Below, in pieces: positions 1 through 64,000 of a stretch of 64,000 nucleotides of DNA (positions are counted from its first letter, which is position 1; every line of letters starts with the position of its first letter). The notes beneath the pieces were generated by a model. The model searched no databases, was not told the origin of the DNA, and was given only the letters and a program-made list of their open reading frames with translations. Both the position numbers and the translations under genes were made by a program. The stretch is from the NCBI RefSeq assembly GCF_020614395.1, contig NZ_CP085324.1, positions 1,865,564 to 1,929,563 of the forward strand. Direction: 5' to 3'. The DNA is from Salarchaeum japonicum (lineage in GTDB: Archaea > Halobacteriota > Halobacteria > Halobacteriales > Halobacteriaceae).

Positions 1-1711
1 GGTAGCGGGCGCGAGCGGCGGTGAGCGCGCGCTCCGCGAGCGAGCCGTAGCGGGCGGGCGCGGCGACCAGACGGTCGCGGTCGGCGGCGAGCGTGTCCGC
101 GAGCGCCGCGACCGGCGACGACGCGAGGACGCCCGCGCCGCTCACCCGGGTCGTCGTCGAGGTGTTCGCCACCCGGTCACGGGTGCGTCCGAGCGACCGC
201 GCCGCGCGCTCGACGAGCGCCGCGGGCGGAGACACTCGGACAGTCGCGGAGCGCGTGCCGGCGTCGTCCGTGGCGGCGCGGGCGGCGAGCGCGTCCGCGC
301 CGCCCGGGAGGAGCGAGCGTCGAACCGCATCGGTCGCCCGCTGGCTAAGGGCGTCCACGGGACGGGTCGGAACCCCGTCGAGCGCCGCGGGTCGGGCGGC
401 GAGCGCGACCGAGACGCGGTACGCCGACCGCTCGACGTCGGTGAGCGTGCGAACCGCAGAGCCGTTCGTCCACGAGGAACGGGTCGTCCTGGTCACCGTC
501 ACGCGCCGGCTGACCGAATCGAGCGCGCGGAACCCGCCGGGAACGTCGAACGACCCGGGGGACGCGGCCGGAGCGGACGCGACGGTCGTCTCGGTGGTGG
601 TGTCGGTCGCGAGCCGCGTCCAGTTCGCGGGTGGAGTAGCGGCGTCGAGGCGGCGGTCGGTTCGCGTCACGCGGACGAGACGGCGGGCGTCGAGCCGGTA
701 GGCGTCCGCGAGCGCGTCGGCGAGGCCGCCGTCGAGCGCGTCGAGGAGGGCGGTGTCGGCGGCCGCGGCGGGCGTGAGCGACGACGACGCGGCCGGGTCG
801 GGCGGCGGGCGGGCGGGCGTGACGTTCACCGCGTCAAGGATGCGGGTCGCGCGCTCCCTGGCGCTCGCGCGGGTGACGGCGAGCGCGTCGGTGACGCCGG
901 TGAGCGCGTACGCCCGACCAACGGCGTCGCTCGATGCGTTCGACGCGCGGCCGAACGTCGCGCGCTGGACGGCGAGCAGGCCGTCGTTCGCCGCGACCTC
1001 GACGTGGCGGTTCGCGAGGACGTTCGCGATGGGCGCGCCGGCGTACTGCGCGAGACCGCGCGCGGCGGTGTAGGGCGCGAGCCGCAGGGTCGCCTCGCGG
1101 GCGAGCCCGTAGCCGCGAAGGACGCCGCGGTCGAGTCGCGCGGCGAACGACGCCATTCGGTCGTGGAGCGCGAGTACGGGCGTGTCCACGACGACCGAGA
1201 CGGCGCGCTCGCGGACGCCGACCGACTCGCCGTGGTCGGTGACGGCGAGCGTCGCGTTCCGGACGGTCACCCGAACCCGGTTCGGGAGGAGTTCGTCGAA
1301 TTCGACCGCGCGAATCGCGCGGCGCGCGTCCCGGGGTGTGTCGAGCGGGTCGAGCGACACGCGGGCGGACGCGGCACCGTGGCTGGCGTCGAGGTCGTCG
1401 AACGCCGCGCGGGCGGCGGCGTAGACGCGGAGCGCGAGCGCGTCCCGGAAGGCGGAGTCGTCGCGGAGGACGCGCCCGTAGGGCGTGTCGGCGGGCGCGA
1501 CGACGGGGTTGGCGGCCGCGGCGGCGCTCGCCTCGATGGTCGCGCGTTCGAGGGCGACGCGCGCGCCAGTGAGTGCGCGGTCTGCGGCCCGGTCGGCGGC
1601 GTTCGTCTCCGCGGGCGTGTCGCGGGTGGCGAGGGTCGCGCCGAGGGCGGTCGCGGTGACGAGGAGGACGACGCCGACGAGCGCGAACGGGACGCGGCCG
1701 CGGTCGTCCAT
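1..1711 (-). CDS. DUF7286-like exported protein of a pilus-type cluster (partial, C-terminus off window)
   Basis: The reading frame stays open from an ATG at 1711 to the left window edge, so at least 570 residues are present and the C-terminus is missing. It begins MDDRGRVPFALVGVVLLV, a short charged start followed by one hydrophobic segment like a class III (prepilin/archaellin) signal or anchor. The rest is Ala-, Asp-, Thr- and Val-rich and looks extracytoplasmic. Its ATG overlaps the stop of the gene before it (ATGA), so it is co-translated with the cluster. I recognise it as the haloarchaeal DUF7286 type from memory. Role inferred from context: a minor pilin-like or surface component of the secretion machine encoded at 2975-6435. 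No catalytic motif was seen. Confidence 0.75.
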   Translation of the reverse strand, partial: MDDRGRVPFALVGVVLLVTATALGATLATRDTPAETNAADRAADRALTGARVALERATIEASAAAAANPVVAPADTPYGRVLRDDSAFRDALALRVYAAARAAFDDLDASHGAASARVSLDPLDTPRDARRAIRAVEFDELLPNRVRVTVRNATLAVTDHGESVGVRERAVSVVVDTPVLALHDRMASFAARLDRGVLRGYGLAREATLRLAPYTAARGLAQYAGAPIANVLANRHVEVAANDGLLAVQRATFGRASNASSDAVGRAYALTGVTDALAVTRASARERATRILDAVNVTPARPPPDPAASSSLTPAAAADTALLDALDGGLADALADAYRLDARRLVRVTRTDRRLDAATPPANWTRLATDTTTETTVASAPAASPGSFDVPGGFRALDSVSRRVTVTRTTRSSWTNGSAVRTLTDVERSAYRVSVALAARPAALDGVPTRPVDALSQRATDAVRRSLLPGGADALAARAATDDAGTRSATVRVSPPAALVERAARSLGRTRDRVANTSTTTRVSGAGVLASSPVAALADTLAADRDRLVAAPARYGSLAERALTAARARY

Positions 1712-2136
1712 CACGCCCACCACCGCCGGAGCACTATCGAGGCGTCCCCGACCCGGAGGACGGCGGCGGTCGTGTCCGCGTCCCGCGGCGGCGACGCGCC
1801 GACGCGGAGCGCTCGGCCGTCCGCGCGGACGAGCACGCTCGACCGGCCGGGAAGCGCGTCGATGCGGTCGCGCACGACGGCGGCGACGGCCCGCGCGTAG
1901 GACGAGTCCGGGCGGGGCGCGGCCGCGGCGAGGTGGACGGCGACGGTGGCGCGAACCGGCCCGGACGTGGCGTTCGCGGTGGCGGTGGTGACCGCGAGCG
2001 CGTCGAGCGCGTGACCGGCGTCCGGCGGCGACGGCTGCGGCGCGGGCGTCAAGACGAACAGCGCGGTGACGGCCGCGGCGACGAGGGAGACGGCGAGCAC
2101 GGTGTCGATGGCGGTGCTGACGCCGCGCGCGCTCAC
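1711..2136 (-). CDS. DUF7284-like membrane-anchored pilus-cluster protein
   Basis: 141 residues from a GTG at 2136 that forms a GTGA overlap with the preceding stop. A longer frame exists upstream, but its extra residues are an Arg-rich shadow of the neighbour. The start reads VSARGVSTAIDTVLAVSLVAAA: a short polar head and one hydrophobic helix (about residues 10-32), then a soluble Ala/Asp/Arg-rich domain ending RRWWA. This is the architecture of minor pilin-like proteins. It lies between two similar small anchored proteins. Recognised as the DUF7284 type of haloarchaea; the exact function is unknown. Confidence 0.72.
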   Translation of the reverse strand: MSARGVSTAIDTVLAVSLVAAAVTALFVLTPAPQPSPPDAGHALDALAVTTATANATSGPVRATVAVHLAAAAPRPDSSYARAVAAVVRDRIDALPGRSSVLVRADGRALRVGASPPRDADTTAAVLRVGDASIVLRRWWA

Positions 2137-2510
2137 CACACGACCACCCGGAGGCGGCCGAACCGCACGTCGCCGGGCGCGACGCGAACCGCGACGGGCC
2201 GGCTCGCGGCGTCCGCCTCCGCGGGCGGGTTCGGGCCGGTCGTCCACGTCCGGTCGCCCGTCGTGAGCGTGACGGTCACCGAGCGCGCGATGTCGAGCCG
2301 GGCGTCGTCGAGTCGGTCGGGCCGGGCGACACCGCGAACCAGGAGTGTGTCGGTCGCGGCGGCGAGGACGGGCGGGGCGAGGTCGCGGTCGGCGGTCGGG
2401 AGGCTGCGGTCGTACGCGGTCGCGTAGCCGGCGAGCGCCGCGCAGAGGACGGCGACGCAGACGAGCGCGACGAGCGGTTCCGCCTGCGCCCTACCCGACG
2501 AGGACGACAT
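2133..2510 (-). CDS. DUF7285-like membrane-anchored pilus-cluster protein
   Basis: 125 residues from ATG 2510 to the TGA at 2133. It starts MSSSSGRAQAEPLVALV, then a hydrophobic helix to about residue 32. The RAQ(A)EPL(V)A start before a helix resembles archaeal class III signal peptides. The remainder is a small beta-rich domain with TVTLTTGDRTWTTGP. It overlaps the upstream gene by 20 bp and the downstream gene by 4 bp, so all of these genes are probably translated from one mRNA. Recognised as the DUF7285 type; inferred minor pilin or pilus-associated subunit. Confidence 0.72.
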   Translation of the reverse strand: MSSSSGRAQAEPLVALVCVAVLCAALAGYATAYDRSLPTADRDLAPPVLAAATDTLLVRGVARPDRLDDARLDIARSVTVTLTTGDRTWTTGPNPPAEADAASRPVAVRVAPGDVRFGRLRVVVW

Positions 2511-2949
2511 CTGTCCCCCGCCACGCGAGGTGGCGAACGCGGAGCGTTTCGGCGGCCCGCCAGACGGGTGGCTGGGCGCGGGCGGCGGCCGCGGCGCGGA
2601 CGAACGCGACACTGGTGTCGAAGACGAGCGCGGGGTCGCGGCCGGCGAGCACGGCGGCGAGCGGGCCGTCCGGCGGAACCGGCACGACGCGCGCGACGAG
2701 CGCGGCGGACGCCCTGCCGCCGGATCCGCGCAGGCCGATGCTTCGAGGAGTGACGCGGACGCTGTCGGCGTCGAGGTGCACCGCCTCATCCGCGTCGTAG
2801 TCGCTCGCGGCGACCCGGTCGATGGTCGCGGCGACGGCGGTGGCGTCGGGCGGCGGTGCGGCGGGGATGGCGAGCGCGGCGGCGACCAAGGCGGCCCCAG
2901 CGAGCGTGAGACCGACCCAGGTCGCGAGCGCGTCTGCGGCGTCGAACAC
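2491..2949 (-). CDS. DUF7283-like membrane-anchored pilus-cluster protein
   Basis: 152 residues. I chose the GTG at 2949 (VFDAADALATWVGLTLAG) because family members begin with Met-Phe-Asp/Glu before the single membrane helix; a GTG two codons earlier (2955) is also possible. The helix covers about residues 8-30, followed by PPPDATAVAATIDRVAAS and a soluble domain of roughly 110 residues. It begins 25 bp after the T2SSF gene ends and overlaps the next gene. Recognised as the DUF7283 type, found beside T2SSF proteins in haloarchaea. Function inferred only from context. Confidence 0.7.
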   Translation of the reverse strand: MFDAADALATWVGLTLAGAALVAAALAIPAAPPPDATAVAATIDRVAASDYDADEAVHLDADSVRVTPRSIGLRGSGGRASAALVARVVPVPPDGPLAAVLAGRDPALVFDTSVAFVRAAAAARAQPPVWRAAETLRVRHLAWRGTDVVLVG

Positions 2950-2974
2950 GCCCACGGCTGTGCCGGTATCCGAT

Positions 2975-4651
2975 TTAAACGCTCGTGACGAGCGCGGCGA
3001 GGGTCGCGACGACGGGGTACACGACCGCCGCGACGGCGAGTGCGGAGCCGGCGGCGTGAACGGCGCGGGCGCGGTCGGCACCGTGTCGGACGACGGACGC
3101 GAACGCGGGGAGGAGGACGGCGAGCGCGGCGACGTACCCGCCGACGACGAGCGCGAGCGCGTCCGGCGAGTAGGGGAGCGCACCGTCCCCGAGCGGGCGG
3201 AGCGTGCGGGCGAGCGCGACGGTGACGCCGGCGACGCAGGGCGCGACCCAGCGACCGGTCGTGTCGAGCGCGTTCGTGACGGCGGCGAGGTCGGCGGCGG
3301 TGTCGCGTTCGACGCGGACGAGGCGGTCGAGGTGGTCGGCGAGCGAGACGAGGACGCGGCCACCGGGTGGGCCGGCCGCGGCGGCGTCCCCGAGCACGGC
3401 GACGGTCGAGCGCGCGCGGGCGCTGGGGAGGTCGCGGAGCGCGCCGTACCGCCCGAGAAACGCTGTTCGCGTATCGACGGTGAGCGTGCGCTGGAGGCGG
3501 CTCGCGTCCGCGAAGACGGTCGAGACGGTTCCGTCGAGTTCGGCGGCCGCGGCGGCGAGCGCGCCCTCCGGGGGTCGGCCGCGGCGGACGTGCTGGCCGA
3601 CGACGACGAGCGCGTCGGGGAGGCCGCGTTCGAGCGCCGCGACGTCCTCGCGGACGCCGAGAACGGGGCGCGTCCAGCGGACGAGGCCCGCGCCGAGGCC
3701 GGCGACGGGCGCGAACGGGAGCGCCCACGGCGCGAGGACGGCGAAGACGGCGAGCGCGCAGGCGGCCGCGGCGGCGGCCCAGACGAGGGCTGGGCGGGCG
3801 CGGCCCGCGAGCGCGGGGTGGTCGCGGGGTATCGGGACGGCGGGGAAGGCGGCGGGGCGGCGCGCGAGCACGACGGCGATGGCGGCCGCGAGCGCGAGCG
3901 GGAGCACGAGGTCGTAGACGACGGCCAGGCCGACGAGCGGGACGGAGAGCCCGGAGACGGGGGCGACGGGGAGCAGGCCGACGAGAGCGAGCGGGAGGAC
4001 GACTCCGGCGGCGTAGACGCCCGTGACGAGCGTCGAGAGCGTGCTCGCGTAGTCGGTGACGCGGGCGGCGACGGCGTCGAGAGAGACGGCGAGCGCGCGG
4101 TCGAGGAGGCGGGCGCGTTCGGCGTCGGGGGCGTTGGTGGCGGCTTCGACGAGCGCGACGGCGCGCGCGAGTTCGGGGTCGTGGTCGCGCCACGCGCGCC
4201 GGAAGCGCGTCCACGCGGTGGTCGGCGCGCCGAGCGCGTACCGGACGTGGCCGGCGAGTCGGGCGGCGAGCGCGCCGGGTGCGTCGGCGGCGAACGCGGC
4301 GGTGTGTTCGGGCGTGGGTTCGAGCGCTCCCGCGAGGACGGCGCGGCAGACGAGGTCGGGGCCGTCGCCGAGCGCGCGCGACCGCCGGGCGTCCGCGGCG
4401 AGCGCGGGGAGCGCGAGGATGCCCGCGGCGGCGAGCGACCCGCACGCGAGCACGGCGAGACCGAGCATGAGGGACGCGACGGTGGCGAGGACGAGCGCCG
4501 GGCCGGCGGCGAGCACCGGGAGCGCGAGGGCGGCGGTTCGGACGGTTTCGGCGTCCTCGGGCCGGTCGAGGAGCGCGAGCGCGCGGTCGAGGTCGGGGTC
4601 GCCGCCCGCGGACACGGGCGCGACGCGAGCGAGGCGGTCGAGGAGCGTCAT
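2975..4651 (-). CDS. type II secretion system F (T2SSF) family membrane protein, PilC/TadC-like
   Basis: 558 residues with several hydrophobic stretches (about residues 40-80, 210-260, 285-330, 460-520 and the C-terminus) and two soluble T2SSF-like helical regions. The second contains LERGLPDALVVVGQHVRRG, the usual pattern of the family. Family role: polytopic platform protein that couples the cytoplasmic ATPase to pilin assembly. The ATG overlaps the ATPase stop (ATGA at 4648-4651), the classic PilB-PilC gene pair. A second, divergent T2SSF protein is encoded at 35218-37035, so the organism has at least two such machines in this window. Confidence 0.88.
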   Translation of the reverse strand: MTLLDRLARVAPVSAGGDPDLDRALALLDRPEDAETVRTAALALPVLAAGPALVLATVASLMLGLAVLACGSLAAAGILALPALAADARRSRALGDGPDLVCRAVLAGALEPTPEHTAAFAADAPGALAARLAGHVRYALGAPTTAWTRFRRAWRDHDPELARAVALVEAATNAPDAERARLLDRALAVSLDAVAARVTDYASTLSTLVTGVYAAGVVLPLALVGLLPVAPVSGLSVPLVGLAVVYDLVLPLALAAAIAVVLARRPAAFPAVPIPRDHPALAGRARPALVWAAAAAACALAVFAVLAPWALPFAPVAGLGAGLVRWTRPVLGVREDVAALERGLPDALVVVGQHVRRGRPPEGALAAAAAELDGTVSTVFADASRLQRTLTVDTRTAFLGRYGALRDLPSARARSTVAVLGDAAAAGPPGGRVLVSLADHLDRLVRVERDTAADLAAVTNALDTTGRWVAPCVAGVTVALARTLRPLGDGALPYSPDALALVVGGYVAALAVLLPAFASVVRHGADRARAVHAAGSALAVAAVVYPVVATLAALVTSV

Positions 4652-6435
4652 CGGAAGCGCGCGGTTCGGGCATCAATATCGGCGCGCACGTCCGCGTACG
4701 TCTCGTCGTGGGCGGCGAGCGACGCGACGAGCGACGACTCGCCGCGGTCGGTGCGGCCCGTGGAGACGAGACCGTCCGGCGTGCGCTCGAACAGCGCGTG
4801 AAATCCGTCGTCGAACTCCTCGACGGCGACGATCTGTTTGCCGGCGGCGGTGTCGGCGAGGGTGACGACGAGGTCGGTCGCGGCGAACGAGTTCAGGGGA
4901 ACGCCGAGGTCGGAGACGACGCGCTCGCGAACCGAATCGCCGCCGTCGCCGTGGATGGTTCCGAGAACGGCGCTCGCGCCCGCGCCGGTTCGCATCGCCT
5001 CGTACAGCACGCCAGCCTCCGCGCCACGAACCTCGCCGACGGCGAGCGCGCCCTCCCCGAGCCGGAGCGCGGTTCGGAGGGCGTCCGCGGTCGAGACGGC
5101 CGCGCCGTCGCCGTCGGCGGTCGCGCGGAGCGCCTGCACGTCCCGGCCCGCCGACTGGAGGCCGGGAACCGGGAGTTCTGGCGCGTCCTCGATGACGACC
5201 GTGCGAGCGTCGGCGGGGAGTTCCCAGAGGAGCGCGCCGAGGAACGTCGTCTTTCCGGCGGCGCGAGCGCCCGCGACGAGCACGGCCGCGCCGCGTTCGA
5301 CCGCGACTGAGAGGACCGCCGCGGCGTCCGGCGTGAGCGTCCCCGTCTCGACCAGTCGCGGGAGCGTGAACCGGCGGTCGCCGTGCGCGCGGAAGGCGAA
5401 CCCGACGCCGTCCGCGACCGGTTCGGACACGGCGGCGACCCGCACGCGGTCGGCCGCGCCCACGTCGGAGAGCACGGCGTCCAACGTGGGGTTCGCGGGC
5501 GAGAACGGCCGGCCGCTCGCGGCGCGGACGCGGGACGCGAGGGCGTCCACTCCGCGCGAGGTGAGACGGACGTTCGTCGGGAGAAGGTCGCCGTCGAGGA
5601 CGACGCGGAGGCGGGTGGCGGCGGCGGGCGCGGACGCGTACACGTCGGTGACGCGGTCGTCCGCGAACAGGTCGTCGAGCACGCCGTAGCCCCGCGTGTG
5701 CTTCTCCAGGACGGCGGCGACGTGCCGGGCGGGTTCGGCGGCGGGGCCGGTCGCGCGGTCGGCGGCCCGGGTGGCGGCGCGGTCGCCCGTCACGACGCCG
5801 TCCGCGAGAAGTTCGTGCGCCCGGTCGAGCGCACGGTAGGCGTCCTCGCCGAACCCGGACTCGGGCGGTTCGACGTGGTAGGTTCGGCCGTCCGGGGTGT
5901 CGTATCTGCGGGCGGTCGCGCCGCCGGGGAGGTCACGGGAATCGACGAGCGCGGCGTCGGCGGGCGGGTCGGGGTCGATGCGGGCGTGGGCGATGCGGGG
6001 GCCGACGAACGCGCGAACGGCGTCGTATCCGTCTACGCCGTCGGCGGCGACGGCGAGTCCGGTTTCGGCGGCGGTGTCGGCGACGGGGCCGGCGCGGCCG
6101 GTGGCTTCGCGGGCGGCGGCGAGCGGGTCGGTGCCGGCGAGCGCGGCGAGGCGGGCGTCCCGGTCGCGGACGCGGGGGACGAACCGGCCGGCGGCGACGA
6201 GGAGGGCGGCGGTGGCGTCGTCGTATCGGCGGTCGCGACCGACGCCGCGGACGACCACGGCGTCGGCGTCCCGGTCGCAGAGCGCTCGAACCGCGGTCTC
6301 GCGGCACGCCGGAGCGGTGGCGAGGTCGCCGTCGCAGTCCGTCGCGTCGAGGACGAGCGTGTCGCGTTCGAAGGCGGGCCGGCAGCGACACCCGTCGTCG
6401 GTGTCGCCGCCGAGGAGCGCGCGGAGTCGTCGCAT
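4648..6435 (-). CDS. VirB11/TadA/PilB-type secretion ATPase (canonical motifs)
   Basis: 595 residues from ATG 6435. The N-terminus carries a Cys-rich patch (C16, C18, C34, C44). The C-terminal ATPase has a Walker A GARAAGKTT (about 389-397), an Asp box IEDAPE (415-420), a Walker B with GEVRG (about 467-471) and a His box GTIHGD (His 495). These are the motifs of hexameric secretion/pilus assembly ATPases, which drive pilin extrusion from the cytoplasmic membrane. The gene is translationally coupled to the T2SSF gene downstream. In contrast to the ATPase at 33089, all canonical residues are kept. The longer open frame upstream of the ATG is a high-GC artefact overlapping the next genes. Confidence 0.9.
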   Translation of the reverse strand: MRRLRALLGGDTDDGCRCRPAFERDTLVLDATDCDGDLATAPACRETAVRALCDRDADAVVVRGVGRDRRYDDATAALLVAAGRFVPRVRDRDARLAALAGTDPLAAAREATGRAGPVADTAAETGLAVAADGVDGYDAVRAFVGPRIAHARIDPDPPADAALVDSRDLPGGATARRYDTPDGRTYHVEPPESGFGEDAYRALDRAHELLADGVVTGDRAATRAADRATGPAAEPARHVAAVLEKHTRGYGVLDDLFADDRVTDVYASAPAAATRLRVVLDGDLLPTNVRLTSRGVDALASRVRAASGRPFSPANPTLDAVLSDVGAADRVRVAAVSEPVADGVGFAFRAHGDRRFTLPRLVETGTLTPDAAAVLSVAVERGAAVLVAGARAAGKTTFLGALLWELPADARTVVIEDAPELPVPGLQSAGRDVQALRATADGDGAAVSTADALRTALRLGEGALAVGEVRGAEAGVLYEAMRTGAGASAVLGTIHGDGGDSVRERVVSDLGVPLNSFAATDLVVTLADTAAGKQIVAVEEFDDGFHALFERTPDGLVSTGRTDRGESSLVASLAAHDETYADVRADIDARTARFR

Positions 6436-6457
6436 ACCCCCGAGTCGTCCCGTTTCC

Positions 6458-6863
6458 CTACTTGAACGTTCGTCGCGCGGAGGCGGGGGCCGGCCGGGCA
6501 CGCGACGAGCGCGAGGACGAGCGTCGTCCGCCCGCTCGCGGCCAGTCGGCGCGCGAACGCCGGCGGAACCGGAAGCCGGCAGACCCGGCGGTCGATGCCG
6601 TCGGTGTGAGCGCGAACCGCGCGATCGAGCGAGACGCTGGTTCCGGCGGGGAGCGAGAGCGCGAGAGTTCGGGTTGCTGCCGCCCCGGGCGGTGCGGCGT
6701 TCGAGGTGGCGACGAGGGCGTTCGCGGCGTCGCAGACGCGGTCGGCGGCGGCCGTCGCGGCGGCGAGCGCGCGGTCGGCGCGGGCGTCCTCGACGGCGGG
6801 GAGCGCGGCGGCGACCAGCGCGGCCGCGACGGTCATCGCGACGAGCGCGCGAACCGCGCTCAC
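6458..6863 (-). CDS. DUF7311-like small membrane protein, 3' end uncertain (possible frameshift)
   Basis: Starts with a GTG at 6863 in a GTGA overlap with the gene before it (VSAVRALVAMTVAAALVAAALPAVE): one N-terminal helix followed by an extracytoplasmic domain ending near ASGRTTLVLALVACPAGP. The frame then has no stop before the ATPase ATG at 6435; taken literally it would run to 6033, overlapping the ATPase gene by 403 bp with a composition typical of an antisense or shifted shadow. An out-of-frame TAG lies at 6458-6460 after RRTFK. I therefore give the region up to that stop and suspect a small frameshift (real or sequencing) near 6480-6520. Recognised as the DUF7311 type, normally beside the pilus ATPase. 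Confidence 0.55.
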
Positions 6864-7228
6864 AGGAACCCGCGAACGCGCTCGCGGAGCGACGGCGGCT
6901 CTCCCGAGTCGTCCTCGCGCGGTTCGATGTCGGGCACGGGATGCGGGAAGTCGGCCGCCCGAGCGGGTCGCGCGTCGTCGCCCGCGGGTGCGTTCGAGAA
7001 CGAGGCGTCGGTGTCCGGCGGCGTTCGGTCGCGCTCGCTGACGCGCCCGCGGACGGCCTGGAGGTCGGCGTCGAGGTCGGCGAGCGCGGACTCGACGCGG
7101 TCGAGGCGGGCCTCGATGGCGTCGAGTCGCTCGGGGGTCGCGGTGTCGAGGGCGGGGAGTTCGTCGGCGTCGGTGAGCGCGCGTTCGACCGCGCGAACGC
7201 GGTCGGCGAGCGAGGTCGTATCCGGCAT
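6860..7228 (-). CDS. DUF7310-like coiled-coil protein, first gene of the pilus-type cluster
   Basis: 122 residues from ATG 7228 (MPDTTSLADRVRAVERALTD); seven more in-frame codons upstream look non-coding. Heptad-like Leu/Ala/Val spacing over about residues 5-70 (RLDAIEARLDRVESALADLDADLQ pattern) predicts a coiled coil, followed by a Pro/Asp-rich disordered part and a basic end RERVRGFL. No signal peptide, so probably cytoplasmic. It is the first gene of the minus-strand operon that runs to the window edge. Recognised as the DUF7310 type; a scaffold or regulatory partner of the ATPase is an inference. Confidence 0.68.
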   Translation of the reverse strand: MPDTTSLADRVRAVERALTDADELPALDTATPERLDAIEARLDRVESALADLDADLQAVRGRVSERDRTPPDTDASFSNAPAGDDARPARAADFPHPVPDIEPREDDSGEPPSLRERVRGFL

Positions 7229-7303
7229 ACACAGGGGTGGCCGCGGCATCCGATTTCAACCCTCGGCGCAACCTTGAAGGCGTCTGACAGAGAGCATCCG
7301 TGC
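7229..7303. promoter_or_regulatory. divergent promoter region between pilus cluster and cetZ
   Basis: The 75 bp between two divergent start codons must hold promoters for both. It includes AT-richer patches (CCGATTTCAACC near 7249-7260 and ACCTTGAAGG near 7271-7280) but no strong consensus TATA box, so exact elements are not assigned. Confidence 0.4.
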
Positions 7304-8377
7304 ATGAAGGCCGCCCTCGTCGGCGTCGGCCAAGCCGGCGGTAAACTCACCCAAGCCCTCGTCCGAAACGACCGCGAGAACGGCTACGGAGCCGTGCAGG
7401 GAGCGCTCGCCGTCAACACCGCACGCCAGGACCTCACCCCGCTCGACATCCCCACCCTCCTCATCGGTCAGGACGTCGTCAGCGGCGACGGCGTCGGCGG
7501 CGAGAACGAACTCGGCGCGGAACTCATGCAGGAGGACACGCCCGAAGTCGTCAACGCCCTCGACGGCACCATCACCAGCCGCACCGAAGCCGTGTTCGTC
7601 GTCGCCGGCCTCGGCGGCGGCACCGGCAGCGGTGGCGCGCCCGTCCTCGTCCGCGAACTCAAACGCGTCTACGACATCCCCGTCTACTGCCTCGGCGTCC
7701 TCCCCGGCCGTAACGAAGGCGCGCTCTACCAGGCGAACGCCGGCCGCAGCCTCAAAACCGTCGTCCGGGAAGCCGACAACACCCTCCTCGTCGACAACGA
7801 CGCCTGGCACGCGAGCGGCGAATCCGTCACCGACGCCTACGCCGCCATCAACCAGACCGTCGCCCACCGAATCGGCCTCCTGCTCGCCGCCGGCGAAGCC
7901 ACGAACGGCGTCGCCGAATCCGTCGTCGACTCCTCCGAAATCATCAACACCCTCCGAAACGGCAGCATGGCCGCCATCGGCTACGCCAGCGCCGACGCCA
8001 GCCCCGACCCCGAGGAGAACATCAACGTCGTCACCAGCACCGCGCGAAAATCCCTCCTCACCGGCATGAGCGTCCCCGAAACCACCGAATCCGACGCCGC
8101 GCTCGTCGTCGTCGCCGGCCACCCCGACCGCATCCCCCGCAAAGGCGTCGAACGCGCCCGCCGCTGGATAGAAGACGAAACCGGCAGCACCCAGGTTCGC
8201 GGCGGCGACTACCCCCTCGACAGCGACCAACTCGCCGTCCTCGTCCTCCTCTCCGGCATCACCCGCTCCGACCGCATCGAATCCTTCCTCGACCGCGCCC
8301 GCGAAGCCGCCAAAACCGACCCCGAACCCGATCCCACGGAAGCCTTCCAGAACGACGAACTCGACGGGCTTTTCTAA
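7304..8377 (+). CDS. cetZ: CetZ-type tubulin/FtsZ-superfamily GTPase
   Basis: 357 residues from ATG 7304. The start MKAALVGVGQAGGKL is the CetZ form of the first GTP-binding loop, and GGGTGSG (about residues 104-110) is the tubulin signature. The C-terminal domain ends in an acidic tail. CetZ proteins are haloarchaeal cytoskeletal GTPases; CetZ1 of Haloferax controls cell shape and motility, and other paralogues are less understood. The length fits the shorter CetZ paralogues; I cannot say which. It lies head-to-head with a pilus-type operon, so a link to surface structures or motility is possible but only inferred. It is distinct from the division protein FtsZ2 at 46742. Confidence 0.93.
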   Translation: MKAALVGVGQAGGKLTQALVRNDRENGYGAVQGALAVNTARQDLTPLDIPTLLIGQDVVSGDGVGGENELGAELMQEDTPEVVNALDGTITSRTEAVFVVAGLGGGTGSGGAPVLVRELKRVYDIPVYCLGVLPGRNEGALYQANAGRSLKTVVREADNTLLVDNDAWHASGESVTDAYAAINQTVAHRIGLLLAAGEATNGVAESVVDSSEIINTLRNGSMAAIGYASADASPDPEENINVVTSTARKSLLTGMSVPETTESDAALVVVAGHPDRIPRKGVERARRWIEDETGSTQVRGGDYPLDSDQLAVLVLLSGITRSDRIESFLDRAREAAKTDPEPDPTEAFQNDELDGLF

Positions 8378-8396
8378 CGGACCTTTTTCTTCGTCG

Positions 8397-8415
8397 GGTT
8401 CGCCGGAGGCGAACC
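8397..8415. terminator. hairpin after cetZ
   Basis: Perfect 8-bp inverted repeat GGTTCGCC / GGCGAACC with a GGA loop, 20 bp after the cetZ stop. A T-rich stretch (CTTTTTCTTC) lies just before it on the plus strand. Likely 3'-end structure for cetZ, or for antisense transcription from the convergent phosphatase gene. Confidence 0.45.
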
Positions 8416-8443
8416 GCTCCTCGAAAAATCTCCACCAAAAAGG

Positions 8444-8468
8444 CCGAGCGCGCCGCGGGCGCGCTCGG
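8444..8468 (-). terminator. terminator hairpin of the phosphatase gene
   Basis: A 10-bp inverted repeat CCGAGCGCGC / GCGCGCTCGG with a 5-nt loop. Read on the minus strand it is followed at once by a TTTTT run (complement of 8436-8441) and a second T run, so it looks like a terminator for the gene ending at 8535. Confidence 0.55.
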
Positions 8469-8489
8469 TAGGGCGTCGGAGCGACTTCC

Positions 8490-8533
8490 GCACCGCGACC
8501 GCACCGCGACCGCACCGCGGCCGCGCCGCAGCC
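8490..8533. repeat. four tandem 11-bp units
   Basis: Four head-to-tail 11-mers, GCACCGCGACC twice, then GCACCGCGGCC and GCGCCGCAGCC, ending one base before the stop codon of the minus-strand phosphatase gene. A period of 11 bp matches about one DNA helical turn. Confidence 0.8.
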
Positions 8534-8534
8534 G

Positions 8535-9872
8535 CTACAGTAGTGTTTTGCCGTCGAAGTCGGTGGTGTCGTAGTCGATGTCGAGGAGGTCGAGCATCGT
8601 GGGGGTGAGGTCGTAGAGGCTGGCGGCGTCGGTGCGGAGGCCGGGTTCGTCGGTGACGAGGAGGGCGTCGTCGAACGTGTGCATGCCGGTGCGGTGGCCG
8701 GTCTCGAACACGTCGTGGCCGTCCCGGAAGCCGGCTTTGAGGTCGAAGCCGTCGGTGGGGATGGCGACGAGGTCGGGCGCGATGTCGTCGTGCGGACCGT
8801 CGAAGGCGGCCTCCTTCTCCACGACGCGCTCGACCACCGGGGTGCCGTCGGGGCCGGTGAGGTCGCGGAGTTCGTCCGCGAGTTCGTCCCGAACGGCGTG
8901 GTAGTCGTCTTCGCGGACGCTCCCGCGGGGTTCGCGGCCGTCGAGGTTCAGGTAGAACCGGCCGGGGCTGAGCGAGTACGCGCGGGTGTCGTCGCTGATG
9001 TCCGCGAGCGTCTCCGGGTCGCCGTCGAAGTCGAGCCAGCCCTCGCGTTCGAGCCACGCGTTCGCGTACACCTCGTGGTCGAGGCTCGTGAACCCGTGGT
9101 CGGACGCGACGACGAGCGCCACGTCGTCCGGGAGGCTGTCGTGGAGCGCGCCGACGTACCGGTCGAGTTTCTCGTAGAACGCCAGGAACTCCTCGCGGTA
9201 GTCGCCGTCGGCGAGGTAGTCCCGGTAGAGGAAGTGGTTCACGTGGTCGGTCGCGGTGAACGCGCCGCAGAAGAAGTCCCAGTCGTTCGCGTCGACGAAG
9301 TGGTCGAACGCCTCGTAGCGCGCGTCGAGGGTGTCGTGGGCGTTCGCGAGGAAGTCGGACTTGTCGTCGCGGTGGCCGAGTTTCGCGTTCGTCTGGAGGC
9401 GATACCCGATGCCGTCGAGGTACTCCGCGACGGCGGGCGGGTGCGCGGCCTGTTCGACGCTCGGGGAGAGGAACCCCGACACCATCCGCTGGGCGTCCTG
9501 CTGGGGCGGCGCGGTGACCGGGACGTTCAGGACGGTGGCGTTCCGGTCGGCGGCCGTGACGTAATCCCAGACGCGGTCTGTCTGCACGTCGCCGCCCATC
9601 GGCACGTACGTCTCGTACGTCCCGGTTTCGCGGTCTTGAATCCCGTACACGCCCGTGCGCCCGGGGTTCTTCCCGGCGGTGAGCGCGGGCCAGCACGCGA
9701 GTTCGTCCGGCGGCGCGATGGAGTCGATAGTGCCGGTGCTACCGGCGTCAGCGAGAGCGGTGAGGTTCGAGAAGACGTCCGGGTGCTGGGCGACGAGGCT
9801 CGCCGGCACTCCGTCGAGACCCAGGAACGCGACCCGTGGCGCGCCGCCGCCGAGGCGGTCGAGCAATCCCAT
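8535..9872 (-). CDS. alkaline-phosphatase-superfamily phosphodiesterase/nucleotide pyrophosphatase
   Basis: 445 residues, no signal peptide, probably cytoplasmic. Superfamily metal-site features: GLDGVP near residue 20 (first Asp), LTAGKNPGRTGVYG near residue 65-78 (Thr as likely nucleophile), a TDHVNHFLY segment and SDHGF (Asp-His pair), and GHRTGMH near the C-terminus (last His). Members hydrolyse phosphomonoesters, phosphodiesters or pyrophosphates using two metal ions; the substrate here is unknown. Transcribed alone toward cetZ, with a terminator at 8444-8468. Confidence 0.82.
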   Translation of the reverse strand: MGLLDRLGGGAPRVAFLGLDGVPASLVAQHPDVFSNLTALADAGSTGTIDSIAPPDELACWPALTAGKNPGRTGVYGIQDRETGTYETYVPMGGDVQTDRVWDYVTAADRNATVLNVPVTAPPQQDAQRMVSGFLSPSVEQAAHPPAVAEYLDGIGYRLQTNAKLGHRDDKSDFLANAHDTLDARYEAFDHFVDANDWDFFCGAFTATDHVNHFLYRDYLADGDYREEFLAFYEKLDRYVGALHDSLPDDVALVVASDHGFTSLDHEVYANAWLEREGWLDFDGDPETLADISDDTRAYSLSPGRFYLNLDGREPRGSVREDDYHAVRDELADELRDLTGPDGTPVVERVVEKEAAFDGPHDDIAPDLVAIPTDGFDLKAGFRDGHDVFETGHRTGMHTFDDALLVTDEPGLRTDAASLYDLTPTMLDLLDIDYDTTDFDGKTLL

Positions 9873-9916
9873 ACGCCGCCTTCACGCGGCACCGTCAAGA
9901 AACTTCTCAGGCCGTC

Positions 9917-10015
9917 CTACTCGTCCGCGTCGTCCGCGTCCGCTCCGTCCTCGTCCTCGTAGTTGGTCGGAACGACCGTGACGTGCCGGATGCCGACGGA
10001 CTGTTTCGCTGCCAT
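9917..10015 (-). CDS. small acidic protein (32 residues), unknown function
   Basis: Short frame from ATG 10015 to TAG 9917: it starts MAAKQSVGIRHVTVVPTNYE and ends in an Asp/Glu/Ala tail. AT-rich sequence (CACACCTAAAATTACCC at about 10034-10050) lies about 20-35 bp upstream, as expected for a leaderless promoter. It sits alone between the phosphatase and pyrophosphatase genes. Codon use and the acidic end look haloarchaeal, but the length is too small to be sure. No family recognised. Confidence 0.45.
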   Translation of the reverse strand: MAAKQSVGIRHVTVVPTNYEDEDGADADDADE

Positions 10016-10111
10016 GGGCGAATGAAGGAGCGACACACACCTAAAATTACCCATGGGCATAACGCATCGGCTGGGGGCGTGCGAATGCGCGAGAAGAATA
10101 CGAGGGCGGCG

Positions 10112-10645
10112 TTACGCGAAGTTCTCCTGGTAGAGGTCTTGGGCGTGCTCGATGGCGTCCTTCGCGGCCTGCTTGTCCTGCCAGCCCAGCACTTCGACTT
10201 CCTTGCCCGCTTCGAGGTTCTTGTACGTCTCGAAGAACTCCTCGATCTCCTCTTTCTTCTGGTCGGTGACGTCCTCGATGTCCTCGATGTGGTCGTACCG
10301 GGGGTCTTCGACGGGCACCGCGATGACCTTGTCGTCCTTCTCGCCGTCGTCGTCCATCTCCATCAGGCCGACGGGACGGGCTTCGATGACGCAGCCGGGG
10401 AACGTCTGGTCTTTCACGAGCACGAGCACGTCGAACGGGTCCTCGTCGTCGTAGTAGGACTGCGGGATGAATCCGTAGTCGGAGGGGTAGTGGACGTTCG
10501 AGTGGAGGACGCGGTCGAGCATCACGCCGGGGATGTCCTTGTCGTACTCGTACTTGTTCCGCTCGCCCTTCAGGCACTCCACGACGGCGTAGATGACGTC
10601 GGGCGCGTCGGGGCCGGTTTCGAGGTCTTCCCAGAGGTTCGTCAT
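10112..10645 (-). CDS. ppa: inorganic pyrophosphatase (family I)
   Basis: 177 residues, the usual length for prokaryotic family I enzymes. Seen: KGERNKYEYDK near residue 30-40, VHYPSDYGFIPQSYYDDEDPFDVLVL (Tyr and Asp residues binding Mg2+ and pyrophosphate) near 52-76, and a DPRYDHIEDIEDV segment near 113. It hydrolyses cytosolic PPi to two phosphates, pulling biosynthetic reactions forward. The many Asp/Glu residues are typical of a salt-in cytoplasm. Single gene, divergent from padR. Confidence 0.96.
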   Translation of the reverse strand: MTNLWEDLETGPDAPDVIYAVVECLKGERNKYEYDKDIPGVMLDRVLHSNVHYPSDYGFIPQSYYDDEDPFDVLVLVKDQTFPGCVIEARPVGLMEMDDDGEKDDKVIAVPVEDPRYDHIEDIEDVTDQKKEEIEEFFETYKNLEAGKEVEVLGWQDKQAAKDAIEHAQDLYQENFA

Positions 10646-10726
10646 GTGGATTCGACTGCGTTGACGGGCCTAAAGGGCCTTTCGCATCGCTTCCGGCTGT
10701 CGAAACTCTCGACGGCGTGAGAAGCG

Positions 10727-10734
10727 TTTAAATA
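10727..10734 (+). promoter_or_regulatory. TATA box of the padR-like gene
   Basis: TTTAAATA centred about 26 bp before the ATG at 10757, the spacing for a leaderless archaeal transcript starting at the ATG. Confidence 0.75.
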
Positions 10735-10756
10735 GAGGGATGACATGTAATCCGGT

Positions 10757-11104
10757 ATGTCAGAGGCACAACGCGCGGTGCGTCAGGACGCCCGCGATCT
10801 GACTGCGTTCCAGAAGAACATCCTCGTCGTACTCGCGGAGGAGGCCCGCTACGGTCTCGCCATCAAACGCGAACTCGAAGACTACTACGGCGAAGAAGTG
10901 AACCACGGCCGTCTCTACCCCAACCTCGACGACCTCGTCAACAAGGGATTCGTGGAGAAGTCCGAACTCGACAAGCGCACGAACGAGTACGCGCTCACCG
11001 ACGACGGCTTCGCGGCCGTCCTCGACGACATCGAGTGGACGCTCAGCAAGTTCGTCACCGACGACGACCGCGCCGAGACCGTCCGCGACCTCGTCGGGAA
11101 CTAA
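10757..11104 (+). CDS. PadR-family winged-helix transcriptional regulator
   Basis: 115 residues. The winged-helix core has the PadR pattern: QKNILVVLAEEARYGLAIKRELEDYYGEEVNHGRLYPNLDDLVNKGFVEK, where the G-RLYPNLDDL helix is the DNA-recognition helix, followed by the wing EYALTDDGFAAVL. It lacks the long C-terminal dimerisation helix of full-length PadR, so it is a short subfamily 2-like form. Ligand and targets unknown. Convergent with the rnhA-operon gene; the two overlap by 4 bp. Confidence 0.88.
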   Translation: MSEAQRAVRQDARDLTAFQKNILVVLAEEARYGLAIKRELEDYYGEEVNHGRLYPNLDDLVNKGFVEKSELDKRTNEYALTDDGFAAVLDDIEWTLSKFVTDDDRAETVRDLVGN

Positions 11105-11652
11105 CTCGGGTACTGTTCTCCCGCTATTTCGAACACCGCGCGTAGCGACCGCTCCAGCGCCGCTTCCTGTTCGTCGGTCGGCCAGACGTTCCGCGGGTAG
11201 TACTCCTCGCGGAACTCCCGGAGTTCCGCGCGGGTCGCGGTCTCCATCCGCCGCGAGTAGTGGTTGCCCATGAAGTCCGCGAACGCCCGCGCGTTCGCCG
11301 CTTCGGCATCCCCGTGCGCCTCGCGCACCCGTTCGACGAGCGCGCGGTTGTGCTCCTCCACGGACTCCCACTCCTCGGCCTCGCCGCCCCGAGTGAGCGA
11401 GCGTTCGGCGGCGCGGTCGGTGTCCTCGATGCGCTCCACGCGAACCGTCCCGTCCGCCAGCCACTCCGCGGGATAGCAGACGAGCGTGTCGCCGTCGTCG
11501 TCCTCGCGGACGCGCGCCTCGTAGTCGTGTTCGGCGAGCAGGGCGTCGCGGCGCTCGCGGTACGCCGCCGCTTCCTCCTCGTCGCCGACGCGGCGCGCGA
11601 GCCGCGTCAGGCGTTCGGCCTCGTCCACGGCGTCCTCCGGAAGCTCAGTCAT
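11101..11652 (-). CDS. DUF7108-like protein of the rnhA operon
   Basis: 183 residues, soluble, very acidic, mainly helical (LTRLARRVGDEEEAAAYRERRDALLAEHDYEARVRED). It overlaps the end of rnhA by 8 bp and is translated with it. Haloarchaeal genomes repeatedly show this protein after rnhA, hence the name RnhA-operon protein. No catalytic motif is evident; a role with RNase H is inferred from the conserved pairing only. Confidence 0.75.
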   Translation of the reverse strand: MTELPEDAVDEAERLTRLARRVGDEEEAAAYRERRDALLAEHDYEARVREDDDGDTLVCYPAEWLADGTVRVERIEDTDRAAERSLTRGGEAEEWESVEEHNRALVERVREAHGDAEAANARAFADFMGNHYSRRMETATRAELREFREEYYPRNVWPTDEQEAALERSLRAVFEIAGEQYPS

Positions 11653-12238
11653 TGTCGAGCGCCTCGTTCGCCAGGTCGTCCGCGCGGTCGTTCACCTCGC
11701 GGGGGACGTGCGTGAGCGACCAGTCGTCGAACCGTTCGAGGAGTTCGCGCACCCGGACGCGTTTTTCCTTCAGCGTCGGGTCGTTCGTGTTCCACGCGCC
11801 CGTCACCTGCTTCACGACGAGCTGGGAGTCCCCGCGGATTTCGACCTCGTCGAACCCGTAGCGGTCGGCGGCTTCGAGGCCCGCGACGAGCGCGTCGTAC
11901 TCGGCCTGATTGTTCGTCGCGCGGCCGATGCGGTCGCCGCCCTCCGCGACGATGCCGTCGCCGGAGACGAGCACCCAGCCGACCGCGGCGGGCCCCGGGT
12001 TGCCGCGGCTCGCGCCGTCGAAGTAGACGTGCACGCGGCCCGCGTGGTCTTCGATGACGGCCGTGATGTCCGTGGGGCTCGCTCCCTGCACGACGACCGT
12101 CTCGTCGTACGCGACCGCGGTCGCGTCCCCCAGGCTCGCGCGCCAGCGCTCGTGTTCGGTGTTCCCGTCCTCGACGGACGCGCCGGCCGCCTGGAGGCGC
12201 TCGCGGGCGTCGTCGGGGTCGCAGTCGATAACCGGCAT
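11645..12238 (-). CDS. rnhA: ribonuclease HI (archaeal type) with N-terminal extension
   Basis: 197 residues from ATG 12238. The N-terminal 65 residues ([21 protein letters not shown]) form an extension found in haloarchaeal RNase HI. The catalytic domain follows: [20 protein letters not shown] (first Asp), [16 protein letters not shown] (Glu), [14 protein letters not shown] (Asp) and [14 protein letters not shown] (last Asp), giving the DEDD set. It cleaves the RNA strand of RNA:DNA hybrids during replication and repair. Longer upstream extension is non-coding. Confidence 0.93.
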
Positions 12239-12320
12239 TCGCCCGGTACGTGGTGGCTGGGGCGTAAACGCGTTGCGTGTTCCCCCGGGTTCGGGGATTC
12301 CGCGTGTAACGCGGCCGATG

Positions 12321-12328
12321 AATTTATG
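12321..12328 (+). promoter_or_regulatory. TATA box of tfb
   Basis: AATTTATG about 29-36 bp before the ATG at 12357, placed for a leaderless or nearly leaderless mRNA. A second AT-rich stretch (AATTTAAG) is too close to the ATG to act as the TATA box. Confidence 0.55.
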
Positions 12329-12356
12329 TGAAACACTACCACACAATTTAAGTACG

Positions 12357-13310
12357 ATGTCACGGTCCACTCGCGAGCGGGAGCGCACCGACACCACCGA
12401 GACCGACAGCGGCGTGCGGACGTGCCCCGAGTGCGAGTCGGACTCGCTCGTCCTGAACGCCGACCGCGCCGAGCTCACCTGCGAGGACTGCGGCCTCGTC
12501 GTAGAAGACGAACAGATAGACCGGGGGCCGGAGTGGCGTGCGTTCAACCACTCGGAGCGCCAGGAGAAGTCCCGCGTCGGCGCGCCAACCACCCAGACGA
12601 TGCACGACAAGGGCCTCACCACCCAGATCGACTGGAAGGACAAGGACGCCTACGGCCGGTCGCTCTCCTCCGAGAAGCGAAGCCAAATGCATCGGTTGCG
12701 GAAGTGGCAGGAGCGGATTCGGACGAAGGACGCCGGCGAGCGCAACCTCCAGTTCGCCCTCTCCGAAATCGACCGCATGGCCTCCGCCCTCGGTGTGCCG
12801 CGCTCGGTGCGCGAGGTCGCCTCCGTCATCTATCAGCGCGCGCTGAAGGAAGACCTCATCCGCGGCCGCAGCATCGAGGGCGTGGCGACGGCGTGTCTGT
12901 ACGCCGCCTGCCGGAAGGAGGGGATTCCGCGGAGCCTGGAGGAGATTTCCGAGGTATCGAGGGTGGAACGGAAGGAAATCGGCCGCACGTACCGGTACGT
13001 CTCTCAGGAGTTGGGGTTGGAGATGAAGCCCGTCGACCCGAAGAAGTACGTGCCGCGGTTCTCCTCGGAACTCCAGTTGTCGGAGGAGGCGCAGTCGAAG
13101 GCGAACGAAATCATCGAGACGACGGCCGAGCAGGGCTTGCTGTCGGGGAAGTCACCGACGGGGTTCGCGGCGGCCGCGATTTACGCCGCGAGCCTGCTCT
13201 GCAACGAGAAGAAGACCCAGCGCGAGGTCGCCGAGGTGGCGCAAGTCACCGAAGTCACCATCCGGAACCGCTATCAGGAACAGATAGAGGCGATGGGGAT
13301 TCACGGCTAG
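12357..13310 (+). CDS. tfb: transcription initiation factor TFB
   Basis: 317 residues from ATG 12357. N-terminal zinc ribbon with [24 protein letters not shown] (four Cys, about residues 22-44), a B-reader/linker region ([11 protein letters not shown]) and two cyclin folds (about 125-210 and 220-310), ending [19 protein letters not shown] binds BRE and TBP and recruits RNA polymerase. Haloarchaea carry several TFB paralogues with partly separate regulons; which one this is cannot be decided here. Confidence 0.95.
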
Positions 13311-13366
13311 ACGGGTGTGTTAAGCGTACCGAAGGGGTTTTTGCCGCGTGATAGAAACGACGGGGC

Positions 13367-14086
13367 ATGAGTAACGCGTGGCGAAACTGGGACCACGTCC
13401 TGAAGGTCGACCCGGACAAGTCGCTCGTCGAGGGGGAGACGTTCGAGGACGTGTGTCGAACCGGAACCGACGCCATCGAGGTCGGTGGAACGCTGGACGT
13501 GACGTCGGAGAAGATGGAGCGCGTCATCGACGCGTGCCGGAAGCACGACGTGCCGCTCTACCAGGAGCCGTCGAACCCGGCGGTCGTGGTGGACGACGAG
13601 GCCCTGGACGGGTATCTCGTTCCCATCGTGTTGAACGCTGGCGGCGTCTCCTGGATTACGGGCGCGCACAAGGAGTGGGTGCGCATCGACGACGTGAACT
13701 GGGAGAAGACGACGACGGAGGCGTACATCGTCCTGAACGAGGAGTCGAGCGTCGCGGAGTTGACGGAGGCGAACTGCGACCAGACGCCGGAGGACGTGGC
13801 GGCGTACGCCACCGTCGCGGAACGCATGCTCGGCCAGGACATCGTGTACGTCGAGTACTCGGGCACCTACGGCGACCCCGAGGTCGTGGCGGCCGCGCAC
13901 GACGCGCTCGACGAGGCGACGCTGTTCTACGGCGGCGGTATCGGCGACTACGACGCCGCGTACGAGATGGGCGAGCGCTCCGACGTAATCGTGGTCGGCG
14001 ACCTCCTGCACGACGAGGGCTGTGACGCCGTCCGCGAGACCGTCGAAGGCGTGAAGGACGCGCACGGGAAGACCATCGACGCCTGA
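13367..14086 (+). CDS. phosphoglycerol geranylgeranyltransferase (GGGP synthase family)
   Basis: 239 residues with a TIM-barrel phosphate-binding pattern. It has the haloarchaeal GGGPS features KVDPDKSL at the first strand, [26 protein letters not shown] near residue 162 and [12 protein letters not shown] near 187. The family forms the first ether bond of archaeal membrane lipids, joining geranylgeranyl-PP to glycerol-1-phosphate at the membrane face. Haloarchaea can have more than one family member, so the substrate assignment is by homology only. Confidence 0.88.
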
Positions 14087-14180
14087 CCAGCCACGCTTTT
14101 AGTGGAGGTTTTGCGCCGCGCGACAGCGCGAGTGACTGGGTGGCCGGAGATTTCTTGACGTGAGCGGCCGTGGCGCAGGT

Positions 14181-14684
14181 ATGGCGACGGTGGACGACGA
14201 CGTGCTCGTGGAGGCGGCGAGTCTGGGCGGGAATCTCGGGGCGGTCGGACTGGTGGCGCTCCTCGAACGCGCGCACGAGGCCGACGCGCCCGGCGTGTCC
14301 CGGGCGGTGGTGGACGCGTACGTCTCGGAACTCGGGGACTCCATGGACGCGGACGCGTTGCGGAGCGAGGTCGGGGAGCGGTTGACGAACAGTCCGCGCT
14401 GGGTGACCGAGGGAGCATTGTACGAGGTGGCGAACGGCCGGGTGAGCCGGTTCCCCCGGGAGTGGCACGACGAACTCGACGCGGGGAGCGGGCTGGTGGC
14501 GTTCGTCCGCGTGCTCGGCGCTGACCGGGACGGGGAGGGCGTGCCGCTGGAACTCCTGGTCGCGGCGGCGGCGACGCTCGGCGGCCGCGGGGAGGCGGAG
14601 ACGCGGGACGCGGTCGAGTCCCTGACCGCTGACGGCGTGCTCGCGCGGGCGGACGAGTCGGTGCGGGTGGCGGAGTCGTCCTGA
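14181..14684 (+). CDS. hypothetical protein between lipid and CoA genes
   Basis: 167 residues from ATG 14181; a GTG at 14160 would add seven residues. Soluble and acidic. It seems to hold two helical repeats resembling winged-helix units: DVLVEAASLGGNLGAVGLVALLERAHEA near the start and PLELLVAAAATLGG...VESLTADGVLARADESVRVAES at the end. It lies 35 bp before pantoate kinase and may be co-transcribed. It recalls the haloarchaeal DUF7109 group, but I am not sure. Confidence 0.65.
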   Translation: MATVDDDVLVEAASLGGNLGAVGLVALLERAHEADAPGVSRAVVDAYVSELGDSMDADALRSEVGERLTNSPRWVTEGALYEVANGRVSRFPREWHDELDAGSGLVAFVRVLGADRDGEGVPLELLVAAAATLGGRGEAETRDAVESLTADGVLARADESVRVAESS

Positions 14685-14719
14685 AACGTTTATCCTCGCG
14701 GGCGGCCGAGGGAGAGAGG

Positions 14720-15547
14720 ATGACAGAGGGAGCGCGCGCGTTCGTCCCCGGGCACGTCACGGGGTTGTTCAGCATTCACCGCGACGACGACCCGGCGCGG
14801 GCGGGGTCGCGGGGCGCGGGACTGACGCTGACGGACGGCGTCACCGTGTCCGTGCGGCCGGCCGACGATTCTGTGGTGTTCCTGAACGGCGAGCGCGCGG
14901 ACGTGGCGGCGGTCGCGGGCGTGCTGGACGCGCTCGGCGTGACGGCGCGCGTGGAGGCGGAGACGCCGCTCCCCGTGGGCGCGGGGTTCGGCGTGTCGGG
15001 TGCGATGGCGCTGGGCGCGGCGTACGCGGCGAACGCGGTGTTCGAGTGCGGGCACGCGGAGAACGCGCTCGTCCGGCTCGCGCACGAGGCGGAGGTCGAG
15101 GCCGGCACCGGTCTCGGGGACGTGGTGGCGCAGGCGCGGGGCGGCGCGCCGATTCGGGAGGAACCGGGCGCGCCGCCGCACGGCCGACTGGACGGCGTGC
15201 CGGAGACGGCGCGCGTCGAGTACGCGTCGTTCGGCGGGCTGTCCACGGCCGAGGTGCTCTCCGGGGACACCGAGACGCTCTCCGCGGCGGGCGAGCGCGC
15301 GCTCGACCGACTGCTCGACGCGCCGACGCTCGACCGGTTCGTCGCGGAGTCCCGGACGTTCGCGTCCGAAGCGGGACTGCTGACGGACGACATCGACGAG
15401 GTCGTGGGGGACGTGTTGGACGCGGGCGGGCGGGCGTCGATGGCGATGCTCGGCCGGACGGTGTTCGCGCTCGACCACGGCCTCACGGACGCGGGGTACG
15501 ACGCCGAGGCCTGCCGGATTCATCCCGCGGGCGCGACGCTCCGGTAA
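14720..15547 (+). CDS. pantoate kinase (GHMP family)
   Basis: 275 residues. GHMP-kinase motif LPVGAGFGVSGAMALGAAYA (about residues 87-106, ATP loop), N-terminal FVPGHVTGLFSIH and C-terminal GGRASMAMLGRTVFAL. Archaea phosphorylate pantoate before joining it to beta-alanine, so this enzyme with the next gene replaces bacterial pantothenate synthetase and kinase in CoA synthesis. The gene order pantoate kinase then phosphopantothenate synthetase, 37 bp apart, supports the call. Confidence 0.92.
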   Translation: MTEGARAFVPGHVTGLFSIHRDDDPARAGSRGAGLTLTDGVTVSVRPADDSVVFLNGERADVAAVAGVLDALGVTARVEAETPLPVGAGFGVSGAMALGAAYAANAVFECGHAENALVRLAHEAEVEAGTGLGDVVAQARGGAPIREEPGAPPHGRLDGVPETARVEYASFGGLSTAEVLSGDTETLSAAGERALDRLLDAPTLDRFVAESRTFASEAGLLTDDIDEVVGDVLDAGGRASMAMLGRTVFALDHGLTDAGYDAEACRIHPAGATLR

Positions 15548-15584
15548 ACGGCTCTTTTTTCCCGGGGCGCGCGTGAGGAGTGGT

Positions 15585-16337
15585 ATGAGCGACGTGGACG
15601 TGCCGGAAGACCACCCGCGCTACGAGTCCCTCCTCACCCGCCACCGCATCGAGGAGGGCGTCGAGAAGGGCATCACGAGCAAGCAGGGACTCATCGCGGA
15701 GGGCCGCGGCGAGGCGTTCGACTACCTCCTCGGGGAGGAGACGACGGAGAGCGCGGACGCGGCCGCGCGCGCCGCCGCGGCCCACCTCTTGCTCGCACGC
15801 CATCCCGTGCTCTCGGTGAACGGGAACGTCGCCGCGCTCGTGCCCGGCGAGATGGTGGAACTGTCGGAGGCCGTCGGGGCCGACCTCGAAGTCAACCTCT
15901 TCAACCGCACCGAGGAGCGGATGGAGGCCATCGCCGCGCACTTGCGCGAGCACGGCGCGAGCGACGTGAAGGGGCTGGCGGCGGACGCCAGCATCCCGGG
16001 GTTGTCGCACGAGCGCGCGAAGGTGGACGCGGACGGCATCTACGACGCGGACGTGGTGCTCGTCCCGCTGGAGGACGGCGACCGCGCGGCGGCGCTCGCG
16101 GAGATGGGGAAGACGGAGATAGTGGTCGACCTGAACCCGATGAGTCGGTCGGCGCGGAGCGCGGCCGTCCCCATCATCGACAACATCCTGCGCGCGGTAC
16201 CGAACGTCACGCGGCACGCGCGCGACCTGGCGGACGCGAGCGACGAGGAACTCCGCGATGTCGTCGAGTCGTTCGACCGGACGGCGGCGCTGGCGGCCGC
16301 GGAGCGCCGCATCCGGGAGGGTGTGGGTGACCGATAG
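15585..16337 (+). CDS. 4-phosphopantoate--beta-alanine ligase (phosphopantothenate synthetase)
   Basis: 250 residues from ATG 15585. Begins MSDVDVPEDHPRYESLLTRHRIEEGVEKGITSKQGLIAEGRGEAFDYLLGE, the conserved first part of the archaeal enzyme, then the SVNGNVAALVPGEMVELSE nucleotide-binding segment and DLNPMSRSARSAAVPIIDNILRAVPN near residue 182-208. It uses ATP to join 4-phosphopantoate with beta-alanine, giving 4-phosphopantothenate for CoA. Follows pantoate kinase in the same direction. Confidence 0.92.
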   Translation: MSDVDVPEDHPRYESLLTRHRIEEGVEKGITSKQGLIAEGRGEAFDYLLGEETTESADAAARAAAAHLLLARHPVLSVNGNVAALVPGEMVELSEAVGADLEVNLFNRTEERMEAIAAHLREHGASDVKGLAADASIPGLSHERAKVDADGIYDADVVLVPLEDGDRAAALAEMGKTEIVVDLNPMSRSARSAAVPIIDNILRAVPNVTRHARDLADASDEELRDVVESFDRTAALAAAERRIREGVGDR

Positions 16338-16348
16338 AACTACGGTGT

Positions 16349-16364
16349 TTTAGGCAAACCTAAA
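16349..16364. promoter_or_regulatory. DtxR-like palindromic operator
   Basis: Perfect 6-4-6 palindrome TTTAGG-CAAA-CCTAAA ending 5 bp before the ATG at 16369, where a leaderless transcript would start. Half-sites and spacing equal the known DtxR core TTAGG-N4-CCTAA. Binding of a metal-responsive DtxR/SirR/Idr-type repressor here would block initiation; that is an inference. Confidence 0.55.
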
Positions 16365-16368
16365 CCGT

Positions 16369-17163
16369 ATGTGTGGTGTGACGCTCGCCGACCTCCGACG
16401 GCGACTGACCGACCTCGCGACCGGCGGCTCCTACCGCGTCGCGTGCCTCGACACGGGTGAACGGCCCTACCCCGTCACCGACCAGCGCTTCCCCGACCGG
16501 GAGACCGCGCGCGACGCCGTGGAACTCGCGGCCAGGTACCGGGAGCGACTCGCCGCGTACGACCCGCGCGCGCCGACGTACGACCTCGCCGTCGAACACG
16601 CCCGCGACGCCGGCGGCGACCCCGACCGCGCGCCGCCCCGGGAGGCCTGCGGCCTGCTCGCGGGCGCGCTGTTCGACGCGCTCGGCGACTGCGGCGAGAC
16701 CGACGTGGAGCGCACGATTCTCGATACCTACATCGCGGCCGCGAGCGAGACCACCGACCCCGACGCGCTCGGCGTCGCGCTCCTCGACACCATCGCGGGC
16801 GTCTTGGACGACGCGCTCCCGCCCGCGCGCCAGCAGGCCGTCGTCGCGCGCGCCACCGACCACCTCCCGGAGGACGCCGACACGGTGGCGGCCGCGCTCG
16901 ACGCGCTCCGCGACGGGTCGCTGCTCTCCGGGTACGCGTACCGGACGCGCACCGGCCGCCTCGACCTCCGCCTCGACGGCTACGCGTTCGACGCGGACGA
17001 CGACCGCCTGCCGACGCTCCCGCTCACGGTGGCGCTCGCGCGCGCGAACCGAACCGTCGCTGTGACGGACGCGCACCGAACGCGGACGGGCGACTGGCGG
17101 CTGTCGCTCTCCCTGGACGCCGACGCGCCCCGCGGTCTCGCGCGGGCGACGGTGACGCCCTAG
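16369..17163 (+). CDS. hypothetical haloarchaeal protein downstream of a DtxR-like site
   Basis: 264 residues, no signal peptide or membrane segment. The N-terminal ~70 residues (ADLRRRLTDLATGGSYRVACLDTGERPYPV...YDPRAPTYDLAVEH) resemble a small haloarchaeal domain of about 80 residues (DUF7551/7552-like, from memory). The rest is helical and ends in a beta-rich stretch (SGYAYRTRTGRLDLRLDGYAFD). The gene is monocistronic, its stop overlapping the convergent thiR stop. The adjacent operator suggests control by metal (iron or manganese) supply. Function unknown. Confidence 0.72.
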   Translation: MCGVTLADLRRRLTDLATGGSYRVACLDTGERPYPVTDQRFPDRETARDAVELAARYRERLAAYDPRAPTYDLAVEHARDAGGDPDRAPPREACGLLAGALFDALGDCGETDVERTILDTYIAAASETTDPDALGVALLDTIAGVLDDALPPARQQAVVARATDHLPEDADTVAAALDALRDGSLLSGYAYRTRTGRLDLRLDGYAFDADDDRLPTLPLTVALARANRTVAVTDAHRTRTGDWRLSLSLDADAPRGLARATVTP

Positions 17164-18065
17164 TCCCGGAGGTCGCGGGCGACCGCGGCGACCGCGGGCG
17201 CGGACTCCCCGAGCACGTACAGCACGGGCTCGATGCCGTACCCGCCGGTCTGGTAGAGCACGGTCGCGTCCGGTCGGTCGGCGAGCGCGTCCGCGACGGC
17301 CGCCGAGAGGTCGTCGTAGTCCGCGTCGAACTCCGCCGTCACGTGACCGCGTTCTTCGAGCGCGGCGACGATGTCGGGGTCGTACCGGATGTCGAGCGCG
17401 GCGCTCGCGGAACTCCCCGCCGCGCGCGCGGCGAGCAGGACGCTCGCGACGTGCTCGGACACGCCGAACGCCGGCTCCCCGGGCACCTCGACGCGCCCCA
17501 TCACGTCGAAGATGCGGCCCGGAACGCCCGCCACGTCCTCCACCGATTCCGTCGTCGGCAGGCACTCCACGAGGTTCGACCCGACGTTCGGGACGAGCGT
17601 CGCGAACCCGCTCGCGTGTTCGAGCGTCCGCACGCCCCGCCGCACGCTCGACCGCACGCGCTCGCGGACGAGGAGTTCGCTGTCCGGGTCGTGCACGCGG
17701 AAGTCGCCCTCGTACTCCGCGAGTTCGGGGACGGCGTCCTCGTGCAGGAGGGCGAGCACGTCCCCGCGCGCCTCCAGTTTCCGAATCAGGACTTCGGCCT
17801 CGACGAGCGCCTGCACCGCGCTCATGTCGCCGGCCGCGAGCCCCTCGCCGACGCGCTCCACGAGGTCTCGCACCCGGTCGTCCTCCGCGAGTTCCTCGTT
17901 GCGCGCCACGTCGCCCGTCGCGTACTTCGACACCGCGGACTGGCTCACGCCGAGCACGTCCGCGACCGCCTGCTGGGTGAGTCCGCGCTCCCGGAGGTCG
18001 GCGGCGAGCATCGACCGGAACGTGGGGAGGAACTCCTCCACCACGAGCTCCTCGACGAACTTCAC
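17160..18065 (-). CDS. thiR: HTH-ThiN regulator (ThiR type; thiamine-phosphate synthase family)
   Basis: 301 residues. N-terminal HTH at about 28-50 ([23 protein letters not shown]), a helical linker, and a C-terminal ThiN-like domain (about 130-300) with [26 protein letters not shown] and [17 protein letters not shown]. Stand-alone ThiN makes thiamine phosphate; fused to an HTH it acts as the thiamine-responsive repressor ThiR in archaea. Enzymatic activity is therefore less likely than regulation. Overlaps dcd by 4 bp and is probably co-transcribed with it. Confidence 0.85.
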
Positions 18066-18649
18066 TGCTCGCCCCCGAACTCGCGGTCGCCCCGGATGCG
18101 GGACGCCTGCGGACCGCCCTGGTCTTGGTACTTAGAGCCACGCGCGCTCCCGTACGGGCGGTCGGCGCGGCTCGTGAGCTCCGTGAACACGAGCTGGCTG
18201 ATGCGCATCCCCGGACTGAGCGCGACCGGCGCGGTCCCGAGGTTGGAGAGTTCGAGCGTTATCTTCCCCCGGAACCCGGGGTCGATGAACCCGGCGGTCG
18301 CGTGCACGACGACGGCGAGGCGGCCGAGCGACGACCGGCCCTCGACCTGCGCGACGAGGTCGTCGGGGACTTCGACGCGCTCGTGCGTCGTCCCGAGGAC
18401 GAAGTCGCCGGGGTGGAGGATGAACTCGCCCTCTTCCTCGACGACGGTCTCCGTGACGTAGTCGTCCACCTCGGTCTCGTCGTTCGGGTGGATGCAGGGG
18501 ATGTTCGCGCGCTGGAACTCCAGGAACTCGCGGCCGAGCCGCACGTCGATACTCGCGGGCTGAATCTGCAAGTCGGGGTCGTCGAGCGGTTCGACGACGA
18601 GGTCGCCGGCCTCCAGTCGGTCGAGGAGGTCGGCGTCGGAGAGTATCAT
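18062..18649 (-). CDS. dcd: dCTP deaminase
   Basis: 195 residues from ATG 18649. Seen: [20 protein letters not shown] start, [10 protein letters not shown] (about 34-43), [34 protein letters not shown] (about 115-148, catalytic Glu in the last part) and the [22 protein letters not shown]-terminus that closes over the nucleotide. It converts dCTP to dUTP, a precursor for dTMP. It forms a homotrimer in the cytosol. Start is 88 bp from divergent pth2. Confidence 0.95.
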
Positions 18650-18737
18650 ACCGACCCCTGTACGCCCGGGGCCTAATATGTTGTAGATGGCGGCTGTGAG
18701 TCGTAGCGGCTTTGACGCGTCCACGACACCACACCCT

Positions 18738-19076
18738 ATGAAGCAAGCCATCGTCGTGCGCGCCGACCTCGGGATGGGAATGGGGAAGGTCGCCGCGCAG
18801 GCGTCGCACGCGTCGCTCCGGGCGTTCGAGTACGCGGACGACCGAGCGCAGCGGGCGTGGAAGCAGGGCGGACAGAAGAAGATAGTGCTCAAGGCGAACT
18901 CGGAGCGCGAACTGTACGAACTGAACGAGGAGGCGAAGGCCGCCGGCCTCCCGTCCGCGGTCATCGAGGACGCCGGACACACGCAGGTGGAACCGGGGAC
19001 GCCGACCGCGCTCGCCATCGGCCCCGCGCCAGAGGCGGACGTGGACGCGATAACGGGCGACCTCTCCCTGTTCTGA
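18738..19076 (+). CDS. pth2: peptidyl-tRNA hydrolase Pth2
   Basis: 112 residues, the normal archaeal/eukaryotic length. [26 protein letters not shown] start, [16 protein letters not shown] and [23 protein letters not shown], the conserved Pth2 core. It releases peptides from peptidyl-tRNA that drops off the ribosome. Its TGA overlaps the truD ATG by one base, so the two are co-translated. Confidence 0.96.
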
Positions 19077-20452
19077 TGACGGACGCACACCCGCTCGAAC
19101 GCGCCGTCGGCGTCGAGCGCTACGCGAGCAGTACGCCGGGAACCGGCGGCCGCCTCCGCGACTCGCCCGGGGATTTCCGGGTGCGCGAAATCGAGGACTT
19201 CGACGCCGAACCCGCGGACGAGCGCGCGGGCGACTACCCGCACGTCGTGGTACGGGCGACGCTCACCGACTGGGACACGAACGGGTTCGCGCGCGAACTC
19301 TCGAACCGCCTCGGCATCAGCCGCGAGCGCGTGAACTGGGCGGGCACGAAGGACAAGAACGCCGTCACCACCCAGCTGTTCACCGTGCGCGACATCGACC
19401 CCGACGACGTGCCCGAGGTTCGGAACGCCGAGGTCGAAGTGGTCGGGCGCGCGGGCCGAAACATCCAGTTCGGCGACCTCGTCGGGAACGGGTTCGAAAT
19501 CGTCGTCCGCGACCCCGACCGCCCCGAGAACGCGGCCGCGATAACGGACGACCTCGCCGAGTTCGGCGGGCAGTCGGCGGACGCGGACGCGGGGAGTTCG
19601 GCCGGCGGCGACTCGGCGGCCGGCGGGCGGGCGATCGGGGTGCCGAACTTCTTCGGCCAGCAGCGCTTCGGGAGCTATCGACCGGTCACGCACGAGGTGG
19701 GGCTGGCGGTGGTGCGCGGGGACTGGGAGGACGCCGTCATGGCGTACGTCGGGAACCCGAGCGAGCACGAACCCCCGGAGACGCGTGCGGCGCGCGAGTT
19801 CGTCGAGGAGACGCGGGACTGGAGCGCGGCCATCGAGGAGTTCCCGGGCCACCTGCGGTACGAGCGCACCGTCCTGAACCGGCTGGCGGAGAACGGCGGG
19901 CGTACCGACGAGGAGTTCCGGGCGGCGCTGGAGACGTTCCCGTCGAACCTCCAGCGGTTGTTCGTGCACGCGGCGCAGTCGTACGCGTTCAACCGCATCC
20001 TCTCCGAGCGCCTCGAACGGGGGTTGCCGTTCCACGAACCCGTGACGGGCGACGTGGTGTGCTTCGCGGACGCGGACGCGCCCGGCGACCTCACGATTCC
20101 CGACCCCGACCGCCTCCAGCGCGCGACCAGCGAGCGCGTCTCGGTGCTCTCCCGGCACGCCGAGCGCGGCCGGGCGTTCGTCACCGCGCCCCTCGTCGGC
20201 ACCGACACCGAACTCGCCGAGGGCGAACAGGGCGAGATAGAGCGCGACGTGCTCTCCGACCTCGACATCGCGCCGAGCGACTTCGACCTCCCCGGCGAGT
20301 TCCACTCGGAGGGAACGCGGCGCGCGATACTCCTCCGCACCGACGTGGCGGTCGAACGCGACCCCCTCTCGTTCACGTTCGCGCTCCCGAAGGGGTCGTA
20401 CGCGACCGTCGTCCTCCGCGAGTACCTGAAGACGAGCCCGCTCGACCTGTAG
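19076..20452 (+). CDS. truD: tRNA pseudouridine(13) synthase TruD
   Basis: 458 residues from ATG 19076. Key parts: [10 protein letters not shown] near residue 33, [18 protein letters not shown] near 86 (catalytic Asp in GTKDK), [13 protein letters not shown] near 190 and the C-terminal [22 protein letters not shown] low-complexity Ser/Ala/Gly/Asp insert (about 163-184) is likely a disordered haloarchaeal loop. The enzyme isomerises U13 of tRNAs, including tRNA-Glu. Coupled to pth2. Confidence 0.95.
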
Positions 20453-20506
20453 GCAGTCCCCGCGCCGACACCCACGCTTTTCCCGGCGTAGGCCGTCCGT
20501 CCGGGT

Positions 20507-21115
20507 ATGTCCGAGTACCCAGTCAGCGACGACCTGCCCGACGCGCCGTTCCACACGACGGGCGTCGACCACATCACGATGATCGGCTCGAACGAGGAGG
20601 ACACAATCGAGTTCTACCGCGACCTCCTCGGGATGCCGCTCGTCCTCCGCCAGCCGAACCTCGACGACCCGAACCAAACTCACTTGTTCTTCGACGCGGG
20701 CGACGGCCGCATCCTCACGTTCTTCGTGAACGAGGACAGGGATTCGAACCCCCAGCCGCACCGCCACCGCGTCGGGTCGGTTCACCACCTCTCCGTCTCC
20801 ATCGACCCCCACGAGTTCGAGACGGTGATGGAGAGCCTCGAAGACGCCGGCCACGGCTTCAACGTCTTCGACCGCGGCGTCTTCCACTCGCTCTACACGC
20901 GCGACCACAACGGATTGGTCATCGAACTCGCGACGGACAAGTACGAGATTCCGGACGACCGCCGGGGCGAAGTGCTCGCGAAGACCCAGGAGATTCGGGA
21001 GGCTGACGGCGCGGACTACGCCGAAGCCGAACACCTGGAGGAAGCCCTCGACGAACTCGGCCTCGACGCGGAGCCGGTGGAGCTGCCGGACGCGCCGACG
21101 GGCGCGGGCGTCTAA
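20507..21115 (+). CDS. VOC-family (glyoxalase/dioxygenase fold) metal protein
   Basis: 202 residues with two VOC beta-alpha-beta-beta-beta units: [31 protein letters not shown] (first His ligand near 20) and [19 protein letters not shown]...[14 protein letters not shown] (His near 89, Glu near 144). This fits a single metal site. The C-terminal 55 residues are acidic and disordered. Family members are glyoxalases, ring-cleaving dioxygenases and resistance proteins; the substrate cannot be told. Monocistronic. Confidence 0.85.
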
Positions 21116-21157
21116 AGACCGTTCTGGTTTTACGGACATCCGCCGTAGGGTGAGGAA

Positions 21158-21910
21158 ATGGAGTGTCGGCAGTGTGGCGCGCCGCTGGACAAGCCCGGCG
21201 ACTACTGCCTGCTGTGCGACACCGCGAACTGCGACGCCGTCGTGGTCGCCATCGAGGCGTCGCGGGCGACGCTGACGTTTCTCGACGAGGAGCGCGTGGA
21301 GGACGACCCGCGCAGTCCCGTGCTGGGGGAGACGGTGGTGACGACGACGCCGGAGCCGGACGCGGAGCGCGAAGTGGCGCAGGTGCGGAACTTCGCGGGC
21401 CGCATCGCCGACGAAATCAGGCGCAAGCGCCCGGAGACGGTGTTCGTGACGGGCGAGCGCGACGTGGTGCGGGCGTTGCGGGGCGACCTCCACCACGAAC
21501 TCTACCGGGTGAGCGGCGACGACCCCGTGGAGAGCGTGCTGGAGCGCTGGGGCGGCCGCGACCTCGAAATCGTGGAGAAACCCGCGGCGGAGAAAATCGG
21601 GGGGTCGCACACGACGCTCGTCGGGGAGCGCGAGGGCTGGCACGCCATCGAGACGGTCGCCGGCCACCCGCACGTGAAGAAAATCGTCCCCGGCCCCATC
21701 GACGCCGGCGGCGCGAGCACGCGCGGGGGCGTGCGGGCGAAGGTGACGCGCGCGGACACGAACGGGAACGTCCGCCTGCTCATCCGCGACGGCTCCTCGG
21801 TGCAGGAGAACCGCGTGGTGACGACGGCGATGGACCGGGAGACCGGCGAGCGCGTCCGCGACGACCTGAACGACGCGCTCGAAGACGAGGGCTTGAAGCA
21901 GGACGCGTAG
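21158..21910 (+). CDS. DUF2103 protein with N-terminal zinc ribbon
   Basis: 250 residues. N-terminal [18 protein letters not shown] zinc ribbon (residues 3-20), then the DUF2103-type core with [36 protein letters not shown] (about 148-183). The conserved His and Gly residues are suited to metal or nucleic acid binding. Archaeal members lie near ribosomal and RNA-polymerase genes, as here (eL43 and rpoP start 58 bp downstream), which hints at a role in translation or RNA metabolism. Biochemical function unknown. Confidence 0.82.
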
Positions 21911-21968
21911 CCCTGGGCGATAGCGACTCAAAGCCCTTATGTGGACGCTGTGGCTACGTGCTTGTACT

Positions 21969-22253
21969 ATGGCCGAGAAGAAGTCCACGACCGGGAGCGC
22001 CGGCCGATTCGGCGCTCGGTACGGTCGCGTCGCGCGCCGCCGCGTCTCCGAGATTGAGTCCGACACGAACGCCAATCACGCCTGCCCCGAGTGCGGCGCG
22101 GAGAAGGTCTCCCGCAAAGGCACCGGCATCTGGCAGTGCGGCAAGTGCGACTACAAGTTCGCGGGCGGCGCGTACCGTCCGGAGACGCCCGGCGGCGAGT
22201 CCGTGCAGCGCTCCATCCGCACCGCGCTCTCCGAGGAAGAGAACGAGGCATAA
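21969..22253 (+). CDS. rpl37ae: 50S ribosomal protein L37Ae (eL43)
   Basis: 94 residues from ATG 21969. Starts [30 protein letters not shown] and holds the zinc ribbon [22 protein letters not shown] (about residues 38-59). Binds 23S rRNA in the large subunit. First gene of a tight operon: its TAA overlaps the rpoP ATG by one base. Confidence 0.96.
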
Positions 22254-22387
22254 TGTCCTACAAGTGCTCGCGTTGCAAGCGGGACGTCGAACTCGACGAG
22301 TACGGCGGCATCCGCTGTCCGTACTGCGGGCACCGCGTGCTCCTCAAGGAGCGGGCGCGCGACGTGAAGGAAGTTGACGTCCGATAG
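22253..22387 (+). CDS. rpoP: DNA-directed RNA polymerase subunit P (Rpo12)
   Basis: 44 residues. Zinc-binding CSRC (5-8) and CPYCGHR (22-28) with the KERAR tail, the full-length archaeal Rpo12/RPB12-like subunit that anchors at the Rpo3/Rpo10 assembly platform. Overlaps eL43 by 1 bp and the next gene by 14 bp. Confidence 0.96.
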
Positions 22388-22622
22388 GCACGCGACGACG
22401 CTCCGTTTCTCCTACGCTTCTCCCGCCGTCGCAGAGCGAATCGCCGCGAGCGTCCGCCCCGAAGCCGGCGCTATCGAGGGCGAGCGCACGTCCGCGTCGC
22501 TCTCCCGCGAGGGCGACACCGTGCGCGTGGAGATCACCGCGAGCGACCTGACCGCGCTCCGCGCCGGCCAGAACACGTGGGTGACCCTGCTGGAAGTCGC
22601 GGAACGCGCCGGGGATACCTAA
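22374..22622 (+). CDS. pcc1: KEOPS complex subunit Pcc1
   Basis: 82 residues. The only plausible start is a TTG at 22374 inside the rpoP end, a rare codon choice that suggests low or coupled translation. The fold pattern [26 protein letters not shown]...[30 protein letters not shown] matches Pcc1, a small dimer that bridges two Kae1 subunits of KEOPS, which makes the t6A37 modification of ANN-decoding tRNAs. Last gene of the eL43-rpoP operon. Confidence 0.85.
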
Positions 22623-22675
22623 CCAGTTAGGGACTGCGCTCTTGAGGCTGACGCCGCTAGTATCGAGTGCCGGCC

Positions 22676-22715
22676 CCGCGGACGCTCCCCCTCCCCCTCT
22701 CCCCAGCGTCCGCGG
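22676..22715. other. 11-bp stem with an all-pyrimidine 18-nt loop
   Basis: CCGCGGACGCT (22676-22686) pairs perfectly with AGCGTCCGCGG (22705-22715). The 18 bases between are only C and T. It lies in the 162-bp spacer between pcc1 and the prefoldin gene. May act as a terminator of the eL43 operon or as a structured leader of the prefoldin transcript. Confidence 0.6.
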
Positions 22716-22784
22716 ACCTCCCCTTCGCCGGCCGCGGGCCCGAATGCAGGGTCTTTTTCCCTCTCGGGCCTCGACTTTTCGCGT

Positions 22785-23183
22785 ATGCAGGGTAATCTTC
22801 CGCCGGAGGCCCAGGAGAAACTCGAAGAGCTTCAGGACCTCCAGGAGACCGCGCAGACGGTTTCGACGCAGAAACAGCAGGCCGAGACCCAGCTGAGCGA
22901 GGCCGAGGCCGCGCTCGACGAACTCGACGACATCGACGAGGACACGACGATGTACCGCGAGGTCGGTGAACTCCTCGTGCAGACGGAGTACGACGAGGCC
23001 GAGGACGACCTCTCCGAGAAGGTCGACAACCTCGAACTCCGCGTCGAGACGCTCCAGAAGCAGGAAGAGCGCGTGCAGGAGCAGTTCGAAGACCTCCAGC
23101 AGGAACTCCAGGAGATGCTCGGCGGCGGCGGTGCCGGCGGTCCCGCCCCGGGCGGCATGGGCGGCGGTCCCGGCGGCGCGTAA
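22785..23183 (+). CDS. pfdB: prefoldin subunit beta
   Basis: 132 residues: [20 protein letters not shown], a long N-terminal coiled coil, a beta-hairpin region ([18 protein letters not shown]) and a second coiled coil ([22 protein letters not shown]), then a Gly/Pro-rich tail [15 protein letters not shown]. With the alpha subunit (not in window) it forms the jellyfish-shaped hexamer that passes unfolded proteins to the thermosome. Followed directly by the DUF3194 gene with no spacer. Confidence 0.95.
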
Positions 23184-23423
23184 ATGGAACCGACCGACGA
23201 GGAAGTCGTGGAGACCGCGGCCGAGGCCGCCGAGGGCTACGTGCTCTCCGAGTTGGCGACCTCGGACGTGGACGACCTCGACGTGACGGTGACGTTCGAG
23301 GACGGCGTGCTCGACGTGGAAGTGTACGTGAACGCGCCGGACGCGGACGCCGACGTGGAGCAGGTCGCGGACGACGCCGCGCTCGTCGCGGGCCAGGCCG
23401 TTGACGACCTGTTCGCGGAGTAA
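23184..23423 (+). CDS. DUF3194 protein
   Basis: 79 residues, very acidic, starting on the base after the prefoldin stop, so co-translated. Pattern EEVVETAAEAAEGYVLSELATSDVDDLDVTVTFEDGVLDVEVYV is the DUF3194 alpha-beta fold of archaea. The constant pairing with prefoldin beta suggests a role in protein folding or ribosome function. No experimental function known to me. Confidence 0.85.
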   Translation: MEPTDEEVVETAAEAAEGYVLSELATSDVDDLDVTVTFEDGVLDVEVYVNAPDADADVEQVADDAALVAGQAVDDLFAE

Positions 23424-23429
23424 GCGCTT

Positions 23430-25292
23430 TTAGGCGAGGAAGAAGACGAGCGCGCTGAGCGCCATCGTGGCGAACGCGACGACGAGCGCGAGCGCGCCCC
23501 CCATGGAGACGGCGGCGTTCGCGTGACTGGCGAGCGTCTCGGTTCTGTCGTTCCCGAACACGGTGACCGTCGCGTGCTCGCTCGCCATCCCGGCCTCGAC
23601 GGGTTCGAGGTCGTCGATGGCTTCGGCCGTGAGGTCGCGGAGGAGTGTTTCGAGTTCGCTCACGTCGAGCGCGCCGCCGACCTGGTTCACGGACTGCACG
23701 GTGTTCACGATGTGGGTGTCGGTCGTCATCACTTCCGCGTCGTCGAGCCCCTCGGTTTCGAGGGCGTCGACGAGGCGGTCGCGGACGCCGGGGTTCATGT
23801 TGTTTCCGTCCACGAGCACGTAGCCCGTGCGCTGGCCGTCTGTTTCGAGGACGGCGACGCGCACGCCGAGCGGGCCGATTCCCTCCGCGGGCGTCCAGTT
23901 CGTCTCGTCCCACGCGACGCCCATCCGGAGGGCGTGCTGGTCGGCGTCCACGAGGCGTTCCGCGACCTCGCCCGCGCCCCGAATCAGGTCGAAGGAGCGC
24001 TGGCTCCCGGGGACGACGTGCCCGAGGTCGTCGCCGTCCAGGCCGTCGTTCGAGTTGTGCGCGTCCGCGAGCAGGACGTCGTCCACGCCGGCGACCCGGG
24101 CTTCCGTGCTGGCGGTGAGTCCGACTGCGTACGCCACGTCGTCCGCGAACCCGGGCGCGAACGTGGAGGCGAGGACGAGGTCGTCACCGAACGCCTGCCC
24201 GAGCAGGGACGCCTCGCCGGACTGCACGCGCGCGCTCCGGGTGGCGGTGTCGGTGTACGCGATGCGGTCGTGCGCGCGGTCGGCGGCGTCGAGGAGGGGG
24301 CGCACCTCGCGTTCCGTGACGAGGTTGAAGTCGTGGCCGGCGGTGGCGTGCGGCGGGAACGCCAGGCCCTCCGCGGACTCCGCGATTCGCTGGGGGAGGT
24401 TCCCGCCACCGATTTCGCCCATCGGGCCGGGGTGAATCATCGGGAGGACGAACCGCGCCTTCTCGCCGTCTTCGGTGCGCGCGGAGAGCACGGTGACGGG
24501 GACGACGGCGTCCTCGCCGAGTTGCTCGAAGAAGTCCTCCAGTTCGCGCGTGCCCTCCGCGATGTGGCCGATGAACCCCCGGACGAAGTCGAGGACGCTG
24601 ACGTCGAGACTGCGCTTCCACGGGCGGTCGATGACCGCGAGGAAGCCGTACGCGACGAGTCCGTAGAGGACGGTCATCCCGAGGAGGAGGAGGAAGTCGC
24701 CGGGCGTGAAGATGTACTGGATTTTGGTGGGCGCGCGCTCGGGCCGGGAGAGGAACGCGCCGACGAGCGGGCCGCCGAGTTCGAGGTAGTTCATCGCGCC
24801 CGAGTAGACGAACAGGAGGACGGCCGCCGTCGCGGTCTGGATGCCCGCGGGGACGGCGGCGAGAAGCGGCGAGTTCCGTGAGACCGCGAGCACGACGACC
24901 AGCCGAACCGCGAACACGAGCGCCAGCGCGGCGGTGAGCGCGTCGAACACGAACTGCTGGGCGAGCGGCGTGAGCACCGCGACCACGCCCGCGATGACGA
25001 GGATGGCGACGACGACGAGCTCGCAGACGAGCGCCAACAGCGAGGAACGGTTGTACGTGAGCTGGCCGCCGAGCCAGCGGTCGACGGGCGTCGTCACGAG
25101 CGCGGCGACGACGGTCGGGACGCCGACGAAGAAGACGCCCTGCCAGGCGTCCTCCAGCACGGACGGCGTCTCGAACGCGCCGATTCCCGTGATTGCGGCG
25201 ACGAGCAGGGCGAACGCGACGCTGACGTACCAGTTCGGCGCGCGGAAGATGTACCGCGAGAGGCTCGCGAGGTCGCCCTGCGTCTCCGTCAT
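23430..25292 (-). CDS. DUF2070 multi-pass membrane protein
   Basis: 620 residues. About six hydrophobic segments in the first 220 residues (for example ALLVAAITGIGAFE, VVVAILVIAGVVAVL, LLLLGMTVLYGLVAYGFLAVI) and one at the C-terminus (ALALVVAFATMALSALVFFLA), with a large cytoplasmic or exterior domain between. That domain contains conserved MIHPGPMGEIGGGNLPQRI, HDFNLVTE, LADAHNSNDG and DGNNMNPGVRDRL. The His/Asp/Asn clusters look like a metal or catalytic centre, but the family is uncharacterised. Convergent with DUF3194; 3 bp from the next gene's end. Confidence 0.9.
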   Translation of the reverse strand: MTETQGDLASLSRYIFRAPNWYVSVAFALLVAAITGIGAFETPSVLEDAWQGVFFVGVPTVVAALVTTPVDRWLGGQLTYNRSSLLALVCELVVVAILVIAGVVAVLTPLAQQFVFDALTAALALVFAVRLVVVLAVSRNSPLLAAVPAGIQTATAAVLLFVYSGAMNYLELGGPLVGAFLSRPERAPTKIQYIFTPGDFLLLLGMTVLYGLVAYGFLAVIDRPWKRSLDVSVLDFVRGFIGHIAEGTRELEDFFEQLGEDAVVPVTVLSARTEDGEKARFVLPMIHPGPMGEIGGGNLPQRIAESAEGLAFPPHATAGHDFNLVTEREVRPLLDAADRAHDRIAYTDTATRSARVQSGEASLLGQAFGDDLVLASTFAPGFADDVAYAVGLTASTEARVAGVDDVLLADAHNSNDGLDGDDLGHVVPGSQRSFDLIRGAGEVAERLVDADQHALRMGVAWDETNWTPAEGIGPLGVRVAVLETDGQRTGYVLVDGNNMNPGVRDRLVDALETEGLDDAEVMTTDTHIVNTVQSVNQVGGALDVSELETLLRDLTAEAIDDLEPVEAGMASEHATVTVFGNDRTETLASHANAAVSMGGALALVVAFATMALSALVFFLA

Positions 25293-25295
25293 CCC

Positions 25296-25841
25296 TTAGC
25301 AGCGTTCGAGGAAGTTCTCGAACACTTCCTCGCCGCGCTCCGTGTGCGCGACCTCGGGGTGCCACTGGACGCCGTAGAGGTCGCGGTCGGCGTCGCTCAT
25401 CGCCTCCACGTCACACACGTCGCTCGTCGCGGTGAGCGTGAAGCCCTCGGGGAGTTCTTTCACCTCGTCGGCGTGACTCGCCCACACCCGCGTCTCGGGC
25501 GCGAGCGACCCGACCAGGGGGTCGTCCTCGTCCACGATGTCCACAGTCACGTCCGCGTACCCGCCGTAGTCGCCGGAGCCGACGCGCCCGCCGAGTTCGT
25601 CCGCGATGAGCTGCATCCCGAGACAGATACCGAGCACGGGAACGTCGAGGTCGAGGTAGTCCGCCGACCGGCCCGCGCGCTCCATGCTCGGCCCGCCGGA
25701 GAGCACGATACCGTCCGCGTCAACGTCCGCGGGGTCAGTGGTGTTCTCCACCAAGTCCACGTCCACCCCGAGGTCGCGCAACGCGCGCTTCTCCAGGTGC
25801 GTGAACTGGCCGTGGTTGTCCACGACGACGATGTGCGTCAT
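25296..25841 (-). CDS. guaAA: GMP synthase glutaminase subunit (GuaA-A)
   Basis: 181 residues from ATG 25841. Class I glutamine amidotransferase triad: GICLGMQL (Cys near 78), and VQWHPEVAHTERG (His, Glu near 164-166). Archaea split GMP synthase; this subunit releases ammonia from glutamine for the ATP-pyrophosphatase subunit that converts XMP to GMP. The partner is not in this window. Ends 3 bp before the DUF2070 start, so likely co-transcribed with it. Confidence 0.94.
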   Translation of the reverse strand: MTHIVVVDNHGQFTHLEKRALRDLGVDVDLVENTTDPADVDADGIVLSGGPSMERAGRSADYLDLDVPVLGICLGMQLIADELGGRVGSGDYGGYADVTVDIVDEDDPLVGSLAPETRVWASHADEVKELPEGFTLTATSDVCDVEAMSDADRDLYGVQWHPEVAHTERGEEVFENFLERC

Positions 25842-25885
25842 TACCCGTGGTTGGACGCCGCCGAATAAAAACCCACGCGACTCGG

Positions 25886-26530
25886 CTACTCGTAGCGCTC
25901 CGCCGCCGTCTCGAACCCCAGTTCGTCGAGTTCGTCGCTCCGCCGCCCCTCGCGCTCCGCGAGCGCCGCCGCGTCCGGACTCGCGTCGTCGCCGACGGCC
26001 GCCCACGACCCGTGCACCTTCGCGTGACACCACCGACACAACGTCACCGTAATCTCGTGCGCGAGTTCGTCCTCACTGCCCGCCCGCGACTCACCGCGTT
26101 CGTCCGCATTGCTCGCGGCGTCGCCGCTCGCCTGTTCCGCGCGTTCGCTTCGCTCGTCCGCGCTGCTCACGGCGTCGCCGCTCGCCTGTTCCGCGCGTTC
26201 GCTTCGCTCACGCGCGTACGACAAGTGGTGTTCTTCGAGCAACGGCCGGGCGTCGGCGTGGGCGTTCCGGCGTTCTTCGAGGCCGCAGCGCGCGCACTCG
26301 TCGCTCGTGGTCGTGTCGCGGTAGTGCGGGCAGTCGCGCCACTCCCAGTCGTCGTCCGCGACGGGACACCGGTAGTCGTCCTCGCGGCGGTCGGCGGCGA
26401 ACTCGGGGTCGTGCTGGGCGTGCTCGAAGGCGTACCGGCACGTGCCGTCGCCGGTGACGTGGTCGCAGACGCCGGCGTGCTCGTAGGGGTCGTCCACCCC
26501 GACGCTGGTGCCGGACGGCGTCTTCTCCAT
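25886..26530 (-). CDS. HNH-like zinc protein (DUF7097 type) with internal repeat insertion
   Basis: 214 residues. Several paired Cys/His sites: CDHVTGDGTCRY (22-32), CPVADDDWEWRDCPHY, CARCG (about 79-83) and CRWCHAKVH near 170. LEEHHLSYAR (about 98) and HEITVTLCRWCHAKVH together read as the two halves of an HNH nuclease fold. Between them are about 50 residues with two 18-residue copies of a Ser/Glu/Ala/Asp unit (ADERSERAEQASGDA), encoded by a 54-bp DNA duplication at 26101-26208. I recall the family as DUF7097 in haloarchaea, normally with a short linker here. Nuclease activity is unproven. Confidence 0.75.
   Translation of the reverse strand: MEKTPSGTSVGVDDPYEHAGVCDHVTGDGTCRYAFEHAQHDPEFAADRREDDYRCPVADDDWEWRDCPHYRDTTTSDECARCGLEERRNAHADARPLLEEHHLSYARERSERAEQASGDAVSSADERSERAEQASGDAASNADERGESRAGSEDELAHEITVTLCRWCHAKVHGSWAAVGDDASPDAAALAEREGRRSDELDELGFETAAERYE
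26101..26208. repeat. 54-bp tandem duplication inside the HNH-like gene
   Basis: Two head-to-tail units (26101-26154 and 26155-26208), each 54 bp and almost identical (four mismatches seen). The period keeps the reading frame and gives two 18-residue protein repeats. Confidence 0.88.
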
Positions 26531-26611
26531 ACCTCGCCCTCGGACGCCGCGGATTTAGGCGCGTCGGCGGCCGGGGGAACGCTTACCTCGCTGACCCGAT
26601 TCGGGGAGTAC

Positions 26612-26959
26612 GTGCGACTCCGACACAATCCCGACGACAGCGCGCGGACGCTCGCGAGCAAGGTGGAGGTGGCGGACGGCCTGGTGAGCCGCGGACTCGG
26701 CCTGATGTTCCGGCGGTCGATTCCGGACGACTACGCGCTCGCGTTCCGGCACGACGACGCGGCGGAACGAGGCCTCCACATGGTGTTCGTGCCGTTCGAC
26801 ATCGACGTGGTGTGGACGGAGAACGAGGAGGTGACGGCGGTGGAGACGCTGTCGGCGTGGACGGGCCGCGGGACGGCGGTGGCGGACGACCTGTACGAAC
26901 TTCCGGCGGGCGCGGCGAGCGACGTGTCGGTCGGCGACCGCGTGTGGTTGGAGTCGTGA
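26612..26959 (+). CDS. DUF192 protein
   Basis: 115 residues from a GTG at 26612 (VRLRHNPDDSARTLASKVEVADGLVSRGLGLMFRRSIPDDYALAF). The GLGLMFR and LHMVFVPFDIDVVWTENEEV segments and the VADDLYELPAGAASDVSVGDRV ending are the DUF192 signature, a small beta-barrel domain. Many bacterial members are exported; this one has no signal peptide. The open frame continues upstream but has no coding signal there. Function unknown. Confidence 0.82.
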   Translation: MRLRHNPDDSARTLASKVEVADGLVSRGLGLMFRRSIPDDYALAFRHDDAAERGLHMVFVPFDIDVVWTENEEVTAVETLSAWTGRGTAVADDLYELPAGAASDVSVGDRVWLES

Positions 26960-26987
26960 CACTATTTCTGCCCGGTTTGTCAGGGGA

Positions 26988-26994
26988 TTAAGTG
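26988..26994 (+). promoter_or_regulatory. TATA-like element of the malate:quinone oxidoreductase gene
   Basis: TTAAGTG 26-32 bp before the ATG at 27020, fitting a leaderless transcript. Confidence 0.45.
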
Positions 26995-27019
26995 CCTGAA
27001 CGCGGTGCCTACTACTAAG

Positions 27020-28375
27020 ATGGGAGCCGGAACCACCGAATCCGAGTACGACCTTATCATCGTCGGCGGCGGTATCAGCGGTGCCGCCCTGCTCTACACC
27101 ACCGCGAAGTTCACCGACGTGGAACGCGTCGCCCTCGTGGAGAAAGAAGAGGAGATAGCGGATATCAACTCCCACCACACGAACAACTCGCAGACGCTCC
27201 ACTTCGGCGACATCGAGACGAACTACACGCTCGAAAAGGCCGAGTCCGTCAAGGAGGGCGCGGAACTCCTCGCGGGCTACCTGGAGAACACAGACCCCGA
27301 CCGCGAGTTCCACTCGAAGCGCTCGAAGATGGTGCTCGGCGTCGGCGACGAGGAAGTCGAGAGCCTCCGCGCGCGCTACGAAGACGAGGGCTTCGGCGAC
27401 CTCTACCCGAAACTCCGCCAGATCGGCCGCGAAGAAATCGAAGACCTCGAACCGAAAGTCGTCGAGGGCCGCGACCCCTCGAAGGAACTCCGCGCGCTCC
27501 AGACGCCCGACGGCTACGTCGTGGACTACGGCGCGACCGCGAAGTCCTTCGTGGACGACGCCCGCGAGGAGGACGGCGTGGACGTGCTCACCGGCACGAA
27601 AGTCGAGGACATCGAACAGGGCCCGGACGGTTTCACCGTCGAAACCGCCACGGGGAGCCTGAAAGGTGACGTTGCGGTCGTCGCCGCGGGCTCGCACAGC
27701 CTCCAAATCGCGAAGGAGATGGGGTACGGGAAGAACATGAGCCTCCTGCCCGTCGCGGGCAGCTTCTTCCTCGCGGACAGCGGCCCTCTGAACGGGAAGG
27801 TGTACACGCTCCAGATGAAGAAACTCCCGTTCGCCGCCGTCCACGGCGACGCCGACGTCTACGACGACTCCATCACCCGATTCGGCCCGACCGCGAAACT
27901 CGTCCCCACGCTCGAACGCGGCCGCTTCAAGACCGTCGGCGACTTCTTCGACGTGTTCGGCCTCAACCTCGACAGCTTCCTCAGCTACGGGAACATCCTC
28001 GCCGACCGCATCCTCCTCCCCTACGTCCTGAAGAACCTCGTCTACGACGTGCCCGAGGTCGGCAAGCGCGCGTTCCTCCCCGAAGTCCAGAAAGTCGTCC
28101 CGACCGCCGAACTGGACGACATCGAACGCGCGAAGGGCTACGGCGGCGTCCGCCCCCAGATCGTCAACACCGAGAAGAAATCCCTCGACATGGGCGAAGC
28201 CAAAATCGTCGGCAACGACATCATCTTCAACATCACGCCCAGCCCCGGCGCGTCCACCTGCCTCAAGAACGCCATGCGCGACACCCGCCAGATCATGGAC
28301 TTCCTCGGCGACTACGGCTTCGACGAGGACGCCTTCCGCAGCGAAACCATCGACAACTTCCCCCGCGCAGACTAA
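27020..28375 (+). CDS. FAD-dependent malate:quinone oxidoreductase-like dehydrogenase
   Basis: 451 residues from ATG 27020. N-terminal FAD dinucleotide fold YDLIIVGGGISGAALLYTTAKF (about residues 10-31), then NSHHTNNSQTLHFGDIETNYTLEKA, which is typical of MQO-type enzymes, and VAVVAAGSHSLQIAKEMG in the second half of the FAD domain. The likely reaction is oxidation of malate to oxaloacetate with electrons to membrane menaquinone, but other 2-hydroxyacid substrates cannot be excluded. A peripheral membrane protein with no transmembrane helix. Coding style is C-rich at third positions, suggesting high expression. Confidence 0.85.
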   Translation: MGAGTTESEYDLIIVGGGISGAALLYTTAKFTDVERVALVEKEEEIADINSHHTNNSQTLHFGDIETNYTLEKAESVKEGAELLAGYLENTDPDREFHSKRSKMVLGVGDEEVESLRARYEDEGFGDLYPKLRQIGREEIEDLEPKVVEGRDPSKELRALQTPDGYVVDYGATAKSFVDDAREEDGVDVLTGTKVEDIEQGPDGFTVETATGSLKGDVAVVAAGSHSLQIAKEMGYGKNMSLLPVAGSFFLADSGPLNGKVYTLQMKKLPFAAVHGDADVYDDSITRFGPTAKLVPTLERGRFKTVGDFFDVFGLNLDSFLSYGNILADRILLPYVLKNLVYDVPEVGKRAFLPEVQKVVPTAELDDIERAKGYGGVRPQIVNTEKKSLDMGEAKIVGNDIIFNITPSPGASTCLKNAMRDTRQIMDFLGDYGFDEDAFRSETIDNFPRAD

Positions 28376-28427
28376 CCCACCCCGTTTTTCGCGGTTCACG
28401 CGCTCACGACCGAGAAGCGACGCGAAA

Positions 28428-28449
28428 CGCCGAGGGAGAGATTTGAACT
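28428..28449 (-). repeat. outer decayed copy of the tRNA-Ser 3' end
   Basis: Matches the last 21 nt of tRNA-Ser (28631-28651) exactly: the discriminator base, acceptor 3' strand and T loop with the 3' strand of the T stem. Homology stops after the T loop. Confidence 0.8.
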
Positions 28450-28518
28450 AACGTCGGACACGTCCGATTGCGTTCAAACTCACCGTCGTTGTCTGTTCTC
28501 ACGTCGTTCGAACAAGAG

Positions 28519-28539
28519 CGCCGAGGGAGAGAGTTGAAC
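28519..28539 (-). repeat. inner decayed copy of the tRNA-Ser 3' end
   Basis: Same 21-nt segment with one mismatch, 112 bp from the true tRNA end and 91 bp from the outer copy. Looks like an attachment-site scar or a duplicated tRNA trailer. Confidence 0.8.
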
Positions 28540-28630
28540 CTCCGAGAGACGACCTCGCTCTCGCTCGGCTGCGACTCTCGTGGTTCACACTATCCGTTCG
28601 CGTTTCGTCTTCACTCCGTTCCGACAGAAA

Positions 28631-28715
28631 CGCCGAGGGAGAGATTTGAACTCCCGAGTCCGTGAGGACAGTAGATTTCGAATCTACCGCCTTGGCCAGG
28701 CTAGGCTACCTCGGC
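28631..28715 (-). tRNA. tRNA-Ser (anticodon CGA)
   Basis: 85 nt. Acceptor GCCGAGG / CCTCGGC with discriminator G, TA then the D arm, anticodon stem GTAGA / TCTAC with loop TTCGAAA giving anticodon CGA, a long variable arm (class II, as required for Ser), and the T arm GGGAG-TTCAAAT-CTCCC. CCA is not encoded. It reads UCG codons. Confidence 0.95.
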
Positions 28716-28803
28716 TCACCTGCGTCTTGTGGGGTTTCGCGCTTGTAGGTTTCGGTTCGGTGGCATCGGCAGACCTTTGGGCGCGCCGTCGGGGACGTGT
28801 TGT

Positions 28804-29754
28804 ATGAACGTCACGCAGGCGAGCGAGGAGGTGTCGGCGGTGCTGGACGCGGTGTCGAAGGCGGTTATCGCGGACAGGGAGGTGTTGGAGACAGTGTTGG
28901 TTGGGTTTCTCGCGCGCGGACACGTCCTCCTGGAGGACGTGCCGGGAACCGGGAAGACGCTGACGGCGCGGAGCGTCACGACGGCGCTCGGCCTCGATTT
29001 CTCGCGGATTCAGTTCACGCCCGACCTGTTGCCGGCGGACGTGATGGGGACGCACGTGTTCAACGAGAAGACCCGTGAGTTCGAGTTCCAGGAGGGCCCG
29101 ATTTTCGGGAACGTCGTGCTGGCCGACGAGATTAATCGCGCGCCGCCGAAGACGCAGGCCGCCCTCCTCGAAGCGATGGAGGAGGGGCAGGTGACGGTCG
29201 GCGGGGAGACCCACGACCTCCCCGAGCCCTTTTTCGTCATCGCGACCCAGAACCCCGTCGAGCAGGAGGGAACGTTCCCCCTGCCGGAGGCCCAGCTCGA
29301 CCGGTTCGTGGTGAAGTCGAGCCTCGGGTATCCGGACGACGCGGGCGAAGTCGAGCTGTTGCGGCGGCGCGCGGGCCGCACCGAGCAGAGCCCGAGCGTC
29401 GAGTCGGTGCTCGACATCGAGGGCGTGCGGGCGTTGCGGGCCGTGCCCGAGGACGTGCGGGTGAACGACGACGTGCTGGAGTACGTCTCCGCGGTGGCAC
29501 GGGCGACCCGCGAAGACCCCCGGGTCGAGGTCGGCGTCAGCCCGCGCGGCACCCAGCGGCTGTTCGAGGTGGCGCGGGCGCGCGCGGCAGGTCGCGGCCG
29601 CGAGTTCGTGACCCCGGAGGACGTAAAGCGGATGGCGGACGCGGCGCTCGCGCACCGACTCGTGCTCACGCCGGACGCGTCCGTGCAGAACGTGTCGAAA
29701 CGGGACGTGGTCGGTGACGTGCTGGACGGCGTGCCGGTGCCGACGGTGAATTAG
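28804..29754 (+). CDS. MoxR-family AAA+ ATPase
   Basis: 316 residues from ATG 28804. Walker A EDVPGTGKT (about residues 42-50), Walker B VVLADEINRAPPKTQAALLEAMEE (about 99-122), sensor 1 IATQNPVEQEGTFPLPEAQLDRF and the C-terminal lid with SPRGTQRL. MoxR ATPases act as chaperones that mature or activate complexes through DUF58/VWA partners; the DUF58 protein is encoded opposite at 30245. It is convergent with that operon (stops overlap by 3 bp), so the partners are clustered but on opposite strands. Confidence 0.94.
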   Translation: MNVTQASEEVSAVLDAVSKAVIADREVLETVLVGFLARGHVLLEDVPGTGKTLTARSVTTALGLDFSRIQFTPDLLPADVMGTHVFNEKTREFEFQEGPIFGNVVLADEINRAPPKTQAALLEAMEEGQVTVGGETHDLPEPFFVIATQNPVEQEGTFPLPEAQLDRFVVKSSLGYPDDAGEVELLRRRAGRTEQSPSVESVLDIEGVRALRAVPEDVRVNDDVLEYVSAVARATREDPRVEVGVSPRGTQRLFEVARARAAGRGREFVTPEDVKRMADAALAHRLVLTPDASVQNVSKRDVVGDVLDGVPVPTVN

Positions 29755-30248
29755 CGGAGCGCGCCGAACAGCGCGAGCGCGCCGGCGGCGAGCAAGACGA
29801 CCGCGGCGACCGGCCGGCCGTCCACCCCGACGAGGTAGACGGCGTACCCGGCGGCGACGGCGAGCGCGGCGATACCGAGCGTGAGCGCGGCGTGGACGAG
29901 TTCGGCGTTCCGGGTGCGGGCGGCCGCGCCGACGTGTTCGCCGAGGCCGATGCCGTGTTCCGCGAGATCCCACGCGGCGACGGTGAGCGCGGCGGCGGCG
30001 AGCGGCGCGAACACGGCTGTTCTGAGCGTTATCGCGGCGAGCAACACCGAGAGGAAGACGGCGGCCGCGCCCGCGGTGACGGGGAACCGCGACCCCGCGA
30101 ACGCGCCGTACGCGAACGCGAGGACGCCGACGGCGGCGACGCTCGCGACGCCCGCCGAGACGGTGGCGACGAGGACGGTGGCGACCGCGAGGGTGACGGT
30201 GGCGGCGGTCGCGGTGTTCCGGGGCGGCGTCGGTTCGAACTCGGTCAC
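29751..30248 (-). CDS. DUF7519-like small membrane protein of the MoxR/DUF58 group
   Basis: 165 residues from a GTG at 30248 in a GTGA overlap with the DUF58 gene. Almost entirely hydrophobic, with five or six predicted helices (VTLAVATVLVATVSAGVASVAAVGVL through VAAVVLLAAGALALFGAL). Last gene of the minus-strand operon. Recognised as the DUF7519 type of haloarchaea from context and composition. Function unknown. Confidence 0.7.
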   Translation of the reverse strand: MTEFEPTPPRNTATAATVTLAVATVLVATVSAGVASVAAVGVLAFAYGAFAGSRFPVTAGAAAVFLSVLLAAITLRTAVFAPLAAAALTVAAWDLAEHGIGLGEHVGAAARTRNAELVHAALTLGIAALAVAAGYAVYLVGVDGRPVAAVVLLAAGALALFGALR

Positions 30249-31510
30249 GCGCGCCACCTCCGTTCGGCGGTCGCGAGCGCGACGGTGAGCGGCGTCCCCG
30301 CCTCCCAGTCGAGCACGCGGATGCCGGCGCGCCGCACGTCCCGGACGCGGAGGCGGCGTTCGACGCGCGCGAGCGCCTCGCCGACCCCGCTCCCGTCGGT
30401 CGGGTCGGGGGAGACGACGGTGACGGCGTGGCCGTGCGCGTCGAGCTGGCGGGCGAACGCGGCGACGCCGTCGTCCACGAGCGGGGTGAGGCAGACGACC
30501 TGCGCGTTCGACGGGAGGCGGCCGAGGAGCCGCGTCAGGGTGGTTCGGCTGAAGAACGGGTCGGTCGGCGGGAGCGGGGCGAACGCGTCGTCGAGCGCGA
30601 GCGTGCGGCGGAGGCGCTGGCGGTGGTCGCGGCCGAGTCCGGGCGGGAGCCACGCCCTCCGGGGGCCGTAGCTCGCGAGTCCGACGCGGTCGCCGGCGTC
30701 GAGCAGGGAGTCCGCGATAGCGCCCGCCGCGCCGACGCTCCGCTCGACCGCGGCGGCCTCGTCCGGGCCGGCGACGTACGCCTCCAGCCGGGTGTCCACG
30801 ACGAGCACGACGGTGCCGGCGCGTTCCTCGCGGAACTCGACGGTCGCGAGTTCGCCGGTGCGCGCGAGCCGACGCCAGTCCAGGCGGGAGAGCGGGTCTC
30901 CGCGGCGGTACTCGCGGGTCGCGTGGAACTCGACGCCCGTCCCGCCCTCGTTCGTGGTGAGGCGGCCCACGTGCCGGGTCGCCTGCGCGCGCAACGGGAA
31001 CCCGCCGATGTCGTCCAGTTCGGGCACGCACCGGACGGCGGTGTCGCCGTCGGCCTCGACCGTGGTTTCGACCTCCGCCGACCCGGCGGCGTCCCGCGCG
31101 ACGACGGTGAGGCCGTCGAACGCGTGGTCGCCCCGACTCGCCTCGACGCGGTAGGAGAACCGGGCTTCCTTGCCGGCGCGGAGCGCGGTTGCGAGCCGCG
31201 GCGACCCCTCCGTCACGTCGAGGGCGTCGGGGACGCCGTCCACGAGGCGGAGGTCGGGGAGGAAGCCGCCGTCGTTGCGGACGGTGACGGTCACCGCGAC
31301 CTCGTCGCCGCGCGCCGGGTCGGTCTCCGACACCTCGCGCTCGACCGAGAGGTCGGGGGTCGGCGCGGCGTCGAAGCGCGCGTAGCCCGCGTACGCGCCG
31401 CCGACGACGCCGACGAGGAGCGCGCCGGGCGCGGTGAACAGGAGGGCGACCGCGGCGGCGAGGAAGGTGACGGCGGCGATACCGCGCCAGCGCTCGGTCT
31501 CGCGTCTCAT
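30245..31510 (-). CDS. DUF58 protein (MoxR partner)
   Basis: 421 residues from ATG 31510. Two N-terminal hydrophobic helices (about 10-45), a beta-sandwich-like stretch, then the DUF58 signature EFHATREYRRGDPLSRLDWRRLARTGELATVEFREERAGTVVLVVDTR (about 185-232). The last part has a VWA-like fold with VVLVVDTR. DUF58 proteins are membrane-bound partners of MoxR chaperones. Flanked in the same operon by DUF7269, DUF4129 and DUF7519 membrane proteins. Confidence 0.9.
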   Translation of the reverse strand: MRRETERWRGIAAVTFLAAAVALLFTAPGALLVGVVGGAYAGYARFDAAPTPDLSVEREVSETDPARGDEVAVTVTVRNDGGFLPDLRLVDGVPDALDVTEGSPRLATALRAGKEARFSYRVEASRGDHAFDGLTVVARDAAGSAEVETTVEADGDTAVRCVPELDDIGGFPLRAQATRHVGRLTTNEGGTGVEFHATREYRRGDPLSRLDWRRLARTGELATVEFREERAGTVVLVVDTRLEAYVAGPDEAAAVERSVGAAGAIADSLLDAGDRVGLASYGPRRAWLPPGLGRDHRQRLRRTLALDDAFAPLPPTDPFFSRTTLTRLLGRLPSNAQVVCLTPLVDDGVAAFARQLDAHGHAVTVVSPDPTDGSGVGEALARVERRLRVRDVRRAGIRVLDWEAGTPLTVALATAERRWRA

Positions 31511-32061
31511 GCGTCCTCCACGACGGCGGCGAGTTCGTCTACGGCGCGGGTCACGCGGCGGTCGAACGTCGGCGGGCCCGCGAACACGTCCCGAATCTGT
31601 CGGTAGAGCGGCCTGCTCGGCGGCGTTCGCGCGAAGAGCGCGGCGGCGTAGGGGTCGTCCGTCCACGTGCCCGCGTCCAGCGCGTCCTCCGCCTCGGCGG
31701 TCGTGTAGTCGCCGTACGTCGAGAGCACCGCCACGGCGGTGTCGCGGAGTTCGTCGCGGAGTTCGCGGATGTCCCGGTTGAGGCGGGTGGAGGACGCCGC
31801 GCGGACGCGCTCCGAGAACTCGGTTCCGGGCGGGTCGAACGTCACCCGGCCCTCGACCTCGGGGAGGGACGCGGACTCGCGGGACGCGGCGCGGCGCGCG
31901 CTGACCGCGCGGACGGCGAGCAGGAGCGCGACCACGCCGACGGCGAACACGGCGGTGCGGTTCGTGCCGAGCGCGCTCGCGAACCCGGGCGCGACGACGA
32001 ACGCGACGCCGAGCGCCACCGCGGTGACGCCGACGGCGAGCGCGACGCGTCGCGTGTTCAC
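31507..32061 (-). CDS. DUF7269-like membrane protein
   Basis: 184 residues from a GTG at 32061 in a GTGA overlap. Two N-terminal hydrophobic helices (VALAVGVTAVALGVAFVVAP and AVFAVGVVALLLAVRAV), then a soluble helical domain (RVRAASSTRLNRDIRELRDELRDTAVAVLSTYGDYTTAEAEDAL). Lies between DUF4129 and DUF58 genes as in other haloarchaea. Ends in an ATGA overlap with DUF58. Recognised as DUF7269; function unknown. Confidence 0.72.
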   Translation of the reverse strand: MNTRRVALAVGVTAVALGVAFVVAPGFASALGTNRTAVFAVGVVALLLAVRAVSARRAASRESASLPEVEGRVTFDPPGTEFSERVRAASSTRLNRDIRELRDELRDTAVAVLSTYGDYTTAEAEDALDAGTWTDDPYAAALFARTPPSRPLYRQIRDVFAGPPTFDRRVTRAVDELAAVVEDA

Positions 32062-32990
32062 TCCTCGTCACCCCCGTAGGCGGCCTCGATGTCGCGGAGC
32101 GCGTCGAGCGCGCGGCGCTCGCGCTCCTCGGTCACGGGTTCGTCGCCGTACCGCACCTCCCGGAACACGTCCGTGAGCGTGTCCACGTGCCGGGCGTCCA
32201 TCCCGGCGTCGCGGGCGGCGCGCGCGAACTCGGCGGGCGTCGTCGTCTCCGGGGACGCGGTGTCGAGGTGGCCGGTCATGTCCCGCCACGCCCGGTAGAC
32301 GGCGTTCTCCACGTCGGCGTCGCTCTCGATGCGGTCGGCGGCGGTGCCGGCGGCGGCCGCGACCGCGCCCAGGGAGTCCTCGGGGTCTGGTTCGCGAACC
32401 TCGGGCGCGTCCTCGTCGTCGCCGCTCCCGCGGACGAAGAGGTAGAGGAGGACGGCGAGCACGGCGACGAGCGCGAGCAGGAGAACCGGGGGCGTGGTGA
32501 CGGTCTCCACGGGGTTCGTACCGGGCGACCCGCCGACGGAAGAGGTCTGGTTCGTGACCTCGTTGACGGCCGCCTGAACCGGATTCGAGGCGGTTCCGCA
32601 CTTCGTGAGGAGCGCGTGCAGGATGAGCGTCGGGAAGGTGAGGACGAGGAGGAGCGCGAGCGCGATGGCGGTGTTCGCCCGCCACCGCACGACGAGGAAG
32701 AACGCGACGAACGCGAGCGCCGCGAGTCCGAGAAACGTCGGCGTCAACAGGAACGGGACGCAGACGGTGAACGCCGACCCGAGCGTGGGGAGGGGGGAGC
32801 CGGACTGGTTCTGTGCGGGACCGGCGTCGGTTCCGTTCGACGCGTCGGTTCCGGGACCGGTCGCGCCGCCGGCACCGCCGCCGGCACCGCCGGCACCGCT
32901 CGTGGTGGGGTTGGCGAGGGTCGCGGTGGCGAGGCCGAGCGCGACGACGACGAGGAGGGCGACGACGAGCGCGAGCCGGTTCCGCTTCAC
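32058..32990 (-). CDS. DUF4129 membrane protein of the MoxR/DUF58 group
   Basis: 310 residues. Signal-like first helix, a Gly/Ala/Asn/Thr-rich exterior loop (GAGGAGGGAGGATGPGTDASN), three central helices (about 80-165 and 170-190), and a cytoplasmic C-terminal DUF4129-type domain: ENAVYRAWRDMTGHLDTASPETTTPAEFARAARDAGMDARHVDTLTDVFREVRYG. In bacteria DUF4129 proteins accompany MoxR/DUF58/transglutaminase groups. First gene of this operon; its promoter lies in 32991-33088, shared with the pilus-like operon on the other strand. Confidence 0.85.
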   Translation of the reverse strand: MKRNRLALVVALLVVVALGLATATLANPTTSGAGGAGGGAGGATGPGTDASNGTDAGPAQNQSGSPLPTLGSAFTVCVPFLLTPTFLGLAALAFVAFFLVVRWRANTAIALALLLVLTFPTLILHALLTKCGTASNPVQAAVNEVTNQTSSVGGSPGTNPVETVTTPPVLLLALVAVLAVLLYLFVRGSGDDEDAPEVREPDPEDSLGAVAAAAGTAADRIESDADVENAVYRAWRDMTGHLDTASPETTTPAEFARAARDAGMDARHVDTLTDVFREVRYGDEPVTEERERRALDALRDIEAAYGGDEE

Positions 32991-33057
32991 GTCATCGAGT
33001 TATCCGATAGCCCCTAAAGAAGTATCGCACCGCAAACACCACCAGGAATTCTGAAAA

Positions 33058-33065
33058 TTTAAATA
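33058..33065 (+). promoter_or_regulatory. TATA box of the second pilus-type operon
   Basis: TTTAAATA, followed by further AT-rich sequence, 24-31 bp before the GTG at 33089: standard spacing for leaderless transcription. The whole 98-bp spacer (32991-33088) is the divergent promoter of this operon and the DUF4129 operon. Confidence 0.7.
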
Positions 33066-33088
33066 CTATTTAGATTGATTCTAACTCC

Positions 33089-35221
33089 GTGAGTTCCCCG
33101 CCCGAGGTGCCCGCGCCGGTGCCGCCCGACGCGGCCGACGCCTGGTACGCCCCCGACGTTCACAGCCAGTACGAACCGACGCCCGGCGTCGTCGTCACCG
33201 TCACCCGCGACCGCAACGCGTTCCGCTACCGCGTCCGCGAGCCCGTCCTCACCGCCGCCGAAACGGACGCTCGCGGCCGCGTCAGCGACTACTTCGAGCG
33301 CGGCCACCCCAGCCAACCCCGCACTCGGGAGGGCGCGCGCGAGCGCTACGCCGCCGGCCTGGACGAGAAACACCGCCGCGCCGTCGCGCGCCTCGCGGAT
33401 GCCACGCCCGCGGGCGAACGACGCCTCCGGTACTACGCGCTCCGGGACGTGCGGTGTCTCGGCGCGCTCACCCCGCTCGCGCTCGACGACCGCGTCGAGG
33501 TCGCGGACGCCGACGGCGACCGCCTCGTCGTCCACACCGCGGAGTACGCGCCCGCCCGCACAGACATTCCCGCCGACGCGGACGCGCTCGACCGGTTCCT
33601 CTCCGAGCGCCTCGACGCCTACACCGTCCCGTTCCGCGAGTTCGACGTGCCCGTCGTCGTCTACCGCGAACACGTCCTCGGAACCGACGCCTTCGACGTG
33701 CGGTACGCCGTCCGCGAACCCGACCTCCTCCCCGGCGACCGCGCCCTCCTCGACGACTGCAAGACCCACGTCTGGGACGCCCGCGTCGGCGACCTCGTGG
33801 ACGACCACGCCGCGTTCGTCGCCGAGCACGCCGACCGCTACCTCGCGCGCCGCCTCGCCGCCAGGAACGCCGGCCGCTGGCTCGACACCCTCGAACACCG
33901 CGCCCGCGACGCCCTCTCTGCATACGACCTCGCGCTCCCGCCGGTCGACCGCCGGTTCGCCGACGACCGCCTCGACGACCTCCGGTACTACGTCCTCCGC
34001 GACTTCGTCGGCCACGGCGAACTCACCGTCCCCGTTCGCGACGACCACCTCGAAGACGTGGAGGCGAACCGCGTCGGCGAGCGCGTGAAGGTCGTCCCCC
34101 GGCACTCGCTCTGGAAGGACGGCCGCATCCCGACGAACCTCGTGTTCGACGACGAGCGGGCGTTCGTCGACCTCGTCACCCAGCTCGCCGCCGAGGACGG
34201 CGTCGAACTGAACGCGAGCAACCCGAGCGCGAAGGTGAACCTCCGGCCCGACGGCGTCGGCGACGACGTGACCGTCCGGTGCGCGGTCGCGCTCCCCGCA
34301 ATCAGCGCGGACGGCCCGCACGTCTCCATCCGGAAACAAGCCCCGGACGCGCTCACGCCGACCGACCTCGTGCGCACGGACTCGATTTCGCCGGCGATGG
34401 TGGCCCTGCTCTGGATGGCGTACGAACACCACGGTGTCGTCGTGTTCTCCGGCCCGACCGGCGTCGGGAAGACCACGCTGATGAACGCGCACGCGCCCTT
34501 CATCCCCCACCGCGACCGCCCCGTCAGCATCGACGAGGGGAGTCGGGAGGTGAGTCTCCCGCACGAGACCGGCGTCTCCCTCACCACGCGCGACCACGAG
34601 AACCCGCACAAGCGCGTGACGATGGCCGACCTGATGACCGAATCAAACTACCTCAATCCCGACGTGGAAATCATCGCGGAAATAAATACACCGGAGAGCT
34701 TCGAGACGTTCGCGGACGTGCTGAACACGGGCCACGGCGTCATCGGGACGACGCACGCGGCGGACGCCGACCGCCTCGTGAACCGCGTGGTCGAACAGGG
34801 CCTGCCCGCGTACCTCCTGCGCGAAATCGACCTCGTCGTCTTCCCGCGGCACGTCGAGGGCGAGCGCTACGTCGGCGAGATGCTCGAACTCGTGGACGAA
34901 GCGGCGTACGACCGCCTCCCCGCCGACGAGCGGGGACGCATCGAGAAGGACGATACCGTGATTCACTACCACCGGGTCGCGGGCCGCCGCGAGGGCGCGT
35001 TCTCGTTCGCGGACGCGGGCGACGTGGCGTTCTTCGACCGGCTCGCCGCGCACACCGACCGGCCGCGCGAGGCGGTGGTGGCGGAGTTCGAGCGGAAACG
35101 GCGGTACGTCGAGTACTTCGTGCGCGACGATTTGAGCGACCGCGACGACCTGTTCGCGTTCCTCGCCGACCTGCGGACGGACGAGGCGGCGACCGTCGAG
35201 CGCGCCGCGGGGGACGCGTGA
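33089..35221 (+). CDS. second secretion/pilus ATPase, divergent VirB11/PilB type
   Basis: 710 residues from GTG 33089. A long N-terminal region (1-430) of unknown fold, then the ATPase: Walker A GPTGVGKTT (455-463), Asp-box-like IDEGSRE (481-487), a Walker-B position reading VEIIAEINTPE (526-536) instead of the usual GEVRG, and a His box GTTHAAD (His 556). The Glu of Walker B is kept but the following Arg-Gly is lost. The partner T2SSF gene overlaps by GTGA. The protein should drive assembly of a pilus-like surface structure. The pattern seems typical of this haloarchaeal subfamily, not a local mutation. Confidence 0.88.
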   Translation: MSSPPEVPAPVPPDAADAWYAPDVHSQYEPTPGVVVTVTRDRNAFRYRVREPVLTAAETDARGRVSDYFERGHPSQPRTREGARERYAAGLDEKHRRAVARLADATPAGERRLRYYALRDVRCLGALTPLALDDRVEVADADGDRLVVHTAEYAPARTDIPADADALDRFLSERLDAYTVPFREFDVPVVVYREHVLGTDAFDVRYAVREPDLLPGDRALLDDCKTHVWDARVGDLVDDHAAFVAEHADRYLARRLAARNAGRWLDTLEHRARDALSAYDLALPPVDRRFADDRLDDLRYYVLRDFVGHGELTVPVRDDHLEDVEANRVGERVKVVPRHSLWKDGRIPTNLVFDDERAFVDLVTQLAAEDGVELNASNPSAKVNLRPDGVGDDVTVRCAVALPAISADGPHVSIRKQAPDALTPTDLVRTDSISPAMVALLWMAYEHHGVVVFSGPTGVGKTTLMNAHAPFIPHRDRPVSIDEGSREVSLPHETGVSLTTRDHENPHKRVTMADLMTESNYLNPDVEIIAEINTPESFETFADVLNTGHGVIGTTHAADADRLVNRVVEQGLPAYLLREIDLVVFPRHVEGERYVGEMLELVDEAAYDRLPADERGRIEKDDTVIHYHRVAGRREGAFSFADAGDVAFFDRLAAHTDRPREAVVAEFERKRRYVEYFVRDDLSDRDDLFAFLADLRTDEAATVERAAGDA

Positions 35222-37035
35222 GCGGCGTTCTCGACCGCGCGCTCTACGCCCTCTTCGGCGGGCACGCCGACCGGCGGCGGCACGCGACCGACCGCCGGCG
35301 CTACCGCGGCACCACCGCCAGCGAGGGGTTCGACGTGTACCTCGCGCGCCTCTACGGCGCGTCCTGGCTCGCGTTCGCCCTCGTCGCCACGTTCGCCGGC
35401 GGTCTCGCGTGGCTGACGCCGCTCGCCGCGACCGTCGCGAGCATCACCGACCTGCTCACGCCGTTCGTGGCGGCCGCGCTCGTCGGCGCGCTCGCCGGCC
35501 TGCTCGCGAAACGCGGCGTCCTGCTCGCCGGGAGTCTCCACCTCCGGTGGGTGTTGCGGGCGCGGCGCGCGGACATCGACCGCACGCTCCCGAGCGCGGT
35601 GCGCTACCTGCGCGTGCTCGCGTCCGCCGGCTCCGGGGAGCGCGCGCTGTTCGACGCCGTCGCCGCCCGGGAGCGCGCGTACGGCGAGACCGCCGTGGCG
35701 TTCGGCACGGTTCGGAACAAGGCCGCGCTCTCCGGCAGTCTCGGGCAGGCGCTCCGCGTGGTCGCGCGCGACACGCCCTCTCGGGACGCGCTCGCGCCCT
35801 TCCTCCTGAAGTTCCGCGAGCACGCCGCGACCGGGCCGGACGCAGTCGAGCAGTTCCTGCGCCTCGAAGCCCGGATGCTCGCGAACCGACAGGCTCGCGC
35901 CCGCACCGAGGCCGAGGGCTTCCTCGAACTGCTTGCGGAGCTGTTCGTCGTCCTGCTCGTGATGCCCGCGCTCGTCGTCGTCTCCGTCACCGTGATGAGC
36001 GTGCTCGCGCCCGGGCTCGGCGCGCCAGTTGCGATTGCGGGCTACGTGACGACGCCGCGGACGCTCCTCGTCGCCGGCTGTGGCGTGTTCGTTCTCGCCA
36101 TCGGCGCGATCGCGGCCGCGCTCGTCGGCGTGTTCCGCCCGAGCGGGTTCGGCGACCACTGGACGCGCTCGCGCGGGCTCGGAATCGTCGCGAACGCGCA
36201 CCGGAACCCCGCGGACGCCCTGCTCGTCCTCGCGCCGCTCGCGCCCGGGCTCGCGGCCGGGTTCGCCGCGCTCGGCGTCGGCGTCTGGGACGCGCTGGTG
36301 CTCGCGTACGCGGGCGTCGCCGTCCCCGTCGGGGCCGTGGCGGCGCGGCGGGCGCGGGCGGACGACGCGAAAGACCGCGAGTTGAAGGACGCCGTGCACG
36401 CCATCGCCGGCCACGTCAGCCTCGGCGTGCCGTTCGCGGACGCGGTCGGCCGCGTCGTCGGCGACGGGTCGCTGGACGCGCTGCGCGCCGACACCGCCGA
36501 CCTCGCGCGCCGCCTCGACCTCCCGCACCCGGACATCGACCGTCGAACCGCCGCGCTCTCCGCGTACGCGGAGCGCGTCGGCACGCCGCTCGCCGACCAG
36601 GCCATCGGCCTCGTCGCGGGCGCGCTCACCGCCGGAAGCGAGGTCGAGACCGCGTTCGACGCGCTCCAGGCCGAGGTCGGCCGGCTCTACCACGAGAAGA
36701 AGGCGCTTCGCTCCGAACTCGCGGTGTACGTCGCGGTCGGCTGGACGACCGCGCTCCTCGTGGTGGGTATCGTCGTCGCCATCAACGCGTACGTCCTCGA
36801 CAGTTTCGCGCAACTCTCGACGGTTTCGACCGCCACGACCGGACTGTCGCTCGCGCCGGACGCCGTCCAGCCCGAACGCGACCGCCACCACTTCTACCTC
36901 GTGACGCAGGCGACGATGCTCTCCTGCGGCTGGTTCGCCGGGATGGCGAGCAGGGGCCGGTACGCCGCGCTCCTCCACTCCGGCCTGCTCGCGCTCGCCG
37001 CGTTCTGCGCGTTCCGCATCGGAGGGTTCGCGTGA
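35218..37035 (+). CDS. second T2SSF-family membrane protein
   Basis: 605 residues from GTG 35218. Two T2SSF repeats, each with a soluble helical part (RTLPSAVRYLRVLASAGSGERALFDAVA and KDAVHAIAGHVSLGVPFADAVGRVV) and hydrophobic helices (about 45-95, 235-310, 345-380, 500-530, 575-605). It is the membrane platform for the ATPase encoded just before. Overlaps both neighbours by 4 bp. Sequence is clearly different from the T2SSF at 2975, so the two systems are paralogous, not a recent duplication. Confidence 0.85.
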   Translation: MSGVLDRALYALFGGHADRRRHATDRRRYRGTTASEGFDVYLARLYGASWLAFALVATFAGGLAWLTPLAATVASITDLLTPFVAAALVGALAGLLAKRGVLLAGSLHLRWVLRARRADIDRTLPSAVRYLRVLASAGSGERALFDAVAARERAYGETAVAFGTVRNKAALSGSLGQALRVVARDTPSRDALAPFLLKFREHAATGPDAVEQFLRLEARMLANRQARARTEAEGFLELLAELFVVLLVMPALVVVSVTVMSVLAPGLGAPVAIAGYVTTPRTLLVAGCGVFVLAIGAIAAALVGVFRPSGFGDHWTRSRGLGIVANAHRNPADALLVLAPLAPGLAAGFAALGVGVWDALVLAYAGVAVPVGAVAARRARADDAKDRELKDAVHAIAGHVSLGVPFADAVGRVVGDGSLDALRADTADLARRLDLPHPDIDRRTAALSAYAERVGTPLADQAIGLVAGALTAGSEVETAFDALQAEVGRLYHEKKALRSELAVYVAVGWTTALLVVGIVVAINAYVLDSFAQLSTVSTATTGLSLAPDAVQPERDRHHFYLVTQATMLSCGWFAGMASRGRYAALLHSGLLALAAFCAFRIGGFA

Positions 37036-37739
37036 CTGACTCGCGCGCGCAGTCGAACGTCGTCGGCGTCGCCGTGCTGCTCGGCCTGACGGTGGTCGCG
37101 CTCGGCGCGGTGACGGCGAGCGTCGGTAGTCTCGTCGAGACGAACGCGGCCGCGGCGGACGCCAACCGGGTCGCGTCCGACCTCGCGGCGGCCGTCCAGC
37201 CCGTCCGAACCACGGGCGTCCGCACTGGGTCGCTCGCGTTCACGGACGGCCGCCTCGACACCGTCGAGCGCTCGATACGCGTGCTCGACGACTCCGGAGT
37301 CATACTGGAGCGCCCGGCGAACGCGCTCGTGTTCGAGGCGGGCGCGTACACGACGACCCTGCTGGGCGGCGCGGTGACGCTCGGCCGCGGCGACGGCGGG
37401 CGGTTCGTGCGCGACCCCCCGATAACTGCGGACGAGGACGTGCTCGTCGTCGGCGTCCCCGTGCTCGACGGCGCGGTGGTCGCCGGCGGCGAGAGCGAGC
37501 GCGTCCACCTCCGGACGCGCGTCACGCACACCAGACGCGACCTCGGAACCGGAACGTACGGCGTGGCGGTGGAGACGACGCGGCCGGGGCCGTGGAAGCG
37601 GTTCTTCGCGGCGGCGAACGCCACGCTCACGTCGCGCGATTTCGACGGCGACGGCGTGAAGAGCGTGGTCGCGCGGTTCCCGGGTGAGCGCGCGGGCTAC
37701 GTCGTCGTCCACCGCGTGGAGGTGTCGCGTCGTGGATGA
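37032..37739 (+). CDS. DUF7289-like archaellin/pilin-type exported protein
   Basis: 235 residues from GTG 37032. N-terminus VTDSRAQSNVVGVAVLLGLTVVALG: a short charged head ending SRAQ before a hydrophobic helix, matching class III signal peptides cleaved by PibD-type peptidases. The remainder is beta-rich (SGVILERPANALVFEAGAYTTTLLGGAVTLG). Most likely the major or a minor structural subunit of the machine encoded upstream. Overlaps the next gene by 8 bp. Recognised as DUF7289. Confidence 0.75.
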   Translation: MTDSRAQSNVVGVAVLLGLTVVALGAVTASVGSLVETNAAAADANRVASDLAAAVQPVRTTGVRTGSLAFTDGRLDTVERSIRVLDDSGVILERPANALVFEAGAYTTTLLGGAVTLGRGDGGRFVRDPPITADEDVLVVGVPVLDGAVVAGGESERVHLRTRVTHTRRDLGTGTYGVAVETTRPGPWKRFFAAANATLTSRDFDGDGVKSVVARFPGERAGYVVVHRVEVSRRG

Positions 37740-38175
37740 CCGCGGCGTCGCGCCGGTCGTCGGGAAGGCCCTCGAAGCCGGTATCGTCCTGCTGTACGTC
37801 GGCGCGGTCGCGGCGGCGATGTACGGGTCGGTCGTCCCCGACTACCGGACGACCGCCGGGGACGCCGTCGCTGAGCGCGCACTCGCCGCCGCGGCGGAGG
37901 ACGTGGAGGCCGCGATACCCGCGGAGGTACGGGAAGCAACCGTCCGCGCGGACGTGACGCTCCCGGCGACGATTCGCGGCCGGCCGTACACCGTCGCGGT
38001 GGAGAACCGAACGCTCGTGCTCGCGCACCCCGACCCCGAAGTGGGCGCGAGGGTTCGGCTGGCGCTCCCCGCGTCCGTGACCGCCGTGTCGGGGAGCTGG
38101 TCGAGCGGGACGCCGGCGGCCGTGCTGGTGGTGCGGGAGCACGGCGAGACCGTGGTTCGGTTGGTGGCGCGATGA
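37732..38175 (+). CDS. DUF7266-like pilin-type protein
   Basis: 147 residues from GTG 37732 (VDDRGVAPVVGKALEAGIVLLYVGAVAAAMYG). A class III signal-like head, one helix, then a beta-rich domain with PATIRGRPYTVAVENRTLVLAHPDPEVGARVRLALP. The RGVAPVVGKALE motif resembles archaeal pilin starts (RGVSPVIG). Overlaps DUF7289 by 8 bp and the next gene by 4 bp. Recognised as DUF7266. Confidence 0.75.
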   Translation: MDDRGVAPVVGKALEAGIVLLYVGAVAAAMYGSVVPDYRTTAGDAVAERALAAAAEDVEAAIPAEVREATVRADVTLPATIRGRPYTVAVENRTLVLAHPDPEVGARVRLALPASVTAVSGSWSSGTPAAVLVVREHGETVVRLVAR

Positions 38176-38834
38176 GGGCGCAGTTGAACCTCCCGGCGCT
38201 CGGCGTCGCGTTACTGCTCGTGACGGCGGCGACGGGCGTGAGTCTCGCGGTGGCGAACGGCGCGTTCGACGCCGCGGAGCGCGACCCCGTCGCCGACCAC
38301 GCCGCGACCGCGCTCGCCGACCGCCTCGTCGCAGCGAACGGCCCGCTCGCCATCCGTCAGAACGTGCTCGACGCCCGCGAACTCAGGAGGCTGGACGCCG
38401 CCGACGTGCGTTCGCTCGTCGGGGCGCGCGACGCGGTCGTCCGCCTCGACGGCGGTGTCGTCGCGCGGACGGGGGACGTGACCGACCCGCGGACGGTTCG
38501 GCGGCTGGTGCTCGTCGCGACCGTCGAGAACCGCACGCTCGCGCCCGCAATCGAGCGCGGCGCGGCGGTGACCATTCCGCGGCGCACGGACGCCGTGACC
38601 GTGACCATCGACCCGCCCGCGGGAACCGTGGTGCGGGCGGTGCGCGTGAACGGCCGCACCGCGCTCCTGAACGACGCGGGCCTCCGCGGGACGTTCACGC
38701 TCGACGCGTCGCGGTTTCGCACCACCCGCATCGGGTTCGACGCGACCGACCGCCTGCCGGCGGGGAGCGTCACCGTCGCGTACGCGGTCGAGCGAACCGA
38801 GAAGGGCGTGCTCGGGGTGAGCGTCGATGCGTAG
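38172..38834 (+). CDS. DUF7263-like pilin-type protein
   Basis: 220 residues from ATG 38172. MRAQLNLPALGVALLLVTAATGVSLAVANG gives an N-terminal helix right after a short head. The exterior domain has beta-rich stretches (TVRRLVLVATVENRTLAPAIERGAAVTIPRRTDAVTVTI). Overlaps both neighbours (4 and 8 bp). Recognised as DUF7263; inferred minor subunit of the surface structure. Confidence 0.72.
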   Translation: MRAQLNLPALGVALLLVTAATGVSLAVANGAFDAAERDPVADHAATALADRLVAANGPLAIRQNVLDARELRRLDAADVRSLVGARDAVVRLDGGVVARTGDVTDPRTVRRLVLVATVENRTLAPAIERGAAVTIPRRTDAVTVTIDPPAGTVVRAVRVNGRTALLNDAGLRGTFTLDASRFRTTRIGFDATDRLPAGSVTVAYAVERTEKGVLGVSVDA

Positions 38835-39228
38835 GGCGCAGCTCTCGCTCTCCGCCGTCGAGGCGGGCGTCGGCGTCCTGCTGGTGTTCGCGGTGACCAC
38901 GGGGTTCGTGCTCGGCAACCCCGCGTCCGCGGGGGACGCCCAGCTCGACGCGTACGCGACCGACCTCGGCGCGGTGCTGGCGAACGACGCGCCGCGGCAC
39001 GGCGACGCCACCCGGCTGACCGAGGTGACGCGCTCCCCCGACGGGTTCGACCGCGAGGCGGACGCGCTCGCGAACCGAATCGTCCGCGTCCTCCCGGAGA
39101 ACCTCATGTATCGGGTGGAGACCGAGCACGGAACGGTCGGGTATCCGCGGCCGGACGGCGTGGCGTACGGGACGGCGCGGCACGCGACCGCCTACGGCAC
39201 CGTGACCATCTGGGTGTGGTACGCGTGA
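38827..39228 (+). CDS. DUF7262-like pilin-type protein
   Basis: 133 residues from ATG 38827. MRRAQLSLSAVEAGVGVLLVFAVTTGFVLG is a head plus helix of pilin type. The remaining 100 residues include YPRPDGVAYGTARHATAYGTVTIWVWYA at the end. Translationally coupled to both neighbours. Recognised as DUF7262. Confidence 0.72.
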   Translation: MRRAQLSLSAVEAGVGVLLVFAVTTGFVLGNPASAGDAQLDAYATDLGAVLANDAPRHGDATRLTEVTRSPDGFDREADALANRIVRVLPENLMYRVETEHGTVGYPRPDGVAYGTARHATAYGTVTIWVWYA

Positions 39229-39728
39229 ACCGCCGCGGCCAGCTCGTCTTGGTCGCGGCGGCGGTGGTCGCGCTCGCGCTCGTCCCCGTCGTCGCCGCCT
39301 ACCTCCAGCTCGGGTACGCGCCCGGGTCGGGGACGGCCGCGGAACCGCGGCCGGGCGCGGACGCCGAGCGGTTGCTGTCGCGGGCGGTGGCACGCGCGCC
39401 CGTCCTCGCGGACTACGACTGGACGAACCGAGCAGACGCAGTCGCGGCCGTTCGGGGCGCGCTCGCGCCGCGACTGGACGCGCTGCGAACCGCGCGCCTG
39501 ACCGGCGGAACGGCGGCCGTCGTGGCGTACGCGCCCGGCGTCGCGGACTCCTGGGCGGCCGCGCGGTGTCCGAGCGGGCCGAACCGCCAGTTCGGCGCGT
39601 GTCGCGCGGACGGCGGCGTGGTCGTGCAGGAGCGCGACGGTCGCACGCACCTCGTCGCGGTCGCAGTCGCGGTGCGCGTCGTCTCCGACGGGCGAACCGC
39701 GACCCTGACGCTGGTGGTCGAACGCTAA
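39225..39728 (+). CDS. DUF7261-like pilin-type protein, last gene of the operon
   Basis: 167 residues from GTG 39225 in a GTGA overlap (another GTG nine bases earlier is less likely). VNRRGQLVLVAAAVVALALVPVVAAYLQLGYAPG: RRGQLV head and helix. Two Cys in the exterior part (RCPSGPNRQFGACRADGG) could form a disulfide bond. Recognised as DUF7261. The seven genes from 33089 to here are all overlapping and surely form one operon. Confidence 0.73.
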   Translation: MNRRGQLVLVAAAVVALALVPVVAAYLQLGYAPGSGTAAEPRPGADAERLLSRAVARAPVLADYDWTNRADAVAAVRGALAPRLDALRTARLTGGTAAVVAYAPGVADSWAAARCPSGPNRQFGACRADGGVVVQERDGRTHLVAVAVAVRVVSDGRTATLTLVVER

Positions 39729-39759
39729 CGGCTTTACTCGGGCGGCGCGAACCCCGGGT

Positions 39760-40698
39760 GTGACGGAATCGCTTCGCACCGGCGCGTTCGTCGGGTCGAC
39801 GGTCGAATCGTTCTCGCGGGCGGACGCGATGGAGCGCTGGCAGGGCGCGGGCCTGGACGTGCAGAACGTGTTCGCGACCTGGGATACGGCCGTAGACCCC
39901 TTGCACGGCGTGTTCGACCGCCGCCTGCGCGCCATCGACGCCGCCGGTCGGACGCCGATGCTGACGTGGGAGCCGTTCACGGACGACCCCGAGGAGACGC
40001 CTGCGGACGTGGCTTCGCGAATCGTCGCGGGCGAACACGACGATTACCTCGCGGCGTTCGCGCGGTTCCTCCGCGAGTGGCTGGACGCGGACGAGACCCG
40101 GCGGCTCTTCCTCCGGTTCGCGCACGAACCGAACGGCGACTGGTACCCGTGGTCGCCCGCGACCGGCGGCCCCGGCGGCGCGGACGCGTACGTCGAACTC
40201 TGGCGGTACGTCCGGGACGCGCTCGCGCTCGACGACCGCGCCGACCGCGTGAACTGGGTGTGGGCCCCCAACCACGTCGACGTGGGCGGCTACGACGCCG
40301 AGTCGCTCTACCCGGGCGAGGCGTACGTCGACTGGGTCGGCGTGGACGGCTTCAACTGGGGGGCGACGGAGTCGTGGAGCGCGTGGCAGTCGCCCCGCGA
40401 GGTGTTCGACGACATGCTCGGACGCGTCGCGGAGCTAGGCGACCACTCGCTCTGTATTCCCGAGTACGCGAGCACGTCCGTGACCGCGGATGGCCACGAC
40501 GTGAGCGCGAAGAACCGCTGGATTCGCGAGTTCTTCGCGTACGCCCGCGACTCCCCGGTGGAACTCGCGGTCTGGTTCAACATCGACAAGGAGACGGACT
40601 GGGCGGTGTTCGACGCCGAGCGCGGGGACACGGTGGTCTCGGTGGGCGACGAGCGGTACACGGCGTACTCTGCGTACGGCCGCGAAGTCGGACAGTAG
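39760..40698 (+). CDS. glycoside hydrolase, GH26-like (beta-mannanase type)
   Basis: 312 residues from GTG 39760. TIM-barrel glycosidase with LFLRFAHEPNGDWYPWSP (about 123-140; Glu of HEPNG as acid/base), VNWVWAPN, WVGVDGFNWG and LCIPEYAST (about 229-238; Glu as nucleophile). These match clan GH-A family 26. No signal peptide is visible, so export is uncertain. Substrate could be mannan or another beta-glycan of the cell's own polysaccharide. Convergent with a GT2 enzyme 7 bp away, which suggests a polysaccharide-related pair. Confidence 0.83.
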   Translation: MTESLRTGAFVGSTVESFSRADAMERWQGAGLDVQNVFATWDTAVDPLHGVFDRRLRAIDAAGRTPMLTWEPFTDDPEETPADVASRIVAGEHDDYLAAFARFLREWLDADETRRLFLRFAHEPNGDWYPWSPATGGPGGADAYVELWRYVRDALALDDRADRVNWVWAPNHVDVGGYDAESLYPGEAYVDWVGVDGFNWGATESWSAWQSPREVFDDMLGRVAELGDHSLCIPEYASTSVTADGHDVSAKNRWIREFFAYARDSPVELAVWFNIDKETDWAVFDAERGDTVVSVGDERYTAYSAYGREVGQ

Positions 40699-40705
40699 TC
40701 GCGCG

Positions 40706-42082
40706 TCAGTCGTCGCGGCGGTCGGTGGCGTCGTCGTCCGCGAGGGGCGTGAGTTCGAGGACGGTCTCGGCGGCGTCCTCGACGGTGTTCGACACCTTCT
40801 CCGTGACGGCGAACTGCCGGGCGGGCGAGAGGATGCCGTAGAGCGCGCCCGCGGAGTGGAGGAGGACGACGAACGGCGTGAGCGCGAGCAGTCCCAGCCA
40901 GATGTGGGGGCGTTCGCGGTAGTAGAGCAGGCCGAGCAGCGACCAGAGGTAGACGTGCGCGAGCAGGACGAGCGAGAGCGCGACGTACACCTCGGGGAGC
41001 ACGAGCACGGTGAGGGGTATCGTCTCGACGCCGACGTAGGTGAGCGCGGAGGTCACCCAGAACACGGGCCCGAAGACGGACACCGCCCACCCGATGTCGC
41101 GGAAGTGGTAGAGGATGCGGTAGTCCCAGGGGAGGAGGCGTGACTTGGAGCGCGTGCCGGTGAGCCAGCGGCGGCGCTGGCCGACCATGGCTCGGATGGA
41201 GGGCGGGGCCTGGTTCTCGAAGAACGTGTCCACGACCTCGAAGGTGGCGTCCTCGTCGAGGACGGCGCGCCACGCGAACACGGAGTCCTCGACGATGGTG
41301 TCGGTGTCCCACGTGATGCGGTCTTCGAGCGACCGGCGGATGGCGATGCCGCCGCCCCACGCGTAGAAGGGGACGCGGAGGTAGGGGAACGCGCGCTGTT
41401 CGATGTTGAAGCCGATGCGGTGGATTTCCGCGAGGTAGGGGAGGATTCCGCCGGTGCGGACGGGGCGTTCGCGGAACTGGACGATGTCGGCGTTCGAGGG
41501 GATGCCGTCGAACGAGGGGACGCGGGTGTCCTCGTCGAGGTAGAGGACGTACTCCTTGTCCGTGGGGTGGTGGATGCGGGCGTACTCGATGGCGCGGCCC
41601 TTGAACTGCGCGAACTCGCACGTGAACGACTCGGGGACGACGACGACCTCCGCGCCGTCAACGTGGATGTCGGCTTCCGCGACGACCACTACGTCGCTGA
41701 GGGTGTCGGGGAGGGAGTCCACGGTCTCCTGGACGACGGATTCGTTGTCGATGGTGAGCACGCGCACCTGGACGGCGTCCGGCGTCCACTCGACGGACAC
41801 CTCGTCGTCGCCGCGGCGGGTGGGCCGGTAGTGCTTCCAGAGGTAGAAGACGAAGAGGTAGCTCCAGAAGCTCACGGGGATGGTGTAGAGGAGGACGAGC
41901 TGCCAGAGCACGAACGTCATCACGAGTGCGGGCGACTCGCGGAGCGTCTCCCAGAACGCGCCGATGACGCCGTCGAGGAGCCAGAGTTCCGGGGGGAGCA
42001 CGAGAAGCGCCAGATCCACCGCGACGAACAGGACGGCGAGCGCTCCAACGGCGGCGAAGACTAATTGGCGGCGGCGAGTCAT
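40706..42082 (-). CDS. membrane glycosyltransferase family 2 (processive, egghead/cellulose-synthase-like)
   Basis: 458 residues from ATG 42082. Two N-terminal helices (about 8-28 and 50-75), cytoplasmic GT-A domain with VRVLTIDNES, YVLYLDEDTRVPS (DED metal motif, near 172-175), EDSVFAWR and QRRRWLTGT (the Q-x-x-R-W motif), then three or four C-terminal helices (about 300-420). Such enzymes make and export beta-linked polysaccharide or transfer a sugar to a lipid. The sugar is unknown. Facing a GH26 glycosidase, as biosynthetic synthase and hydrolase genes often are. Confidence 0.87.
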   Translation of the reverse strand: MTRRRQLVFAAVGALAVLFVAVDLALLVLPPELWLLDGVIGAFWETLRESPALVMTFVLWQLVLLYTIPVSFWSYLFVFYLWKHYRPTRRGDDEVSVEWTPDAVQVRVLTIDNESVVQETVDSLPDTLSDVVVVAEADIHVDGAEVVVVPESFTCEFAQFKGRAIEYARIHHPTDKEYVLYLDEDTRVPSFDGIPSNADIVQFRERPVRTGGILPYLAEIHRIGFNIEQRAFPYLRVPFYAWGGGIAIRRSLEDRITWDTDTIVEDSVFAWRAVLDEDATFEVVDTFFENQAPPSIRAMVGQRRRWLTGTRSKSRLLPWDYRILYHFRDIGWAVSVFGPVFWVTSALTYVGVETIPLTVLVLPEVYVALSLVLLAHVYLWSLLGLLYYRERPHIWLGLLALTPFVVLLHSAGALYGILSPARQFAVTEKVSNTVEDAAETVLELTPLADDDATDRRDD

Positions 42083-42147
42083 GAGGGAGTGGACGGGCGA
42101 GCGCGCCCGTCTGAGATACTGCGTATAGGCTCCGTGAGGATATGAAG

Positions 42148-42741
42148 CTAGAGGTCGCCCCAGTAGTCCGGCTCGTTCCCGGGTTTCCACTTGATGGTGC
42201 AGCCGCGGGCGGGCGCGAACTCCCGGGTCACGTCCCCGCCGGCGAGCACGGTGTCGATGGCGTCACGCATCTCGAATCCGGGGTCGTCGGACGGTTCCGC
42301 GTCGGGCGATTGGGCGTCGTCGAGGCGGCCGTGGTAGGCGAGTTCGAAGCCGTCGCGGTTCGCGAACAGGAAGGGGTCGGGCGTGCAGACCGCGCCGTAG
42401 GCCGCCGCGGTCGCCTGGGAGTCGTCGCGGAGGTAGGCGTCGTAGTCCACGGTGCCCTCGCTGACGGCGTCACGCATCGCGTCGAAGGAGTCGTCGGGGT
42501 AAGCGTCGGCGTCGTTGGGGTTGATGCCGACCACGGCCACGTCGTCGTAGTCGTCCGCGATTGCGTTCAGGGCGGGGTGTTTCGCCTGCGCGTACGGACA
42601 GTGGTTGCACGTGAACACGACGAGCAGGGCGTCGTACTCATGGAAGTCGTCGAGCGAGTGCGTTTCGCCGTCGGTGCCGGGGAGCGAGAAGTCGGGTGCC
42701 GAGTCGCCGCGGTCGAGCACGCGGGTTGATTCGCCAGCCAT
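42148..42741 (-). CDS. thioredoxin-fold redoxin with CNHCPY site
   Basis: 197 residues. AhpC/TSA-like thioredoxin fold: APDFSLPGTDGETHSLDDFHEYDALLVVFTCNHCPYAQAKHP, with the redox pair in CNHC (about residues 45-48), and a VCTPDPFLFANRDGFEL segment (cis-Pro region). A C-terminal RGCTIKWKPGNEP adds another conserved Cys. Cytosolic, no signal peptide. The family (thioredoxin-like with CxxCPY) is common in haloarchaea; the partner is unknown. Confidence 0.85.
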   Translation of the reverse strand: MAGESTRVLDRGDSAPDFSLPGTDGETHSLDDFHEYDALLVVFTCNHCPYAQAKHPALNAIADDYDDVAVVGINPNDADAYPDDSFDAMRDAVSEGTVDYDAYLRDDSQATAAAYGAVCTPDPFLFANRDGFELAYHGRLDDAQSPDAEPSDDPGFEMRDAIDTVLAGGDVTREFAPARGCTIKWKPGNEPDYWGDL

Positions 42742-42795
42742 GCGTGGGGGAACGGAGAGCGGGCGGAAAAGCGCTCGGCCCGCGGACGCGTTCGC

Positions 42796-43290
42796 CTACT
42801 CGAACCCCCACTCGTCGGCGCGGCGTTCGGCCTCCTCGCGGGCGCGTTCGCGGATGTCCGCGATGGCGTCGTCGTCCGCGAGGAAGGCTTCGACGGCGTC
42901 GAGCGACCCGGCGTCGGCGTCGGGCGTGTCGGGGGCGCGCTCGCGGGTGCGGGCGGCGAGGTCGTCGTCGCCCGCGAGGTGGGACGCGGGGGCGTCGGGC
43001 GCGACGGCGCAGTCGGCGGGCGGCGACGGCGCGGGGTCGGCGTGGAGTTCGACGCGGACGGGGCCGGGATTCGCGAACGCGGCGAGCGCCGCGCCGCCGG
43101 CGCGACCGTCGCTGTGGCGTGCGTGCGTCGGCACCCCGTCGTCGAACCAGAGAGTGAGGCGGTCGGCGGCGTCGAGCAGGAGCGTCTGCTGGGGTTCGAG
43201 AACCGCGCGGCCCGTGTGCGCGACGTCGAGCGCGGTTTCGAGGGGTGCGGCGGTGTCGGGGACGGTGCGGGAGAAGACGAGGCGGCTCAT
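42796..43290 (-). CDS. hypothetical protein coupled to a MinD-like ATPase
   Basis: 164 residues, acidic and soluble. N-terminal half has a beta-rich pattern (MSRLVFSRTVPDTAAPLETALDVAHTGRAVLEPQQTLLLDAADRLTLWF), the C-terminal part is helical and charged (FLADDDAIADIRERAREEAERRADEWGFE). The ATG overlaps the stop of the MinD-like gene (ATGA), so the products are made together. No family recognised with confidence. Confidence 0.7.
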   Translation of the reverse strand: MSRLVFSRTVPDTAAPLETALDVAHTGRAVLEPQQTLLLDAADRLTLWFDDGVPTHARHSDGRAGGAALAAFANPGPVRVELHADPAPSPPADCAVAPDAPASHLAGDDDLAARTRERAPDTPDADAGSLDAVEAFLADDDAIADIRERAREEAERRADEWGFE

Positions 43291-44060
43291 ACCTCGTCGG
43301 GGACGACCGCTCGCCGGAATCGGTCGGCGACGGCGGCCTCGCTCCCGGGTTCGACGGCGAGTTCGTCCGCGATGCGGCGGTAGGCGGCCGCGGCGGGGCT
43401 GTCCGGCGCGTGCGCGAGGAGCGGTTCGCCGGCGCGGCGGGCGTGCCGGGCGGCGTCGTCCTCCGGCACGCTCCCGAGGACGGGGCCGTCGAAGTAGCGT
43501 TCGGACTGCGCGGCGACGCGCTCGACGCCCGCCTCGTCGCGCACGCGGTTGTAGACGACGCCCGCGACGCCGGTGTCGTAGGACGCGGCGTACTCCTGAA
43601 CCTTGAGCGCGTCGCTCAGCGCGGGAACCGTGGGCTGGGTGACGAGGACGACGCGGTCGGCGAGCACGATGGGGAGGACGGCGCGCCGCGACGCGAGGGT
43701 GGCCGGCGAGTCGAGGAGGAGCACGTCGGTGTCGGCGGCGAGCGTCGCGACCACGTCCCGGAGGCGGGTCGGGTCGGCGGCGCGGAAGTCGCCGAGGTCG
43801 GTGCCGCAGGGGACGACGCGCATCCCGAAGCGCTCGTAGGTGGCGTCGGCGACGCGAGCGTTCGAGTCGCCGAGCAGGAGGTCGTGGAGGGTCGTGTCGG
43901 CGTCCGCGAGGCCGGCGTGAAAGAGGAGGTTCGCCATCCCGGTGTCGGCGTCCACGACGGTGACGTCGTAGCGCTCCGCGAGCGCCATCCCGAGGGCGAG
44001 CGTGCTCGTCGTCTTCCCCGTCCCGCCCTTGCCGCTCGCCACCGCGAACACCTCGACCAT
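43287..44060 (-). CDS. MinD/ParA-family ATPase
   Basis: 257 residues. Deviant Walker A KGGTGKTTST (about 11-20), switch I DADTGMANLLFHAG (about 39-52), switch II VLLLDSPATLASRRAVLPIVLADRVVLV (about 93-120). These position ATP-dependent dimers on membranes or DNA. Haloarchaea have several MinD paralogues that place archaella and chemosensory arrays rather than the division ring. No C-terminal amphipathic membrane-targeting helix is obvious. Which process it serves is unknown. Confidence 0.88.
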   Translation of the reverse strand: MVEVFAVASGKGGTGKTTSTLALGMALAERYDVTVVDADTGMANLLFHAGLADADTTLHDLLLGDSNARVADATYERFGMRVVPCGTDLGDFRAADPTRLRDVVATLAADTDVLLLDSPATLASRRAVLPIVLADRVVLVTQPTVPALSDALKVQEYAASYDTGVAGVVYNRVRDEAGVERVAAQSERYFDGPVLGSVPEDDAARHARRAGEPLLAHAPDSPAAAAYRRIADELAVEPGSEAAVADRFRRAVVPDEV

Positions 44061-44099
44061 TAGTTCTCCCGACGCGATAGCGAGTAATAAAGTCGCGGG

Positions 44100-45254
44100 T
44101 TAGAGGGTGTTCGACTCGATGTCCCGCGGGAAGTACGTCAGTCGGTCGGTGCCGTCCTCCGTGATGGCGACCGTGTCGGAGTGCCGGTAGCCGTACGTGT
44201 CCGTGTAGATGCCGGGTTCGATGGTGTAGACGTGCCCGGGTTCCATGGTGCCGTCCGCGCCCGCGTCGATGTACGGCGGTTCGTGCGCGCCCAGCCCGAT
44301 GTTGTGGCCGACGTGGTGCTGGGCGTGCTCCGCGACGCCCTGCTCCGCGAAGTACTCCGTGACGAGGTCGTCCACGTACGCGAGTTCGACGCCCGGGCCG
44401 AGCGCGTCGATGGCGATAGTCTGGGCTTCGAGCATCAACTCGAAGTAGTCCGCCTGCTCGTCGCTGGGTTCGCCGACGAACATCGTGCGTTCGAGTTCGG
44501 AGTGGTAGCCGTCCACGTTCGCCGTCGCACCAGTCACCAGCACGTCGCCCTCCCGGAGGCGCTCGTTCGCCGTGTGGCCGTGCGGAAGCCGGGTCTGCTC
44601 GCCCGCGATGTAGCCCGCGTGCACGGGCCCGTCGCCGCGCGTCCGCACCGCGTACTCGTCGCCGAGCGCGTCCAGCATCGCCCGCGACCCCTCCAGGGAC
44701 GCCCGCTGGCTCACCGTCACCGGATGCGCGCCCGCCTCCGTGTGCTCCGCGAGGTAGCGGTGCGCGAGGTTCGCCCAGCGCGCCGACTCACGAATCAACT
44801 CGATTTCCGCATTCGATTTCGCGTACCGCAGCCGCGCCACCCAGTCCTGGCTCTCCACGTCCACGAACTCGGAGAGCGCCGGCCCCTCGTAGCCCATCAC
44901 GCCCGGCGCGCCGTCCATGTCCGCCGCCACCGACGCCGCACCGAGGTCGTCCAACATTCCCGCCGCCGTCTCCACCGGCGCACCCTGCGGATAATCGAAG
45001 TACGAATACACCGCGTCGATGCGCGGGTTCCCCGAGACGCGCTCGACCTCCAACCGCGGCACCGTAATCGCCACCTCGTCTATCGTCACCGCGAGCACGA
45101 CCGGGCGCTCCGTCCGAATGTGCGCGAACCCAGACACGTACTCGATACTCGTCGCGCCGAACCACACGCCGGCGTCCACGCCAGCGTCCGCGATACGGTC
45201 GCGAACCGCGTCCAACCGCCGGTCGAACTCGCCCCCGGGAACCTCCGTGTGCAT
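44100..45254 (-). CDS. M24-family (creatinase/aminopeptidase P fold) protein with altered metal site
   Basis: 384 residues from ATG 45254. N-terminal creatinase-like domain (to about 125) and a pita-bread C-terminal domain. GATANVDGYHSELERTMF stands where metallopeptidases read D-x-G...GY-x-S-D...T-R-T: the first Asp is Gly and the second is Glu. HNIGLGAHEPP and TIEPGIY keep the His and one Glu. RHSDTVAITEDGTD has Ser in place of the last Glu ligand. Three of five metal ligands are changed, as in creatinase (GY...LERT). Usually labelled Xaa-Pro aminopeptidase; a metal-free hydrolase is at least as likely. Confidence 0.85.
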   Translation of the reverse strand: MHTEVPGGEFDRRLDAVRDRIADAGVDAGVWFGATSIEYVSGFAHIRTERPVVLAVTIDEVAITVPRLEVERVSGNPRIDAVYSYFDYPQGAPVETAAGMLDDLGAASVAADMDGAPGVMGYEGPALSEFVDVESQDWVARLRYAKSNAEIELIRESARWANLAHRYLAEHTEAGAHPVTVSQRASLEGSRAMLDALGDEYAVRTRGDGPVHAGYIAGEQTRLPHGHTANERLREGDVLVTGATANVDGYHSELERTMFVGEPSDEQADYFELMLEAQTIAIDALGPGVELAYVDDLVTEYFAEQGVAEHAQHHVGHNIGLGAHEPPYIDAGADGTMEPGHVYTIEPGIYTDTYGYRHSDTVAITEDGTDRLTYFPRDIESNTL

Positions 45255-45344
45255 ACCGACAGCGACCACAACCACCCCGAAAAAACTCCGCCTCCCGGAA
45301 AACCCGCCACCACGCCCTTCCGACCACACCACCACACGCCACGC

Positions 45345-45470
45345 GTGAACACCCACACCAAAGTCCTGCTCGTCGGCGCAGTCCTCTTCGCACTCCCCAT
45401 CCCCGGCACGTTCGTCCTCGGCGCGCTCATCCTCCTCACCGGCACCGCCCTCTACTGGCTCGACAACTAA
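45345..45470 (+). CDS. small two-helix membrane protein
   Basis: 41 residues from GTG 45345: VNTHTKVLLVGAVLFALP, IPGTFVLGALILLTGTALYWLDN. Two short hydrophobic segments separated by PIPG. Similar short LVLGA-LF-LP-PGTF proteins occur in haloarchaea. Divergent from the M24 gene. Function unknown; very short frame, hence moderate confidence. Confidence 0.6.
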   Translation: MNTHTKVLLVGAVLFALPIPGTFVLGALILLTGTALYWLDN

Positions 45471-45583
45471 CGCCGAAAACCCCGTTCAACCCGCATCCAC
45501 TCACACAGAGTTCGCGGCCAACAGAACACGCACCCGGCGTTTACGGAGCTTCGGCTTCTGCGTGGAATCGACGGCAGGAGGAG

Positions 45584-45605
45584 TCCGCCCTCCCGAGTTT
45601 GAACT
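45584..45605 (-). repeat. decayed copy of the tRNA-Tyr 3' end
   Basis: TCCGCCCTCCC, two or three changed bases, then TTTGAAC: the acceptor 3' strand and T arm of tRNA-Tyr, 119 bp beyond the true tRNA end. The bases between resemble those between the tRNA-Ser copies. Confidence 0.75.
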
Positions 45606-45702
45606 CCGTCAGACGACGCGCTCACTTCGCTCGCGCGCTGCGACTGACGTGCTCAAATCTGGTCACGTGGCGTTTCACGACTCACTCCGTTCGTCGAAAA
45701 AG

Positions 45703-45776
45703 TCCGCCCTCCCCGATTTGAACGGGGGGCAAGCCGATCTACAGTCGGCTGCTCTACCAGTCTGAGCTAAGGGCGG
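45703..45776 (-). tRNA. tRNA-Tyr (anticodon GTA)
   Basis: 74 nt. Acceptor CCGCCCT / AGGGCGG with discriminator A, D arm GCTC...GAGC, anticodon stem GCCGA / TCGGC with loop CTGTAGA (anticodon GTA), short variable loop, T arm CCCCG-TTCAAAT-CGGGG. C1-G72 is the archaeal tyrosine identity pair. CCA not encoded; no intron. Confidence 0.96.
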
Positions 45777-45894
45777 TCGTACTCAGTCGTAACCGCTGAT
45801 TCGGATAAAAGGGTTATCATTCGGGAGGCGTGTGACAGCGTCCGACAGCGGCGGTAGGTTGATGTGGGAGACGTTAGTAGGTCTTGGTGAGTCG

Positions 45895-46419
45895 ATGAGT
45901 AAGATAACGTTCCGGGCGGACGACGACCTCGTTCGGGCGGTGGAGTCGCTCGACGCGTCGAAGAGCGAGGTGATGCGGGACGCCCTCCGCGCGTACCTCG
46001 ACGAGCGCGCGGGCGGTGCGGAGCGGGGGTCGTCGCGCGAGCGCGGGTCGTTGGACGCGCTGGTGGCGGAGCGCGTGGACGAACTCGTCGCGGAACGTCT
46101 CGGGAGCGCGAGGAGCGCGCAGGATATCAACGTAAACGTCAGTGTTGACGGCCAGAATGCCGATTCGGGGAGTTCTGTCGGGCGCGCTACGGACGTGGCG
46201 GAACGTCGCGAACGGGATGAGTCGTCGTCGGACGAGCTGTCGCGGACGTGCGCGCAGTGCGGGGACGACCTGGCGTCCGGGCACGTGTACTGCCCGAACT
46301 GCGGGGAGAAGGCGAGTAAACGCGCGTTCTGCGAGTGCGGCGGGGAGCTGCGGCCTGAATGGGCGTTCTGCCCGGAGTGCGGGCGTCGAACGGCGTCTAC
46401 GGGCATCGTGGAACGGTAA
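45895..46419 (+). CDS. cdrL: CdrL-like RHH protein with two zinc ribbons
   Basis: 174 residues from ATG 45895. N-terminal ribbon-helix-helix (MSKITFRADDDLVRAVESLDASKSEVMRDALRAYLDERA, residues 1-39), a middle helical/disordered part (VAERVDELVAERLGSARSAQDINVNVSVDG), then two zinc ribbons: CAQCGDDLASGHVYCPNCG and CECGGELRPEWAFCPECG. This is the architecture and position of the long partner of the cdrS-cdrL pair upstream of ftsZ2 in Halobacterium and Haloferax. Probably a DNA-binding division regulator. Confidence 0.82.
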   Translation: MSKITFRADDDLVRAVESLDASKSEVMRDALRAYLDERAGGAERGSSRERGSLDALVAERVDELVAERLGSARSAQDINVNVSVDGQNADSGSSVGRATDVAERRERDESSSDELSRTCAQCGDDLASGHVYCPNCGEKASKRAFCECGGELRPEWAFCPECGRRTASTGIVER

Positions 46420-46477
46420 GTCACTCGTTCCCAGCCCCCATTAACTATTTACGTCATTACATAGATTGTTGGTGTAC

Positions 46478-46495
46478 GTAAGACGGGCGTCTTAC
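46478..46495. promoter_or_regulatory. cdrS operator dyad 1
   Basis: Perfect 7-4-7 palindrome GTAAGACGGGCGTCTTAC, 79-96 bp before cdrS. A likely site for the RHH dimers encoded on either side (CdrL or CdrS). Confidence 0.7.
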
Positions 46496-46541
46496 ACAGA
46501 ACCCATCGACTGCGGCATAGTACGCCGCGTCCGGGCGCGAT

Positions 46542-46559
46542 GTAAGACAAACGGCTTAC
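46542..46559. promoter_or_regulatory. cdrS operator dyad 2
   Basis: Same 7-4-7 layout, GTAAGACAAACGGCTTAC, one mismatch from perfect symmetry. 64 bp (about six helical turns) after dyad 1 and 14 bp before the cdrS ATG, where it would cover the transcription start. Confidence 0.68.
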
Positions 46560-46573
46560 TGGGGAAACAAACT

Positions 46574-46738
46574 ATGGAGCGTGTGACTCTCCGGATACCA
46601 CGGCAGCAAATCGAGGAGGTCGAGCGGATGGTCGAGCGGGGGAAGTACCCCAATCGTAGCGAAGCCATCCGGTCCGCCGTCCGCGAGATGCTTGACGAAC
46701 AGCAAGAGAACAGCCCGAAAAACTGGGCCAAGGTGTAA
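46574..46738 (+). CDS. cdrS: CdrS-type ribbon-helix-helix cell-division regulator
   Basis: 54 residues from ATG 46574, essentially a bare RHH domain: [20 protein letters not shown] (ribbon and helix A), [18 protein letters not shown] (turn and helix B). CdrS is an essential regulator of ftsZ2 and division in haloarchaea, acting as a dimer. Its ATG is 3 bp... its stop lies 3 bp before ftsZ2, so it is co-transcribed with its known target. The two 18-bp dyads upstream suggest autoregulation. Confidence 0.9.
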
Positions 46739-46741
46739 ACA

Positions 46742-47941
46742 ATGCAGGATATAGTCAACGAGGCCCTCGAAAACGCCGAGAAAGAGCAGCGAGACATGAG
46801 CGACGCCAGCAGTGACGGAGACGAGTTCGGCGACCCCCGAATCGTCATCGTCGGCTGCGGCGGCGCCGGAAACAACACCGTCAATCGCCTCTACAACATC
46901 GGCGTCGAGGGCGCTGACACCGTGGCCATCAACACGGACAAACAGCACCTCAAGATGATCGAGGCCGACACGAAGATTCTCGTCGGGAAGTCCCTGACGA
47001 ACGGCCTCGGCGCGGGCGGCGACCCCTCGATGGGCGAGCGCGCCACCGAAATGGCGCAGGGCACCATCAAGGAAGTCCTCGGGGACGCAGACCTCGTGTT
47101 CGTCACCGCCGGCATGGGCGGCGGCACGGGAACGGGCGCGGCACCCGTCGTCTCCAGCATCGCAAAAGAGCAGGGCGCAATCGTCGTCGGAATGGTCTCC
47201 ACGCCGTTCAACGTCGAGCGCGCGCGCACGGTGAAGGCCGAGGAAGGCCTCGAAAAGCTCCGCGACGAAGCGGACTCCATCATCGTGCTGGACAACAACC
47301 GCCTGCTCGACTACGTCCCGAACCTCCCGATCGGCAAGGCGTTCAGCGTGATGGATCAGATCATCGCCGAGACCGTCAAGGGAATCTCGGAGACCATCAC
47401 CCAGCCGAGCCTCATCAACCTCGACTACGCGGACATGACCGCCATCATGAACCAGGGCGGCGTCGCCGTCATGCTCGTCGGGGAGACCCAGGACAAGAAC
47501 AAGACCGAGGAAGTGGTGAAGGACGCGATGAACCACCCGCTCCTCGACGTGGACTACCGCGGCGCGAGCGGCGGCCTCGTCCACATCACGGGCGGCCCCG
47601 ACCTCACGCTCAAAGAGGCCGAGGGCATCGCCGACCACATCACGGAACGCCTCGACGCGTCCGCGAACGTCATCTGGGGCGCGCGCATCCAGGAGAACTA
47701 CAAGGGCAAGGTGCGCGTCATGGCCATCATGACGGGCGTCCAGTCCGCGCAGGTGCTGGGGCCGAGCACCCAGAAGCAGGCGGACAAGTCCCGGCAGGAA
47801 CTCCAGGACGTGGACACGAACCCGTCCCGTGACGTGGACGCGCAGACCCAGACCGGGAGCACGGGCTCTCAGTGGGGCGCGCACTCCGACGGCGGCGAGG
47901 ACGAAGTCGAGCAGAACAACGGCCTCGACGTCATCCGATAA
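46742..47941 (+). CDS. ftsZ2: cell division protein FtsZ2
   Basis: 399 residues. N-terminal acidic extension (1-30), GTP-binding [17 protein letters not shown] (34-50), tubulin signature GGGTGTG (126-132), T7 loop NLDYADM, and a long acidic disordered C-terminus ending NNGLDVIR. Haloarchaea have FtsZ1 and FtsZ2; FtsZ2 drives ring constriction. The call as FtsZ2 rests on the cdrS gene before it and ncsA after it, the same order as in Haloferax. Confidence 0.93.
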
Positions 47942-48001
47942 CCGAACAGCCGGTCACGCGCCCGTCGCACAGTTCCCCAGTTCGTGGGACACCGGGGTGC
48001 G

Positions 48002-48970
48002 TCAGACCGACTGAACGGCGTCGACCAGCGCGCACTTCCGGCACACGTCGCGCGTCGTCGGCGCGCCGCACTCCGCGCAGGAGTCCAGTTCGGACTCCGG
48101 CTCACCGCCACGATACTTTTCCGCCGCAAGTCCCGCCAACTCCTCGTAGCCTGCCATAATCGAGTGTCGCGTCCCGGGATGGTTCTCCTCCAGCGACAGC
48201 AGGAGGTCTTGGATTTCGCCGCGGAACGCCTCGCTCGAATGCGGGCACTCCGCCATGTGCACGGGCAAGTCCTGGAGCTGGGCGTAGAGCGCGACCTCCT
48301 TCTCGGGCACGTCCCGGAGCGGTTTCGCGCGCGGCACCATCTCCTCGCGGGTCTCGCGCTCGTCGAACCCGCCGAGCGAGGCGTCGAAGTGCTTCGCGAC
48401 CTGCTCGACGTTCCCCTCGAAGATGTTCATCAGCGCGGTCTCGGCCTCGTCGTCGAGGTTGTGGCCGGTGAGGAGTTTGTCCGCGTCGTACTCGTCGGCG
48501 TACCGCGCCAGGATGTCGCGACGGAACACCCCACAGTAGGCGCAGGGAGCCATGTTCTCCGGGTCGTCCTCGACCACGTCGTCCATCTCCAGGTCGAACT
48601 CGTCGCGGTACGTCACGAGTTCGTGGCGCACGTCGAGGTCGGCGGTGAGGTCCTCGCACGCGTCCACGGACGCGTCACGGTAGCCCTCGATGCCCTCGTG
48701 GATGGTGAGGCAGACGAGTTCCACCCGGGGGTCGTCGGCGAACGTGTCGTGGAGTATCTTCGTGAGAACGACGGAGTCCTTCCCGCCGGAGAGTCCGACC
48801 ACCCACGTCTGGGGGTTCTCCGGGGTGGCGTCCCGCGGAAGCAAGTCGTCCTCGCGGACGCGGCGGCGCACCCGGCGTTCCACGGACTCGAAGAAGTGCG
48901 TGTCGCAGAGATGCGTCCCCGAGTACGCGGCGTGCATCACCGCCTCGCGGTCGCACTTGGTGCAGTCCAT
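48002..48970 (-). CDS. ncsA: tRNA 2-thiolation protein NcsA (TtuA/Ncs6 family)
   Basis: 322 residues from ATG 48970 (MDCTKCDREAVMHAAYSGTHLC). N-terminal zinc finger (CTKC...HLC..H), PP-loop VVGLSGGKDSV (about 61-71), catalytic CAYCG (about 128-132) and later DKLLTGHNLDDEAETALMN, plus a C-terminal zinc finger CAECGAPTTRDVCRKC. It adds sulfur to U34 of tRNA-Lys/Glu/Gln, using SAMP2-bound sulfur in Haloferax. Next to ftsZ2 as in related genomes. A longer start at 49015 is unlikely. Confidence 0.92.
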   Translation of the reverse strand: MDCTKCDREAVMHAAYSGTHLCDTHFFESVERRVRRRVREDDLLPRDATPENPQTWVVGLSGGKDSVVLTKILHDTFADDPRVELVCLTIHEGIEGYRDASVDACEDLTADLDVRHELVTYRDEFDLEMDDVVEDDPENMAPCAYCGVFRRDILARYADEYDADKLLTGHNLDDEAETALMNIFEGNVEQVAKHFDASLGGFDERETREEMVPRAKPLRDVPEKEVALYAQLQDLPVHMAECPHSSEAFRGEIQDLLLSLEENHPGTRHSIMAGYEELAGLAAEKYRGGEPESELDSCAECGAPTTRDVCRKCALVDAVQSV

Positions 48971-49011
48971 GCCCCAGATTGCGGGGGCGCGCGTTTCACC
49001 GTTTCGCACCC

Positions 49012-49024
49012 CCATAAACTATAT
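49012..49024 (+). promoter_or_regulatory. TATA region of the RuBisCO gene
   Basis: CATAAACTATATG, AT-rich in a GC-rich surrounding, about 65-77 bp before the ATG at 49089; this would give a 5' leader of about 45-50 nt, longer than most here. A similar sequence occurs at 58662-58692. Confidence 0.5.
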
Positions 49025-49088
49025 GTCGAGATATCAAATCCGGTTGCGGCGGCAGTGTTTTGATGCTGCGGGGTGCAGTTTCGGGTCT

Positions 49089-50336
49089 ATGACGGGAATC
49101 ACGTACGAGGACTTCATCGACCTCGACTACGAACCGGCGGACGACGAACTCGTCTGTGACTTCCGCGTCACGCCCGCAAGCGACATGGACATGGAGTCCG
49201 CGGGCAGTCGGGTCGCCTCCGAGAGCTCGAACGGCACGTGGGCGGAACTCCAGGTCGAGGGGAGCATCACGGACTTGAGCGCGACCTGTTTCGACATCCA
49301 GGGCGACCGCATCAGGGTCGCGTACCCGGACGCGCTCTTCGAGCACGGGAACATGCCCCAGGTGCTCTCCTGCATCGCGGGCAACATCCTCGGAATGAAA
49401 GCCGTCGAGCGCATCCGACTGCTCGACTGCGACTGGCCGGAACCCCTCACGAGCTCGTTCCCCGGCCCCCAGTACGGAACGAGCGTTCGCTCGGAACTCC
49501 TGGACGCCGCCGACCGCCCCATCACCGCCACCGTCCCGAAACCCAAGGTCGGCCTCAGCACCGACCAGCACGTCCAGGTCGCCTACGAGGCGTGGACGGG
49601 CGGCATCGACCTCCTCAAGGACGACGAGAACCTCACCGACCAGTCGTTCAATCGGTACGAAGACCGGCTCTACCAGTCGCTCGAACGCCGCGACGAGGCC
49701 GAGGAGGAGACGGGCGAGCGCAAGAGCTACCTCGTGAACGTCACCGGGACGGGCGACCAGATGCTCGAACGCGTTCAGATGGCCGCGGACGCCGGCTGCG
49801 AGTTCGTGATGGTGGACGTCGTCACCGCCGGCTGGGCCGCCGTCCAGCAAGTACGCGAACTCACCGAGGAAGAAGGGCTGGCGATTCACGCGCACCGCGC
49901 GATGCACGCGGCGTTCGACCGCGTCCCCGACCACGGCGTGTCGATGCGCGCGCTCGCGCAGGTCGCGCGGCTCTGCGGCGTCGACCACATCCACACCGGC
50001 ACCGCCGACCTCGGAAAACTCGAAAACGAGGACACCGCCGGCATCAACGAGTGGCTGGCGAGCGACCTCCACGGCCTCAAGGACGTGCTCCCGATGGCGT
50101 CCGGCGGCCTCCACCCCGGCCTCGTCCCCGAGCTCGTCGACCGCATCGGCACCAACATCGGCATCCAGGCCGGCGGCGGCGTGCACGGCCATCCCGACGG
50201 CACGCACGCCGGCGCGAAAGCCCTCCGCCAATCCATCGACGCCGCCGTCGCCGGCATCGACATCGAAGAGTACGCCGACACCCACCCCGAACTCCGCACC
50301 GCCCTCGACAAGTGGGGAACCGAAACGCCGCGCTGA
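49089..50336 (+). CDS. rbcL: type III ribulose-bisphosphate carboxylase large subunit
   Basis: 415 residues from ATG 49089. Catalytic residues present: TVPKPKVGL (Lys 151, 153), GGIDLLKDDEN (carbamylated Lys 177, Asp 179, Glu 180), AIHAHRAMH (His near 267), loop 6 TADLGKLENE (Lys 310), SGGLHPG and GGGVHGHP (phosphate binding). The form is archaeal type III, which works in AMP/nucleoside degradation: it carboxylates RuBP made from AMP through ribose-1,5-bisphosphate. The partner AMP phosphorylase and R15P isomerase genes are not in the window. Confidence 0.95.
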   Translation: MTGITYEDFIDLDYEPADDELVCDFRVTPASDMDMESAGSRVASESSNGTWAELQVEGSITDLSATCFDIQGDRIRVAYPDALFEHGNMPQVLSCIAGNILGMKAVERIRLLDCDWPEPLTSSFPGPQYGTSVRSELLDAADRPITATVPKPKVGLSTDQHVQVAYEAWTGGIDLLKDDENLTDQSFNRYEDRLYQSLERRDEAEEETGERKSYLVNVTGTGDQMLERVQMAADAGCEFVMVDVVTAGWAAVQQVRELTEEEGLAIHAHRAMHAAFDRVPDHGVSMRALAQVARLCGVDHIHTGTADLGKLENEDTAGINEWLASDLHGLKDVLPMASGGLHPGLVPELVDRIGTNIGIQAGGGVHGHPDGTHAGAKALRQSIDAAVAGIDIEEYADTHPELRTALDKWGTETPR

Positions 50337-50464
50337 AGGGCGACGTACTGATTTTCGGAGAGTAGTCGAACCAGAACGACGACCGCGAGGAGAAGTCCCG
50401 CGAGCGCGAGCGCGAGCACGTCGCACTCGTTCGCCGCGGGGAGGACCGGCCGGAACGCGGCCCG

Positions 50465-51277
50465 CTACGCCTCGGTGGCGTCCGGAACGCGGCCGACCGT
50501 GACGTAGAACGGAATCATCGCACGCCGGCGGTAGGCTTCGTCCTGCATCTGGGTGACCGCCGACCGCCCCATCTCGCGCCACGCGGAGCGGAGGCGGTCG
50601 TACTCGCTTCCCGTCATTCCGCCGGCTTCGAGCGTCGGGCGCTGTTCGGCGAGCCGGCTCGCCGTCGCCTTCCGCTGTGCGGACTCCAGTTCCGCGGGCG
50701 AGTACGGCGGTTCGACCGTGCGGACGTGTTCGTGCCGCCGCGTCCGCACGTCCACGAGGCCGGCGTCCTCGAACACGCTGGCGGCGCTCCGGCCGAGCGT
50801 CACGTCCGTCTCGACGCCCTCGATGTACGTTTGGCGCGCGGACTCCGCGAGCGACGCCTCGTCCGGAACCGTCGATTCGACCCGCACCTCGCTGTTGTCC
50901 GGTTCGATTGCGGCGACGAGATCCGAGGACGCCCGCGAGAACTCCCGTACCGCCGCCACTGGGTTGGGGAGGTTTATCAGTAGCGCCTGACACGTCACGA
51001 GGTCGAACGCGCCGTCCCGGACGGGAAGCCGGGTCGCGTCCGCCTGCAATCGACCGTCCGCCGCGACGTGCGCGAGCAGGTCGCTGTCGGCGTCCGCCCC
51101 CACGACCTCGCCCGGCGACTCCTCCGCGAGCACGCGCGTCAGCTCGCCGGTTCCACACCCCACGTCCAGCACGCGCTCCCGGTCGCCGAGTGACAGCGGC
51201 GCGAGCGCCTCCCGGTTCTCCCACATCCCCCGCCGCGTGTCCGTCAAGTACTCCGCCGAAAACCGTCGCACGCCCAC
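50465..51277 (-). CDS. SAM-dependent class I methyltransferase
   Basis: 270 residues from a GTG at 51277 (VGVRRFSAEYLTDTRRGMW); another GTG six bases later is possible. Motif I VLDVGCGTGELTRVL (about 35-49), motif II near VVGADADSDLL, RLPVRDGAFDLVTCQALLINLPNP (motif III/post). The substrate domain (about 160-270) is unlike ubiquinone or tRNA enzymes I know. Single gene, downstream of the hairpin array that follows nfo on the same strand. Confidence 0.85.
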   Translation of the reverse strand: MGVRRFSAEYLTDTRRGMWENREALAPLSLGDRERVLDVGCGTGELTRVLAEESPGEVVGADADSDLLAHVAADGRLQADATRLPVRDGAFDLVTCQALLINLPNPVAAVREFSRASSDLVAAIEPDNSEVRVESTVPDEASLAESARQTYIEGVETDVTLGRSAASVFEDAGLVDVRTRRHEHVRTVEPPYSPAELESAQRKATASRLAEQRPTLEAGGMTGSEYDRLRSAWREMGRSAVTQMQDEAYRRRAMIPFYVTVGRVPDATEA

Positions 51278-51350
51278 GACTACAACCCCTGGTGAGAAAA
51301 ACGAACCGCCTCCACGCGACCGCTCACCACGCATCGCCCGCTCGATGGTT

Positions 51351-51540
51351 CGTGAATCTACGATTCACGTAGTCTCGCGGTTCCACCGCTCGACGGCTCG
51401 CGACGCTTACGCGTCGCGTAGTATCTCACGCCTCGCTACCGCTCAGCGTTCAGTCGTTCCGCGACGCTTACGCGTCGCGTAGTATCTCACGCCTCGCTAC
51501 CGCTCAGCGTTCAGTCGTTCCGCGACGCTTACGCGTCGCG
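51351..51540. repeat. array of four perfect stem-loops after nfo, two full 61-bp repeats
   Basis: Hairpins at 51351-51369 (CGTGAATC-TAC-GATTCACG), 51399-51418, 51460-51479 and 51521-51540 (each CGCGACGC-TTAC-GCGTCGCG). Units starting at 51399 and 51460 are 61-bp tandem repeats; the fourth hairpin overlaps the last codons and stop of nfo. The first hairpin has a different sequence but keeps perfect pairing. Confidence 0.9.
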
Positions 51541-52362
51541 TAGTTCCCGCACTTTCTCGATGTTCCACGCGAAGCCGCGGCCGTCCTCGTTCGGGGTTTC
51601 GAGGACGAGCGGCACGTCGCGGATGGCGTCGTGGTTGACGAACGCTGTCATGCCGTCGTCGCCGATGTGTCCCTCGCCGATGTGGGCGTGTTCGTCCTTG
51701 TTGGTGCCGCACTCGTGTTTCGAGTCGTTGAGGTGGACGCACGCGAGGTGGTCGAGGCCGATTTCGTCGTCGAACGCCTGGAGGGTTTCGTCGACGCCCG
51801 CGGGCGTGGAGAGGTCGTAGCCGGCGGCGAACGCGTGCGCGGTGTCGAGGCACACGTCGAGGTCTTGATTGGAGCGGTCGAGGACGCCCGCGAGGTGCGC
51901 GAAGTCGCCGCCGAGTTTGGTTCCCGACCCGGCGTCGGATTCGACGAGGACGGTGACGCTGTCCGGAATGCTGAGTTCGTCGAGCGCGCTCGCGGCGTTG
52001 TCGAGGCCGTTCTCGACGCCCGCGCCGGTGTGCGCGCCGAGGTGGACGTTCACGTACTCGATGCCGAGTTCGGCGGCAGCGTCCACTTCCTTCTGCATGG
52101 AGTCGATGGACTTCTCGCGGAGGTCGTCCTTCGGCGTGCAGAGGTTCACGAGGTAGGACGAGTGAATCACCCAGGGGCCGTCGAGTTCCGCGGTTGTTTC
52201 CTCGCGGAACGCGGCGGCTTCGTCGTCCCCGATGTTGGGGTCTTGCCAGACCTGGGGGGAGTGCGTGAATATCTGGCCGCAGTTCCCGCCGACGTCGACC
52301 TCGCGCTCGACGGCGTTGTCGACGCCGCCGGCGATGGAGACGTGTGCGCCTACTCTGAGCAT
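51529..52362 (-). CDS. nfo: deoxyribonuclease IV (AP endonuclease, EndoIV family)
   Basis: 277 residues from ATG 52362. TIM-barrel with [16 protein letters not shown] start, [63 protein letters not shown] and [12 protein letters not shown]: the His/Glu/Asp residues form the three-zinc site. It cleaves DNA 5' of abasic sites in base excision repair. The stop codon TAA lies within the loop of the last hairpin of the array at 51351-51540. Confidence 0.95.
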
Positions 52363-52448
52363 ACGAGGAGTGCGTGGCGGGTGGACGAAAGCGCTTCGGA
52401 ACCGCCGGAGCACGAACGCTTTAGGCCGTCCCCGCCCTTCGTGGAGGT

Positions 52449-52982
52449 ATGCCGGAGTCGCCGCTGGCGGTGGGCGCGGACGCGCCCTTGTTCAGCGCGC
52501 CGCTCGTCACGCCGGACGGCGAGGTGGAGGAGACGGCGCTGGGGGAGTTGCTGGGGGAGAAGCCCGTGCTGTTGGCGTTCTACACGAACGACTTCAGCCC
52601 GGACTGCGTGAACGAGTGGTGTTCGTTCCGGGATTACGACTGGTTCGCGACGGGGGAGCGCGTGCAGGTCGTGGGCGTGAGTCGGTCGCGGACGTACACG
52701 CACAAGAAGTTCATCGACTACCTCGACCTCGGGTTCCCGCTGTACACCGACCGCGACCTCAGCATCGCGGAGTCGTACGGCGTGAAGTACCGGGCGTTCA
52801 AGATAGCGGCGCGCGCGAAGCGCTCCGTGTTCTTCATCGACCGGGACGGCGTCATCAAGTATCGCTGGGTGGGCGAGCATCCGCTCGACCCGACCCGTGA
52901 TTCGCCGCCGCTGGGCGAGATTCAGCGGGCGCTGGAGGACGTGCTCGGGCCGCTGGAGGAGGAGTCGTTCGGGTTCAAGTAG
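52449..52982 (+). CDS. peroxiredoxin (AhpC/TSA, BCP-like)
   Basis: 177 residues. Thioredoxin fold with [24 protein letters not shown]: the first Cys (about 52) is the likely peroxidatic residue and the second, five residues later, the resolving one, as in BCP-type enzymes. [19 protein letters not shown] completes the fold. It reduces hydroperoxides in the cytosol. Its end overlaps the lipoate ligase gene on the other strand by 8 bp. Confidence 0.87.
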
Positions 52983-53772
52983 TTTTCTCGCGCGTCCACG
53001 CGTCGGTCGCGTACGTCTCGGCGGCGAGGTCGCGGGCGTCCGCGAGTTCGTCGTCACGCCACTCGCCGGGGTCGGCGTCCGCCCAGTCCGCGAGCGCGTT
53101 CTCGACGGCGGCGACGGCGTCGTCGCGCGAAATCCCGGTGAGGTCGCGGATGGACGTGACGCGTCCCTCGAACTCGTCGGGCGCGGGCGGGTCGCTGAAC
53201 GCGCCGAGGTGGCGGTCGGTGGCGAGCGAGTAGGAGAGCGAGCCGTGCTGGATGACGGCGTCTCGCTGTCGGTACTGGGCGTTCCCGCTTATCTTCTTGC
53301 CGTCGGCGACGATGTCGTGGGCGGGGTGGAGTTCGCGGAGGTAGCACGCGGGCCGATGAATCTCGGGCATCGACTCGGAGACGTAGTCGGCGTCGATTCC
53401 CATCCGGGAGAGCGCGTCGAGAATCGGCCGGCAGAGGACGTGGTAGGCGTCCATGAGGTCGCCGGGGAGTTCGTCCGCGGGCGCGACAACGGTGTAGGAG
53501 ATGTCGCCCGTGTAGTCGTGGTAGATGCCGCCGCCGCCCGTCGGTCGGCGGGTGACGGTGATTCCTTCGTCCTCGCAGTACGCCCAGTCCACGCTCTCCG
53601 GACTCTGGTTGTAGCCGAGGGAGAGCGTGCTCGGCCCCCAGCGGTAGATGCGCGCCGTGCGGAGGCCGTCCGCGGCGGCGGTGCGCGCGGCGACCTCGTC
53701 GAGCGCCATGTTCGTCGGGCCGTGCCAGGTCTCCTCCGTGATGAGCCGCCACTCGCGGTCGGCGAGGGTCAT
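52975..53772 (-). CDS. lipoate--protein ligase A family protein
   Basis: 265 residues. Motifs: YRWGPSTLSLGYNQ, VTRRPTGGGGIYHDYTGDISYT (about 74-95, adenylate-binding glycine-rich loop) and IVADGKKISGNAQYRQRDAVIQHGSL (about 155-180, catalytic Lys in KKISG). It attaches lipoate to 2-oxoacid dehydrogenase or glycine-cleavage E2/H subunits. The C-terminal part (about 200-265) may stand in for the small LplA domain. Lipoyl versus octanoyl transferase cannot be separated. Confidence 0.88.
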   Translation of the reverse strand: MTLADREWRLITEETWHGPTNMALDEVAARTAAADGLRTARIYRWGPSTLSLGYNQSPESVDWAYCEDEGITVTRRPTGGGGIYHDYTGDISYTVVAPADELPGDLMDAYHVLCRPILDALSRMGIDADYVSESMPEIHRPACYLRELHPAHDIVADGKKISGNAQYRQRDAVIQHGSLSYSLATDRHLGAFSDPPAPDEFEGRVTSIRDLTGISRDDAVAAVENALADWADADPGEWRDDELADARDLAAETYATDAWTREKTT

Positions 53773-53800
53773 GCGGTGGTGTTCGGCCCGCGGGACTTAA

Positions 53801-54118
53801 TCAGTAGAGTTCGCCGCCGGCCGGCACGTCGTCGTCGGGCCGGACGAGCACGGGGTTGCCGTCGTCGCCGGGGACGCCGAGCGTGAGCGCTTCGGACTCG
53901 TAGCCCGCGATGTTCACGGTTCCGAGGCCGAGCGCGCACAGGACTTGGGTTCCGGGGAGCGCGTCGGGGTCGTGGTGGTAGCCGAGTTGGGCGGCGGACT
54001 GCACGGTGTCGTCCCCGAGGTCGATGGTGAGTTTCACCATCTCGGGTTTCCGCGTCTCCGGGAACGGTTCGGCGGATTCGACGGTGCCGACGCGCACCTC
54101 CGTGTCGAGCGGTGACAT
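53801..54118 (-). CDS. tRNA-binding (OB-fold) domain protein, CsaA/MetRS-C-like
   Basis: 105 residues, one OB fold: VRVGTVESAEPFPETRKPEMVKLTIDLGDDTVQSAAQL start, then LPGTQVLCALGLGTVNIAGYESEALTLGV. This matches the stand-alone EMAPII/CsaA-like domain, which binds tRNA or unfolded protein. Lies 28 bp upstream of the lipoate ligase in the same direction and may be its operon partner. Confidence 0.86.
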   Translation of the reverse strand: MSPLDTEVRVGTVESAEPFPETRKPEMVKLTIDLGDDTVQSAAQLGYHHDPDALPGTQVLCALGLGTVNIAGYESEALTLGVPGDDGNPVLVRPDDDVPAGGELY

Positions 54119-54159
54119 ACGGGGGCGAACGGGAGAGGGGGAGAAAACGGTTCGGGTCG

Positions 54160-56460
54160 CTACGTGCCCGCGGGCGTCGGCGTCTCCGACCCCCGGAGGT
54201 TCGCGACGGCGAACAGCGCGAGCGCGGCGACGGCCGCGCCGGCCTGCACGGCGAGCGCGGCGGAGCTACCGAGCACCATCTCGGCCGCCGGCCCGAACAG
54301 ACAGAGCGCGGCGAGCGCGAGGAAGACCGCGCGCCGCAACGTCGTGAGCGTCTGCGCGCCGTCGTGGCCGATGGTGGCGGCGGTGAGCGAGACGACGCCG
54401 AGGAACACGCCGAACACGGCGAGCGGGGTTCCCGTGAGCGTCCAGTCGATGAGCGCGGGGTTGGTGACGAGCGCGAACGGGATGAGGAATCCGGCCGCGC
54501 CGATGCGGAGCGACTGCATCGCGGTCTGCATGAAGCTACTGTCTGCGATGCGGGAGCCGACCGCGACGCCGACCGCGACCGGCGGCGTGATGGCGGAGAG
54601 CATCGCGAAGTAGAACACGTAGAGGTGGGCGGTGATGGAGCCGACGCCGAGGTCGACGAGCGCGGGCGTGATGAGCGCCTGCACGAGGATGTAGGCCGCG
54701 GGCGTCGGCATCCCCATGCCGAAGAGGATGCTGCACACCATCGCGATGAGCAGGACGAACACGAGCACGCCGCCGCCGAGCGAAATCATGCGGAGGCTGA
54801 TGGTCTGCGTGAGTCCCGTCTGGGTGAGCATCGCGATGATGACGCCCATCGACGCGAGCACGCCGACCAGCGGGGCCATGTCGAGCGACCCGCGCTTGAA
54901 CCCGCGGAGGGTGTCCACGGTCGTCGCGAGCACCGCGGAGAGGACGTCCCGGGACGCGGCGTCGGCGTCCGCTGCGTCCTCGCTGGACGCGTCGCCGAGC
55001 GCGGCGAGCAGGACGTTCCGGGCGTACATCGTCCCGACCATCGTGAGGGTCGTGTAGAGTCCGGCGGCGAGCGGGGAGAGCCGCATCACGACGAGCGTGT
55101 AGAGGAGAACCGCCATCGGGACGAGGAAGTGCGTGCCCTCGAAGAACCGGCGAACCGCCCCGACGAAGTCGTCCGTCGCGGTGTCCGAGAACGCGACCGC
55201 CTGAATCAGGCGGGCGACGAGGAGCGTGAAGCCGGCGACGAGCGCGGACTGCACGGGGCCGAGCGCGAGCGTGTCGCGCGCGAGCAGGAACGCGCCCACG
55301 GTGAGCGCCGTGTAGAGGACGGTCGTGAGCGTGCGGACGCTGAACAGGGCGGCGAGCATGCTGTCGTCGGTCGCGCGCTCGGTCGTCCAGCCGTGCCGGA
55401 GGACGGCGAACTGGATGGCGATGCCGACGCTGAAGTAGAAGAGGAGCGCCGGGAGGAACGCCGCCTGGATGACGCGGAAGTAGGAGACGCCGAGGATGTC
55501 AGCCATCAGGAACGCCGCGACCCCCATGACGGGCGGCATTATCTGGCCGCCGGAGGACGCGACGCTCTCGATTGCGCCCGCGTAGTCCTCGCGGACGCCC
55601 TGACGCTTCATCATCGGAATCGTGAAGCTCCCGGTGGTCGCGGCGTTCGCGGCCGCGCTCCCCGTGATAGACCCCATCGCCATGCTGGAGAGGACGGCGA
55701 CGTGGACGACGCCGCTCTTGAGGTTCCGGCCGAGGCGTTCGCCGAGGCCGAGGATGACGTCGAGCGCGCCGTAGACGCGGGCGAGGCCGGCGAACATGAT
55801 GAAGACGGCGACCCACGTCGAGCCGATTTCGGTGATGAAGCCGTACGCGCCGTTGATTCGCATCGCGCCGTACGTCGCCACGTCCGCCCACGAGAACCCG
55901 GAGTGCGAGAGGAACCCGGGGAGCGCGGGGCCGACGAGCGCGTACAGGACGGAGCCGATGCCGACGAGCGCGATGGCCCAGCCGTACGCGCGCCGGGTCG
56001 CGTCGATGACCAGCGCGACGACGACGAGACCGACGACGATGTCGGTCTGCTGGAACCCGACGACGATGGCGCTCTCGTAGAGCCGCATGAAGTTCAGTTC
56101 GACGTAGATGCTCGCCGCGGCGGCCGCGAGCGCGGACAGCACGCAGAGGTGTGAGTCGATGCGGCCGACGTGGTCGTGGTAGCGGTCGGGGACGTACCCG
56201 AGGAGCCGCGAGTCTCCCTCTTGGGCCTGCACGGAGAGGTTGAGGTAGTAGATGACGAGGCCGAGGCCGAGGAAGATGTTCGCCCAGCGAACGCGGACGA
56301 TGGGGCGGAACCACGCGAACGCGAGCGTGGACGCGGTCAGCAGGACGGCGAGCGCCGAGACCGTGGCGAGGATGACGCGCTCGCTGGCCGGGCGGCTACT
56401 GAAGGATTCGCGCAGTTCGGCGACTGTCGTGCCGTCGGTCAGTCGAAGGGAGTCGAACAT
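54160..56460 (-). CDS. fused TRAP transporter permease (TAXI-associated, DctQM fusion)
   Basis: 766 residues with some 18 hydrophobic segments. The N-terminal quarter stands for the small DctQ-like subunit and the rest for DctM, with GSITGSAAANAATTGSFTIPMMKRQG (about 255-280), SSGGQIMPPVMGVAAFLMADILGVSY and GMGMPTPAAYILVQALITPAL. Fused permeases pair with TAXI-type binding proteins, encoded directly upstream (8-bp gap). Imports a C4-dicarboxylate, glutamate or similar substrate using the ion gradient; substrate unknown. Confidence 0.92.
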   Translation of the reverse strand: MFDSLRLTDGTTVAELRESFSSRPASERVILATVSALAVLLTASTLAFAWFRPIVRVRWANIFLGLGLVIYYLNLSVQAQEGDSRLLGYVPDRYHDHVGRIDSHLCVLSALAAAAASIYVELNFMRLYESAIVVGFQQTDIVVGLVVVALVIDATRRAYGWAIALVGIGSVLYALVGPALPGFLSHSGFSWADVATYGAMRINGAYGFITEIGSTWVAVFIMFAGLARVYGALDVILGLGERLGRNLKSGVVHVAVLSSMAMGSITGSAAANAATTGSFTIPMMKRQGVREDYAGAIESVASSGGQIMPPVMGVAAFLMADILGVSYFRVIQAAFLPALLFYFSVGIAIQFAVLRHGWTTERATDDSMLAALFSVRTLTTVLYTALTVGAFLLARDTLALGPVQSALVAGFTLLVARLIQAVAFSDTATDDFVGAVRRFFEGTHFLVPMAVLLYTLVVMRLSPLAAGLYTTLTMVGTMYARNVLLAALGDASSEDAADADAASRDVLSAVLATTVDTLRGFKRGSLDMAPLVGVLASMGVIIAMLTQTGLTQTISLRMISLGGGVLVFVLLIAMVCSILFGMGMPTPAAYILVQALITPALVDLGVGSITAHLYVFYFAMLSAITPPVAVGVAVGSRIADSSFMQTAMQSLRIGAAGFLIPFALVTNPALIDWTLTGTPLAVFGVFLGVVSLTAATIGHDGAQTLTTLRRAVFLALAALCLFGPAAEMVLGSSAALAVQAGAAVAALALFAVANLRGSETPTPAGT

Positions 56461-56468
56461 CGAGAGCG

Positions 56469-57512
56469 CTACTCGTCAGCGACCTCGAACTCGTCCGACC
56501 AGACGCCCTTTTCCTGGTAGAAGTCGGCGGCGGCCGGGTGGAACGGGAGCGTGTCGTACGCGTTCTGCGTCCAGAACTCGCCGTCCGCGAGGCCGCCGAG
56601 GAGCGCGTTGTCCTCCTGGAGGGCTTCGCGCTGCGCCCAGAGGGTTTCGAGGAAGGAGTAGAGCGTGTCGTAGGAGAAGTCGTTCCGTACGACGAAGTTG
56701 TACGCGAGCGTCGGCGTGTGGAGGGTGTCCGGCGCGTACGCGTAACCCTCGAAGCCGCCCATGTCGATGTCGGAGATGATGACCGCGGGGTCGTCTTCGA
56801 GCTGGGAGACCGCGTCCTCCGGCCACTGGAGGACGCGGAGGTCGACGGTGCTCTTCATCTGCTGCACCCAGCCGGGTTCGACGGACTCGTTGATGAAGGT
56901 CGCCGCGCCCACGTCGAGGCGACCCTCGCTCATCGCGCTCGCCTGGTTGCCGTAACTGATGCTCACGCGCTCGTAGTCGTCGACGACGTAGTCGAGGGAG
57001 TGCTGGAGCATCTCGGCGGTACCGGATCCGCGCGGCGTCGGGGACACCCGACTGTTCGGCTGGATGTCGGAGACGGACGTCCAGCCGTCGTTCGGGGACG
57101 TGAGGAGCCACGCGAGGTCGTAGAGGTGGAAGACCTGCGTCGGCGTGAACTCGATGTCCTCGAAGGGCGCTTCGTTGTTCGCGACCTTGCTCGCGGTCCA
57201 GTTCTGGATGTAGGAGATGTCGGCTTCGTCGCGCGAGAGACGGCCGATGTTGGCGTTCGTTCCTTCGCTCGGTCGAGCGTCGACGGTGACCGCGTCCGTG
57301 TTCTGGTTTACGCGGTTCGCGATTGCCTGACTCATCGCGTACGCGGACGTGGTTTCCGTCGAGGTGGTCATTATCATCTCGCCGTCCGCGCCCGGCGCGT
57401 CACCGCTCCCGCTTCCGCTGTCTCCGAGACAGCCGGCGGCGGTGGTGAGTGCGAGCGCTCCGACGGAGCCTTTCAAGAAGGTTCTGCGATTGGAGTTCAG
57501 ATTGGCAGTCAT
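56469..57512 (-). CDS. TAXI-family TRAP solute-binding lipoprotein
   Basis: 347 residues from ATG 57512. N-terminus has the twin-arginine motif NRRTFLKGS and a lipobox TAAGC at about residue 27: a Tat-exported lipoprotein, the usual form in haloarchaea. The mature domain has TSTETTSAYAMSQAIANRVNQ and INESVEPGWVQQMKSTVDLR, as in TAXI proteins. It captures substrate at the cell surface for the permease encoded 8 bp downstream. The 192-bp spacer before it is shared with divergent rio2. Confidence 0.92.
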   Translation of the reverse strand: MTANLNSNRRTFLKGSVGALALTTAAGCLGDSGSGSGDAPGADGEMIMTTSTETTSAYAMSQAIANRVNQNTDAVTVDARPSEGTNANIGRLSRDEADISYIQNWTASKVANNEAPFEDIEFTPTQVFHLYDLAWLLTSPNDGWTSVSDIQPNSRVSPTPRGSGTAEMLQHSLDYVVDDYERVSISYGNQASAMSEGRLDVGAATFINESVEPGWVQQMKSTVDLRVLQWPEDAVSQLEDDPAVIISDIDMGGFEGYAYAPDTLHTPTLAYNFVVRNDFSYDTLYSFLETLWAQREALQEDNALLGGLADGEFWTQNAYDTLPFHPAAADFYQEKGVWSDEFEVADE

Positions 57513-57703
57513 ACCCGTGCAGGGTTCTAACGTTGGTAACGTATATAGATTAGTACTGTCCAAGAGTCACTATACGCTTTTAAGGCTCGAATCTCGGTAG
57601 AGCGACCGCAGTCCGAACCCGAGAACGCGTTTCTATATCGCCCCATGGAGTTTATCGATGGCTCCGGGGTGTTTTTACCCGGCGCGACCCACGTTCGTGG
57701 TAG
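57513..57703. promoter_or_regulatory. divergent promoter region (TAXI transporter / rio2)
   Basis: 191 bp, much more AT-rich than the genes. On the minus strand, AATCTATATACG (complement of about 57538-57549) lies close to the TAXI start; TTAAAAGCGTATAG (about 57573-57586) gives a second possible TATA. On the plus strand, TTCTATATCG at about 57631 precedes rio2 by about 65 bp. No operator could be assigned. Confidence 0.45.
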
Positions 57704-58606
57704 ATGGTTCAGAACGTCGCCCAGGAGGTCGCGGAACTGGAGCAGGAGGACTTCAACCTCCTCTCGGGCGTGGAGCACGGGATGCGTTTTTCGGAGTGGG
57801 TGGCGCGGGAGAAGCTCCCCGAGTTCGCGCGGCTCACCGAGGAGGAGGTGGATTACCGACTCGACCGCGTGGAAGACCGCGGACTGGTGGAGCGCCAGAC
57901 CATCCAGTACGAGGGGTTCCGGCTGACCTTCGAGGGGTACGACGTGCTCGCGCTGAAGTCCTTTGCGGAGCGCGACACCGTCGAAGGGTTCGGCGCGCCA
58001 CTGGGCGTCGGGAAGGAGTCCGACGTGTTCGAGGTGCAGTCGTACAAGCCGATGGCGCTCAAGTTCCACCGCGAGGGGTACACGAACTTCCGCGAGGTGA
58101 ACAAAGAACGCGATTACACGAGCGAGAAAGAACACGTCTCGTGGTTCTACACCGCGCGGAAAGCCGCCGAACGCGAGCACGAGGCGCTCGAAACCCTGTA
58201 TCCCGACGTGCGGGTGCCGCGGCCCGTCGACCAGAACCGGCACGCCATCGTGATGGAGAAGATCGACGGCGTGGAGCTGAACCGCGCGAAGCTCGACACC
58301 GACCAGGCGGAGGGCGTGCTCGACCTCGTCCTGCAGGAGATGGCGCTCGCGTACGCGAAGGGGTTCGTGCACGCGGACATCTCCGAGTACAACGTGTTCG
58401 TCCACGAGTCCGGTATCACGCTGTTCGACTGGCCGCAGTCCGTTCCGACGGAACACGAGAACGCGCGCGAGTTGCTGGGCCGGGACGTGAAGAACATCGT
58501 CTCCTACTTCCAGCGGAAGTACCCGAACGCCGTCTCCGAACCGGACGTCGACGCGGTCGCGGACGCCGTCGCCGCCGATTCTTTCGAGCGTATCGAGAAC
58601 TACTGA
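57704..58606 (+). CDS. rio2: RIO2 serine/threonine kinase
   Basis: 300 residues. N-terminal winged helix (about 1-90: VEHGMRFSEWVAREKLPEFARLTEEEVDYRLDRVEDRGLV), then the RIO kinase: glycine-poor loop LGVGKESDVFEV, Lys in MALKFHREGYTNFREV, catalytic loop GFVHADISEYNVFV and metal loop LFDWPQS. RIO2 acts in late 40S/30S subunit maturation as an ATPase. Length and order match archaeal Rio2. Monocistronic. Confidence 0.95.
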   Translation: MVQNVAQEVAELEQEDFNLLSGVEHGMRFSEWVAREKLPEFARLTEEEVDYRLDRVEDRGLVERQTIQYEGFRLTFEGYDVLALKSFAERDTVEGFGAPLGVGKESDVFEVQSYKPMALKFHREGYTNFREVNKERDYTSEKEHVSWFYTARKAAEREHEALETLYPDVRVPRPVDQNRHAIVMEKIDGVELNRAKLDTDQAEGVLDLVLQEMALAYAKGFVHADISEYNVFVHESGITLFDWPQSVPTEHENARELLGRDVKNIVSYFQRKYPNAVSEPDVDAVADAVAADSFERIENY

Positions 58607-58661
58607 GCGGGCTGTTTTCGCGGCAGTCGCGTGTCTCGGGAGAGAGCGCCGAACAGCGAGG

Positions 58662-58692
58662 ATAAACTGATAGTCGAGATATCGAATCGGGG
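58662..58692. repeat. partial repeat of the RuBisCO promoter region
   Basis: ATAAACT, GTCGAGATATC and AATC blocks in the same order and nearly the same spacing as at 49014-49044, inside the spacer between rio2 and the convergent signal peptidase gene. Confidence 0.4.
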
Positions 58693-58714
58693 TTCGCGGG
58701 AAGGCGGAGCGGGA

Positions 58715-59269
58715 TTAGTCGTTTTCCGCGGGTGTGTCGGGGTCTTCGTCGTCGGTGAGGGCGGTTCGGAAGTTCCAGAGTTCGTTCAGGACGAGGAGGA
58801 CGGCGGGGACGACGACGAACAGGAGCATGCCGTTGCCGGTGTTGACGAACTGGACGAGGTAGCCGAAGTAGGGGATGTGGAAGCGGACGACGCCGACGAC
58901 GTTCTCGGCGGGGACGAGTTCGCCGTCGGGTTCCTCGTTCGCGTCGCCCTGCGTGCGGAAGTACCGGCCGTCGTCGCGTTCGACGACGTCGATGACGCGG
59001 TGGGTGACGAGGCCGGTGTCGGCGGTCGCGCCGGTCGCGTGGAAGGTGATGATGTCGCGTTCGTCGATGTCGTCCGGGGAGACGCCGTCGACGACGACCG
59101 CGTCGCCCGCGTGAATCGTCGGGGACATGCTGGAGGAGAGGACGACGTAGCTGTTGTCCGCGCCGGCGACCTGCGGAACCGCGAACACGACGGACGGAAC
59201 GACGACGGCGAGGAGGAGTGCGACTCCGGCGTACTGTGCGACTCTCGTGAGGGTGTCTCTGGTGAGCAT
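58715..59269 (-). CDS. sipW: signal peptidase I, SipW/ER type
   Basis: 184 residues. One N-terminal helix (about 13-35), catalytic YVVLSSSMSPTIHAGDAVVVDG (Ser near 48), GLVTHRVIDVV (His in place of the bacterial Lys, the ER/SipW type), FRTQGDANEEPDG box, and a second helix near the C-terminus (MLLFVVVPAVLLVLNELWNF). Located as last gene of an operon of exported proteins, four of which carry SipW-type leaders (YFSDTETS), its probable substrates, by analogy with Bacillus SipW-TasA. Active site would face outside. Confidence 0.9.
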   Translation of the reverse strand: MLTRDTLTRVAQYAGVALLLAVVVPSVVFAVPQVAGADNSYVVLSSSMSPTIHAGDAVVVDGVSPDDIDERDIITFHATGATADTGLVTHRVIDVVERDDGRYFRTQGDANEEPDGELVPAENVVGVVRFHIPYFGYLVQFVNTGNGMLLFVVVPAVLLVLNELWNFRTALTDDEDPDTPAEND

Positions 59270-60421
59270 CTATGTCGTGGACGTGAGAACGTACGAGACG
59301 TTCAGGGTGACCGAGTCGGTCTGGATGGCGTTTCCGGTGGCGGCGGGGACGCGCCACTGCGCGACGACGCGGACGGATTCGCCGGCGGCGAGCGGGTAGT
59401 CCGCGGCGAGAACGGTCTCGTCGAGGGTAGCGGCGGTGACGTAGGCGTCGGGGCCGCCGACGAGGTAGGTTCGCGCGCCGTCGTCGCGGACGAGCGCGAC
59501 GCGGAGTTCGAGCGCGGACGCGAGTTCGCCGCCGTTCCCGGGGCGGTCGACGCCGCGTTCGAGTTCGATGAGTCCGTTCTCCGCGGAGTCGACGCCGGTG
59601 AGAACCACGTCGAGCGCGCCGGCGGCGTCGCCGTCGTTGGTGACGACGGTTTCGGTGCGGCCGGACGCGCCGGGGGCGGCGTTCGAGACGCCGAGGACGC
59701 CGGGGTTCGAGACGGAGAGGTTCGGCGTGCTCGGGGTGGCGAGGTTCGCGACCGAGAACGCGTACGAGTCCATGGACTGCGCTTCGACGGTCGCGCCGTC
59801 GGCGGCGACGAACGCGGTCACGGTGACGTAGCCCTCGCGGAGGACGGTGGTGTCGTCGTTCGAGTTGTTGAACTCGTCCGCGCGCTCGCCCGAGGCGTAC
59901 GTGACGGGCGCGTCGAGGACGCGCGAGAGCGCGAGGGTGCCGGTGTCGTTCACGGCGCGCTCGACGGTTCGCTGGCGCGCCCACTCGCTTTCGGGCGTCC
60001 ACGTCGACACGACGACGGTGAGGGTTCGGGCGTCCGAGACGTTCCAGGAGAGCGTGCCGGTGAGTCGGCCGTCGAGGTGGACGACCTCGCCGAGCGTGTT
60101 CTCGACGTTCTCCGGGCTCTCCGCGGAGAACTGCACGCCGACCGACCCGGGCGTCGTCGTGGTCGTCGTAGTCGTCGCCCCGCTGGTCGTCGTAGTCGTC
60201 GTGGTTGTGGACGCCGGAGCGCCGGCGTTCGCGTCGCCGCCCGCGCTCCCGCTCCCGTTCTGCGTGGGCGTCACCGTCGGCGGCGCGGGCGCGTCCCCGT
60301 CACTCGCGTCGCTCGCGGCCGACTCGAACTGCGAGAGCCCGAACCCCGCCGCGGCGGCCGCGACGAGCAACACGGCGATGACGACGACGCGCCGCCGCGT
60401 CGCCTCCCGTGACGTGTTCAC
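59270..60421 (-). CDS. exported protein with Thr-rich linker, in SipW operon
   Basis: 383 residues from GTG 60421 (GTGA overlap). N-terminal basic head RREATRRR-like and helix, then a disordered stretch with two runs of eight Thr (about 70-90), a likely glycosylated spacer. The C-terminal ~150 residues match the TasA-like domain of its neighbours: VTNDGDAAGALDVVLTGVDSAENGLIELE and VAQWRVPAATGNAIQTDSVTLNVSYVLTS, close to the protein at 62961. The stop is adjacent to the sipW start, so probably matured by it. Cell-surface or matrix role inferred. Confidence 0.8.
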   Translation of the reverse strand: MNTSREATRRRVVVIAVLLVAAAAAGFGLSQFESAASDASDGDAPAPPTVTPTQNGSGSAGGDANAGAPASTTTTTTTTSGATTTTTTTTPGSVGVQFSAESPENVENTLGEVVHLDGRLTGTLSWNVSDARTLTVVVSTWTPESEWARQRTVERAVNDTGTLALSRVLDAPVTYASGERADEFNNSNDDTTVLREGYVTVTAFVAADGATVEAQSMDSYAFSVANLATPSTPNLSVSNPGVLGVSNAAPGASGRTETVVTNDGDAAGALDVVLTGVDSAENGLIELERGVDRPGNGGELASALELRVALVRDDGARTYLVGGPDAYVTAATLDETVLAADYPLAAGESVRVVAQWRVPAATGNAIQTDSVTLNVSYVLTSTT

Positions 60422-61401
60422 GACGCACCACCTCCGCCGTCGTCGTCATCGCGCTCGGTGTCGTCGCCGGATTGCTCACCACCACCGCCCCCGTCGTCTT
60501 CACTTCCTGCTCCACCGCCCGCCGTCGATTCCTCGCCGGGCGCGTCGTCGCTTTCCCCGTCGCTCTCGCCGGCGTCCGCATCCCCGGCGTCCGCGCCGCT
60601 TCCGTCGTTCTCCCCGCGGGTCTCTCCCCCGTCAGCGTTCCCGTCAGTCGAACCGTCGTCCGCGTCCTCGCCGGCGTTCGCCGACTCGTTGCCGGCGTCA
60701 CCGGACTTGGTGTCGTTCTCCAGAGACTCACTCTCGTTCTCCAACGGCGTCGAGTCGTTCTCCAGAGACTCGCTCTCGTTGAGTGTGTTCTCCGACGCGT
60801 TGCGCTCGCCGTCACTCTGCTTCGACGTGTTGCCCTTCGTCTCGTTCCGCCGGTCGGTCTCGTTCTCGACGACCCTCGACTCGTCCGAGTCCGTCTCCGT
60901 GAACCCGGAGTCGTCGCCGGTGTTCGTCCCTCCCACGGTCTGCGTTCCGGGCGATGCGTGTTGCACGTCGAGGGTGGTTGTGGCGCTCGCGGTGAACCCC
61001 GACTCGAATCTGACCGTGACCGTGACATCGTACGTACCGGAGCCGTTCACGGCGTCCACGAGGTCAGCACGGGAGAACTTCGCGTTCGAGGAATCGCACG
61101 CCTGATTGAGCGACGTAATCGTATCCCCCGTTTTCAGAACGCGGAGCGTTGTCTCCCCGCACCGAACGCTCGCGTCGCCCGAGATATCGAGATGAACCGT
61201 GAATTTGGCGTTACTCTTCGCGTTGAGTTTCTTCGGCGTGATTTTCTCGAGGGTGATGTCGCCGCCGGTCGCCGCGTCGATGCTCCCGGACGCGGTTTCG
61301 GTGTCGGAGAGGTAGCTCGCGGTCGTGCCGTACCCGCCCGTCATCGTGAGCGCGGACGCGACGACGAGCAACACGGCCACCTTGGACGCGAACCCCCTCA
61401 C
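60418..61401 (-). CDS. SipW-type exported protein with long acidic repeat tail
   Basis: 327 residues from GTG 61401. Leader MTGGYGTTASYLSDTETASGS is a SipW-dependent type signal. A beta-rich domain (about 45-150) has two Cys (RCGETTL, QACDSS) that could form a disulfide. The last 170 residues are extremely acidic and low-complexity, with Asn-Glu-Ser-Leu-Glu-Asn repeats and a Gly/Asp end (DDGGGGGEQSGDD). Such a tail may bind cations or extend from the cell surface. Overlaps the next gene by 4 bp. Confidence 0.8.
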   Translation of the reverse strand: MRGFASKVAVLLVVASALTMTGGYGTTASYLSDTETASGSIDAATGGDITLEKITPKKLNAKSNAKFTVHLDISGDASVRCGETTLRVLKTGDTITSLNQACDSSNAKFSRADLVDAVNGSGTYDVTVTVRFESGFTASATTTLDVQHASPGTQTVGGTNTGDDSGFTETDSDESRVVENETDRRNETKGNTSKQSDGERNASENTLNESESLENDSTPLENESESLENDTKSGDAGNESANAGEDADDGSTDGNADGGETRGENDGSGADAGDADAGESDGESDDAPGEESTAGGGAGSEDDGGGGGEQSGDDTERDDDDGGGGAS

Positions 61402-61495
61402 CGCGAACCACCTCGTGTGTCCCGGGGATGGACACGCGGCTCCGCGACCCCTGTGACCGCCGAATCCGGCCGTCCACTACGATTCGTCACCGGAC

Positions 61496-61541
61496 GACCC
61501 ACGGGCGGAATCGAACCGCCCGCACTGCACCAGCGTGGGCC
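61496..61541 (-). ncRNA. tRNA-like minihelix element 1
   Basis: On the minus strand: GGCCCAC, a 14-nt linker, a GGGCGG-TTCGATT-CCGCCC hairpin with a tRNA T-loop sequence, then GTGGGTC, which pairs with the first seven bases (one G-T pair). 46 nt, placed between the stop at 61556 and the next start at 61401. Confidence 0.55.
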
Positions 61542-61555
61542 AGAGTGTGCTCGTG

Positions 61556-62143
61556 TTACGGGCTTCCGCCGTCCTGGACGAGCTGCATGTACACGTCGAT
61601 GGTGACGGACTCGCCCTGCGCCTCGTTCTGGACGGACGTCGGGAGTTCGAGGCCGATGTCGCCGCTCACGGTGTCCCCGCCGGCGAGGGTTTGCCCCGTG
61701 TCGAGCCACGAGGTCGGTGCGTTTTCGAGGTCGACGGAGCCACTCCCTCCGCTGTCGAGGTTCCAGGTGAGGTCGAGGTCGTCTTCGAGGCCGGAGCCGT
61801 CGCTGTCGCCGTTCGTCGCGGTGCCGTCGCTTCCGCTGACGCCGAACTGGATGTAGAGGTCGCCGCTGACCGTTCCGTCGTTCCCGAGTTCCAGGCCGTA
61901 CGAGTCAGACCAGCCGGGCGCGATGTCGGCGACCGAGAGGCTCGCGCCGCCGATATCGGACGCGCCGTTGACCGTCAAGTCGAGCGTGCCCGCTCTGACA
62001 GTGTTGTCGGTGCTGGTCTCGGTGTCGCTGAAGTACGCCATCGTTCCCGCGCCGCCCGCGGCCCCTGCGGCTCCGAGCGTCAGGAGGCCGCCGAGCGCGC
62101 GACGCCGCGTGAGTTCGAACGTGCGTTGGTCGTCGTCTGACAT
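61556..62143 (-). CDS. TasA/CalY-like exported protein (SipW-type leader)
   Basis: 195 residues. Leader: FELTRRRALGGLLTLGAAGAAGGAGTMAYFSDTETSTDNTVRAG, with a Tat-like RRR head, hydrophobic core and the YFSDTETS SipW motif. Mature beta-sandwich: GTLDLTVNG, IAPGWSDSYGLELGNDGTVSGDLYIQFG, DTVSGDIGLELPTSVQNEAQGESVTIDVYMQLVQ. Similar to Bacillus TasA (biofilm fibre) and camelysin. Its first ~120 bp are nearly identical to those of the next gene upstream. Flanked on both sides by minihelix elements. Confidence 0.85.
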   Translation of the reverse strand: MSDDDQRTFELTRRRALGGLLTLGAAGAAGGAGTMAYFSDTETSTDNTVRAGTLDLTVNGASDIGGASLSVADIAPGWSDSYGLELGNDGTVSGDLYIQFGVSGSDGTATNGDSDGSGLEDDLDLTWNLDSGGSGSVDLENAPTSWLDTGQTLAGGDTVSGDIGLELPTSVQNEAQGESVTIDVYMQLVQDGGSP

Positions 62144-62167
62144 TGGTGTGCATCCCCGTGTGGGGAA

Positions 62168-62213
62168 GACCCACGGGCGGAGTCGAACCGCCCGCGATGC
62201 ACCGGCGTGGGTC
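62168..62213 (-). ncRNA. tRNA-like minihelix element 2
   Basis: Minus strand: GACCCAC, linker, GGGCGG-TTCGACT-CCGCCC hairpin, GTGGGTC. All pairs canonical. Same 46-nt length as element 1; the second base pair is A-T here and G-T in element 1. It starts 20 bp after the stop at 62233 and ends 25 bp before the next start at 62143. Confidence 0.58.
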
Positions 62214-62232
62214 GGAGCGTGTGGTTCGTCCC

Positions 62233-62946
62233 CTAGAGGACGTCCTGTCCGGGTTCCTGTGCGAGCGCCATCGTGACCGTGATAGAGAGTTCGTCGCCCT
62301 GGAAATCGTCGTCGTCGAAGTCGCCCGTGTACTCCGGGTGTGTTTCCGTGCTGACGAATTTCAAGTCCATCGTGAGGTCGCGGGGAATGTTTGACTGGGG
62401 GGCGGGTTGGAGGTCGTCGAAAACCCCGTGTCGAACGACATCGTCGAGGTCGATGATGCCGTTGTCGTTCAGGTCTCCGTCGCCGTCGAGGTTGTCGAGG
62501 AGTTCTCCGCCGCCAGTTTCCTCCGGATAGCTGAGCGTGTCCACTTCGAACAAGCTCGCCATCCCGTCGGCGCTCTCGGGCATGGTGTCGCCGTCGTCGC
62601 TCCCGTTCCCGGATGCCTCGGTTCCGCTCGCCTCGATTTTGAGTTCGAGGTGATCTGCTGCGAGAGAGCCATCGTTTCGGGCGACGACGGTTCCGCCGAG
62701 CGTGTCGCCGGGCACGAGGTTTCCTACCGAGAACACGCCGGAGACGCCATCACCGTAGGTGCCGCCAGGCGTGCCGAGTTCCAGGTTCATCGTGCCCGCG
62801 CTGACAGTGTTGTCGGTGCTGGTCTCGGTGTCGCTGAAGTACGCCATCGTTCCCGCGCCGCTCGCCGCCCCTGCGGCTCCGAGCGTCAGGAGCCCGCCGA
62901 GCGCGCGACGCCGCGTGAGTTCGATTCCGTCTGTGTCGTCACTCAT
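62233..62946 (-). CDS. TasA-like exported protein with a dockerin/EF-hand-type loop
   Basis: 237 residues. Same leader type (IELTRRRALGGLLTLGAAG...YFSDTETSTDNTVSAG). The beta-rich mature part has FSVGNLVPGDTLGGTVVARNDGSLAADHLELKIEA. Residues 158-169 read DLNDNGIIDLDD, a calcium-loop pattern (Asp158, Asn160, Asn162, Asp166, Asp169) as in a single dockerin/EF-hand repeat. Possible Ca2+-dependent assembly of a surface fibre or matrix. Same strand as the operon. Confidence 0.83.
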   Translation of the reverse strand: MSDDTDGIELTRRRALGGLLTLGAAGAASGAGTMAYFSDTETSTDNTVSAGTMNLELGTPGGTYGDGVSGVFSVGNLVPGDTLGGTVVARNDGSLAADHLELKIEASGTEASGNGSDDGDTMPESADGMASLFEVDTLSYPEETGGGELLDNLDGDGDLNDNGIIDLDDVVRHGVFDDLQPAPQSNIPRDLTMDLKFVSTETHPEYTGDFDDDDFQGDELSITVTMALAQEPGQDVL

Positions 62947-62960
62947 CTGGAGTCACCGAG

Positions 62961-63545
62961 TTATTCGTCGGTCTCCTGATCGAGCGTGATGGTGGCGTTG
63001 ACGGTGGCGCTGTCCGACTGAATCTCGTTACCGGCGTCACTGACGATGCGCCACTCGACGGTGTACTCGACTTCCTCGCCCGCTTCGAGCGTCGCGAACT
63101 CGGAGTACGTGCCGAGGTCGGAGGCGTTCACCCAGCCGACGTTCGGAGCGTCGTCCGAGGTGAGCTTGACCTGGAGGTTCTCCGGTAGCTCGCTGTCGGA
63201 CGGACTGTTGTCGACTCCCTCTTCGGGTTCGACGATACCGTTCTCGGCGCTCGAAACGTCGAAGTCGATGCTGAGGGTGCCGTCGATGGTGCCGTTGTTG
63301 GAGACGTTGAGCGTCGTGCTACCGGAGTCACCGGGCGCGGCTTCACTGACCTCGACGAGCGTGACGTCGCTGTCGCCGTCGTCGAGCTGGAGGTCGAGCG
63401 TGCCTGCGCTGACGGTGTTGTCGGTGCTGGTCTCGGTGTCGCTGAAGTACGCCATCGTTCCCGCGCCCGCGCCTGCGGCCGCAAGACTGATGACGAGGAG
63501 CGACGCCAGTACTCTACGCCGTGTGAGTTTGATCGTGCGTGACAT
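62961..63545 (-). CDS. TasA-like exported protein, first gene of the SipW operon
   Basis: 194 residues. Leader KLTRRRVLASLLVISLAAAGAGAGTMAYFSDTETSTDNTVSAG, SipW type. Mature part: GTLDLQLDDGDSDVTLVEVSEAAPGDSGSTTLNVSNNGTIDGTLSIDFDVSSAENGIVEPEEG, then SDAGNEIQSDSATVNATITLDQETDE. The end is clearly related to the C-terminus of the protein at 59270. As first gene it may be the most abundant product. The gene is 14 bp from the next one. Confidence 0.85.
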   Translation of the reverse strand: MSRTIKLTRRRVLASLLVISLAAAGAGAGTMAYFSDTETSTDNTVSAGTLDLQLDDGDSDVTLVEVSEAAPGDSGSTTLNVSNNGTIDGTLSIDFDVSSAENGIVEPEEGVDNSPSDSELPENLQVKLTSDDAPNVGWVNASDLGTYSEFATLEAGEEVEYTVEWRIVSDAGNEIQSDSATVNATITLDQETDE

Positions 63546-63908
63546 TGGTGGTCACCCGATGGACAATCGGACGGCATTGGTGTGCTTGCGCGATCGGACT
63601 CGCGCGGTGTTTTCCGTCACGTCGTCCATCGACAGGACACCCTCTCTCCTACACCCCCGTATGTATGCGCTCCGAGATGTTTCCTAACGCCGGCCATAAT
63701 TCGCTTAGTTCGAGGTTACCGGCGGCATCCTCATACCGACGCCTTCGCGCGGTTTCCGGGTTTAACGACTGATTTGTAGATACTAATACATATTTTTCGT
63801 TCGGAAGGTGTTCGATATCTACGGCCGCCGGCCGGGCGTGGTAATTCATGTCGAGAACCCGTAGAGTTATGAGATGACAGTATCGAGTGTATTCCAGGCA
63901 ACACGTGT
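63546..63908. promoter_or_regulatory. 363-bp divergent spacer upstream of the SipW operon
   Basis: No convincing gene. AT-rich TACTAATACATATTTTTCG at about 63781-63799 is the best promoter-like block and could serve either strand. Two short inverted segments (CGATGGACAATCGG near 63558 and GCGCGATCGGACTCGCGCG near 63588) lie close to the operon start. Divergent promoters for the operon and the regulator at 63909 are expected here. Confidence 0.5.
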
Positions 63909-64000
63909 ATGACGGGCGTGCTACGAGACGCCGGGAACGAGGGGCGAACCGAGCCGACCAGAGAGGACGTGTTCCACCTGTTGAGCAACCGGCGGCGGCG
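63909..64000 (+). CDS. DUF7344-like HTH regulator (partial, runs off window)
   Basis: First 30 residues only: MTGVLRDAGNEGRTEPTREDVFHLLSNRRRR. The DVFHLLSNRRRR start is the opening of the haloarchaeal winged-helix group called DUF7344, whose genes often sit beside SipW/TasA-like loci. Divergent from that operon, hence a likely local regulator. The truncation prevents any firmer statement. Confidence 0.55.
   Translation, partial: MTGVLRDAGNEGRTEPTREDVFHLLSNRRR

Follow-up and report, generated by a model that had tools for sequence, protein, structure and literature searches.

The window (the whole 64-kb stretch of DNA that was analysed) carries on its minus strand an operon of six genes, comprising, in order of transcription, three tasA-like genes of the camelysin/TasA family, two genes without a family match, and a gene for a SipW/archaeal signal peptidase. 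The products of the three tasA-like genes have SipW-dependent-type signal peptides, and their combination with a SipW-like signal peptidase marks the locus as a TasA/SipW-type fibre operon. Two short structured elements, E1 and E2, lie in spacers of this operon. Beginning at its upstream end, the features are:

62961 to 63545, minus strand, first tasA-like gene of the operon (PF12389, 1.8e-12; TIGR04088, 8.5e-9)
62233 to 62946, minus strand, second tasA-like gene, upstream of E2 (PF12389, 2.4e-12; TIGR04088, 1.5e-8)
62168 to 62213, minus strand, E2, t-element with a 7-bp outer stem, linker and 6-bp T-arm
62153 to 62166, minus strand, second hairpin, TCCCC-ACAC-GGGGA, directly 3′ of E2 and 9 nt from the next ATG (62143)
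61556 to 62143, minus strand, third tasA-like gene, between E2 and E1 (PF12389, 5.2e-8; TIGR04088, 1.6e-10)
61496 to 61541, minus strand, E1, t-element with a 7-bp outer stem, linker and 6-bp T-arm
60418 to 61401, minus strand, gene downstream of E1, 327 aa, no family match
59270 to 60421, minus strand, operon gene, 383 aa, no family match
58715 to 59269, minus strand, SipW/archaeal-type signal peptidase I (TIGR02228, 5.4e-31; NF046067, 2.3e-30; PF10502)

E2 begins 19 nt past the stop codon of the second tasA-like gene and ends 24 nt ahead of the third start, whilst E1 begins 14 nt past the stop codon of the third; each element therefore follows a tasA-like gene, as had been proposed in the initial annotation of this DNA. 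The spacer between the first and second tasA-like genes is, at 14 nt, too short for an element and has none. Two neighbouring tasA-like genes also share a 143-nt N-terminal coding region (61976-62118 and 62782-62924) that is 94% identical, while the remainder has diverged, and the similarity of these signal-peptide regions is a pattern pointing to recent duplication or gene conversion. The SipW-dependent proteins begin with LSRRxxL, a twin-arginine-like motif (alignment A6), so export of the fibre subunits may run through Tat, ahead of SipW-type cleavage.

Anatomy and folding of E1 and E2

Both elements consist of an acceptor-like stem stacked on a T-arm with a tRNA T-loop, and have a 13-nt linker containing a GG. 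Written as outer stem, linker, T-arm and outer stem, E1 (read from 61541 to 61496) is GGCCCAC-GCTGGTGCAGTGC-GGGCGG-TTCGATT-CCGCCC-GTGGGTC and E2 (read from 62213 to 62168) is GACCCAC-GCCGGTGCATCGC-GGGCGG-TTCGACT-CCGCCC-GTGGGTC. They are 87% identical over 46 nt and differ in the linker, in one base of the T-loop (TTCGATT or TTCGACT), and in one outer base at which pairing is kept (A-U to G-U). Sequence and folding agreed to the base with the coordinates, strand and fold first given for the two minihelices, including their equal length, different linkers and altered, yet still paired, outer base.

As isolated 46-mers, E1 folds at -24.8 kcal/mol (z -2.2) and E2 at -23.3 kcal/mol (z -1.8). With 20-nt flanks added, the fold of E1 is unchanged and the minimum free energy structure of E2 is a competing one. 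A sequence-neutral descriptor, which fixes the tRNA T-loop and the stem lengths (7 + 6 bp) and nothing more, retrieved E1, E2 and no others from the 64-kb window, where 0.03 matches would be expected by chance, based upon first-order Markov-simulated windows. Allowing up to 3 mismatches, E1 and E2 are also the only copies in the 2.34-Mb genome. In contrast to E2, E1 is not followed by a second hairpin.

A tRNA, or tRNA-Sec, has the same acceptor stem and T-arm, but also a D-arm and an anticodon arm, neither of which is present in E1 or E2. ARAGORN found no tRNA at either element, there being only the 13-nt linker where these arms would be. The match to the Rfam tRNA-Sec family (RF01852) was sub-threshold (16.9 bits, against a cut-off of 47) and is not meaningful. 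We also rejected a resident tRNA as their source: tRNA-Gln has the same T-stem but a different outer stem, and no tRNA in the genome has the outer stem of E1 or E2. None of the six operon proteins gave an integrase match.

Distribution across haloarchaea

A covariance model trained on spacer elements alone (R1) had matches in 65 of the 194 haloarchaeal genomes searched (E ≤ 0.01 per genome), against ~2 expected by chance; like the second model described below (R2), it favours T-stems of the GGCGG/GACGG kind. In the fetched loci R1 gave 143 matches (E1, 64.7 bits; E2, 78.8 bits), ~128 of which are located beside TasA/SipW-type or Taf fimbrial genes (127 by script, plus E1, whose upstream gene was missed by the simple gene caller). 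The others comprise 4 before 5S rRNA and 11 elsewhere. The tasA-linked elements, a conserved RNA of 40-60 nt, come from 59 genomes in 7 families. When NCBIfam was run on one neighbour per locus (n=73), 41 were SipW-dependent signal proteins (TIGR04088), and the Taf fimbrial proteins were represented by TafA (15), TafC (12), TafE (12) and TafF (4), bearing in mind that these sets can overlap. An exact T-arm plus hairpin pattern, searched against 84,980 prokaryote species, matched in haloarchaea only, and 75 of 82 pattern matches adjoined a tasA-like gene as judged by a strict seed-only version of the neighbour-gene HMM, the iterated version being open to drift.

Loci fetched by protein homology alone provide an unbiased sample, because they were chosen regardless of the element. 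Among their tasA-tasA spacers, the element is present in 35 of the 45 that measure 60-200 nt, in 3 of 13 longer than 200 nt, and in none of the 18 shorter than 60 nt. Hence, further copies at sipW/tasA loci, whose absence would have spoken against the initial annotation, are numerous, both by covariance model and in spacers retrieved through their proteins. PF12389 (camelysin/TasA) was not detected in the Haloferax volcanii control genome, and the mRNA class could easily have been overlooked in a survey of that species.

Some elements lie in other settings. Those at L092:4021-4084 and L111:4047-4111 are outside tasA loci, have a common alternative downstream hairpin (CTGGAGGCATTGTATCCAG), and precede homologous genes in blocks resembling plasmid or virus genes; they are possibly a separate, mobile-element class of t-element. 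Two strong t-elements, L229 (G017:C1:972452-972493) and L250 (G006:C10:25185-25226), are found a few to ~30 nt ahead of the starts of other genes, and a GGGCC/GGCCC hairpin comes after that of L229, as though this arrangement served elsewhere too. The t-elements at L112:4010-4064 and L138:7371-7430 are next to large beta-helix surface proteins with a TasA/DUF1102-like gene nearby, suggesting use in further surface-protein operons. At L117:4075-4133, upstream of a glycosyltransferase-like gene, another T-arm-like hairpin (GTGGGTGCGAGTCCCAC) comes after the t-element.

Covariation and conserved architecture

Across the 143 R1 matches, 93.6% of cells pair, and double changes occur in 11 of the 12 pairs. 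The covariation score of 0.312, compared with 0.157 for shuffled and ≤0.08 for slid alignments, comes from an alignment that was fitted to the structure and leans towards it. A swap test that used sequence only does not share this dependence on the alignment: in protein-fetched loci, outer-stem strands paired with their own partner in 59% of cases, with a swapped partner in 27%, and with a shuffled one in 18%. Exact stem changes seen in this test include GACTCGC/GCGAGTC, GATTCAC/GTGAATC and GGCCCGG/CCGGGCC. Thus, substitutions in relatives, which had been named as a possible source of broken pairing, preserve it with strong covariation.

The signal for full 7-bp pairing was weaker in pattern-fetched loci. 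We therefore dropped the complete outer stem as an absolute rule and regard its two outermost pairs, which are absent in ~30% of copies, as optional. Pairing falls from 0.68 to 0.30 past the seventh outer pair. Some copies have long linkers; of the 108 short ones, 85 carry a GG at a fixed place 2-3 bases past the outer stem, and this GG may take the part of the one in the D-loop, which contacts the T-loop. A CCA in the trailer blocks tRNase Z, and such a CCA is present in just 3 of 139 elements. The sequence prerequisites for cleavage by tRNase Z and/or RNase P (7-bp stem, T-loop, no CCA) are in place.

In most copies the outer stem is followed, after 0-2 nt, by a second hairpin, typically UCCCC-N3-6-GGGGA, with a one-base shift in register from copy to copy. 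Among 139 relatives of the element, 109 scored as having a hairpin of 4 bp or more, and any 4-bp hairpin follows the element in 81%, compared with 35% in shuffles. The next ATG is mostly 5-10 nt past the second hairpin, so that the leader following the discriminator has a median length of 21 nt. GGAG, GAGG or AGGA occurs near the start in 34 of 91 cases (16% in shuffles).

Relationship to the 5S rRNA t-element

According to PMC4326828 (citing Hoelzle 2008, 2012), haloarchaea carry a tRNA-like "t-element" immediately before 5S rRNA, and tRNase Z processes it. The same source describes t-elements in general as substrates for both RNase P and tRNase Z, which, when placed on plasmids in Haloferax, set flanking RNAs free and are used as a processing cassette (PMC4326828). 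The genome analysed here has a single 5S gene, immediately preceded by the t-element CACCGAC-GTTTGGCGTA-CCACGG-TTCGATT-CCGTGG-GTCGGCG. Like E1 and E2, it has a 7-bp outer stem, a short linker with GG, and a 6-bp T-arm with TTCGANT. E1, E2, this element and others align over their full length in 46 columns, with gaps confined to the linker (alignment A7). In the combined mRNA and 5S alignment 94% of cells are paired, compared with ≤58% in slid controls, and both-sided changes occur in 11 of 13 pairs.

We built R2 from this combined alignment (13 sequences, including E1, E2 and the organism's own 5S element). Searched against the 2.34-Mb genome, it gave three matches only, the 5S t-element, E1 (61.0 bits, E 8.9e-12) and E2 (61.8 bits, E 5.1e-12), with E-values ranging from 5e-12 to 2e-9; since all three were in the training set, what the search shows is the absence of any further match in 2.34 Mb. 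Of 28 R2-fetched loci in relatives, 19 are directly before 5S rRNA and 7 at tasA-type genes, where the downstream sequence was judged by eye if the pattern was too strict (e.g., L231). R1, which was trained on spacer elements only, also picks up 5S elements.

As judged from this homology-level match, E1 and E2 are t-elements, kin of the one upstream of 5S rRNA in the same organism. It was, consequently, too strong to call structured spacers of this form unknown, given that t-elements upstream of 5S rRNA had already been described. Unlike the 5S t-element, the spacer elements are flanked by protein-coding genes in fibre operons; they come after the stop codon of a tasA-like gene and are often followed by the CCCC/GGGG hairpin and a start codon rather than by 5S rRNA; their cleavage is a prediction.

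Discussion

The full-length match to the organism's own 5S t-element makes RNase P/tRNase Z sites the best-supported reading of E1 and E2. We put a probability of about 60% on the proposal that they are t-elements in mRNA spacers at which RNase P, tRNase Z or both cut the co-transcript. This upholds the processing role that the initial annotation had offered as one of several; the cleavage itself we infer, as we do the separation of messages and the control of stoichiometry. The operon would be transcribed as one long RNA, to be cut at each element on its 5′ side by RNase P, on its 3′ side by tRNase Z, or on both. This would separate the cistrons, the upstream message ending just past its own stop codon and most downstream pieces starting with the CCCC/GGGG hairpin and a leader of ~20 nt; tRNase Z cleavage at E2 would leave the hairpin at 62153-62166 as the 5′ end of the downstream mRNA. 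Neighbouring fibre subunits could then be made and degraded at different rates, and translational coupling would be blocked. The wider idea, that minimal tRNA mimics are the punctuation of fibre operons, with tRNA-maturation enzymes yielding single-gene messages headed by a 5′ hairpin, setting stoichiometry and tying fibres to tRNA processing, is in our estimation evenly balanced. Several features count against processing: E1 has no second hairpin, the two outermost pairs are optional, some linkers are long, and full 7-bp pairing is weaker in pattern-fetched loci; a hairpin only 0-2 nt from the outer stem could also hinder tRNase Z. Furthermore, other tRNA-like elements of Haloferax reportedly remained uncleaved in vitro in Hoelzle's 2012 work, and not every mimic is therefore a substrate.

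The main rival to processing is a purely translational role, in which the t-element and CCCC/GGGG hairpin shield each cistron from upstream ribosomes and mask, or present, the next ribosome-binding region without any cutting. The short distance from hairpin to ATG in most copies, the excess of Shine-Dalgarno-like motifs over shuffles, and the lack of elements in spacers under 60 nt would all fit such a role. However, it leaves unexplained the exact T-loop, the fixed GG, the fixed 7-bp stem and the match to the 5S t-element, and most copies are missing a clear Shine-Dalgarno core; we consider it unlikely. It is also quite improbable that the elements recruit a tRNA-binding protein, be it a synthetase, a regulator or a modification enzyme, through which a signal would lead to repression or stabilisation of the fibre mRNA, with no routine cleavage. 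A near-invariant T-loop and linker GG would suit recognition of the elbow by many such proteins, but there is no conserved anticodon-like feature, and the sibling element before 5S rRNA is accounted for by processing (PMC4326828).

We see very little likelihood that the elements are relics of tRNA-gene integration, as had also been suggested, or copies of a mobile tRNA-derived repeat. Although the T-arm stem is that of tRNA-Gln, the genome holds just two copies, both at the same spacer position, and this position recurs with compensatory changes in 59 genomes of 7 families; together with an outer stem that matches no resident tRNA, including tRNA-Gln, this leaves the relic reading unsupported. 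The similarity of E1 to E2, and of the N-terminal segments of two tasA genes, might suggest a chance structure in GC-rich spacers that was copied once by gene duplication. Such an origin, to which we assign almost no weight, is refuted by the expectation of 0.03 per window, the haloarchaeal spread and the covariation.

Processing at E1 and E2 would have parallels elsewhere. In bacteria, RNase P is described as cutting polycistronic mRNAs between their cistrons (Li and Altman 2003, as cited in PMC11143913). Our proposal likewise places a tRNA-processing enzyme in operon spacers. To our knowledge, the bacterial sites do not form a conserved tRNA-mimic family with a defined class of neighbouring gene, whereas the haloarchaeal elements are archaeal, conserved and covarying. 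In the "tRNA punctuation" of mitochondria, tRNA-like structures between coding genes serve as cutting sites; mitochondria punctuate with whole functional tRNAs, while the haloarchaeal elements are minimal mimics without decoding arms. The t-element as a kind is already known. In the literature open to our search, we found no report of the mRNA class, its link to TasA/SipW/Taf genes, or its composite with the second hairpin, and the lack of detectable PF12389 in the model host, Haloferax volcanii, may explain why the mRNA elements went unreported.

So far, t-elements have been treated as a peculiarity of 5S rRNA and a laboratory cassette. A conserved mRNA class in at least 7 haloarchaeal families would make tRNA punctuation a natural mechanism of archaeal gene expression, would show archaeal RNase P/tRNase Z acting on mRNA, and would give a concrete, testable answer to how subunit ratios are set in fibre operons. 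The elements would also provide haloarchaeal genetics with native, sequence-diverse processing signals.
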